A stretch of 33,096 bases of DNA, from IMG/VR virus record IMGVR_UViG_3300011114_000184, positions 1 through 33,096 of that record; one strand, written 5' to 3'. The notes under the pieces were generated by a model. That model saw nothing but the letters and a program-made list of their open reading frames with translations. It searched no databases and was not told the origin of the DNA. Origin of the DNA: a virus. The first letter of the stretch is position 1. Each line of letters opens with the position of its first letter. Position numbers and translations under genes: made by a program. Positions 1-33,096 of this stretch are shown one piece after another.

Positions 1-182
1 CAGATACAGTCACTACTTCTGCTGCGTTTGTAAATACAGCCGCTAAAACTCTAGATGATCCGCTAAATGTTTGTTGAGCAGTAAACGTATTAGCTACGTT
101 TGTCACAGGTATATTAGCCGAAGCCAATGATGTTGCACCTGTGCCACCGTAAGATGTGCCTAATGGGTTAGTTGGTGTCAAG
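1..182. repeat. Terminal direct repeat, left copy (contig overlap)
   Basis: Bases 1-182 match 32915-33096 except at 50 (t against a) and 121 (a against c). The repeat begins and ends exactly at the window edges and lies inside the tail-fibre reading frame, so it most likely marks overlapping ends of a circular or circularly permuted genome rather than a gene duplication. Confidence 0.9.
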
Positions 183-2227
183 CTAGTTGCAGTTAAAGCG
201 CCTGTTGATGGGTTAAATTGGAATTTAGTAGAGCTTACATATTCTGTTGTAATATTTCCTGTTGTAACAGAGGTAAATAGTGGATAACGAGTAGAGTTAG
301 TTGTTGTATCGTCTGTAATACTGACACCTGAAGTGATTGTAGTCCATGTAGGTGCAGCACTTGAACCAGCAGAAGTTAATACTTGGCCACTTGTGCCAAA
401 TCCTGACGTTCCTGTAGTTGCAGCGCTTGTGCCTAAATTAGTTGATAGTCCAATAGCACCTGATGAATTAATAACGTGAGCTGATTGACCTGTTGTTCCC
501 CATGTTAAATATAATTTATATCCGTTGCCTGATCCAACACTCATGTCACCATCGTGACCTGAAAAGTAAATGCCGTTATTAATAGAGAAGAAGTCTGCAA
601 AAGTGCCTGAAGCAGTGAATACAGATGAATTCATACCAAACTCACCGTAATAAGTTGAGTCTGTGGCTAAATCATTAGATACCGCAAAATTAGTAGATGC
701 TCCAGCAGTTCCTGATTTGTTTTGTAATACAGCTTGCAAATAACTACCTGAAATAGTTGCACCTGAAGCAAACGATGTATTAGAGGCATTGAAACCCAAT
801 ACAGGTGTTGTGCTTGTAGTGCTGCTTGTTGATAGATAAGTAAACGCACCTGTTGAAGCTGTTGTTGCACCGATAGATACAGCGTTAAAAGCTGAAACTG
901 TGTCACCTAAACTCACCGATGTTGCGCCAAAAGTAATAGATGAGTTAGTTAATGCACTGTTAGGGATTGCAGTTAATGTATTAGTTGCACCGCTAATTGA
1001 TTTATTAGTTAATGTTTGTGTGCCTGACAATGTAGCTACTGTTGAATCAATAGCAATTGTAACCGCAGCTGATCCGTTATAGCTTGTGCCACTTAAACCT
1101 GATCCAATAGTAAGCGCATTAGGTGCAGCCGCAGTAATTGTAGCTGTTCCGCCTAAACTGATAGATGTTCCGTTAATAGTTACAGAACTGTTAGCTAATT
1201 GAGCGTTTGTAACTGTTCCGCTTAAATCTGTTGTAGGAATTGAAGCCGATGCAGTTAAAGCAGCTGTTCCGCTACCTTTTACATAACCTGTCAATGTCGT
1301 TGCGCCTGTGCCACCGTAAGCCACTCCAATGGTTGAAGCATTCCATGTGCCAGCTGTTAGCGTTCCTACGCCTGTGATGCCTGTATAAGAACCTGTGAGG
1401 TATGATGAACCAATTGTGCCACTTGTAATCTGTGAACCTGCAATAGCTATATTAGTATCGGCTAAAGCTGTTAATTGACCTTGTGCATTAACTGTGGCCG
1501 TTAAAGTCTTGCTTGCAGAACCTACTGAAGCAGCTGTAACGCCTGTGTTTGTAATAGAGAATTGTGTGCCTGTTAAAGTAAGGCCTGTGCCTGCGGTGTA
1601 GCTTGATGAAAATGATAAGTTATACCAATTCATCGCAGTTGTGCCTAAAGTGCCACCTGGTTGAGCCGTTGTATAGAACGCAGCAGTCGCTTGACCACCA
1701 GCTACTATATAGATAACTGCACCTACATATTGCGCCCAAGTTGTAGAACCTGTAGCGTAAGTCCATGCGCCTGTTTGAACAAAATAGATACCATTTTGTG
1801 CAGGATTTGTTTGATCTTTAACTAATACTGTATCGCCTGCAACAACTGAAACTGTATCAATAGTTTGTGGGCCTGAAAGCGTAATGTTTGTTGTTGTGGC
1901 GGCTTTTGCTGGAGCTTTCCATGAAATGCCTAATAATGCGTAATCTACATATTGTTTATTAGCAATATCAGTAGCCGCAGAAGGTGTTGTTGAAATCGTG
2001 CCTGTTGTAGTGGCTATGTTAGTAAATACACCTGTTGAGGGTGTAATAGCACCAATAGTCGTGCTATTAATCGTGCTGTTTGTAATATTTACACCTGATT
2101 GGTCAGGATTTGCTGATGCGTAAAATGGCTTGTTCTGCCCAATAAATGTTACAAAGTTATCTTGGGCATCAAAATATGCCTGAACAGGCAATAAGTTTTG
2201 AACGGCTGATTGAGCAGGACTAGTCAT
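1..2227 (-). CDS. Tail fibre protein, N-terminal part (continues at the right edge of the window)
   Basis: An uninterrupted minus-strand frame starts at ATG 2227, preceded by AAGGAAATATA, and runs off the left edge after about 742 codons. The N-terminus is typical of phage tail fibres: a segment ending NKQYVDYALLGISWK, then a stretch with GDTVLVKDQ and NGIYFV. The rest is a long low-complexity beta-rich shaft dominated by S, T, G, A, N and V, with recurring YGGTGAT motifs. The codon cut by position 1 resumes exactly in frame at 32914, and the protein then ends at 32559. The joined product is about 860 residues and probably forms the host-binding fibre. It lies just downstream of the head genes. 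That it is a fibre is well supported; the receptor is unknown. Confidence 0.85.
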   Translation of the reverse strand, partial: MTSPAQSAVQNLLPVQAYFDAQDNFVTFIGQNKPFYASANPDQSGVNITNSTINSTTIGAITPSTGVFTNIATTTGTISTTPSAATDIANKQYVDYALLGISWKAPAKAATTTNITLSGPQTIDTVSVVAGDTVLVKDQTNPAQNGIYFVQTGAWTYATGSTTWAQYVGAVIYIVAGGQATAAFYTTAQPGGTLGTTAMNWYNLSFSSSYTAGTGLTLTGTQFSITNTGVTAASVGSASKTLTATVNAQGQLTALADTNIAIAGSQITSGTIGSSYLTGSYTGITGVGTLTAGTWNASTIGVAYGGTGATTLTGYVKGSGTAALTASASIPTTDLSGTVTNAQLANSSVTINGTSISLGGTATITAAAPNALTIGSGLSGTSYNGSAAVTIAIDSTVATLSGTQTLTNKSISGATNTLTAIPNSALTNSSITFGATSVSLGDTVSAFNAVSIGATTASTGAFTYLSTSSTTSTTPVLGFNASNTSFASGATISGSYLQAVLQNKSGTAGASTNFAVSNDLATDSTYYGEFGMNSSVFTASGTFADFFSINNGIYFSGHDGDMSVGSGNGYKLYLTWGTTGQSAHVINSSGAIGLSTNLGTSAATTGTSGFGTSGQVLTSAGSSAAPTWTTITSGVSITDDTTTNSTRYPLFTSVTTGNITTEYVSSTKFQFNPSTGALTATSLTPTNPLGTSYGGTGATSLASANIPVTNVANTFTAQQTFSGSSRVLAAVFTNAAEVVTVS

Positions 2228-2241
2228 TATATTTCCTTAAT

Positions 2242-2586
2242 TTATTGATTTTCAACAGCCGTTACATAAAGTGTAGTTGTATCTGAACCACCGCAAACTG
2301 CTGTGATTTGGAAAGGAGCTGTTGGAACTGCTAAAGTTATAGGGTATGTCATATTTGCTGGTAATACAAAATCACCTGGAGTGCCTGCTGTTGGGAATAC
2401 AGAAACAGGAGCAGTAGCTAAATTAGAAACAGTAATAGCACAAGCTTTAGCGCCAGCATTTAAAAACGTAGCGAAATTAACTTGATCGTTAGTTGAATCG
2501 TCAATAGTTAGTGAAGTTGATGATGTAGCTGTAACAGCAATAGCATAGGTTTTCCCTGCTGCTTTTAAAACTGTGGTATTAGCCAT
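2242..2586 (-). CDS. Small structural protein of unknown function
   Basis: A 114-residue protein starting at ATG 2586 behind AAGGAAACAATC. It is rich in T, A, V and S, with alternating hydrophobic residues that suggest an all-beta fold, and has two cysteines. I do not recognise a family. It sits between the second post-capsid protein and the tail fibre, with only 14 bases to the fibre start, and a terminator-like hairpin lies upstream. Position and composition suggest a capsid decoration or tail-associated virion protein; this is inference. Confidence 0.7.
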   Translation of the reverse strand: MANTTVLKAAGKTYAIAVTATSSTSLTIDDSTNDQVNFATFLNAGAKACAITVSNLATAPVSVFPTAGTPGDFVLPANMTYPITLAVPTAPFQITAVCGGSDTTTLYVTAVENQ

Positions 2587-2624
2587 GATTGTTTCCTTGA
2601 ATTAGTTAAATTATAAACTTTAAT

Positions 2625-2655
2625 AGAAAAAAAGCCATTAGAAATTTAATGGCTT
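2625..2655 (-). terminator. Rho-independent terminator within the late region
   Basis: Arms AAGCCATTA (2632-2640) and TAATGGCTT (2647-2655) form a perfect 9-bp stem with a 6-base loop. On the minus strand the stem is followed by a run of T residues (complement of the a-run at 2627-2633). It lies between the genes starting at 3098 and 2586, so it should limit read-through from the capsid genes into the tail genes. Confidence 0.75.
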
Positions 2656-2675
2656 AATCTCTTATATTACATCTA

Positions 2676-3098
2676 TTAGCTTTGTTGCGTTAAGTCGTAG
2701 CCATAAACATATACATCGAATGTCGCTGCTGCACCTTGTGCAGTTGCAACGTTCACATATAAGTTTTGAGCTGTTTGAGCAGCTGTAGTAGCTACAGTTC
2801 TTTCTGACACAACTGTTGAAGCTGATAAACCTGATAAAGCTGCGTTAGCAACAATACCTGTTCCACCTGCTGCTGGAGCAGTAAATAAACCTGCTGCCGC
2901 AGTTGTTAAGCTAATTGAAGCGTTTGTAAAAACAACATTTTTTACAGAGTAAGATGTTGAGTTAATGATAGGTAACACTGTGTCACCTGTTGCATTAGCA
3001 TTAACACCTTGATAAACAGCTAACAAACGTAGCGCTTGGTTTGAACCAACTAGCTGCGGATGTGCGCTTGAGGTGACTGCTGGGCCTGGATTTGCCAT
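2676..3098 (-). CDS. Small virion-associated protein, unknown
   Basis: A 140-residue protein starting at ATG 3098 after AAAAAGGAAAATTTATC. It is very rich in A, T, V, S and N, has no cysteine or predicted membrane segment, and ends with YVYGYDLTQQS. The composition fits a beta-sandwich structural protein. The gene directly follows the major capsid gene, where many phages encode a head decoration (cementing) protein, and is followed by a terminator, making it the last gene of the scaffold-capsid transcript. I recognise no specific family. Confidence 0.75.
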   Translation of the reverse strand: MANPGPAVTSSAHPQLVGSNQALRLLAVYQGVNANATGDTVLPIINSTSYSVKNVVFTNASISLTTAAAGLFTAPAAGGTGIVANAALSGLSASTVVSERTVATTAAQTAQNLYVNVATAQGAAATFDVYVYGYDLTQQS

Positions 3099-3129
3099 GA
3101 TAAATTTTCCTTTTTCTGTTTGATTAATA

Positions 3130-3151
3130 TAGGGGACTTTTACATCCCCTA
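3130..3151 (-). other. Intergenic hairpin after the major capsid gene
   Basis: Arms TAGGGGA (3130-3136) and TCCCCTA (3145-3151) form a perfect 7-bp stem with an 8-base loop between the capsid stop and the next start. No T-run follows on the minus strand, so it is a weak terminator at best. It could be a processing or mRNA-stabilising element that keeps the capsid message abundant. Confidence 0.45.
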
Positions 3152-3164
3152 ACCGTTACATTAC

Positions 3165-4406
3165 TTAAGCTGCTACTCGGCAAGCTAACTCTGGATAGAG
3201 AGGCGCCCAACCGTATAGAACATCAAGACGTGTAGGAATTGAGTCATTGTTAATTGTGTATTGACGAACAACACGCATTGAAAGACCAATTTCCTTATCA
3301 GATGCACGACCAGCGAAGTGAACACCGTCAGGTAGCTCAAGATCAGCTACTGCTAGTGTGAACGCATTTCTGTGCATGATGATGTTTTGTGGTGATGTAA
3401 CACCTGTGTTGTTAAACGGAGTAACTGTTTGTGAGCCTGTTGAAGTTACAACTACGTTTTGGAATTGACCAGCAGTAATAATAGCTGGTGAAACGTTTAC
3501 AGTAGCTGAACCTGAAGCATTAATAGTTACAGGTGAATTAACAACGAAGTTACGCAATTTACCATAAGATTGACGATTTTGTGGGTTAGCACCATAAACG
3601 CCAGCAATAGTAAATGTGTCACCTTGATTTAAGTAAGCCGCAGCAGTTGAAGTCGCAGCGATAGTGATGTTAGAGCTAGAAGCCCAACCACTTGTTAAGA
3701 AACCTGTTGCTGTTGTAACGTTACATGAAAGAACAGAAGTTGCATAAGAACCAAAAGTTTGTGAAACAACGTTTTGATCTAATTTCCAATTCATACCGCC
3801 TGAATCACGACCCATTAAACCTTTAGTGTATTGAGCAGAGATTTGAGCTGTAGGATTGAAAAGACCTTTTAAGTTGTCAACAATAGTTGCTGATGTAAAT
3901 GGCTCAACGATACATGATCTACGGCCATCTCTAGGAGCGCCTTCAGAATCAAGATATGCTTGGCCTGATAAGTAAGTAATTAAACCTGTTGGAGTAACAC
4001 CTGCTGTGCCAACAATATTTGCTGTGTTGTTTTTAGCAGTTGTAAGACCATCACGGTCAATCTTATTCGCAATCGCTGCAACAGCTGGTTTAAGAACTCT
4101 GTCACTAAACATATCTAAAGATAATGCTAGGTCTTGAGTTGTAAACTGTGTGTCAACGTGGAACTGTGTTGATAATGTAACAGGGACTGAAGTTTCATTG
4201 AAATCTTCAACGTTTAATGCTGGGCCTGTTGTTCCGATGAAACGGCCTGGGCGTCTTACGTTTACAGTGTTACCGATTTTTGCACCTACAACAGCGAATT
4301 GGTCATCGTAGTTACGATCAACTTCTGAAGTAAATGTTAATTCATTTTCCAAAACCATCAACGCTTCGTTGGTGATCTTGCTAATGGTTAGTAAATTATT
4401 AGCCAT
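3165..4406 (-). CDS. Major capsid protein, P22 coat (gp5) type
   Basis: A 413-residue protein, close in length to P22 coat protein (430). The N-terminus (MANNLLTISKITNEALMVLE), the VNVRRPGRF segment near residue 50, the ALSLDMFSDRVLKPA helix region and a beta-rich central insertion followed by a C-terminal MRVVRQYTINNDSIPTRLD segment are all typical of the P22-like coat family. Start ATG 4406 has AAGGAAATATC upstream. It follows the scaffold gene with a short gap, the usual order portal, scaffold, coat. It should assemble the HK97-fold icosahedral head. Confidence 0.92.
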   Translation of the reverse strand: MANNLLTISKITNEALMVLENELTFTSEVDRNYDDQFAVVGAKIGNTVNVRRPGRFIGTTGPALNVEDFNETSVPVTLSTQFHVDTQFTTQDLALSLDMFSDRVLKPAVAAIANKIDRDGLTTAKNNTANIVGTAGVTPTGLITYLSGQAYLDSEGAPRDGRRSCIVEPFTSATIVDNLKGLFNPTAQISAQYTKGLMGRDSGGMNWKLDQNVVSQTFGSYATSVLSCNVTTATGFLTSGWASSSNITIAATSTAAAYLNQGDTFTIAGVYGANPQNRQSYGKLRNFVVNSPVTINASGSATVNVSPAIITAGQFQNVVVTSTGSQTVTPFNNTGVTSPQNIIMHRNAFTLAVADLELPDGVHFAGRASDKEIGLSMRVVRQYTINNDSIPTRLDVLYGWAPLYPELACRVAA

Positions 4407-4439
4407 GATATTTCCTTATTTTAAGAGTTTAATATCCTG

Positions 4440-5366
4440 CTACCTAATTTTTCCTGCTTTACGAGATTCACGCCATTGTTGATAAGTGCCATGGAATTCA
4501 CCATCTGACCCTACTCCAACATCGGCAACTGCTGAACTCGTCTTTATAGGACTAATTGGTGCAGGTGCTTTGCTGCGTGCAATAGAAGGTTTTGTTTCAG
4601 CTTCAGTCTTGGCATCTTTAGGTGTTTCACTAGCCTCAAACTTTGCTTCCAACTTTCCAATTTCTCGAAGGGCGCTCACTGTTGATAGAGTATTTAGCTT
4701 TTCTGCTAGCTCGGGATTTTTTGCTAAATGATAAAGTATTCTAGGCCCTTGTTCGGACTCTAACATTGCATCTCTTATAGCATCGTTGACAGTTATGTCA
4801 GCTGCCGAGGCAATCATTTCATCATAATCAGGTAAATCCGCCTTAACAGTAGCTAATCGATCATTCCAAGATTTAATGACTTGTTGTCTTTCATCTTGAA
4901 TCTTTCGTTCAGCTTCGGCTTTATCTCTATTCAAAAGGGCATTTTCTGCCGACCATTCAGCTAATGCTTCAGCGTATTCAAACGCATCATTAAACTGACT
5001 TGGCGAAGGCTTAACGTTTTCCTCTACAGGTTTTGGTTCAGCTCTTCCTTCTAGCTCTTTTATACGATTTTCTAAAGACTCACGAGCTTCACGTTCTTTA
5101 GCCGCTTCTTTGCGAGCTTCTTCACGTTGCTTTGTTAGTTCTGAAAATCTTTTCTCAAGCTTGGGGTTTTGTTTCTTCTCTTCTGTTGCTTTTGTTTCTA
5201 TTTCTTCAGTTGGCTGTTCACTCTGATCGTTTGCTTCCTCTGTCGGCTCTGTGGATTTTTCTTCTACAGCCTCAACAGGTGCTTCTTCAGCTAAACCCAA
5301 TCTGTTTGCATAAAACTCTTCTGCGTTAGCAGAAGTTACTACACTTCCTGCTTCTTTTTCTGACAT
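4440..5366 (-). CDS. Scaffolding protein
   Basis: About 308 residues from ATG 5366, which has TTGGAG six bases upstream; an in-frame TTG four codons earlier lies in the Shine-Dalgarno region and is unlikely. The N-terminal third is highly acidic (E, A, T, P), the middle (about 70-170) is a charged coiled coil (QREEARKEAAKEREARESLE), and the C-terminus is basic (QQWRESRKAGKIR), like the coat-binding tail of P22 scaffold gp8. Its position between portal and coat supports an internal scaffold directing procapsid assembly. A promoter and 5' leader hairpin lie upstream. Confidence 0.85.
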   Translation of the reverse strand: MSEKEAGSVVTSANAEEFYANRLGLAEEAPVEAVEEKSTEPTEEANDQSEQPTEEIETKATEEKKQNPKLEKRFSELTKQREEARKEAAKEREARESLENRIKELEGRAEPKPVEENVKPSPSQFNDAFEYAEALAEWSAENALLNRDKAEAERKIQDERQQVIKSWNDRLATVKADLPDYDEMIASAADITVNDAIRDAMLESEQGPRILYHLAKNPELAEKLNTLSTVSALREIGKLEAKFEASETPKDAKTEAETKPSIARSKAPAPISPIKTSSAVADVGVGSDGEFHGTYQQWRESRKAGKIR

Positions 5367-5387
5367 GGATGACTCCAAGATTTTTAC

Positions 5388-5403
5388 CCAATGATTCCAT
5401 TGG
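5388..5403 (-). other. Hairpin in the scaffold-capsid leader
   Basis: CCAATG (5388-5393) and CATTGG (5398-5403) form a perfect 6-bp stem with a 4-base loop. The hairpin lies a few bases downstream of the predicted start of transcription from the 5415-5443 promoter and about 20 bases upstream of the start codon. Such 5' hairpins can protect an mRNA from decay; that role here is inference. Confidence 0.4.
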
Positions 5404-5414
5404 TAGATTGTTGC

Positions 5415-5443
5415 TTTATACTACAAAATCACTTACTAATCAA
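5415..5443 (-). promoter_or_regulatory. Sigma70-type promoter for scaffold and capsid genes
   Basis: Read on the minus strand: -35 TTGATT (complement of 5438-5443), a 17-base spacer, then -10 TATAAA (complement of 5415-5420). It sits within the 84-base gap between the 136-residue gene and the scaffold start, a sensible place for a strong internal promoter to raise scaffold and coat expression. Confidence 0.55.
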
Positions 5444-5450
5444 TTGCTAA

Positions 5451-5861
5451 TTATGAACCTAGTGATGTTCTGTTTATTTCGTCATCTGATTTTGGACTAA
5501 CATCTGCTTTTTCATTTGGATTGTCTTTTAACCATTGCTCGTGCATTGATACTGCTTTAGGCCAATGTTCTGTATGAATTTCATTTCTTTTTTTATAATC
5601 TTGATGATTAATGCCTTTTGATGATTCGCTATGTCTTTTTAAAATATCCATAGCTTCTTCATGGTGTTTATGATGACCAGCTAAATTAGCAAGTCTAACT
5701 ACATTTTCTGAATGATAATTTTTATCTTCATTTTCATAATATTTTTTCATCCATTTGCCCATGTGAACAGGTATTGTTCTTTTTGACATTGGAGTTCCTG
5801 ATTGTTTTTCCATGAATTCTTCATCATGTTTTGCTTTGGTTTTGCTGGTTACTAATGCCAT
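5451..5861 (-). CDS. Hypothetical protein between portal and scaffold
   Basis: 136 residues. ATG 5861 overlaps the portal stop in a TAATG arrangement, suggesting coupled translation. The protein is strongly charged and rich in K, H and E, with a histidine cluster (AGHHKHHEEAMDIL, about residues 62-75) and no hydrophobic segment. I recognise no family. The location suggests a minor head or assembly protein, or a small protein packaged with the portal; no catalytic motif can be identified. Confidence 0.75.
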   Translation of the reverse strand: MALVTSKTKAKHDEEFMEKQSGTPMSKRTIPVHMGKWMKKYYENEDKNYHSENVVRLANLAGHHKHHEEAMDILKRHSESSKGINHQDYKKRNEIHTEHWPKAVSMHEQWLKDNPNEKADVSPKSDDEINRTSLGS

Positions 5862-7936
5862 TATATTGCCCTTTCAGTAGTTTCTGCGGTAGCTAATCTA
5901 GCTTGTGTATTGTTCATGTTAGCAAGTATTAATGCTATTTGCGCCTTAAGTTGCTCAATTTGGATTTTAGTGTCGTTATCAATGTCTGTATCACGAGCTT
6001 TATTTTGTTCACGCATTTCACTATCGTGAGCTTTAGCTGTGACATCCATAAGTTTACGTTTAGTTTCTGCATCTTGTTTGACTCCTTCGATGTCTTGACG
6101 TTGTTGGATAACCATTTGAAGCTGTTGAATAGCTTGTTGTGATTGTTGGTTTTGTGCTTGAAGTTGTTGAAGTTGCATTTGAACTCTTGGTGGCACTTTA
6201 GACTTATCGTCAACTTTAGCCAATGGGTTATTAACTGCTAACCTATCAGCAATCGTTTCTGCGCCTGGGAAGTCCATGTTTCTTACCAATAGATCACCTG
6301 CTTGTTGGATTAAGCTAGGATCAGCTGCAAATAGAGCCATCATAGACTCAACTGCTTCTTGACGTTTAGAGTTGTAGCCTGGGCCTGTATCCATAACAAC
6401 ATCATACTCACCTACGGTTACATCATTAAGAATCTTTGTAATGCCTTCTTCGTCTTGGCCGTATTGGTTAATAGTTAAAATTTCAGGTTTGCCATCGTCA
6501 CCAATAATTCTTAATACTCTTTCTCTATCGTATATATGTGGAACTAAATCAAGAATAATGCGACCTGTTTGACGGATAGAACGAGTTAAATTGTCATAAT
6601 AATGGAAGTTAGTCATATCAACTTGTTGTTGCTGACCTTGTAACGCTTTACCTGAAATATTGCCTTGTGGTAGTTGGCTAGGGTCAAATATACCTACAAC
6701 TTGCATTAAGTCAGTAGTCATAGATTGAGCCGCAGCCATAATGCCAGCTGGAGGTGGTTCAGGTTGTAATCTTTGTGGAGGAGGTGCTGGTTGACCATCG
6801 ATGTCTTTTTGCTTATAACGCAAAACAGGCATAGATTTAATATTAGCCATAGCCCATTCATTCTCGTGGCCTTCGTCTTGACCTTCAGCCAATAGCCATT
6901 TAGCTTTAGGTGCTAATGCAACTGACTCGGTAAGGGAAGTTTGCCAAAAGTTATACATTCTTTGTGGGTCTTTAGCCATGCGAACAATACCAAACTTCTT
7001 CTTCTTGTTCTCTACCACAGTTTCTTGACCAAACACAGGAACGATAGGAATATATTTACCTGCCCATTCACCTTCTTCTAATACTTCCATAGAAGTTAGT
7101 TTGCACCATTTAATCTTTTTCTCGAATGAATTACGAGTTTCAACAATAGTAATGCCTGCCATATCTAATACATCTTGAGGTGGTAAGTCATCTGACTTAA
7201 CGCTTGAACCATCGGATAGTAAATGAACTTTAGTAGCTTTGCGTTCTGTATAAAAGTATTCAGCTATTCTAATATCTTCCTTCATAACCCATTCAGGATT
7301 AGTGTCACCTGTTCCACGCATTGTGAAACCTTGTTCAGTTTCAGCGTTAGGATACATCTTACGGAAGTTGTCTTTTGATACGACTGTGGTAATTAGGACT
7401 GTTTCTGCGTCTGATCCATCAGGCATAACAGAGTTAGGATCAAAATAAACAGTGAAAGGATTGTCAATAGCTTTAATGTAGATTTCTTGATCGAATGAAT
7501 CGTCACGCACATAATCTGTTGTTACACGCCAATAACCCCAACCCATTCTGACTGCAAAGTCACCAGCTTTGTCATAAGCTTGGTCTGCATCGGAATGATT
7601 CTCAATATGTCGGCATATACCTTGTAGGATTTCTGCCATTCTTGCATCTGATTCGTTATTCATGCCATGCACTTTAATGCGTGGTCTTTGTTGGCGCATC
7701 TGATTGGTGATCTGACGGCAATAAGCGTCAACTTTGTTTACTGTTAGACATGGGCGAGCTTCTAATACTCGGCTGTTTTGAATTTCAACAGGCCATTGAT
7801 CACCTGCGGCAAACTTTAAATCTTCTAAAGCTTCTGATCTGTTGTTTTGGTCTGCTTCGTTAGCAAACTGTAGGAATTTAATCGCATCTGCTATGCGTGG
7901 GTCATTATCAATTGATTGTATGCTATCTTCTGCCAT
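5861..7936 (-). CDS. Portal protein, P22 gp1 type
   Basis: A 691-residue protein, near the length of P22 portal (725). The N-terminus (FANEADQNNRSEALEDLKFAAGDQWP) and the following CLTVNKVDAYCRQITNQMRQQRP segment are hallmark portal sequence, with a central NFWQTSLTESVALAPKAKW region. The C-terminus (about 590-690) is a Q-rich coiled coil (LQQLQAQNQQSQQAIQQLQ) comparable to the P22 portal barrel. It forms the dodecameric DNA channel, binds terminase during packaging and later the gp4-like protein. It is separated from TerL by only three bases. Confidence 0.93.
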   Translation of the reverse strand: MAEDSIQSIDNDPRIADAIKFLQFANEADQNNRSEALEDLKFAAGDQWPVEIQNSRVLEARPCLTVNKVDAYCRQITNQMRQQRPRIKVHGMNNESDARMAEILQGICRHIENHSDADQAYDKAGDFAVRMGWGYWRVTTDYVRDDSFDQEIYIKAIDNPFTVYFDPNSVMPDGSDAETVLITTVVSKDNFRKMYPNAETEQGFTMRGTGDTNPEWVMKEDIRIAEYFYTERKATKVHLLSDGSSVKSDDLPPQDVLDMAGITIVETRNSFEKKIKWCKLTSMEVLEEGEWAGKYIPIVPVFGQETVVENKKKKFGIVRMAKDPQRMYNFWQTSLTESVALAPKAKWLLAEGQDEGHENEWAMANIKSMPVLRYKQKDIDGQPAPPPQRLQPEPPPAGIMAAAQSMTTDLMQVVGIFDPSQLPQGNISGKALQGQQQQVDMTNFHYYDNLTRSIRQTGRIILDLVPHIYDRERVLRIIGDDGKPEILTINQYGQDEEGITKILNDVTVGEYDVVMDTGPGYNSKRQEAVESMMALFAADPSLIQQAGDLLVRNMDFPGAETIADRLAVNNPLAKVDDKSKVPPRVQMQLQQLQAQNQQSQQAIQQLQMVIQQRQDIEGVKQDAETKRKLMDVTAKAHDSEMREQNKARDTDIDNDTKIQIEQLKAQIALILANMNNTQARLATAETTERAI

Positions 7937-7939
7937 GTT

Positions 7940-9229
7940 TTATCCCATCCAGCTTGCGCCAGGACTATAAGTTAATTTTTGAGCTTTACGTTCTTTTTTA
8001 TCTTGGATCATTAAACCTATATAGCGAAATGCGTCAGCGCCATGAGAATATACATCATGGAGTGGATTTCGACTAAATTGACCTGTATCAGCGTCAACTT
8101 CATATCGGTAGTGACGCAAGCATTGTAACCCATCCTCGCAATTTTCTCTATCAAAATAGCAACTATTGAATATGGTTCGTGCTGCATTTATAGAATCAAC
8201 AATAGGAACTCTAGGTAAAATGTTAGTTTTGTATCCTGCTGCTCTAACTATGTCATTAATAGACCTACCATTAGAAGCAATGTTCTTGCTCTCTGCATCG
8301 TGTGGTAAGTGTAAAGTATCGTATATATACCCAAACTTCTGCATTTCTGCTAAATAATGAGTGATAGTCTTTTGCGTGTCTTGCATATAATTAATTAATC
8401 TTGTTTCCATGCCTATAAACTGCACAAACCATATAGCTGTGTGATCTGCCCATCCTAAATCAAAGACCGCATGGACAGGTTTTGTGGCATCGTAAGGCAC
8501 TTTTGTGATTCTTCCTGATAGCTCTGCCATATTCATCTCATTAGCGAATATAGCGCCATCAACGGTGAGTCGGCATAAGCCTTCCCATACATTATTATAT
8601 GCTTGTAAATCTCTATTCTTGAGGGAATCTTTCTCAAGTCGGAGTGTTTCAGGAAACCAAGGATTATCATTCCAATTAACTCTTTGAACTACAGAGTGTT
8701 CAGGAGGACTTATAATAAATCTTTGATAAGTTTCATCTGATTCTAATTCAGGATTAAAGGTTAGCCATATTTCTGACTTTTCTTTACGGATAGTTGGAAT
8801 TAACACATTCCAGCTAGTCTTTGATACGGTTTGCGCTTCTTCTACCCATGCTATGTCAATACCCTCAAACGATTTAACATTGGCTATGTTGTTCTTTAAG
8901 CCAACAAAGGCAAACTCTGTGCCGTTTAATCCTCTAATGGTTGCTTGAGTGACTTCATAAAAGCCTTCTAATCCCATTTCTATGATTTGATCTGATAGGA
9001 GCTTATGCACAGAATCCTTCATGGAAGTCATAAACTCTCTAGCGCATAATATACGAGTTGGAACTCTAGCGCCTTTAATTAATAATGCTCTTGCAACACC
9101 CCAAGACTTTGCACCGCCTCGACCTCCGTATAGGACTCGATAGCGTGATTCTTTTGGTTCAAATAGACATTGGAGCTTTGCAGGGAACTGAACTTTCCCT
9201 ATGGCTTCATTTAATTGCTGGTCATTCAC
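7940..9229 (-). CDS. Terminase large subunit (packaging ATPase and nuclease)
   Basis: 429 residues. Walker A GGRGGAKS at about 35-42, Walker B IDIAWVEE at 124-131, the coupling motif TFNPE near 157-161, and a C-terminal RNase H-like nuclease with acidic residues in VFDLGWADHTA (D257), LPHDAES (about 309-314) and VYSHGADAFRY near 395. It cuts and translocates concatemeric DNA into the head through the portal. The start ATG 9229 overlaps the upstream small gene by 8 bases, the usual TerS-TerL coupling. P22-like phages package by headful, which agrees with the overlapping window ends. Confidence 0.95.
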   Translation of the reverse strand: MNDQQLNEAIGKVQFPAKLQCLFEPKESRYRVLYGGRGGAKSWGVARALLIKGARVPTRILCAREFMTSMKDSVHKLLSDQIIEMGLEGFYEVTQATIRGLNGTEFAFVGLKNNIANVKSFEGIDIAWVEEAQTVSKTSWNVLIPTIRKEKSEIWLTFNPELESDETYQRFIISPPEHSVVQRVNWNDNPWFPETLRLEKDSLKNRDLQAYNNVWEGLCRLTVDGAIFANEMNMAELSGRITKVPYDATKPVHAVFDLGWADHTAIWFVQFIGMETRLINYMQDTQKTITHYLAEMQKFGYIYDTLHLPHDAESKNIASNGRSINDIVRAAGYKTNILPRVPIVDSINAARTIFNSCYFDRENCEDGLQCLRHYRYEVDADTGQFSRNPLHDVYSHGADAFRYIGLMIQDKKERKAQKLTYSPGASWMG

Positions 9230-9491
9230 TAGGTTTTACAAACGTGACTTCAATCCCTGTTAATAATGGACTACCATCAGCACCACTAATCTCTTGGAAT
9301 TGTATTGCTTTGCCATCCAAACGATCCACAACCTCTTTTACCGCCCAAGGTTCACGAGCAACTGCTGCTTCGACTAAACCTTCAACGATTGAGGGAAGCT
9401 TGTCAGGGTTCTGAACAATGTGCTTGCGTAAAGCATCATAGAACAGTTTTGACTTAACTCCGTTTTGATTTCCGATAGGTGCGCCTGCCAT
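9222..9491 (-). CDS. Putative small terminase subunit-like protein
   Basis: 89 residues. The N-terminus (MAGAPIGNQNG) and the helical AAVAREPWAVKEVVDRLDGK segment resemble the short DUF5681-like proteins often found directly before TerL and thought to act as small terminase or DNA-recognition subunits. It overlaps TerL by 8 bases. It is shorter than classical TerS proteins, so the role rests on position and N-terminal resemblance. Confidence 0.65.
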   Translation of the reverse strand: MAGAPIGNQNGVKSKLFYDALRKHIVQNPDKLPSIVEGLVEAAVAREPWAVKEVVDRLDGKAIQFQEISGADGSPLLTGIEVTFVKPSE

Positions 9492-9527
9492 AATTGGGTC
9501 AATAATTAACTAATTGATTAAATTATA

Positions 9528-9734
9528 TTATGCTTGTGGTTCTTCAGGCAATGGATCAGCTTTAGCAGTGTCCTCAACTTTAGCCTTTTCAGCCTCTTGT
9601 TGCTCTGCTATTTGTGGGATAGCTTGAGTTTTAATCTTTACTACGATTTGCTCTGCTACTTCCATTGGTAGTTTATATAGGCCTGCTACTACTAATTCTG
9701 CTTCTTTGATTTCAAGCTCCAACTTAATGGCCAT
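9528..9734 (-). CDS. Small helical protein upstream of terminase, unknown
   Basis: 68 residues starting at ATG 9734 after a CCAAGGAGCAAATC leader. The first 45 residues are an amphipathic helical region (KLELEIKEAELVVAGLYKLP), followed by an acidic E, A, P tail (ADPLPEEPQA). Similar short proteins starting MAIKLELE occur next to terminase genes in environmental phages, but no function is established that I know of. Confidence 0.7.
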   Translation of the reverse strand: MAIKLELEIKEAELVVAGLYKLPMEVAEQIVVKIKTQAIPQIAEQQEAEKAKVEDTAKADPLPEEPQA

Positions 9735-9750
9735 GATTTGCTCCTTGGTT

Positions 9751-9768
9751 AGTGTGTATAGTGTGTAT
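9751..9768. repeat. Two-copy 9-bp tandem repeat
   Basis: AGTGTGTAT occurs twice in direct succession (9751-9759 and 9760-9768) in the short gap between two small genes. The second copy overlaps the stop of the upstream 45-residue gene. No function is apparent. Confidence 0.5.
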
Positions 9769-9905
9769 TATTTCTTTTTCTTGCTTGCTTCACGTTTTAC
9801 TGCATAAGCAATTGCCACAGATTGCTTTTGTGGTTTTCCTGCTTTAATCTCTGCCTTAATGTTTGATGTAAACGCTTTGGCGCTTGTTGATTTCTTTAAC
9901 GGCAT
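9768..9905 (-). CDS. Small basic protein, DUF6496-like
   Basis: A 45-residue ORF from ATG 9905 to TAA 9768. It is strongly basic, starting MPLKKSTSAKAF, with a central AGKPQKQSVAIAYAVKRE motif and a lysine tail. The GKPQKQAVAIAYA-type motif is common to tiny proteins scattered through many phages and annotated as DUF6496-like. It lies four bases after the GroES-like gene and shares its direction. The function is unknown; the charge suggests nucleic-acid binding. Confidence 0.75.
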   Translation of the reverse strand: MPLKKSTSAKAFTSNIKAEIKAGKPQKQSVAIAYAVKREASKKKK

Positions 9906-9909
9906 AATT

Positions 9910-10209
9910 TTACTCGCTTTCTTCTATAAATGCGACATCTTGCCATGACATAATAAGAAACTTCTCACCGTTATCCATGACAGGTTGAAATTTAAGATAT
10001 TCGTCTTTACCCATAGTTCCAAATCTGATCTTATCGCCTATCTTAACATGAACAGGCTCATACTTGCCTTCTTTGATCTTTTTGCCAGGCCCAACTGCTA
10101 CGACTACGCCTGTATTGTATTCTTCATGGTATATAAAGCCAGGGATAGTTGACTTGGCTTCACGCTCAATAGGTTTTACTAATATTTTGTCTGCAAAAGG
10201 TCTTATCAT
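9910..10209 (-). CDS. GroES-like co-chaperonin (Cpn10)
   Basis: 99 residues, the length of bacterial GroES. It opens MIRPFADKILVKPIE like the family's first beta strand, has a mobile-loop-like segment at about 20-33 (STIPGFIYHEEYNTG) with a hydrophobic FIY triplet where GroES has IVL, a central GVVVAVGPGK strand, VKIGDKIRFG, and ends KFLIMSWQDVAFIEE, matching the family's LIM...D..A ending. Phage co-chaperonins such as T4 gp31 pair with host GroEL to fold the coat protein. It overlaps the upstream gene by four bases (ATGA). Confidence 0.9.
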   Translation of the reverse strand: MIRPFADKILVKPIEREAKSTIPGFIYHEEYNTGVVVAVGPGKKIKEGKYEPVHVKIGDKIRFGTMGKDEYLKFQPVMDNGEKFLIMSWQDVAFIEESE

Positions 10210-10451
10210 TTCTTAATCCTTTTAGGTTTGGTTTCAATTTGGATAGGTTTAGATTCTAATAGGTTATTAGTAATGGGTTCATCCATCACTTCGTCTTTAG
10301 TTCTTGCTACGTTAGCAAATATAAATTCACCGCACCATTCGCTAGGCGCTTTAGTAAGGGATTGTGGGTATCTATGACAAGAACCTAATTGACCGCCTGT
10401 AATAAAAAATTTACAAGCTATGCAACTATCTGTAGAATTTGATGTAGCCAT
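10206..10451 (-). CDS. Small cysteine-rich protein, putative metal-binding
   Basis: 81 residues with cysteines in CIACKFF, GSCHRYP and EWCGEF spacing within the first 45 residues, a pattern that suggests a small zinc or iron-sulphur site, and a polar basic C-terminal tail (TKPKRIKK). GGAGG lies eight bases before the ATG. Similar CxxCKFF...CHRYP proteins are widespread in phage genomes as hypotheticals. The stop overlaps the GroES-like start. Function unknown. Confidence 0.75.
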   Translation of the reverse strand: MATSNSTDSCIACKFFITGGQLGSCHRYPQSLTKAPSEWCGEFIFANVARTKDEVMDEPITNNLLESKPIQIETKPKRIKK

Positions 10452-10484
10452 TTAATAAACCTCCATTATTACTTGGTTAGAACT

Positions 10485-10513
10485 CCCAATCAGTCTAGGG
10501 CTGGTTGGGTTTT
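10485..10513 (+). terminator. Terminator-like hairpin in plus orientation
   Basis: CCCAATCAG (10485-10493) and CTGGTTGGG (10501-10509) pair over 9 bp with one G-T wobble and a 7-base loop, followed on the plus strand by TTTT. All genes here are read on the minus strand, where no T-run follows, so it may stop antisense transcription or structure the leader of the 81-residue gene. Confidence 0.4.
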
Positions 10514-10520
10514 CGTTTAA

Positions 10521-10703
10521 TTAACTATACTTCTTGTGATCGTAACAAACTTTTTCAGAACTTCCGCCTTTAAAAAGTTTATCAACACCAACTGCGTCTT
10601 TCTTACCCATTGCTACTCCACCCTTCATGCTTTCTTTTTTTTCGCCTGAAGCGTCAGAAGCTTTAGCACCCATTGGTAGTTTTTCTTTATTGTAATATCC
10701 CAT
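10521..10703 (-). CDS. Small G/K-rich protein, unknown
   Basis: 60 residues with ATG 10703 behind AAAAGGAAAAATT. It is rich in lysine, glycine and serine (GEKKESMKGGVAMGKKD) with no hydrophobic core, so it may be largely disordered. It sits between NinG and the cysteine-rich gene on the same strand. I do not recognise a family, but the clear binding site and tight spacing make it a likely gene. Confidence 0.6.
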   Translation of the reverse strand: MGYYNKEKLPMGAKASDASGEKKESMKGGVAMGKKDAVGVDKLFKGGSSEKVCYDHKKYS

Positions 10704-10726
10704 AATTTTTCCTTTTAGCTAAAAGC

Positions 10727-11263
10727 TCAACCCTGTTTATCAGGATTAAGAGCCTTTATTTTAGCAGAAAAATGAGCCTTGAGTAACCTTATTTCTTCTA
10801 TACCAATCTTTATTGTGCTGTTATCAGATTCGAGTGTTTCAACAGCGTGTATTCCAATTTTTCTAATAAGTCCGTGTCTGTATCGGATGAGATTACCAGA
10901 TAAATGGGTGTTACAGGCCGAGCATTGTCTGTGGCAGTTAAGCTCGTTAAATCGAAGGTGTCCTGCACTTCCAATGCTTCGGTAATGGCCTGCATGATAT
11001 GCGTAGGCACTCTTTGACCCACAACTAATACAACCGTCATCTTGATCCCTTAACCTAATATATTTATTAAATACTACTTGTGTGTCTTTTAACCAATCGG
11101 ATCGGCTTTTTAGTTTTAGCTTGGCTTCTTTAACTTCTTTTTTGACAATTTTAATTCTTTTGTTTTTTGACAGCTCTATAGCACATTTCCATCCACAAAC
11201 TTGTTGCAATGGTTTAGTCGGTGTGAATTCTACTTTACAAACCTTACACTTCTTCGGTTTCAC
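10727..11263 (-). CDS. ninG: NinG-like recombination protein
   Basis: 178 residues. An N-terminal zinc-knuckle-like segment (KCKVCKVEF...QVCGWKC), a central basic helix (VKEAKLKLKSRSDWLKDTQVVFNKYIRLRD), then a CISCG...YHAGHYRS...LRFNELNCHRQCSACNTHLSGN region with the HNH-like Cys/His arrangement of the lambda NinG (Rap) family. In lambda NinG acts as a structure-specific endonuclease in Red-mediated recombination. It overlaps the NinB gene by 20 bases, so the pair forms a recombination unit with SSB, the annealing protein and the exonuclease encoded in this genome. Confidence 0.92.
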   Translation of the reverse strand: MKPKKCKVCKVEFTPTKPLQQVCGWKCAIELSKNKRIKIVKKEVKEAKLKLKSRSDWLKDTQVVFNKYIRLRDQDDGCISCGSKSAYAYHAGHYRSIGSAGHLRFNELNCHRQCSACNTHLSGNLIRYRHGLIRKIGIHAVETLESDNSTIKIGIEEIRLLKAHFSAKIKALNPDKQG

Positions 11264-11696
11264 TAAATCTTACTCCTAATTCTGCACCATAAGCGTATAT
11301 ACTTTCTATATACAAATTAAATCCATGCTTGGTTAGTTTTTGAGTTGATCCAATTAACACTCTTTTGCCGTCAGGCGTTTCCTCGTATTTTTTATAGCCT
11401 TCTTTAACTTGTTTAGGATCAGGAAAATCAGGTAAGAATTTTTCTTTAAAGTATTCGTGCCATATTAAAGCAGAATATTGTCTGCCATGAACCCAAGCTT
11501 GTGTAGCTATGTCGTTTAATGGCCCTGCCCACATCAAAGCATTAGCGCTTAATGATCTACCTTTTTGTTCTTCACGAATAATAACTTCAAGTGGCCGTTC
11601 AATGTCTATTGGTGCATTTTGTATTGCGCTTATAGCTGTGTCGGCTTGCAGCTTTCCTACAAGTCTAATAACTTTAGGTAAGTAATCTGTTCTCAT
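11244..11696 (-). CDS. ninB: NinB-like recombination protein
   Basis: About 150 residues from ATG 11696, preceded by GAGAAACGACATT; an in-frame ATG at 11717 lacks a binding site and would increase overlap with the upstream gene. Typical NinB features are the RPLEVIIREEQKGRSLSANALMWA segment, the WHEYFKEKFLP helix, and GSTQKLTKHGFNLYIESIYAYGAELGVRF near the C-terminus. In lambda NinB (Orf) binds ssDNA and assists recombination together with SSB. Here the SSB gene lies just upstream and NinG overlaps downstream. Confidence 0.88.
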   Translation of the reverse strand: MRTDYLPKVIRLVGKLQADTAISAIQNAPIDIERPLEVIIREEQKGRSLSANALMWAGPLNDIATQAWVHGRQYSALIWHEYFKEKFLPDFPDPKQVKEGYKKYEETPDGKRVLIGSTQKLTKHGFNLYIESIYAYGAELGVRFSETEEV

Positions 11697-11877
11697 AATG
11701 TCGTTTCTCGTAATCATTGCGACAATCTATATCGCAAAAGCGTTTAATAGAAGGTGATTGACAATTTAGACAAGAGCCGTTTGATTCAATAGATTTTTGA
11801 TGCGCTCTTATATTTTTAATAGCTTCATCTCTATCGTGTTGTTCTAAATCGCTGGCTCTGTCAAAATCATCTTGCAT
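11674..11877 (-). CDS. TraR/DksA-like small zinc-finger protein
   Basis: 67 residues. The N-terminus (DDFDRASDLEQHDRDEAI) matches the acidic helix of phage TraR/DksA-like proteins, followed by a four-cysteine site (CLNC...FCDIDC) as in their zinc finger. In bacteria such proteins enter the RNA polymerase secondary channel and change promoter choice. Here the finger is compact and the coiled-coil arm short, so it may only be a small zinc protein. It starts four bases after the SSB stop without an obvious binding site, suggesting coupling. Confidence 0.65.
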   Translation of the reverse strand: MQDDFDRASDLEQHDRDEAIKNIRAHQKSIESNGSCLNCQSPSIKRFCDIDCRNDYEKRHYENRLLT

Positions 11878-11880
11878 AGT

Positions 11881-12285
11881 TTAAAAAGGAATATCAGATT
11901 CCATGTCATCAAAGTTAGCTGGCGCAGGTGTTTTAGCAACTTCTTTAGCTTCTTCACGACTGCCTAACATTTGCATTTGATCTGCAACTATTTCAGTTGT
12001 ATAACGATCCTTTCCTTCTTTGTCTTGCCATTTACGAGTTTGAAGTCTGCCTTCAATATAAACAGGGCGGCCTTTCTTTAAATACTCACCTGCAATCTCT
12101 GCAAGCTTTCTAAATATAACTACGTTGTGCCACTCGGTCTTGTCTTGCTTATTGCCTTCTTTGTCTTTCCATGATTCAGTTGTAGCTAAACTAAAATTAC
12201 AAACTGCGTCACCGTTTGGTAAATGTCTTAAGTCAGGGTCTTTACCAAGATTGCCTAATACGATTACTTTATTTACTGATGCCAT
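11881..12285 (-). CDS. ssb: Single-stranded DNA-binding protein
   Basis: 134 residues with the full OB-fold signature: [18 protein letters not shown] at the start, [52 protein letters not shown] and [13 protein letters not shown]. It ends in an acidic tail with DMESDIPF, matching the conserved SSB C-terminal tip that recruits partner proteins. It coats ssDNA during phage replication and recombination. GAGGAGAGCAGC precedes ATG 12285, which overlaps the upstream gene by 17 bases. Confidence 0.96.
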
Positions 12286-12502
12286 GCTGCTCTCCTCTGT
12301 TGTGAATTGATGTTAGATTAGATAATACATATTTATCACCTAATTGTCTTTTTAAAAATTGAATTTTAATATTGCGTCTTTCTAAAAATTCAATGTCATT
12401 TTGTGTTACAGGTAATGCAACTCCGTAAAAACTATGGATTGTAGGTTCATAATCCATTTTAAATGTTAGTTCGCCATAATGATCTAAAAAATATTCTTTC
12501 AT
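12269..12502 (-). CDS. Hypothetical protein upstream of SSB
   Basis: 77 residues, mixed alpha/beta composition, with a basic central segment ([20 protein letters not shown]). There is no cysteine cluster or membrane segment. It is tightly packed between the 94-residue gene (no gap) and SSB (17-base overlap), so it belongs to the replication operon. I recognise no family. Confidence 0.7.
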
Positions 12503-12787
12503 TTAATCCTCGCACTTTCCATTTAAACATCTTGCGTTTGCTAATGCAGCTTCTTCAATATCTGCAATTGCATCTTTGCCAATAAAGTCATCGGCTGCAA
12601 TTCTTAATCTATTGTATAGACTGCGCTCCACTTCTGTAACAGAAGTTTTCATTAAAAAACCTCTATCTCTTGCATGATCCGAAATAACAGAGTTGACATA
12701 ATCAGAAGGCTCTACACCCCATGATTCAACTTCATTATATTTCTTTTCGTCTATTTCAACTTCAATAATTACACTAAAGCGTTTCAT
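12503..12787 (-). CDS. Hypothetical protein of the replication operon
   Basis: 94 residues. It starts with a beta-strand-like FSVIIEVEIDEKKY, followed by a helical acidic middle, and ends with two cysteines (CLNGKCED). No family recognised. The stop abuts the start of the next gene and the start overlaps the upstream gene by 14 bases, typical of a tightly coupled phage operon. Confidence 0.7.
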   Translation of the reverse strand: MKRFSVIIEVEIDEKKYNEVESWGVEPSDYVNSVISDHARDRGFLMKTSVTEVERSLYNRLRIAADDFIGKDAIADIEEAALANARCLNGKCED

Positions 12788-12959
12788 GTTTCACCTTTCT
12801 GATAAGTTCTAACATTGATGATCTACCATGCTTTTTTTGATACCGTTCAAGCATAGCTCTTGCGTGTGGTTTAAAAGCACCTCGTAGCCAGCGCACCCAA
12901 CAACACTCGTTATTAAAATTAAAACGACCACGATTTTCATTACAATACTCACAATTCAT
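12774..12959 (-). CDS. Small cysteine-containing protein, unknown
   Basis: 61 residues. Four cysteines in CEYC and ECCW within the first 20 residues could bind zinc; a basic helical C-terminal half follows (ARAMLERYQKKHGRSS). Start and stop each overlap their neighbours. The combination suggests a small nucleic-acid-binding protein, but I recognise no family. Confidence 0.6.
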   Translation of the reverse strand: MNCEYCNENRGRFNFNNECCWVRWLRGAFKPHARAMLERYQKKHGRSSMLELIRKVKHETL

Positions 12960-13612
12960 TAAAATAAAATTCCTTGAGTTTCTACGTTACCACCTGAATC
13001 ATAAGTTTGACTATCACCTTTTGGATAAGGCAAAACACCATACATTAATTTTTTTTTCATAATTTTTTTATCTGTTTTTGATCCATGAAAAAAAATATAT
13101 CTATGTTTTCTACTTCTTTCTGTGTAATAAAAATCTTCACCATATTTTTCTTTAATAGATTCTAATGTCATACCGTCAGATAAAGTTTTACTGTGTTTAT
13201 GTTCCAAACCTTTAACAGTCCAATCAACTCTATTTGCAGATAATCCTGTATATAAAAAATTAGTAGATTGATAAACATATCCAACATGGCCTTGAGCTGT
13301 GTCGGCATAACTAACAATAATAGTTGGCCTTGGAAGTAATTTCATTGAATTAGCAACTAAAAAACTAGATTCATTTTTATTATTTTCCATTAAACAAAGC
13401 CTATTTAATTCTAAAACTTTATCGGAATATTCTTTTCCACATATTCCCATACATAATGCAGGGCTAGCAGGTATGCCATAAGTAACAACGCCTTTTAATT
13501 TATCTTTATCATACAAACCAAAAGCAAACATTATTTGAGGTATTCTTTTTGCATAATGTTTTTCAAGTAGCCATGGATATGTTTCTTGATTTTTAATTTG
13601 CATAACTTTCAT
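12959..13612 (-). CDS. Mom-like DNA adenine modification protein (GNAT fold)
   Basis: 217 residues. It opens KNQETYPWLLEKHYAKRIPQ, continues with FGLYDKDKLKGVVTYGIPAS, LELNRLCLMENN, SSFLVANSMKLLPRPTIIVSYADTAQGHVGYVYQSTNFLYTG, the arrangement of the Mom family related to GNAT acetyltransferases. In phage Mu, Mom adds a methylcarbamoyl group to adenine so the DNA resists restriction. Segments HYAKR, LNRL and YADTAQGHVGY correspond to the conserved family blocks. The gene lies in the early operon, before genome packaging. No separate Dam-like methylase is seen. Family assignment is by sequence resemblance; the chemistry here is inferred. Confidence 0.75.
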   Translation of the reverse strand: MKVMQIKNQETYPWLLEKHYAKRIPQIMFAFGLYDKDKLKGVVTYGIPASPALCMGICGKEYSDKVLELNRLCLMENNKNESSFLVANSMKLLPRPTIIVSYADTAQGHVGYVYQSTNFLYTGLSANRVDWTVKGLEHKHSKTLSDGMTLESIKEKYGEDFYYTERSRKHRYIFFHGSKTDKKIMKKKLMYGVLPYPKGDSQTYDSGGNVETQGILF

Positions 13613-14043
13613 TTAGTCCTCAATGCTTCTTTAGCAAATTTAATTCCAATTAAAGATTTATACTTACCCTTTTCTGCGTCATTTAATATTCGTCTAGCCC
13701 ATGCCTTTGAATCAGCAATTGGTCTGCTTGCTATTTCAGAAGCAACTCGTTTCATTTTATCGTGATTGTTTTTTATTTCTTCTTGGCTAAAATGTCTTGG
13801 CAACGCTTTAATAAATTCTTTAGGTTCTTGTAATCGACATAAATCCAAAATGTCAGATATTGTTGGCATAAATTTATTTGAGTTGACGTATTTATCAAAA
13901 GCTTTAGATATAACCATAAACTCGTATTTTTCTAATTTAGCCCACCATATTCTTAAAGTTTCACGATCAAGTTCAGGTCTTGAATAAATAGTTGTAATAC
14001 TATTCATCATGCTTTTAAAACCAATCTTTTCATTTTCTACCAT
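13609..14043 (-). CDS. Putative replicative helicase loader (G39P-like)
   Basis: 144 residues. The N-terminal half has the pattern MMNSITTIYSRPELDRETLRIWWAKLEKYEF...AFDKYVNSNKFMPTISDIL, resembling the helicase-loader/inhibitor family typified by G39P of phage SPP1. The C-terminal half is basic and helical (KRVASEIASRPIADSKAWARRI). It overlaps the downstream Mom-like gene (ATGA) and the upstream replication protein by 7 bases, with GGAGGAGTC before the ATG. It would recruit the host DnaB-type helicase, as no helicase gene is seen in the window. Moderately certain. Confidence 0.6.
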   Translation of the reverse strand: MVENEKIGFKSMMNSITTIYSRPELDRETLRIWWAKLEKYEFMVISKAFDKYVNSNKFMPTISDILDLCRLQEPKEFIKALPRHFSQEEIKNNHDKMKRVASEIASRPIADSKAWARRILNDAEKGKYKSLIGIKFAKEALRTK

Positions 14044-14666
14044 GACTCCTCCTGTGTAGGCTCATCTAACCAACGTGAACCATTTAACCACGTTGACGCA
14101 TGAGGTATATAAAGACCGTTGTTTTTAAACCATTGAGGGCTTTTCTTTTGCCATTCTAATGCTATTAATACTAAATCAATGTCAGGTTTATGTTTAATCC
14201 AAGCTTTTAAAGCTGCGGTTTTTCCAATCTTACGAGGATATGCAGACCAAAATAGATCAAAGGTATTATCTTGATTAATGATTAATGATTTATGGTTAAT
14301 GATTGATGGTTTATGATTAATGATTGGTTGAACGGTTGTTGAACGTTCGTTTAACCTTGCTTCAGCAGATGCCTTTCCTGCCCTAGAAGCCTGATCTATC
14401 CTTGAATTATACTTTTCAATCTCTCTATCACATCGACTATGAATCCAACCTTCTTGTGTATTTTTAAAGAATTCTGTCAAAATTTGACTAGCCATATCTA
14501 TATTAGATATTCTTAATTTTCTTAAAATAAGTTGATTATCATTAGGTATAGGCTTTTCAGAATCGTAATAATAGTTAATTAAACGCAAGTAAATTGCTTC
14601 TTCTTCTAAAGATAAATGAGCTGTATTGCTTACCCATTCTTTTATTTCAAACTGAAAATAGTGCAT
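14037..14666 (-). CDS. Replication protein with DUF1376-like N-terminus
   Basis: 209 residues. The N-terminus (YFQFEIKEWVSNTAHLSLEEEAIYLRLINYYYDSEKPIP) is characteristic of the DUF1376/YdaU family of phage replication proteins. A basic linker then carries a heptapeptide repeat (IINHKPS, IINHKSL, IINQDNT, about 114-134). The C-terminal domain (FDLFWSAYPRKIGKTAALKAW...HASTWLNGSRWLDE) is common at the end of phage initiator proteins. It probably binds the origin and works with the helicase loader encoded next. GAGGTTAT precedes ATG 14666. The candidate origin repeats lie inside its linker, as in lambda O. Confidence 0.8.
   Translation of the reverse strand: MHYFQFEIKEWVSNTAHLSLEEEAIYLRLINYYYDSEKPIPNDNQLILRKLRISNIDMASQILTEFFKNTQEGWIHSRCDREIEKYNSRIDQASRAGKASAEARLNERSTTVQPIINHKPSIINHKSLIINQDNTFDLFWSAYPRKIGKTAALKAWIKHKPDIDLVLIALEWQKKSPQWFKNNGLYIPHASTWLNGSRWLDEPTQEESW
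14275..14323. repeat. Seven-copy heptamer array, candidate replication origin iterons
   Basis: Seven head-to-tail 7-bp units: TTAATGA, TTAATGA, TTTATGG, TTAATGA, TTGATGG, TTTATGA, TTAATGA. Four units are identical and the phase is perfect. They lie in the linker-coding part of the replication protein gene. Because 7 and 3 are co-prime, the array also encodes a 7-residue repeat. The location recalls lambda, where iterons bound by O lie within the O gene. Function as an origin is inference. Confidence 0.55.
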
Positions 14667-14673
14667 ATAACCT

Positions 14674-14856
14674 CTAATCTTTAAATTTGCGTTTTAGGAA
14701 GATTTCAGGGTATTGAAGCTTAATTTTTGCTGGAATACCTCTAACTTTCCAATTGTTTACCTTGATTCTGTCATGGTGTGTAATCAACCCAAGCTTCCTA
14801 GCAAGTTTCGTGCCACCCCCATAGAATTCAATGATTTCTTTATCGGTCATAGGCAT
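14674..14856 (-). CDS. Small HTH regulator, Cro/YdaS-like
   Basis: 60 residues starting at ATG 14856 with AAAGGATTACAGT upstream. The sequence MTDKEIIEFYGGGTKLARKLGL, then INNW-like KVNNWKVRGIPAKIKLQYPEIF, is the single-HTH layout of Cro/YdaS-type phage regulators. It is the first gene of the minus-strand early transcript and lies next to overlapping divergent promoters and an inverted repeat, so it most likely represses its own promoter and perhaps the opposite one. No partner CI-type repressor is present in the window. Confidence 0.75.
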   Translation of the reverse strand: MPMTDKEIIEFYGGGTKLARKLGLITHHDRIKVNNWKVRGIPAKIKLQYPEIFLKRKFKD

Positions 14857-14887
14857 ACTGTAATCCTTTTTAATATTATTGTGTAAA

Positions 14888-14914
14888 ATTATTTAATATA
14901 AATGTTTAAATAAT
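14888..14914. promoter_or_regulatory. Candidate operator (9-bp inverted repeat)
   Basis: ATTATTTAA (14888-14896) and TTAAATAAT (14906-14914) form a perfect inverted repeat with a 9-base spacer. It begins right at the predicted minus-strand transcription start and sits just upstream of the plus-strand -35. Half-site spacing of about two helical turns fits a dimeric HTH protein such as the neighbouring regulator. AT-richness raises the chance of coincidence. Confidence 0.5.
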
Positions 14915-14916
14915 GC

Positions 14917-14945
14917 TTGACACTATAAATCTATTTGATTAATAT
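14917..14945 (+). promoter_or_regulatory. Plus-strand early promoter
   Basis: -35 TTGACA (14917-14922, perfect consensus), 17-base spacer, -10 TAATAT (14940-14945). Transcription would start near 14952 and the first gene follows with GGAGGA at 14969-14974 and ATG at 14979. It drives the recombination and accessory block. Confidence 0.75.
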
Positions 14946-14950
14946 TGCAA
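14922..14950 (-). promoter_or_regulatory. Minus-strand early promoter overlapping the plus promoter
   Basis: On the minus strand: -35 TTGCAA (complement of 14945-14950), 17-base spacer, -10 TATAGT (complement of 14922-14927). Its -10 shares a base with the plus-strand -35 and the two promoters occupy nearly the same DNA, so they should compete for polymerase. It would drive the regulator and replication genes. Confidence 0.55.
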
Positions 14951-14978
14951 CTGTAGTTTTTAATTAATGGAGGAAATT

Positions 14979-15179
14979 ATGGCAAAGATCAAGTATGTAG
15001 TTGAATTAGCAATAGATTCAACATGGATTGCAGATGGTTTTGATATTAGAACCAATAAAGATGTAAAAGATTTATTGCAACAATTGTTACCTTATGCTTA
15101 TGGCTATGAAGTAAGTGGTCGTGTTATATCTAAACCAAAATTAAGTATTGTTAAAAAATTACAAGGATATACAAAATGA
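14979..15179 (+). CDS. First gene of the plus operon, unknown small protein
   Basis: 66 residues from ATG 14979, chosen because GGAGGA lies four to five bases upstream; an earlier in-frame ATG at 14967 precedes the binding site. It begins MAKIKYVVELAID, with a mixed alpha/beta composition and a basic end (KKLQGYTK). No family recognised. It is expressed directly from the plus-strand early promoter, so it could be an early host-takeover protein; that is speculation. Confidence 0.7.
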   Translation: MAKIKYVVELAIDSTWIADGFDIRTNKDVKDLLQQLLPYAYGYEVSGRVISKPKLSIVKKLQGYTK

Positions 15180-15280
15180 AAACAAAAGGCATCATCGTTA
15201 CCGTTCTAGCAACTTACCTATATGGCGCATTGTGGCTATACGTTCTTTACCCAATCTTAACTAAACATTTTGGAGCTTAA
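15176..15280 (+). CDS. Tiny single-span membrane protein
   Basis: 34 residues, ATG 15176 overlapping the previous stop (ATGA). After MKTKG there is one hydrophobic segment (IIVTVLATYLYGALWLYVLY) and a short tail. It is translationally coupled on both sides, which supports a real gene despite its size. It could be an inner-membrane peptide of unknown role. Confidence 0.6.
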   Translation: MKTKGIIVTVLATYLYGALWLYVLYPILTKHFGA

Positions 15281-15281
15281 T

Positions 15282-15566
15282 ATGAATATGCACGAAGAAT
15301 ACGCACAAGACTTAATTGACACCGATCCATTAGATGTTATTGCTAATATGGATCACGACCAAATAGCTGGCACGATTCGTGCTTTGTATTGGGCTAATGA
15401 ACGTGGCGATATGGTTAGCGTTAATATCTTTGCCAAGTCGTTAAGTAATTCTTTTTTTGAGAAGGCGATGGATATTACAGAAAAAAAGTTCCAAGAAGCT
15501 AACGTCTATCAAGGCCCTTATGACGAGATGTATGACATGGGTCACACGCACATGGACTTCCTATAA
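15282..15566 (+). CDS. Hypothetical acidic protein
   Basis: 94 residues from ATG 15282, with TGGAG about seven bases upstream inside the end of the previous gene. It is acidic and helical, rich in D, M and N (DTDPLDVIANMDHDQIAGTIRALYWA), with a methionine- and histidine-rich end (DEMYDMGHTHMDF). No family recognised. Confidence 0.7.
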   Translation: MNMHEEYAQDLIDTDPLDVIANMDHDQIAGTIRALYWANERGDMVSVNIFAKSLSNSFFEKAMDITEKKFQEANVYQGPYDEMYDMGHTHMDFL

Positions 15567-15655
15567 TGATTAAATATATCCGAAATGTTGTGTATTTATA
15601 CTGCAAGGGTTTTACTTTTAGAAAATCAATTCAATTAGCGAAAGGCATTAAATGA
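15566..15655 (+). CDS. Tiny basic ORF, coupled at both ends
   Basis: 29 residues. Its ATG overlaps the preceding stop (TAATG) and its TGA overlaps the next start (ATGA). The sequence MIKYIRNVVYLYCKGFTFRKS followed by IQLAKGIK resembles short phage peptides with a G[YF]...R.AI.LA pattern. The perfect coupling suggests it is translated; no function is known to me. Confidence 0.5.
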   Translation: MIKYIRNVVYLYCKGFTFRKSIQLAKGIK

Positions 15656-16194
15656 TTACTTTTAACGAATTAAAAAAGATCAACGTCAATGAACATACAG
15701 AAAAGAAAGGCAACTTAACTTATCTTTCATGGGCATGGGCAGTAGATCAATTATTAACTAACGATCCGATGGCAACTTGGGAATATAAAGAGCCTAAACA
15801 GTTTAACGATACATTAATGGTATTTTGCTCGGTTACGGCTTTTGGCAAAACTATGACATCCCAGCTTCCTGTATTAGATTACAAAAATAAAGCGGTTATT
15901 AATCCTGATGCTATGGCAGTTAATACTGCTATGCAACGTTGTTTGGCTAAAGCAATCGCTTTGCATGGTATTGGCTTATATATCTACGCTGGCGAAGATT
16001 TACCTTCAGAAGAATCAACAACACAACGAGTAACTCAAGCAGATATAGATGGTTGTGTTGGAAGAATTAACAAAGCCGATTCTGTTGATAAGCTAATGGA
16101 AATATATCAACAAGCTTCAACATGGTATGACGCAGCATCTTTAGCAAAAATAAAAGCATATTTATCAACTCGTAAAAATGAATTGGAGGCATAG
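15652..16194 (+). CDS. Single-strand annealing protein, DUF1071 (Sak-type)
   Basis: 180 residues. The N-terminus has the family's hallmark GNLTYLSWAWAVDQL, followed by TVTAFGKT-like CSVTAFGKTMTSQLPVLD and NTAMQRCLAKAIALHGIGLYIYAGEDLP, which closes the core domain near residue 120. A helical C-terminal tail follows. The family is a phage recombinase that anneals complementary ssDNA. The lambda-Exo-like nuclease two genes later supplies the ssDNA, an arrangement analogous to lambda Red. Confidence 0.88.
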   Translation: MITFNELKKINVNEHTEKKGNLTYLSWAWAVDQLLTNDPMATWEYKEPKQFNDTLMVFCSVTAFGKTMTSQLPVLDYKNKAVINPDAMAVNTAMQRCLAKAIALHGIGLYIYAGEDLPSEESTTQRVTQADIDGCVGRINKADSVDKLMEIYQQASTWYDAASLAKIKAYLSTRKNELEA

Positions 16195-16195
16195 T

Positions 16196-16414
16196 ATGAA
16201 TCAACAAGAACGCTTAACAGAATATTTACAAACTCATGGCAAGATTGATCCATTAAAAGCATGGACTCAATTAGGCATCTATCGTTTAGCCGATACTGTT
16301 TTTAACTTACGCAAAAAAGGTTATGAAATAACAACCACTAATAAAAAGGTTAAGAATAGATTTAAAGAAGTTTGTGTAGTGGCTGAATATAAGTTGGAGG
16401 CTAATAATGAGTGA
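16196..16414 (+). CDS. Small helix-turn-helix protein (HTH_39-like)
   Basis: 72 residues from ATG 16196, with GGAGG upstream; an earlier in-frame ATG overlaps the annealing-protein gene and lacks this site. MNQQERLTEYLQTHGKIDPL...GIYRLADTVFNLRKKGYEI is the winged-helix pattern of short phage HTH proteins with the LxxLRKxGY recognition region. It lies between the annealing protein and the exonuclease, so it may control this transcript or help DNA binding. Confidence 0.75.
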   Translation: MNQQERLTEYLQTHGKIDPLKAWTQLGIYRLADTVFNLRKKGYEITTTNKKVKNRFKEVCVVAEYKLEANNE

Positions 16415-17039
16415 CATTATTTTACAGGGAACACCTGAATGGTTGAAGCTGCGTAAAGGCCATGTCACAGCTTCAAAGGTTGCAGATATTATGGCTAAAA
16501 CTAAAACAGGGTCAAGCGCTAGTCGGCAGAATTATTTAATCGAGCTGGCTATTCAACGAGTCACAGGCGTTGTTGAAGAGTCATATAAAAATGAGGCAAT
16601 GATGCGTGGCACAGAGGAAGAGCCAAAAGCACGAGCTGCATACGAAACTATTACCAAAACTTTTGTTGAGGAAGTTTCGTTTGTCAAACATAAAACAATT
16701 GAATGGTTTGGTGCATCGCCTGACGGCATTATTAAAAACAATGACGGCACATATAACTTGTTAGAAATTAAGAATCCTAACAGCGCTACGCATTGGTCTT
16801 ATATAAAAGATGGTGAAATACCAACTAAATATAAAATTCAAATGATGGCTCAAATGTCTTGCACAGGCGCTCAATGGACAGATTTCTTTTCTTACGACAG
16901 TCGTATGCCTGAAGGAAGTAGATACTTTTTAGCTCGATTACAGCGTGACGGTGCTTTCATAGATTCTATGGAGCAAGAAATTAAAACCTTTTTAGAAGAG
17001 GTCGCACATGAAACAAAACTCATGGAAAACCGAGTTTAA
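16407..17039 (+). CDS. YqaJ-like exonuclease (lambda Exo family)
   Basis: 210 residues. QGTPEWLKLRKGHVTASKVADIM is the YqaJ/lambda-Exo N-terminal signature. The PD-(D/E)xK core is visible as the RGTEEEPKARAAYE helix, WFGASPDGII with its aspartate (about 110-120), and LLEIKNP carrying the E-x-K (about 127-133), then QMMAQMSCTGAQWTDFFSY. It would resect double-stranded ends so the annealing protein can pair strands. It overlaps the HTH gene by 8 bases. Confidence 0.92.
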   Translation: MSDIILQGTPEWLKLRKGHVTASKVADIMAKTKTGSSASRQNYLIELAIQRVTGVVEESYKNEAMMRGTEEEPKARAAYETITKTFVEEVSFVKHKTIEWFGASPDGIIKNNDGTYNLLEIKNPNSATHWSYIKDGEIPTKYKIQMMAQMSCTGAQWTDFFSYDSRMPEGSRYFLARLQRDGAFIDSMEQEIKTFLEEVAHETKLMENRV

Positions 17040-17048
17040 TTTGCAAGA

Positions 17049-17057
17049 TGGTATAAT
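17049..17057 (+). promoter_or_regulatory. Extended -10 promoter before the SleB-type hydrolase
   Basis: TGGTATAAT is a perfect extended -10 element (TGnTATAAT) just after the exonuclease stop. No good -35 is visible 17 bases upstream, which is acceptable for extended -10 promoters. Transcription would begin near 17064, about 25 bases before the hydrolase start. Confidence 0.5.
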
Positions 17058-17088
17058 ACCTATTGGCAACAACACAAGGGGATCATTT

Positions 17089-17478
17089 ATGATCGACCAA
17101 GCCTTGCTATGTCTAGCGCAAACCATTTACATGGAAAGCAGCCTAGAACGCAAAGAAGCACAAATTGGAGTTGGCTATGTATTAATGCGTAGAGCTGACT
17201 TTGATCCACAACAGGTGTGTAATGAAATGAAAAAACCGTATCAGTTTACTTGGTATGGAAAAGTTAAACCACCTGAACATAAGGAAATTAAACCCTATTT
17301 TCTTGATCTTGCATATCGCATCATGCACAAGTTAGAGCCTGACTATTCTTATGGCGCTCAAAACTTTCACGATGATTCAATCAAAAAACCTCAATCATGG
17401 TTCAAACTTAAAAAGACTGTTCAATGGTCGCACATGATTTTCTATAAACAGGAGGAAACAAAATATGCTCAATATTGA
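17089..17478 (+). CDS. SleB/CwlJ-type cell-wall hydrolase (endolysin candidate)
   Basis: 129 residues from ATG 17089, which has AAGGGGA at suitable spacing; an in-frame ATG at 17008 lies inside the exonuclease gene. The start LLCLAQTIYMESSLERKEAQIGVGYVLMRRA carries the family's catalytic glutamate in MES (residue 16). PYQFTWYG and YGAQNFHDD...WSHMIFYK match the C-terminal blocks (QFSW, ATHYHA, HxFY). The family cleaves the glycan strand of peptidoglycan. No signal peptide is visible, so export would need a holin. The start codon lies in the palindrome 17081-17094. Confidence 0.85.
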   Translation: MIDQALLCLAQTIYMESSLERKEAQIGVGYVLMRRADFDPQQVCNEMKKPYQFTWYGKVKPPEHKEIKPYFLDLAYRIMHKLEPDYSYGAQNFHDDSIKKPQSWFKLKKTVQWSHMIFYKQEETKYAQY

Positions 17479-17740
17479 GTTATATGCCAAACAACTTAAT
17501 GGATTGGATGTTCAATCCGTATTAAATCCAAAAAAACTGCAAAACCCACCTGAAGATGTTTCATTAGATTATTACGTTTATCGTGGTAAAAAAGGCTATG
17601 CAAGTTTTTTATCTTCTAACAATAAAGAAAGACAAATATCTTGCAATATTAAATTAATATTTGACGGCAGAACAAATTTGCTGAAAGATGTGAAGTTTAT
17701 TGAAATAAAACATAAAGATAACCAAAAATGGAAGAAGTAA
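17465..17740 (+). CDS. Hypothetical protein after the SleB-type hydrolase
   Basis: 91 residues, basic and probably alpha/beta (SLDYYVYRGKKGYASFL, NIKLIFDGRTN). ATG 17465 overlaps the end of the hydrolase gene by 14 bases and has GGAGG upstream (17451-17455). No family, signal peptide or membrane segment recognised. The location suggests it is co-transcribed from the extended -10 promoter. Confidence 0.7.
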   Translation: MLNIELYAKQLNGLDVQSVLNPKKLQNPPEDVSLDYYVYRGKKGYASFLSSNNKERQISCNIKLIFDGRTNLLKDVKFIEIKHKDNQKWKK

Positions 17741-17844
17741 TAACTTTTATAGTAAGGTGCTTAATGTTCTGTGGATGTGTCGGTCTTATGATCGGCACTT
17801 TTTTTATGCTTGAACTTTTATTTGGAACTCATATATGTCATTAA
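17728..17844 (+). CDS. Tiny membrane protein, possible holin-like peptide
   Basis: 38 residues overlapping both neighbours (13 and 10 bases). After MEEV it is almost wholly hydrophobic with three cysteines and several glycines (FCGCVGLMIGTFFMLELLFG), consistent with one membrane span. Its position two genes after a cell-wall hydrolase allows a role in lysis, but no binding site is obvious and the evidence is circumstantial. Confidence 0.5.
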   Translation: MEEVITFIVRCLMFCGCVGLMIGTFFMLELLFGTHICH

Positions 17845-19049
17845 GAAAAGAACAGTTGTTGGAGGCGGTTGAAGCTTTTAATAAGACAGGAAGTGAAACT
17901 AAAGCAGCAGAATTATTAGGTATTAAACGAGCTTGTTTGCAAGGCAGATTAAAGGCAGCAAGATTAGAAAATATAGTTCCCTCAATACCACTTGAAACAC
18001 AACTCTCACCTGAAGTAGCCCTTAAAGACAAAGTAAGAACCCTAGAAGCGCAAATAGCTTCATTCAATCGTGACGTATTAAATGAGAATTATGTTAAGTC
18101 AAAAATTCTTAAAATGGCAGAAAAGAAACCTTCGCCACCTAGCTGGTTATCTAAACCTAGCCCAAGTAAATCTGCTCCAGGCGTTCCTACATTATTTGCA
18201 TCGGATTGGCATTGGGGTGAAAACGTTGACCCTAACCAAGTTAATAATGTCAATTCATATAATATGAAGATAGCTCATAAACGAGCTAAAAAAATGATTG
18301 AAGTTGCTATTGACCTTTTAAATAATCACATGGTTAATCCAAAGTATCCAGGCATTGTATTAGCTTTAGGCGGTGACATGGTATCAGGTGACATCCATGA
18401 AGAGTTGATGGCCACCAATGATGCAGAGATTATGCCTGTAGTTATAGATTTGTTCGGTGTGCTAATTTGGTGCATATCTACATTGGCAGATCAGTTTGGC
18501 AAAGTATTTGTTCCATGCGTAGGCGGTAATCATGGCCGTAACACTCATAAGATTAGAAACAAAGGCCGTAACTTTACTTCTTTTGATTGGCTAACTTATC
18601 AATTCCTAGCTAAACACTTTGAAACCGATAGCCGAGTATCTTTTCATATACCTGACGGCCCTGACGCTTTATATGCTATTTACAACCATAAATACTTATT
18701 AACCCATGGCGATCAGTTTAGAGGCGGTGACGGAGTCATTGGTGCGCTAGGCCCTATTATTCGTGGTGACCATAAAAAAAGGTCTAGAAACGCCCAAATT
18801 GATATGGAATACGATACTATGATAATCGGCCATTTCCACCAATTAATACAATTAGAAAGATTGATTGTAAACGGATCGCTAAAAGGGTATTGTGAATATG
18901 CGTATAGCAATAACTTTGGATTTGAACCTCCAAGGCAAGCTTTATGGATAACGCATCCTTACCATGGCATTACATTTTCAATGCCTGTCAACGTGGATGT
19001 ATCGTTTGAAAATTCAGATAAATCAGAATGGGTTAGTTGGAAGGGTTAA
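17835..19049 (+). CDS. HTH-metallophosphatase fusion protein
   Basis: 404 residues. Residues 1-45 form a Fis-like HTH (AAELLGIKRACLQGRLKAAR). A linker leads to a calcineurin-like metallophosphoesterase with all metal-binding motifs: SDWHWG (D124, H126), GGDMVSGD (D181), GGNHGR (N232, H233), THGDQFRGG and GHFH. Relatives in phages are usually annotated as DNA-binding phosphoesterases; the HTH suggests the substrate is DNA or the enzyme is targeted to it. Substrate not determined. It overlaps the tiny membrane gene by 10 bases. Confidence 0.85.
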   Translation: MSLRKEQLLEAVEAFNKTGSETKAAELLGIKRACLQGRLKAARLENIVPSIPLETQLSPEVALKDKVRTLEAQIASFNRDVLNENYVKSKILKMAEKKPSPPSWLSKPSPSKSAPGVPTLFASDWHWGENVDPNQVNNVNSYNMKIAHKRAKKMIEVAIDLLNNHMVNPKYPGIVLALGGDMVSGDIHEELMATNDAEIMPVVIDLFGVLIWCISTLADQFGKVFVPCVGGNHGRNTHKIRNKGRNFTSFDWLTYQFLAKHFETDSRVSFHIPDGPDALYAIYNHKYLLTHGDQFRGGDGVIGALGPIIRGDHKKRSRNAQIDMEYDTMIIGHFHQLIQLERLIVNGSLKGYCEYAYSNNFGFEPPRQALWITHPYHGITFSMPVNVDVSFENSDKSEWVSWKG

Positions 19050-19051
19050 AA

Positions 19052-19396
19052 ATGACATTATTGAGCGCTAAATATATTGCATCTTTGTATTCAGCGTTTA
19101 GACTTATGCCACCTTTTGACCGATACGATTTACCAACCGCCTCAAAAATAGAATGGAAAATAATTAATGACCCAGCAGCTTATGGATATTTTCATTGTGA
19201 CCCACATTTAAAAATAGAAATTTCAAAAGGTCGTTGTTTGCACTTTTTAACCATTTCTGAAACTTTATTGCATGAAATGTGTCACTTAACCCTTTATTGT
19301 AAAGGTTACAAGCACTGGGAGGCCCATGGCGCGACTTTTTATAAGCTGGCGGACAAAGTATCCAACCTTTATGGATTTGACCCTAAAAGGCTATAA
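19052..19396 (+). CDS. SprT-like zinc metalloprotease
   Basis: 114 residues from ATG 19052, behind GGAAGGG; an earlier in-frame ATG overlaps the phosphatase gene. LLHEMCHLTLY (about 72-82) has the HExxH zinc site and HWEAHGATFYKLADKV (88-103) supplies the third histidine, the SprT-like arrangement. The cysteine in HEMCH is a common variant position. SprT-like proteases digest DNA-bound proteins in cells; in phages the role is unknown, perhaps clearing proteins from replicating DNA. Confidence 0.82.
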   Translation: MTLLSAKYIASLYSAFRLMPPFDRYDLPTASKIEWKIINDPAAYGYFHCDPHLKIEISKGRCLHFLTISETLLHEMCHLTLYCKGYKHWEAHGATFYKLADKVSNLYGFDPKRL

Positions 19397-19410
19397 CGTG
19401 CGTTTTAGGG
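19381..19410. repeat. 8-bp inverted repeat flanking the SprT-like stop codon
   Basis: CCCTAAAA (19381-19388) and TTTTAGGG (19403-19410) are perfect complements with a 14-base loop that contains the stop codon at 19394-19396. A T-run follows after 11 bases (19422-19427). It may form an mRNA hairpin that lowers expression of the last gene or protects the message. Confidence 0.4.
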
Positions 19411-19437
19411 CTATATATTACTTTTTTGGAGGAAATT

Positions 19438-19716
19438 ATGAGCAAAGTAGATGAAATTTTAAAGAATAGGGACAGTATTCACGGTGATTTTCAAAAAGGA
19501 GCGCAAACTGCACAACTTTTAAAAGCCGTTATATATGATAGTGAAAATCATTTGCCTTTGGATATGAATGAGTCTTTAGATTTGATATGCACTAAAATAG
19601 CCAGGATAGTAAACGGCAATTATAACGAGATTGATCATTGGCTTGACATAGCAGGATATGCCCAGCTAATATCTAACAAACTTCAAAAGAATTTGAGTGA
19701 AAACTCAAATAGGTGA
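19438..19716 (+). CDS. DUF6378 protein
   Basis: 92 residues from ATG 19438 with GGAGG upstream. EILKNRDSIHGDFQKGAQTAQLLKAV, the helical ESLDLICTKIARIVNG segment and DHWLDIAGYAQL match the DUF6378 pattern (ERxxxHGDF...ES...IxxKxxRIxxG...DHWxDIAGY). The all-helical fold with conserved H, D and E resembles MazG/dUTPase-like nucleotide pyrophosphatases, but activity is not established. Last gene of the plus operon, followed by a strong terminator. Confidence 0.8.
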   Translation: MSKVDEILKNRDSIHGDFQKGAQTAQLLKAVIYDSENHLPLDMNESLDLICTKIARIVNGNYNEIDHWLDIAGYAQLISNKLQKNLSENSNR

Positions 19717-19747
19717 ATAGCGTTCCTCAGAAAAATGTATTCACATT

Positions 19748-19773
19748 AAAAAAGGGCAGAAATGCCCTTTTTT
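19748..19773. terminator. Strong bidirectional rho-independent terminator
   Basis: AAAAAAGGGCA (19748-19758) and TGCCCTTTTTT (19763-19773) form a perfect 11-bp stem closed by a GAAA tetraloop, with T-runs in both directions. It lies where the plus operon and the minus late operon converge, so it can end both transcripts. Confidence 0.92.
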
Positions 19774-19885
19774 ATTTACCAATAACAAATAATATATTCT
19801 GAAAGTATATGGAGAGGCAAATAGCACATACATACCAAACTAATGCTAATAGTAAACGCAACAAATACCTCAAAAAAGTTATCCA

Positions 19886-20056
19886 CTATTTATTTGGATG
19901 AGCACGACTCATTGGCATCTTTTCGTGCATTTTTAATTCACGAGATAGTTTTTCAACTTTAGCCTTTTCGTGTTCCCAATCCTTCATAATTTGCATTTCT
20001 TTTTTCTCGTGACGGATTGAAGGTTCGCATTTTTCTATTTTCATATTTGTAGCCAT
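19886..20056 (-). CDS. Small charged coiled-coil protein at the end of the late operon
   Basis: 56 residues from ATG 20056 to TAG 19886, with AAAGGATAAATT before the start. It is dominated by K, E, M and H, with a long helix of coiled-coil character (MKDWEHEKAKVEKLSRELKM) and one cysteine. No family recognised and no membrane segment. It is the last minus-strand gene before the terminator and follows the M15 peptidase by three bases. Confidence 0.65.
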   Translation of the reverse strand: MATNMKIEKCEPSIRHEKKEMQIMKDWEHEKAKVEKLSRELKMHEKMPMSRAHPNK

Positions 20057-20059
20057 AAT

Positions 20060-20500
20060 TTATCCTTTAAAAGTTCTTGTTCCTGATTTGTCAATAATTA
20101 ATTTTTGTAATCTTTGCGTTTCGCCTTTCGGTGCAAAGCCGATATGACACCATCTATCATACTCCAAAATAACTTGGTCATACTGAATATTACTCCCAAT
20201 AATAGCATCCACAACAGCACGAGGGCTACCGAAATTAGGGCATACAATGTCCGCAGCCAATCCTTGAACGTGGCTAGAAGTAGGTTTGCTTCCAAGCCCT
20301 GTATTAACAGATAAGCAACGATAAGCGCTATTAACATGAATAGGATGATTAAGAACATTTCTTACTCCTTCCAAGTTATCTGCTAACCACTTTAAATTAT
20401 TTAATACAGTTGCATCGCTAGGCATATTATCTATGTTATTGCGATCAGCAAATTCAGAAGCGTAAAGTTCCTCTAATGTAAAATGAGGAGTTAATTTCAA
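20060..20500 (-). CDS. Endolysin, M15-family peptidase
   Basis: 146 residues starting at TTG 20500, which overlaps the holin stop (TTGA); the resulting MKLTPHFTLEELYASEFADR is exactly the usual family N-terminus, so the rare start is likely. The zinc ligands are H77 and D84 in SSHVQGLAADIV and H119 in WCHIGFA. The family cuts peptide cross-links of peptidoglycan. The gene follows the 3-TM holin, and a second ORF with holin features lies inside it in another frame (20098-20358). No signal peptide. Confidence 0.92.
   Translation of the reverse strand: MKLTPHFTLEELYASEFADRNNIDNMPSDATVLNNLKWLADNLEGVRNVLNHPIHVNSAYRCLSVNTGLGSKPTSSHVQGLAADIVCPNFGSPRAVVDAIIGSNIQYDQVILEYDRWCHIGFAPKGETQRLQKLIIDKSGTRTFKG
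20098..20358 (-). CDS. Candidate overlapping holin-like ORF inside the endolysin gene
   Basis: 86 residues in a shifted frame wholly within the M15 gene. ATG 20358 has AAGGAG (complement of 20365-20370) at a 6-base spacing, an ideal binding site. The product has a hydrophobic N-terminal segment (about 2-22), a second one (about 38-60, ALISVALVLLWMLLLGVIF), and a strongly basic tail (HRKAKRKDYKN): the plan of a class II holin. The binding site also encodes EGVRN of the peptidase, and overlapping frames can be hydrophobic by chance, so this is a candidate rather than an established gene. Confidence 0.4.
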   Translation of the reverse strand: MFLIILFMLIALIVAYLLIQGLEANLLLATFKDWLRTLYALISVALVLLWMLLLGVIFSMTKLFWSMIDGVISALHRKAKRKDYKN

Positions 20501-20892
20501 TTTGCACCTTTGATCTTTTCAATAGTCCTTAATCCGCCAATACCCAATAAACCACCTAATACTGTATTTAAAGTTGCCATGTCAAATGGCACAAGAATTG
20601 GTTGTTGATGAAATAGCATGAGAAAACAATTAAGAATTGGAAAGAATACAAAGTGCAAGGAAAAAGCAAAACCACAAACCCAACCAATGCCTGGCCGCCA
20701 ACCTGATTTAAAAAGATTTTCAGATTTAGCTTCTTCTGCATTAATATTAATTTGACCAAGAGATAATTGAAAGTCTTGTTCGCTTAAAGCTTTTTCTAAT
20801 TCTTGTTTTGCTTTTTCACGAGCATTAACGTCAGGTATAACTCTATCTAATACAGTAGAGCCAATAGATAATACTGAATCAATGATGCCCAT
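20497..20892 (-). CDS. Holin, 3-TM gene-transfer-release type
   Basis: 131 residues. An N-terminal amphipathic helical region (about 20-60, REKAKQELEKALSEQDFQL) precedes FKSGWRPGIGWVCGFAFSLHFV and further hydrophobic segments (FFPILNCFLMLF, about 88-100, and TLNTVLGGLLGIGGLRTIEK near the end). The FRSGWRP..GW motif is characteristic of the 3-TM holin family described from gene transfer agents. It should form the membrane lesion that frees the M15 endolysin encoded by the overlapping downstream gene. Confidence 0.85.
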   Translation of the reverse strand: MGIIDSVLSIGSTVLDRVIPDVNAREKAKQELEKALSEQDFQLSLGQININAEEAKSENLFKSGWRPGIGWVCGFAFSLHFVFFPILNCFLMLFHQQPILVPFDMATLNTVLGGLLGIGGLRTIEKIKGAN

Positions 20893-21080
20893 TATTGAGC
20901 TACAGTTGTTGTAGCACCATGTTCGTTAGTTACAGAAACGGTTACTGTTGGAGTTGGTGCTGGAGCTTCCACAATTGGTTCAACTTTTTTAGTAAAAAAT
21001 AATTTGATATATTTAAATAAAACAACAAATACGTTAGCAATTGATTTAACTACGTTCCATAATGCTTTTAATAATTCCAT
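20892..21080 (-). CDS. Small membrane-associated lysis-region protein
   Basis: 62 residues from ATG 21080 behind AAGGAGTTAAT. An amphipathic to hydrophobic helix (about 5-28, NVFVVLFKYIKLFF) is followed by KK and a T-, V- and P-rich tail (EAPAPTPTVTVSV). It directly abuts the holin gene. No family recognised; one membrane helix with a possibly periplasmic or cytoplasmic beta tail suggests an accessory lysis or membrane protein. Confidence 0.65.
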   Translation of the reverse strand: MELLKALWNVVKSIANVFVVLFKYIKLFFTKKVEPIVEAPAPTPTVTVSVTNEHGATTTVAQ

Positions 21081-21089
21081 ATTAACTCC

Positions 21090-21257
21090 TTATTTTAAAA
21101 CTATACTTAATAACAATAAAATAATAGCGCCTGCACTTGCCATTAATATACCTTCTAAACGTTTTAATCTTGCACCAATTTCTTCATATCTTAAAGCGCA
21201 TATTTCTTCGTGAACGCTTAAACGGCTATCTACTTCTGTAAGTGAATGTTTAATCAT
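21090..21257 (-). CDS. Small coiled-coil plus TM protein (XhlA-like)
   Basis: 55 residues from ATG 21257, two bases after the collar-protein stop; an in-frame ATG at 21281 overlaps that gene. A charged helix (HEEICALRYEEIGARLKRLEG) precedes one C-terminal transmembrane segment (SAGAIILLLLSIVL). This plan is shared with small haemolysin XhlA-like proteins and other lysis accessory proteins. It opens the lysis cassette. Function inferred from architecture and location. Confidence 0.7.
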   Translation of the reverse strand: MIKHSLTEVDSRLSVHEEICALRYEEIGARLKRLEGILMASAGAIILLLLSIVLK

Positions 21258-21259
21258 AA

Positions 21260-22003
21260 TTAACTTTTCATAATGTAACAAAGAGCAAAGTATGGAGGAA
21301 GGTTTTGACCTGTTCCACTTGTGCCTGCTGTTGCATTAGTTGTAGCAACTGTAACGCCTGTTGTTGCTGTTGATGTTGTAAGAGTTGCACCGGTAGTTGT
21401 AGGAATTGATCCTCCACCTGATACAGTTCCGTTTTGTGAGCCTTGGTTTGCAACTGAAACTGTATGATTATGGCCTGCATCTGTTACAGTAGAAGTTGCA
21501 GTATGTGTATGAGATACCACAATTGCATCTGCTGTTCCGCCTGTTTGATTTACAGAATAAGTAGAACCTGCACCAACAATAAATCTATCTCTTAAATCAG
21601 GTGTTGAGTTTGTTCCGTCACATAATAAGTAACCGCTAGGAATAGAACCAATTGAACCTGACCATAAAAGTATCATGCCTGTAGGCAATGTAGATGAAGC
21701 AGCAGGAATAGTTCCTAATATGCCGTATAAATTATCGTATGTAGCAATGGTTGAACCAACTGAATCTTGTAAAATAAATTTATAGTTATAACCGTAAGTC
21801 AACCAAATTTCACTTGGTGTTCTACCGTCAGTTCCTAATATAATTGGATTGGCGTTAGCTATAGTTCCATTAATAGTTGTGTAAGTTGCTAACGGTGTAG
21901 ATGATCCAGCTTGATAGGTATATATCTTGCCACCACTTAATGGTAGTCCTGTCGTGCCTAAAAAACTTACTCCGTTGCCTATGGGTGATAGATTGACTGC
22001 CAT
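21260..22003 (-). CDS. Tail collar-type fibre protein
   Basis: 247 residues. The N-terminal domain (GVSFLGTTGLPLSGGKIYTY...LATYTT...GRTPSEIWLTYGYNYKFIL) is a common virion-anchoring module of phage tail proteins. The middle has the tail-collar motif PTGMILLWSGS...IPSGYLLCDGT...DLRDRFIVGAG, then a histidine-rich SHTHT repeat and a T/G-rich segment, ending LPPYFALCYIMKS, the usual collar-domain end. It is probably an adhesin or appendage of the short tail. It lies between the ejection proteins and the lysis cassette. Confidence 0.85.
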   Translation of the reverse strand: MAVNLSPIGNGVSFLGTTGLPLSGGKIYTYQAGSSTPLATYTTINGTIANANPIILGTDGRTPSEIWLTYGYNYKFILQDSVGSTIATYDNLYGILGTIPAASSTLPTGMILLWSGSIGSIPSGYLLCDGTNSTPDLRDRFIVGAGSTYSVNQTGGTADAIVVSHTHTATSTVTDAGHNHTVSVANQGSQNGTVSGGGSIPTTTGATLTTSTATTGVTVATTNATAGTSGTGQNLPPYFALCYIMKS

Positions 22004-22012
22004 TTTATTTTC

Positions 22013-23674
22013 CTATTTCGGTATTAAATCGGTTAATTTAGTTTTATTTTGTTCTTGTGTTGATGCAGCACCACGAATTGCTTGAACAGGAACATCTTTT
22101 AATCTTGACTCTAATTTTGGCGCTCTTCCTAATCTCATGCGTTCAGCAAGATTTTGAACATCTTGAACCCTTTGTTGACCAGCAACTTGTTTAACAGTTG
22201 AAGTAATTGCAGCAGTTGGTATTGCATATTCAGGAAATGAACTAGCTAACATTGTATAAAATGTTCCGCTAATAATACCTGAAGGTGCAAATTTACCAAC
22301 AAATTTAGCAAAGTTTTGAGCAGAGCCACCTTTAGCTGCTTCTATAATTGCTTGTTGTTCATCAGCTGTAAACAAATTCATTTTCTTTTTATTTAAAGCT
22401 AAATTCTTTAATTGATTAGCCAATGACTGTTCAGGGCCTGCATTGGTATATCTTGTTTTTCCTTCAATGTCTGCTTTATTAATCATGTCATCAAATATTT
22501 CTGCTTTTTTAAGCTTACTATATGATGCACGAGCATCTTTCCATGCTTGTCTGCCTTCTGTAGTTCCTGTTTTAACAGCGCCTTCAGGTGCATTTAATAC
22601 ATAATCATCAAAATGATCTTTTAATATTGTAGCTATACGTCTTTCTGAAGGATCAGAGCTAGCTTGTGCATTTTGAATCATTTTTCTAATAGCAGATAAT
22701 TCTGTAAAATCTTTAGGTGTTGCAGGATTTTGCATTTCATCTAATACACTAGCAATTTTAGGATAAGCTGTTGGTGTATAGCCTTCTGCTCTTAAATCTG
22801 TTCCAAATGATTTAGCAGTTCCAGCAAAATGATCTTTATCAAAAGACATTCCTGATTCTTTAGCTTTATTAAATAAAGTATTTGATTCTTCAAGTAATGC
22901 TTCTTGATTAATATGTTCTGCTGTACGTTTTGTTGTTCTTAAACCTGTTAAAGCGCCTGCACCTACACCTGCAACCATTGGTAAAATAGGGTTTCCTGTT
23001 TCATCATATATATATTGTGTTCCAGCACCTATAGGTGCAGATGTGGCTAATTGTAATTTAGGTCTTTCTGATAATGCTTGTGCAACTCCACGAGTCACAG
23101 GTGATTGTGCAGTTTTAGCCAAATTAAATGCAGCACCTAATTCTGCCGCAGTTCCGCCAACAGCACTTCCAGCCGCTTGAGCCATGCGTTCTGATTCTGT
23201 TTCAGGAGGTTTAATGCCTGGCGTTAAATATCTAGATGCAATTTCACTTGGCATACCTAATTTAGTGCCAAACGATTTATTAAGAATAGTATTAACTAAA
23301 TCACCAAAAGGTAAAGCAACAGTTCCTAATACAGCACCAGGAGGCCCACCAAAAGCAAAACCTGCTGTAGTTGAGGCTAATGTTGGAGTTGCACCACGAA
23401 TAGCTAATTCACCATGACGACCAATAATATTACCAACATCTTTAGCACGTTTCCACCATTCACCACCAAGCGTTGCAGTTTCAGGCTCAACATAAGGCTG
23501 TGAATTTAATATTAAATCATTTACATCATGTTCTGCCGTTGGAAGCGCATTATTTGTTTGGTCTGCGCCTGATGACATAATAATATCGTTAATGTCCTCA
23601 CCTGTATTATCAACAGATACATTGTCAGGAGTTACATTAATAACAGGTGCTTGAAGTGTTATTTTTTTAGCCAT
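22013..23674 (-). CDS. Large internal virion / ejection-type protein
   Basis: 553 residues. A disordered acidic N-terminus (about 1-65) is followed by glycine/alanine-rich hydrophobic stretches (about 93-125, TLASTTAGFAFGGPPG; about 230-242, PMVAGVGAGALTGL; about 463-490), a helical central part and a basic C-terminus. Alternating helical and small-residue hydrophobic segments recall P22 gp16-like ejection proteins that form a membrane channel. It follows two other ejection-type proteins, as gp16 follows gp7 and gp20 in P22-like phages. No lytic transglycosylase motif is seen. Confidence 0.65.
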   Translation of the reverse strand: MAKKITLQAPVINVTPDNVSVDNTGEDINDIIMSSGADQTNNALPTAEHDVNDLILNSQPYVEPETATLGGEWWKRAKDVGNIIGRHGELAIRGATPTLASTTAGFAFGGPPGAVLGTVALPFGDLVNTILNKSFGTKLGMPSEIASRYLTPGIKPPETESERMAQAAGSAVGGTAAELGAAFNLAKTAQSPVTRGVAQALSERPKLQLATSAPIGAGTQYIYDETGNPILPMVAGVGAGALTGLRTTKRTAEHINQEALLEESNTLFNKAKESGMSFDKDHFAGTAKSFGTDLRAEGYTPTAYPKIASVLDEMQNPATPKDFTELSAIRKMIQNAQASSDPSERRIATILKDHFDDYVLNAPEGAVKTGTTEGRQAWKDARASYSKLKKAEIFDDMINKADIEGKTRYTNAGPEQSLANQLKNLALNKKKMNLFTADEQQAIIEAAKGGSAQNFAKFVGKFAPSGIISGTFYTMLASSFPEYAIPTAAITSTVKQVAGQQRVQDVQNLAERMRLGRAPKLESRLKDVPVQAIRGAASTQEQNKTKLTDLIPK

Positions 23675-23676
23675 TA

Positions 23677-25116
23677 TTATTCGCCATTAACAAGTCTTAA
23701 TACATTTTCACGTCTTTTTAATAAATCTTGTTTTTGTTCTTTTGTCATATTGTGTAGCAATTTATTAATTTCAGTTTTATCATCTTTATCAATATGAACT
23801 TTTTGTTTTTCACCTGTTAATGATATAAGTTTCATTAATGTAGGATCATTAGCATACATAGCAAATTGATCTTTAAATCCATTAATTGCATTAATATTTG
23901 GATTTTGTTGATTGCCAGCAACTCTAATAACGCCTCTATTTAATAAATCTTGAGAAGTTACTTGTGTTGCTTTTTCATTTCTAATTAAATCAATTAAAGC
24001 ATCTTTTTTAAGATTAATGCTTCCGTAAGCTGTATGTTTGCTTTGTAAATCCATCTGTGAACTTGGATTTTGATTTTGAATACGTTGTTCAAGATATTTA
24101 GCTAATTCTTGTTCTTTTGGAGTTAAAGATTCTTGACCTGTTTTGCCTGCAAAGTAATTAGTAATAGGGCCTGTATCAACAGTTGGGTCTTTTAATAATG
24201 TAATAATATTATCTGTAACTTGTTTTTTAGCAGGTAAGTAACCAGCCTTGCTATTAGGATTAGTCATAGTATCAATAGCATTTTGATATAAATTATAACC
24301 GCTTGTAGCTTGTCCTTTATATGTTTCACCTGTTTGCCCTGCTGGAACAATAACAGGCATTGTAGCGCCTGCTGGTGCATTAGCAGGTGCAATTGGTGTA
24401 GGAACACCAACACCTTGAATATTACCTGATGCGCCTTTAGAAGCGTATATTGGATTTCCTGCTGCATCTGTTCCAATAATTTGATTACGTTCACCAGGTG
24501 TAACTGTTTGTTGAATTGGTGCGCCTAATTGAGTTCCTGCTGGTGTTCCTGTTAATAAAGGATTACCTGTAGAAACAAGATTTGTTTGACCGCCTGATGA
24601 AATAGCTGTGGCACTTGGATACATTTTTTCAACTTGTGATAATCCATTAAGTGATTTTAATTGTGCTTGTGCTAACCATTGTTTTAATTGTAATGTATTG
24701 CCATTAGCAGGTAACCCCATTAATAATTGTTTTAATGATTTATCATTGCCACCTGCGTTTTGATTAATTTCAGTTGCACGATCAATAACGTCTTGTGGTG
24801 TTAAATCAGATTTAATCATTAAATCTGCAATATTTTGAGCAATATTAGAAAAATGATTTCTTGTATTTTCTAATTGAAGTGAATTTAATCTTGTTTGAGC
24901 TTCTTGTGATTCTGCTTGTGCTTTTTCAATAGCAGGTCTTAATGTTTCTTCTGCTTTAGTTGTTTCAGCTTCTTTTGTTCTTATTTCTAAAGGATTTAAT
25001 TGTTGTTTTTGTTTGTATGTTTGTGCAGCACCTGCAACATTAAGCATATCGGCTAACGACATAGTTGCTGGAGGTTTAACTCCTAAAGAAATGCTTGGGT
25101 CTATATTAAATGCCAT
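23677..25116 (-). CDS. Ejection-type internal virion protein (gp20-like position)
   Basis: 479 residues, mostly helical and rich in Q, N, T, A and K. The start has a coiled-coil-like KAQAESQEAQTRLNSLQ segment (about 63-80), a G/P/A-rich central part (TPIAPANAPAGATMPVIVP) and a charged helical C-terminus (KEQKQDLLKRRENVL). It occupies the second place in a three-gene ejection cluster, like P22 gp20. Sequence alone does not prove the role. The frame begins 9 bases after the upstream gene with AAGGATAAATT before the ATG. Confidence 0.65.
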   Translation of the reverse strand: MAFNIDPSISLGVKPPATMSLADMLNVAGAAQTYKQKQQLNPLEIRTKEAETTKAEETLRPAIEKAQAESQEAQTRLNSLQLENTRNHFSNIAQNIADLMIKSDLTPQDVIDRATEINQNAGGNDKSLKQLLMGLPANGNTLQLKQWLAQAQLKSLNGLSQVEKMYPSATAISSGGQTNLVSTGNPLLTGTPAGTQLGAPIQQTVTPGERNQIIGTDAAGNPIYASKGASGNIQGVGVPTPIAPANAPAGATMPVIVPAGQTGETYKGQATSGYNLYQNAIDTMTNPNSKAGYLPAKKQVTDNIITLLKDPTVDTGPITNYFAGKTGQESLTPKEQELAKYLEQRIQNQNPSSQMDLQSKHTAYGSINLKKDALIDLIRNEKATQVTSQDLLNRGVIRVAGNQQNPNINAINGFKDQFAMYANDPTLMKLISLTGEKQKVHIDKDDKTEINKLLHNMTKEQKQDLLKRRENVLRLVNGE

Positions 25117-25125
25117 AATTTATCC

Positions 25126-25941
25126 TTAACCAAAAACACTATGTGTATAAGCCGTTCCACCGCCACCGCCACCAATACCGCCACCTTGACCCAAAAGATT
25201 ACTTAACATATACATATTTCCTGCATTTTGTAATCCGCCTGAATAAGCGTTAGCTGCACCAACTGTTCCTGCTGCTTGAGCTGCGGCTGCACCTGTCATT
25301 AAATTAGCAGAATTAGTTCCGTAATTTTGAGCCAATTGATTAGTTTGTGCTTGACCTGTTTGACCAATACCTGCAATACCAGCTAAAGTATTATAAATAT
25401 TAGAACGTTGACCTTGAAAATTGTTAAACGCTTGTTGATAAGCGTTACCTGCAAAGTTTTGAGTGTAATCTTGCATTCCTTGTAAAGCGTTTCCACCAAT
25501 AAGACCACCTGAAGCGTTAGCAAGATTTCTTGTTGCGCCTTGACCTTGACCTAATTGAAATGCGTAATTAGGTGCTAAATTAGCGTTTAAATCTTGATTG
25601 GTAAATTGTTGAGTAAGATAACCTGATCCTATGCCTGTTCCTATTGGATTTCCTTCTGCATCATATTTTTGATATGTGCCAGGAAGCATTGATCCAATTT
25701 GATTAAGCGCAGAATAACCTTGCGCTCTATATGGAGCTTGTTGTGCATTTTGTTTATTAAATATGGCAAGTTGTTGAGCATTAGCTGCGTTAGCTGCGTT
25801 TGCTTGTGTTTGTGCTGCACTTTCTGCTGCATCGGCAGACATTGCACTACCAATAAGAGAACCTCCTACAGCAATAGCGGCTGAAAACGGATCGTTATAG
25901 CCTGGATGTTTGAGAATACCTATAAATCTTGGATTAAACAT
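25126..25941 (-). CDS. Ejection-type internal virion protein (gp7-like)
   Basis: 271 residues. A membrane-like AAIAVGGSLIGSAMSADAAES stretch near residue 20 is followed by a long A/Q/N-rich helix (QTQANAANAANAQQLAIFNK), then G/N/Q-rich repeats (LGQGQGATRNLANASGG), and ends in a glycine run (GGGIGGGGGGTAY). This composition is typical of phage DNA-transfer proteins of the P22 gp7 kind or small internal core proteins. It overlaps the GNAT-like gene by 8 bases. Confidence 0.7.
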   Translation of the reverse strand: MFNPRFIGILKHPGYNDPFSAAIAVGGSLIGSAMSADAAESAAQTQANAANAANAQQLAIFNKQNAQQAPYRAQGYSALNQIGSMLPGTYQKYDAEGNPIGTGIGSGYLTQQFTNQDLNANLAPNYAFQLGQGQGATRNLANASGGLIGGNALQGMQDYTQNFAGNAYQQAFNNFQGQRSNIYNTLAGIAGIGQTGQAQTNQLAQNYGTNSANLMTGAAAAQAAGTVGAANAYSGGLQNAGNMYMLSNLLGQGGGIGGGGGGTAYTHSVFG

Positions 25942-26305
25942 AGTTGCACCTATCGCATTTTAAATAAAATTTATCTTGATCTTCTTTTTCTATTTCAAAA
26001 CCAAGACGTTTACAGAATTTTAGACCACTTTCATTACTTTTCATTACAGTTGTAACTGCACAACCATTTATATCTATTAATTTTTTAAGCGTTTCTTTAA
26101 TGTGTTTTCTTATTGAAAACGTAGGTTTTTTGCTATAACCAACATGAAGCTCATTGCCTTTTATAATTACAGCACCTACTACTTCATTGTTTTGGGTTAA
26201 TTCAACAAAATCCCAATCTTTCATTATTTCTGCATACTGCTCTTCAGTAATACTTAACTTATCTTTTATAGACAAATATATAGCATTTATAGCTTTACTA
26301 GACAT
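25934..26305 (-). CDS. GNAT-like protein in the virion gene cluster
   Basis: 123 residues. DFVELTQNNEVVGAVIIKGNELHVGYSKK gives the central strands, SIRKHIKETLKKLIDINGCAVTTVM the helix-strand of the acetyl-CoA region, and NESGLKFCKRLGFEIEKE the family's conserved end (N..G..F...GF). The usual R/Q-x-x-G-x-G/A loop is not clear. GNAT-like proteins are common in the structural region of podovirus genomes, where they may be internal virion or assembly proteins rather than active enzymes. Overlaps both neighbours. Confidence 0.75.
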   Translation of the reverse strand: MSSKAINAIYLSIKDKLSITEEQYAEIMKDWDFVELTQNNEVVGAVIIKGNELHVGYSKKPTFSIRKHIKETLKKLIDINGCAVTTVMKSNESGLKFCKRLGFEIEKEDQDKFYLKCDRCNYV

Positions 26306-26540
26306 TATAGTATGGCACTTTTACATTTTGGCCATTTACTGTCATGTTAATAAATCCTGCTGGTTTAGCAGGTAACGTTGCTGTTCCTGTAGTTGCTGTG
26401 GTTGAACTACTAAAATTAAGCAAGTTTAAAAAGAATTGTTGCCAAGCACGAGTTGGTCTTTTTGATGCAGTATCTAAAAATTCAGTCTGTGGATATGGAT
26501 TGGTCTGACTTGTTCCATAAATACCATTTCCTGTAGCCAT
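26298..26540 (-). CDS. Small tail-region structural protein
   Basis: 80 residues. TRAWQQFFLNLLNF near the middle and a C-terminal TATLPAKPAGFINMTVNGQNVKVPYY segment match a frequent short phage protein ending with LPxxPxGF...VNG...PYY. Its start overlaps the gp10-like stop (TAATG). It occupies the place where P22 encodes the tail needle gp26, but it is far shorter and lacks a coiled-coil needle, so a different small structural role is more likely. Confidence 0.65.
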   Translation of the reverse strand: MATGNGIYGTSQTNPYPQTEFLDTASKRPTRAWQQFFLNLLNFSSSTTATTGTATLPAKPAGFINMTVNGQNVKVPYYNV

Positions 26541-28648
26541 TAGTTTTCACCTTGTGAAGCTTTAAGATTAGACGATATTATAACTGCATTTACAGGGTCT
26601 GTAACTACAACCTCAAAAACTCTATCTCTAGCCCAACCTAATCTGCGCCAAATAGCACGATTTTTATATAAACCGACTGCACCAATAGAAGTCCAATGTT
26701 CGTTTGACCATGTAGAACCACCATCATTAGACCAACGAAGCATAGCTTGAGGTATTTGACCTGGGTCTGATTGGTTGCCTACGCCTGGTTGAAACTGAAT
26801 TTGAAGTTCTTCCAAGTATTCACGTTGCAAATCAGTCACAATGTGAGGCGCTCTGCGTAATCTACGAATTTCACCACCATTGTCAGTATAGTTATTAGGA
26901 TCAAGTAAATAAATAATGCCATTATCAAAATCGCCTACATAAACTTTGCCATTAAATACAGCAGAGCAATTACCACGATGTCTATGATAAGTATTGGTAG
27001 TGTCAATAGATAACCATTTATGCCACATAGTTGTTGATATGTCATATACCCATGTTAAATCTAATGTAGGAAATGAAACAACATAACATTCGTGACCTTC
27101 TTGTTGGTAAGTCCATGAAATAGCGTCATCTATATATTGATTTAATAATGTTTGTTCAACAGCGTGAGTTGATATACGAGTAGGAACATAACCATTCATC
27201 ATCATAATTTGCGCTTGACCACGACTGTTTCTAGATACATAAGCAAAAGAATTTCCTAATCGTGATACAGAGAATTTAGCTGCAATACCATGTTGAGTTG
27301 ATGTGCCTGGTATTCTTTGAAAAGGAAATGGAAACGATCCTACATCTACCCATACTTCAGATGAAGCTTCACCAAGTAAATATACTTCACGATGATCTAC
27401 AATTAAAGATACTAAATTATCAGGCGATCCATCTTTAGATGAAAAGCTTAAAGCAGGTGTAATTGGACTTAATGGATTAGAAGCAGCCCATTGTTGTGAG
27501 TTAGGTCTATTGTAAACAAAATAGTTATCTACAATATCAACAGTATTGCCACCTGAAAACGCACCGTCAGTAGAAGGTAAAGTAGTAAAGTTTAACGCAT
27601 ACATTGTTCTTGACGTTACAGTTTGAGATGCGCTTATAGGATATGTTCCTGTGCTACCTGATCCTGTGCCAAACGTTAATGTAAGTTTTAATCCTGTGCC
27701 AGCACCGCTTGATGAAGTAGATACATCATTAGTAGGTTGAGAAGTATAAGAACCAGCGTTAGTTAAAGTTAATCCTGTCACCACACCAGCTGATACAGTT
27801 GCTACAGTATAAGTAGCAGGTGTTGTTCCATAAACGCCACCTAATACAGTTACAGTATCGTTGATTGCATATCCTGAACCACCTGCGGCAATAGTTTGGC
27901 TTAATACAGATGCGTTACCTAAAGCAGTAATGATTGTGTTAGCAGAAACAGTTGAACCTTGAATTGTTTGACCTGGATACAATGTGCCTGAACTAGCTGT
28001 GACAGTCATTGTAGTGCCTGACATTGAAGCTGTTAATACTGAAGCAACTGCGGCAGAATTCATTAATGTAGAAGCTACTGTTTGACTTTCATTAATAGTA
28101 TATGTTCCAACACCACCTGTTCCTGTGCCTAAAGCTGTAATTACAGTTGCATTAGTAACACCTAAACCAAATAAAGCTTGGCTAATAGCTATTGTGCCTG
28201 ATGTGATTGCGGTAACAGTTAAAGTTGTTCCTGAAATAGAACCTGTAAATAAAGCGGCAGAAGGAGTAGAAATGCGCCATGTATAACGATAAGAACCGTC
28301 AACAATATAAACATTTAATCCGTTATCACTAATACCTACTCGACCTGTTGAAGTATTTAATTGGCCTATTAATGTTGGTGTTAAGGTAGAAGTTAAAACA
28401 TATACATAAGGGCCAACAACTGCCACCATGTATGATCCACCTGATACTGTTCGCATACCACGAACTTCTTGTTTGTTTTGAAATACAACGGATGATGTAA
28501 GACCAGGCGTTGGGTATAAAGCTACAACTCCTCTTGATCCTTCAGGCTTTAATGGATCAATTTCAGGGCGAAAGTTAATGCACTCCTGCCCATCTTGATA
28601 AATGGAAGGTGCTTCATAACTTGGGCCTACAAAGCCAAAATCTGCCAT
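26540..28648 (-). CDS. P22 gp10-like tail/head-completion protein with inserted beta modules
   Basis: 702 residues from ATG 28648 (TAATG overlap with the endonuclease stop); an ATG at 28663 is less likely because [14 protein letters not shown] is the family-like start. [40 protein letters not shown], and the C-terminal [23 protein letters not shown] match P22 gp10, a beta-propeller that plugs the portal channel below gp4. P22 gp10 is about 470 residues; the excess is an insertion at about 133-350 carrying repeated SGTTxTVTA modules. The DNA coding it spans about 27600-28252. Confidence 0.85.
27605..28252 (-). repeat. Inserted repeat modules in the gp10-like gene
   Basis: Copy 1 (residues about 133-196) reads [14 protein letters not shown]...[19 protein letters not shown]. 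Copy 2 starts [14 protein letters not shown] (about 204-245), is interrupted at about 250-327 by an unrelated [15 protein letters not shown]...[11 protein letters not shown] module, and resumes [18 protein letters not shown] (about 328-346). The same module occurs once in the gp4-like protein. Confidence 0.75.
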
Positions 28649-29280
28649 TATTTGACATCCCAATAAGTTATACCATTACGAATACGTCTAATAGTGGATT
28701 CACCAACGTTATATAAACGAGCAACTGCTGCTACGCTATCCATCTCACATAAATCCTTTCTAATTTGACGTATTTGGTCATCTGTAAATTGTCTTCTAGC
28801 TAAAATTGGTTTTCCTAATTTAGCTAGCCTTATTTTTTCTTTTGATTCTTCTGATAATTTTGTGCCTAACTTATTTTTATTGCCTTTGCGAGAAATAGCC
28901 CATTTAACCTTTGTTTCTTCTGTATGGTGACAACCTTTAAAGTTTTTACCCCATGTTGATGCAAAATTTTGATTGCCTTTTAATTTAGCTTTATGCTCTT
29001 CAGTATGTTTATAACCTGACGATCCTTCGCCACCATCTGTTATATTGACTAATTTAATGCCACGTTTTCTATAAACGTCAATGGCTTCTTTTTCAATTAA
29101 TAAAGCAAATTCCTCATCAATATCTTTTACAAGTATTTTTGCATAAAATCCATGTTTATTAACAGTTCTATACCAATATTGATTGCGACCATATAATTGC
29201 GTTGGTCTTCGTTTTTTGCCTTTACCAACGTAAAATATCTCGTTTGTGTCAGCTTTTCTATGTTGATAAACTAGATACAT
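28648..29280 (-). CDS. GIY-YIG homing endonuclease with NUMOD3 repeats
   Basis: 210 residues from ATG 29280 (an upstream in-frame ATG at 29340 lies within the gp4-like gene). The GIY-YIG motif appears as LVY (3-5) and YVG (17-19), followed by KGKKRRP, a conserved arginine in the [10 protein letters not shown] helix, and a catalytic glutamate in [11 protein letters not shown] (about 61-71). Three NUMOD3-like DNA-binding repeats follow ([39 protein letters not shown]) and a C-terminal HTH ([17 protein letters not shown]). A mobile gene placed between two tail genes; it probably cuts alleles lacking it. Confidence 0.92.
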
Positions 29281-29302
29281 ATTATTCCGTAAGTTATTGA
29301 TT

Positions 29303-30292
29303 TTAACGGAAAAAGCCCCCAGATAATATCCAGCCGGCATCTTTTTGCCTACTACTCAACAACGCATCGTTAAATCTTGCAGATTGCATAGGCTTCATAT
29401 TGGTGCGTTTTAATGTTGCTTTAGCTTGTGCAGCAAACGCCACAATCATCGCTATTTGCGTTTGTGAGGCTTTGCCATACATAGGCATCAATCTTTCGGC
29501 TAAACACCAACGTAGCGCCATAGAATAGCCTTGTGGAAGGTTTATATCGTCATTAAGTGAGGCATAGTTTCTAAACAATGTTTGAGCAAACATATGGATT
29601 TCACCCTGTGCAGGATTAGGCCATACAAAGACGTTACCTGAATCAGAATTAGGATTGAAATATAAAGCTTTAGGCCAAGGGCCATTTAAAGTTTTTAATC
29701 CAATCATGTTGTAGTCATCCAAGGCTAATATAGCTATTGGATAATCTAATCCGCCATTTACAATAGGCTGACCATTAGAAGTTGTATTGATACGAACATA
29801 AGCGGAGTCAATTCCAAGAGGCTTTTGGTAGTAAGCTTGAATAGTGGTAGATGCGACAGGGCTGGGATAAGTAACATTAAGTAAGTATGTTCCTGCATAA
29901 TTTACATTGCCTCCTGCGCCTGTTAAACTTTCTAAAATTTTAGTGCCGTCAGTAATGCCTGTGCCACTTAAAGTTTGACCTTGAGCTACTGCACCTGACA
30001 ATATACCTGTAACTGTTAAAACGTTACCTGTAATTGATCCTGTAAACTGTGCGCCAATAAAATTAGATGATGCGTGATAAGGCCCAATCGTATATTGAAC
30101 TTGTCCTGCAACAACAGGCCATATAATTTCAGTTACGTTAAAGACAATCATATCCTCGTTTGACCATTGGTCAATAAGGTCGTTAAGCATATCAAAAGCG
30201 TCTTGAGCTTCTTCCGATGACGGAGTTTCACCTGATGCTAATGCACCGATGTCTTTCATGGCTCTTGATATGATGTCTATTGGCTTTGGCAT
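29303..30292 (-). CDS. P22 gp4-like head-completion protein with inserted module
   Basis: 329 residues. The N-terminal helix bundle ([40 protein letters not shown]) and following beta region are the P22 gp4 pattern, the adaptor that caps the portal after packaging. P22 gp4 has 166 residues; an insertion at about 82-153 ([14 protein letters not shown]...GTYLLNV...ASTTI) is the module also present in the gp10-like protein. After it come [20 protein letters not shown] and [20 protein letters not shown]. The homing endonuclease starts 22 bases after its stop. Confidence 0.85.
29834..30049 (-). repeat. Inserted module in the gp4-like gene (shared with the gp10-like gene)
   Basis: About 72 codons encoding [18 protein letters not shown], then a [16 protein letters not shown] segment and [15 protein letters not shown]. 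It lines up closely with copy 1 in the gp10-like protein ([18 protein letters not shown]). The flanking sequence of the two proteins is unrelated. Confidence 0.75.
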
Positions 30293-30300
30293 AATAAATC

Positions 30301-30618
30301 CTAGATATTAGGTGTGAATGTGTTAGAGAGCCAAGGAAAGCCAACTGTTTTGTCTTTTTTTAGCTCTAATAATTGCTCATCTAAACGAGATTTTATACTA
30401 GAAACGTCATCTACGGTTGTTTCGTCATTAATCCAATCAAGAATTGTTTTTTCTCTTACTTCTGCGTAAGGAATTTTAATCTCTTTGCCTTTAAAATAAT
30501 GATTGCCTTCTGTTTCTACAGTATTTTCACCGTCAGTAGCAGTTACATGATAATAAGCATGAGTGATTAAACCTTCTTGTGCTGTTACTTCTACAAGTTT
30601 CCAATTATAGTTGTTCAT
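30301..30618 (-). CDS. Hypothetical tail-region protein
   Basis: 105 residues. [31 protein letters not shown] begins a beta-rich domain with an [15 protein letters not shown] segment, followed by a helix ([15 protein letters not shown]). The pattern recurs in short proteins of aquatic phages near fibre genes; a chaperone or structural role is possible but unproven. It overlaps the next gene upstream by 14 bases. Confidence 0.7.
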
Positions 30619-30970
30619 TTATTGCATCCCAAGATTTTGTTTCTTCATTCCATGTATAGCGACCTTCGTCTGTAGGATAATCTACAGGTGCTTTCCATTG
30701 TGCTTTATCTTCATCTAATAACCATGAGTTATATGGTTTAGGAGGAATAAAAGCATCACGACTTTCATCGTATGTATATCCAATACCTGCATAATTCTTA
30801 CGAATACGACCATTGTAAGATGTTTGTTTCCAAGTGCCACCTAAAAGATTAGAGCAAAAGTCTATTCCAATTTGTTCAATCTCAATACCTTCTTCATTAG
30901 AAGTATCTTTGTTATCTACCACTATAACTTTAGTTACAATGTTATTTTCTGTTTGTGCAAAATGTGCCAT
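30605..30970 (-). CDS. Fibre-region structural protein of aquatic-phage type
   Basis: 121 residues. MAHFAQTENNIVTKVIVVDNKD, FCSNLLGGTWKQTSYNGRIRKN, YAGIGYTYDESRDAFIPPKPY and SWLLDEDKAQWKAPVDYP form a highly recognisable protein family that recurs in cyanophages, pelagiphages and other environmental phages near tail-fibre genes. The function is not established; it may be a small tail or receptor-binding component, or a fibre assembly factor. It sits directly after the glycine-rich adhesin. Confidence 0.8.
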   Translation of the reverse strand: MAHFAQTENNIVTKVIVVDNKDTSNEEGIEIEQIGIDFCSNLLGGTWKQTSYNGRIRKNYAGIGYTYDESRDAFIPPKPYNSWLLDEDKAQWKAPVDYPTDEGRYTWNEETKSWDAINEQL

Positions 30971-30985
30971 GCTACTACTCCTTAA

Positions 30986-32548
30986 TTAAGATAATGTTCC
31001 GCTAGATGTAAATGTATGTATTGTGTTTCCACCTGATGATGTTACAGTTCCGCCTGTCCATTTTTGTGAGCCAGCGTATGAGATGATAACAACTCCGCTA
31101 CCGCCTGAACCTGAACGACCTCCACCTCCACCGCCTGTGTTTGCAGTTCCTGAAGCTCCTGTAAAAGCACCATCAGTATTACCATTACCACCACCGCCTG
31201 TTCCACCAAGAACAGGTGAAGTAGTTAAATCACCAATACCTCCACCACCACCAGCGTAAGTTACACTTGAACCTGTAATTGAAGATGCTAAACCATCACC
31301 ACCTTGTCCACCTCCATCAGTATTACCTGCTTCACCAGCTCCACCACCGCCTGAACCATATAAACCAGCACCAATATTAGATGTGCCACCTGCAAATCCT
31401 TGACCGCTAGTTGCAGCACCACCTGTTCCGCTTGTTGAAGGTGAAATATATCCACCGCCACCACCTGAACCTCCACTTGTTCCATTTGGATTAGTTGTAT
31501 TAGCTCCACCACCACCACCACCTACTGATGTAAGTGTAGTTAAACTCATTCCACTTAATACTGAATTAGACCCTGATGAGCCAACAGTAGAACCAGCACC
31601 TGTGCCAGCACCACCTCCACCAACTGTAACTGTATAAGTTGCTGGGTAATAAAGAGTTGTAGTAGAAGTAAGTAAACCACCTGCTCCACCACCACCTGAT
31701 GAAGAACCACCTCCACCAGCTACTACTAAATAACTAGCTGTAACTGCTGTAGCAGGGACTAATGAACCTGAAGCTGTGAATGTATGTATTTGATTACCAC
31801 CTGAAGTAGTAACTGTGCCACCTACGAATAAAGGTGTAGCAGATGTGTAAGATATGATGACTATGCCTGAACCACCTGCGGCTGTTGTTGATGCCCATGA
31901 ACCACCACCACCGCCGCCTGTATTAACTGTTCCTGAACCTGCTGCAGTAGTATTACTTCCAGCACCACCACCCCCTGTTCCACCTGTGCCTGATGTTCCA
32001 CTACTTCCTCCACCACCACCGCCTGCATAGGTTACGGATGAGCCTGATATAGATGATGCAGAACCATTACCACCATTTTGATTTGAACCTGCTGCTCCTG
32101 CACCACCACCACCACCACCTGAACTAGCTGTTCCATCACCACCATTATTGCCTTGACCTGATGTTCCTGCACCACCTGTTCGTGGAGCATCATTACTACC
32201 TCCACCACCTGATCCACCTGAACCACCTGAATATCCAGCTCCACCACCATAACCACCGCCTGTTGCGGTAACAGTAGATAAACCTGTTCCTGAAACAACT
32301 GAATTAGAACCACTTCTTGTATTTGTAGCACCTGTGTTTGAACCACCTGCTCCAACTGTAACAGTATAAGTTGTAAGAGTAGATAATGTAAATGTGGAAG
32401 TTAATAATCCACCCGCACCACCACCGCCTTGTTGTCCTCCTGCACCACCAGCTACAACAAGATAAGATGCAGATACATTAGTATTTTTAGAAGATAAGAC
32501 ACCATAAGCTCTTGCGGCTTGAACAGCTAGTCTTGACAATAATGACAT
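30986..32548 (-). CDS. Glycine-rich adhesin-like tail protein with internal duplication
   Basis: 520 residues dominated by glycine. After MSLLSRLAVQAARAYGVL come two similar units: about 27-263 and 271-519. Each starts ASYLVVAGG, continues GGGGAGGLLTST, TYTVTVG, many poly-G stretches and SSVTYAGGGGG, and ends S[GI]VIISY...GGTVT[TS]SGG...IHTFT. Polyglycine repeats of this kind form the tips of T2/T6-type adhesins (gp38) and bind host receptors. The gene lies 10 bases after the tail-fibre stop, so it may cap that fibre. Receptor unknown. Confidence 0.8.
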   Translation of the reverse strand: MSLLSRLAVQAARAYGVLSSKNTNVSASYLVVAGGAGGQQGGGGAGGLLTSTFTLSTLTTYTVTVGAGGSNTGATNTRSGSNSVVSGTGLSTVTATGGGYGGGAGYSGGSGGSGGGGSNDAPRTGGAGTSGQGNNGGDGTASSGGGGGGAGAAGSNQNGGNGSASSISGSSVTYAGGGGGGSSGTSGTGGTGGGGAGSNTTAAGSGTVNTGGGGGGSWASTTAAGGSGIVIISYTSATPLFVGGTVTTSGGNQIHTFTASGSLVPATAVTASYLVVAGGGGSSSGGGGAGGLLTSTTTLYYPATYTVTVGGGGAGTGAGSTVGSSGSNSVLSGMSLTTLTSVGGGGGGANTTNPNGTSGGSGGGGGYISPSTSGTGGAATSGQGFAGGTSNIGAGLYGSGGGGAGEAGNTDGGGQGGDGLASSITGSSVTYAGGGGGIGDLTTSPVLGGTGGGGNGNTDGAFTGASGTANTGGGGGGRSGSGGSGVVIISYAGSQKWTGGTVTSSGGNTIHTFTSSGTLS

Positions 32549-32558
32549 TAACTAATTC

Positions 32559-33096
32559 CTACTTAAATTGTGTTTGTGCTGCAAATACTGTGAATGCGGC
32601 TGAACCTGTTTTAACAATAGTATATGAATAAGCGTCTATACCTGAAGCGTTACCACTTGACCATGCTGTGCCACCTTGATATTTAGGTGTTACAGAGTTT
32701 CCGTCAATTGTAATTGCGTTGTTATAGTAAGCTGTTGAGCCTTGAGTTACTAGGAATACAACAGTCATGGATTGACCTGTAGCCATAGCTGTGTTTAATG
32801 ATGTGCCACTTGATGCTCTAAAGTTTACAGTCCAATTAGCTGATGCAGATGTTGTGTAGTAAAGAACTGATTGAGTAGTTACATCATAGTTAATTGTTCC
32901 TGTAGCCGCAGTTGCAGATACAGTCACTACTTCTGCTGCGTTTGTAAATACAGCCGCTAAAACACTAGATGATCCGCTAAATGTTTGTTGAGCAGTAAAC
33001 GTATTAGCTACGTTTGTCACAGGTATATTAGCCGCAGCCAATGATGTTGCACCTGTGCCACCGTAAGATGTGCCTAATGGGTTAGTTGGTGTCAAG
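32559..33096 (-). CDS. Tail fibre protein, C-terminal part (continues from the left edge)
   Basis: The frame is open from the right edge to a stop at 32559. Its first codons are shared with bases 1-182 and there is no true start here: the apparent initiator near 33095 is an internal TTG in the repeat. Joined to the left-edge part it completes an approximately 860-residue fibre. The C-terminal segment has YYTTSASANWTVNFRAS and ends TGSAAFTVFAAQTQFK, a beta-rich tip. It is followed after 10 bases by the glycine-rich adhesin. Confidence 0.85.
   Translation of the reverse strand, partial: LTPTNPLGTSYGGTGATSLAAANIPVTNVANTFTAQQTFSGSSSVLAAVFTNAAEVVTVSATAATGTINYDVTTQSVLYYTTSASANWTVNFRASSGTSLNTAMATGQSMTVVFLVTQGSTAYYNNAITIDGNSVTPKYQGGTAWSSGNASGIDAYSYTIVKTGSAAFTVFAAQTQFK
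32915..33096. repeat. Terminal direct repeat, right copy (contig overlap)
   Basis: 182 bases matching 1-182 with mismatches at 32964 (a) and 33035 (c). Both mismatches change an amino acid of the fibre: Ser here against Arg at the left copy, and Ala here against Ser. Joining the ends removes one copy and gives a circle of 32,914 bases. Confidence 0.9.

What the first reader, a model, noticed from the sequence alone, without database searches (positions are those of the whole stretch)
27605..28252. Mobile beta module shared by two tail-completion proteins, once split by a nested second module
The gp10-like protein has an approximately 215-residue insertion compared with P22 gp10. It holds two copies of a [14 protein letters not shown]...GTYxIxxSQTV module; the second copy is interrupted by a different [13 protein letters not shown]...[10 protein letters not shown] module and then resumes. 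One copy of the first module also sits in the gp4-like protein (29834-30049). gp4 and gp10 touch each other in the P22 tail, so the modules may form a shared decoration or receptor-contacting surface.
Basis: partly seen in the sequence, partly recalled or inferred. Interest (0 to 1): 0.65.

Follow-up and report, generated by a model that had tools for sequence, protein, structure and literature searches.

The report
Nested beta modules in phage neck proteins
Two neck/tail-completion proteins of an uncultured phage carry extra small beta-rich domains, one of them interrupted by another, and relatives show such domains being stacked, nested and exchanged in many outer virion proteins, which makes this a clear, unnamed example of modular surface evolution in phages.

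Summary
The gp10-like protein (26540-28663, minus strand) has a 226-residue insert that close relatives lack at one clean joint. It holds one intact 65-aa module (copy A) and a second copy (B) split by an unrelated 82-aa module: with the nested segment left out, copy B scores 61-64 bits; its halves alone score 27 and 11. The gp4-like protein carries one diverged copy in a hairpin where several reference phages have nothing.

Among 194 gp10 relatives the same site holds no module, two, two plus a nested one, or more, up to three levels deep. Phages with 95-99% identical gp10 cores differ in module content. AlphaFold folds the insert with confidence (pLDDT 93). It is under purifying selection.

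The module has no Pfam, NCBIfam or PDB sequence match. It sits in tail sheaths, baseplates, fibres, adaptors, cement proteins and some cellular secreted proteins.

The likeliest role, exchangeable outer decoration, is inferred and untested. New variant of a known kind.

The parts
26540..28663 (-). gp10-like head-closure / packaged-DNA stabilisation protein (PHROG 578, head closure Hc3); best start ATG at 28648
   Evidence: phrog_578 E 6e-100; AF2 model matches P22 gp10 8u10 (TM 0.76 over the target), 9vyg, 8eap, 7eeq
27590..28267 (-). whole 226-aa insert between the N-terminal and C-terminal parts of the gp10 core
   Evidence: absent at a clean joint (VSTNT|FTTLP) in L005, L006, L171, L177, L200, L215
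28061..28255 (-). module 1, copy A, intact (65 aa)
   Evidence: 94 bits to the module profile; 63.5 bits to a profile from gp4 modules only; folded with high confidence
27917..28039 (-). module 1, copy B, first part (41 aa)
27671..27916 (-). module 2 (82 aa; [13 protein letters not shown]...NAGSYTSQP), nested in the GTGTGG hairpin loop of copy B
   Evidence: leaving it out restores a 61-64 bit module 1; about 70 relatives have the same copy B without it
27602..27670 (-). module 1, copy B, second part (23 aa)
29303..30292 (-). gp4-like / SU10-type head-tail adaptor
   Evidence: PF24175 SU10_adaptor above cut-off, phrog_12985; alignable with PAE2 protein annotated pfam11650 P22 tail accessory factor
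29840..30052 (-). module 1, gp4 copy (71 aa, 4-aa longer loop), in the YTIGP hairpin
   Evidence: 70 bits to the module profile; missing in four reference phages
28648..29340 (-). GIY-YIG / NUMOD3 homing-endonuclease gene wedged between gp4 and gp10 (neighbour, not part of the modules)
   Evidence: NUMOD3 PF07460 and phrog_314 homing endonuclease;

Best explanation
The insert is a nest of small, independently folding beta modules carried as optional extra domains by the gp10 head-closure ring protein and, separately, by the gp4 adaptor. Shown: the host folds exist without them; each module enters at a hairpin loop, including loops of modules that are already there, so they stack and nest; module content differs between near-identical gp10 genes; the modules are folded and under purifying selection; the same module families occur in many other virion proteins and a few cellular secreted proteins. 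Inferred: new combinations arise by rare illegitimate insertion at glycine/threonine-rich loops and then spread by homologous recombination between gp10 alleles, using the conserved flanks and module copies as homology. Inferred and untested: the modules project from the outside of the neck/tail and work as exchangeable decoration, for adhesion to host or particle surfaces or for protecting the neck, in the way of T4 gp18 domain I or phage Ig-like domains.
For: Clean absence in relatives. 194 unique gp10 proteins show discrete insert lengths 0 / about 145 / about 225 / 270-318 aa at one site. Nesting: copy B restored when the nested segment is left out; module 3 inside module 2 inside copy B in L085, L369, L367, L195; other modules in copy B of L268 and L057, in copy A of L227, and in a third copy of L050, L054, L261. 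Presence/absence between near-identical cores: L054 vs L064 99%, L085 vs L144 98%, L050 vs L052 97%, L261 vs L169 97%, L367 vs window 95%; DNA alignments show mosaic blocks rather than one precise insertion. At least 13 architecture changes on the core tree. Insert model pLDDT 93.3, pTM 0.83; full gp10 model pTM 0.82 with the modules at about 90-97. dN/dS of the insert 0.10 (TT class) and 0.23 (TT+m2 class), against 0.04 and 0.17 for the core. Carriers by profile: tail sheath DUF3383, cement protein, E217 gp29-like neck protein, T7-type tail protein, SU10 adaptor, T4 gp8-like wedge, collar fibre, baseplate J, minor head protein. Weak structural similarity to T4 gp18 (Foldseek probability 0.97, E 0.5) and to Arthrobacter phage Bridgette chain 8eci_1 (0.98, E 1.1); gp18 domain I protrudes, makes no subunit contacts and is itself an insertion in a nested domain series (PMC3004832).
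Against: No coordinates of an assembled tail with this insert could be examined, so outward projection is not shown. The PDB fold matches have E-values of 0.4 or more. No binding residues or ligands were identified. Low dN/dS gives no sign of an arms race at the level of the whole insert. The copies at each position are old, so mobility is slow on the time scale of this gp10 lineage.
Confidence: 0.62

Rival explanations
1. The modules are selfish or neutral in-frame mobile DNA (like Rickettsia palindromic elements or intein-like inserts) tolerated at protein loops, with no role in the virion.
Against: No endonuclease, no terminal repeats and no conserved DNA ends; DNA of copies A and B is only 71% alike at best while the protein is conserved; dN/dS well below 1; copies at each position are old and inherited with the gene; folds with high confidence.
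Confidence: 0.12
2. The gp4 and gp10 modules form one joint outer surface or receptor-contact patch on the neck.
For: P22 gp4 and gp10 are in one solved complex (8u10 title); every module-bearing gp10 examined with a complete gp4 neighbour also has a gp4 module.
Against: gp4 modules occur with insert-free gp10 (L005, L006, L171, L177, L215); the gp4 module is present in all 182 unique gp4 relatives found here, whatever the gp10 architecture; separate clades. The sample was gathered partly by module similarity, so co-occurrence is biased upward.
Confidence: 0.12
3. The insert stiffens or seals the neck: it reinforces gp10-gp10 or gp10-adaptor contacts and so protects packaged DNA under pressure.
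For: Location in head-completion and neck proteins (gp10, gp4, E217 gp29-like, SU10 adaptor).
Against: The same module sits in fibres, sheaths, collar proteins and secreted bacterial proteins, and content varies between near-identical gp10s, which fits poorly with a precise packing role.
Confidence: 0.12
4. The segments are integral, ancestral parts of the gp10 and gp4 folds that some relatives lost.
For: The gp4 module is present throughout the near family.
Against: More distant gp4 and gp10 homologues (P26218, PAE2, DSL-LC05, ctfPj964) and solved gp10s (Pan3, Pam1) lack them; the gp10 core folds to P22 gp10 without them.
Confidence: 0.02

Closest known systems
T4 gp18 tail-sheath domain I (and its nested series of domains)
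   Same: A protruding beta-barrel domain inserted in a virion protein; gp18 domain I lies in domain II, which lies in III, which lies in IV (PMC3004832). Foldseek gives 3fo8, 3foa and 9mkb with probability 0.97.
   Different: E-values of 0.5 and more, TM-score 0.24, no sequence similarity detected; gp18 nests unlike domains once, whereas here related modules stack and nest repeatedly and vary between close relatives.
Promiscuous Ig-like domains of phage structural proteins (Fraser et al. 2006, cited in PMC10684548)
   Same: Small beta domains found sporadically on many kinds of virion protein, thought to be surface decoration.
   Different: No Ig/BIG Pfam match, no Ig match among the listed fold hits; here the domains are internal loop insertions and are nested. 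My knowledge of the Ig-like case is from memory and from the citation.
Ongoing domain shuffling in phage proteins (PMC10684548)
   Same: Mosaic domain content between closely related phages, strongest in receptor-binding and baseplate proteins.
   Different: That paper's text has no occurrence of 'head closure' and none of the four module peptides was found in any held paper; the unit here is a 65-85 aa module nested in others, in head-closure and adaptor proteins.
P22 gp10 / PHROG 578 head closure Hc3
   Same: Core of the window protein.
   Different: 226 extra residues at one loop.
P22 gp4 tail accessory factor / SU10 adaptor (PF24175)
   Same: Core of the upstream protein.
   Different: 71-aa module in the YTIGP hairpin; Xanthomonas phage PBR31 has a different module of similar size in the same slot.
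PHROGs 21413 and 38233
   Same: The only library profiles that match module 1, because their long member proteins contain it.
   Different: Whole-protein clusters of 595 and 896 columns (unknown function; tail fibre), not a definition of the module.

Membership tests
P22 gp10 / head closure Hc3 | profile match over the core | tested here: met
   phrog_578 E 6e-100
P22 gp10 / head closure Hc3 | fold of P22-type gp10 | tested here: met
   8u10 E 1.4e-19, TM 0.76 over the target
P22 gp10 / head closure Hc3 | sits between the gp4-like gene and the needle/ejection genes | tested here: met
   gp4-like 29303-30292 upstream, phrog_598 DNA-ejection protein 25126-25941 downstream
P22 gp4 / SU10 adaptor | profile match above curated cut-off | tested here: met
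   PF24175 34.6 bits, cut-off 27
Phage Ig-like decoration domains | Ig/BIG-type sequence profile | tested here: not met
   no Ig or BIG family for either protein
Phage Ig-like decoration domains | Ig beta-sandwich fold | tested here: inconclusive
   no solved structure with E below 0.4; no Ig domain named among the top 50
Phage Ig-like decoration domains | sporadic presence on many structural proteins | tested here: met
   62 masked-core clusters of carriers
Phage Ig-like decoration domains | exposed on the virion | not testable with these tools
   no complex model or coordinates
T4 gp18 domain I fold | structural match | tested here: inconclusive
   probability 0.97, E 0.5, TM 0.24 over the query
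T4 gp18 domain I fold | sequence match to any solved chain | tested here: not met
   no PDB chain at E up to 10 for module profile A1
In-frame selfish element (intein / homing insert type) | endonuclease or splicing motifs inside the insert | tested here: not met
   no such Pfam, PHROG or NCBIfam match inside the insert
In-frame selfish element (intein / homing insert type) | no constraint on the encoded protein | tested here: not met
   dN/dS 0.10-0.23

The most novel reading that the evidence does not exclude
Environmental tailed phages share a common pool of several unnamed 65-85 aa beta modules that enter hairpin loops of outer virion proteins and of one another, so that a head-closure protein works as an open docking site on which nested surface architectures three or more levels deep are built and exchanged; the same pool reaches secreted proteins of bacteria and archaea and possibly giant-virus collagen proteins.
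Probability: 0.4. Interest if true: 0.75.

Novelty: new variant of a known kind. Interest (0 to 1): 0.55.

Why it matters
Neck and head-closure proteins are usually regarded as conserved machinery. Here they carry a variable, nested set of beta modules that differ between phages whose cores are 95-99% identical. If the modules lie on the outside, the neck of these podoviruses is a fast-changing contact surface, and the module families give a concrete, testable handle on how phages rebuild surfaces. The modules match no curated Pfam or NCBIfam model, so the proteins are now annotated by chance resemblance or not at all, and whole-protein clusters such as PHROG 21413 are linked to unrelated proteins through them.

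Tried and rejected
DNA repeat scan for a recent duplication: copies are at most 71% alike over 75 nt, so copies A and B are not a recent duplicate. tblastn of single modules in named phages: two hits and none, partly because of BLAST's low-complexity filter. PDB sequence search with the module profile: nothing. NCBIfam: no match to the modules. Literature search for the module's peptide strings: no paper. Target-site duplication at the copy B joint: the left flank reads GSGT in many module-2 carriers and the right flank GTGTGG, which could be a duplication or simple Gly/Thr repeat; left undecided. Recent transfer of a module between gp4 and gp10: rejected on the module tree, with the caution that 65 columns resolve few forks. 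Link between the homing endonuclease and module state: none evident; the gene is present or absent across architectures, and the window's nearest relative L007 has gp4 and gp10 ORFs directly abutting. Module 2 outside gp10: none in the loci fetched (0 of 163), so its wider mobility is not shown here, whereas modules 3 and 4 clearly occur elsewhere. A gp4 structure job was given up in favour of the insert alone because only two jobs were allowed.

Full report
What was checked. The window is a 33,096-base IMG/VR virus record. Its minus strand carries a P22-type head-completion and ejection block: gp4-like adaptor 29303-30292, homing endonuclease 28648-29340, gp10-like 26540-28663, and a DNA-ejection protein 25126-25941. 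The finding concerns an insert in gp10 and a related segment in gp4.

Module 1 has the consensus [65 protein letters not shown]. Copy A lies at 28061-28255, copy B at 27917-28039 and 27602-27670, the nested module 2 at 27671-27916, and the gp4 copy at 29840-30052. A profile from gp4 modules alone, window left out, scores copy A at 63.5 bits; a profile from carriers that are neither gp4 nor gp10 scores copy A at 88.5 and the gp4 copy at 55.6; 1000 shuffles of the insert reach at most 15.5. Copy B is recognised only weakly in halves (27 and 11 bits) but at 61-64 bits when the 82-aa nested segment is left out. That is the direct demonstration of nesting.

They are insertions. Manatee Spring phage genomes MW202674 and MW202520 encode gp10s 64% and 58% identical over the aligned part that pass from ...VSTNT to FTTLP without any insert, and four more viral-contig relatives do the same. 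For gp4, Rhodoferax phage P26218, Pseudomonas phage PAE2 (annotated as P22 tail accessory factor), phage DSL-LC05 and ctfPj964 go straight from YTIGP to the next conserved block, and Xanthomonas phage PBR31 holds a different module of similar size in the same slot. The AlphaFold model of the whole gp10 (pLDDT 83.6, pTM 0.82) matches P22 gp10 in 8u10 with TM 0.76 over the target. The insert alone is predicted at pLDDT 93.3 and pTM 0.83.

The site is an architectural hot spot. Of 194 distinct full gp10 relatives, 6 have no insert, 70 have two tandem copies of module 1 or close variants (about 145 aa), 108 have about 220-235 aa, mostly two copies with module 2 in copy B, and 10 have 270-318 aa. 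The long ones show different solutions: module 3 inside module 2 inside copy B (L085, L369, L367, L195); a third copy whose own loop holds a fourth (L050, L054, L261); a module-1-like unit in the loop of copy A (L227); another module in the first hairpin of copy B (L057, L020). A further group of eight interrupts copy B with module 4 (L268, L284, L291 and others). The loops hit are the same hairpins again and again, chiefly the GTGTGG loop and the SISG turn.

How it changes. On a tree of 179 gp10 cores the architectures need at least 13 changes; the rare long forms appear in separate places (many weak forks). Near-identical cores differ in content: L054 and L064 (99%), L085 and L144 (98%), L050 and L052 (97%), L261 and L169 (97%), L367 and the window (95%). 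DNA alignments of window against L367 and of L064 against L054 show blocks of high and low identity in the insert rather than one clean addition, so allele exchange by homologous recombination is the likely way in which these forms spread. That is inference; no breakpoints were tested statistically. Insert and core distances are only moderately correlated (0.42-0.74).

Constraint. For pairs with core dS 0.05-0.9, the median dN/dS is 0.10 for the insert and 0.04 for the core in the two-copy class, and 0.23 and 0.17 in the class with module 2. The insert is a protein under purifying selection, somewhat looser than the core.

Mobility between proteins. In the loci fetched by then, 349 ORFs carry module 1 in 62 masked-core clusters (fragments and repeated contigs inflate the ORF count, and unmasked module-2-like repeats join gp10 with a T4 gp8-like protein in one cluster). 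Profile matches name a DUF3383 tail sheath, a cement protein, an E217 gp29-like neck protein, a T7-type tail protein, an SU10 adaptor, a T4 gp8-like wedge, collar fibres, baseplate J and a minor head protein. Genome contigs of bacteria and archaea gave 55 loci, among them a type IX secreted FG-GAP protein (L119) and a 1905-aa protein in a Nitrosarchaeum genome (L103). Modules 3 and 4 are also widespread, up to 11 and 12 copies in one ORF. Module 2 was found only in gp10 within the loci held.

Module copies at gp4, gp10-A and gp10-B fall into nearly separate groups (8 changes for gp4/gp10/other against 133 in shuffles; only 65 columns, so resolution is limited). All 182 gp4 relatives found carry at least one module, including those beside an insert-free gp10. 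So each copy is an old resident of its position and the two proteins do not gain or lose modules together. Whether the modules touch in the virion could not be tested.

What it most likely does. Shown: optional folded domains at hairpin loops, nested, exchanged, conserved in sequence. Inferred: they project from the neck and serve as exchangeable decoration, for weak adhesion or shielding. The best structural hints are T4 gp18 (probability 0.97, E 0.5) and Arthrobacter phage Bridgette chain 8eci_1 (0.98, E 1.1), neither significant by E-value. gp18 domain I protrudes from the sheath, makes no subunit contacts, binds retracted fibres and is the innermost of a nested series of inserted domains (PMC3004832), which is the closest described precedent. 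Domain shuffling in phages is well documented (PMC10684548), as is the habit of homing endonucleases to lie next to essential phage genes (PMC10448857).

Verdict. A real, well-supported case of unnamed promiscuous beta modules nested in head-completion proteins: a new variant of a known kind, with function inferred only.

Noticed in passing
window 28648-29340; L005, L054, L229, L244, L263, L276, L341 and others between gp4 and gp10: The gp4-gp10 gap is 300 bases or more in 43 of 171 loci; those read hold homing-endonuclease-like genes of at least two kinds (GIY-YIG; an HNH-like type with PANTPEVLWSKVDKKGEDECWNW), others hold other small genes: an insertion hot spot beside the module site.
   Followed up: partly
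L371 2554-3507 (Xanthomonas phage PBR31 gp4-like): A different module of about 65 aa (LVLGGDISGAGIPAGATVTAI...TVTMSLNATATYS) fills the same YTIGP hairpin slot.
   Followed up: no
BFVD hits of the insert model: Matches named HK97 major capsid protein (47% identity over 79 columns), tip attachment protein J, pectate lyase and collagen-repeat proteins of the giant virus Indivirus: possible further carriers.
   Followed up: no
L119 3353-6529; L103 1208-6922; L087 1-2616: Cellular carriers of module 1: a Bacteroidota FG-GAP protein with a type IX sorting signal, a long protein in a Nitrosarchaeum genome, and a protein with a weak GDSL-lipase match in a Solirubrobacterales contig.
   Followed up: partly
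L519 855-5504; L388 717-4985: ORFs with 9 and 12 copies of modules 3 and 4; other carriers of module 3 have up to 11.
   Followed up: no
L249 2912-5116; L275 2906-5116: gp10s whose insert is built from different glycine-rich units (GSGYSVGD, GSGFTSPP types) with only one recognisable module-1-like part.
   Followed up: no
window 30986-32548: Protein with two glycine-rich (Gly_rich_2, PF21722) stretches, a duplicated arrangement beside the neck genes.
   Followed up: no
L058, L066, L067 2729-5713: T4 gp8-like baseplate wedge proteins enlarged to 995 aa by module 1 and several GGTGYT-type repeats.
   Followed up: no
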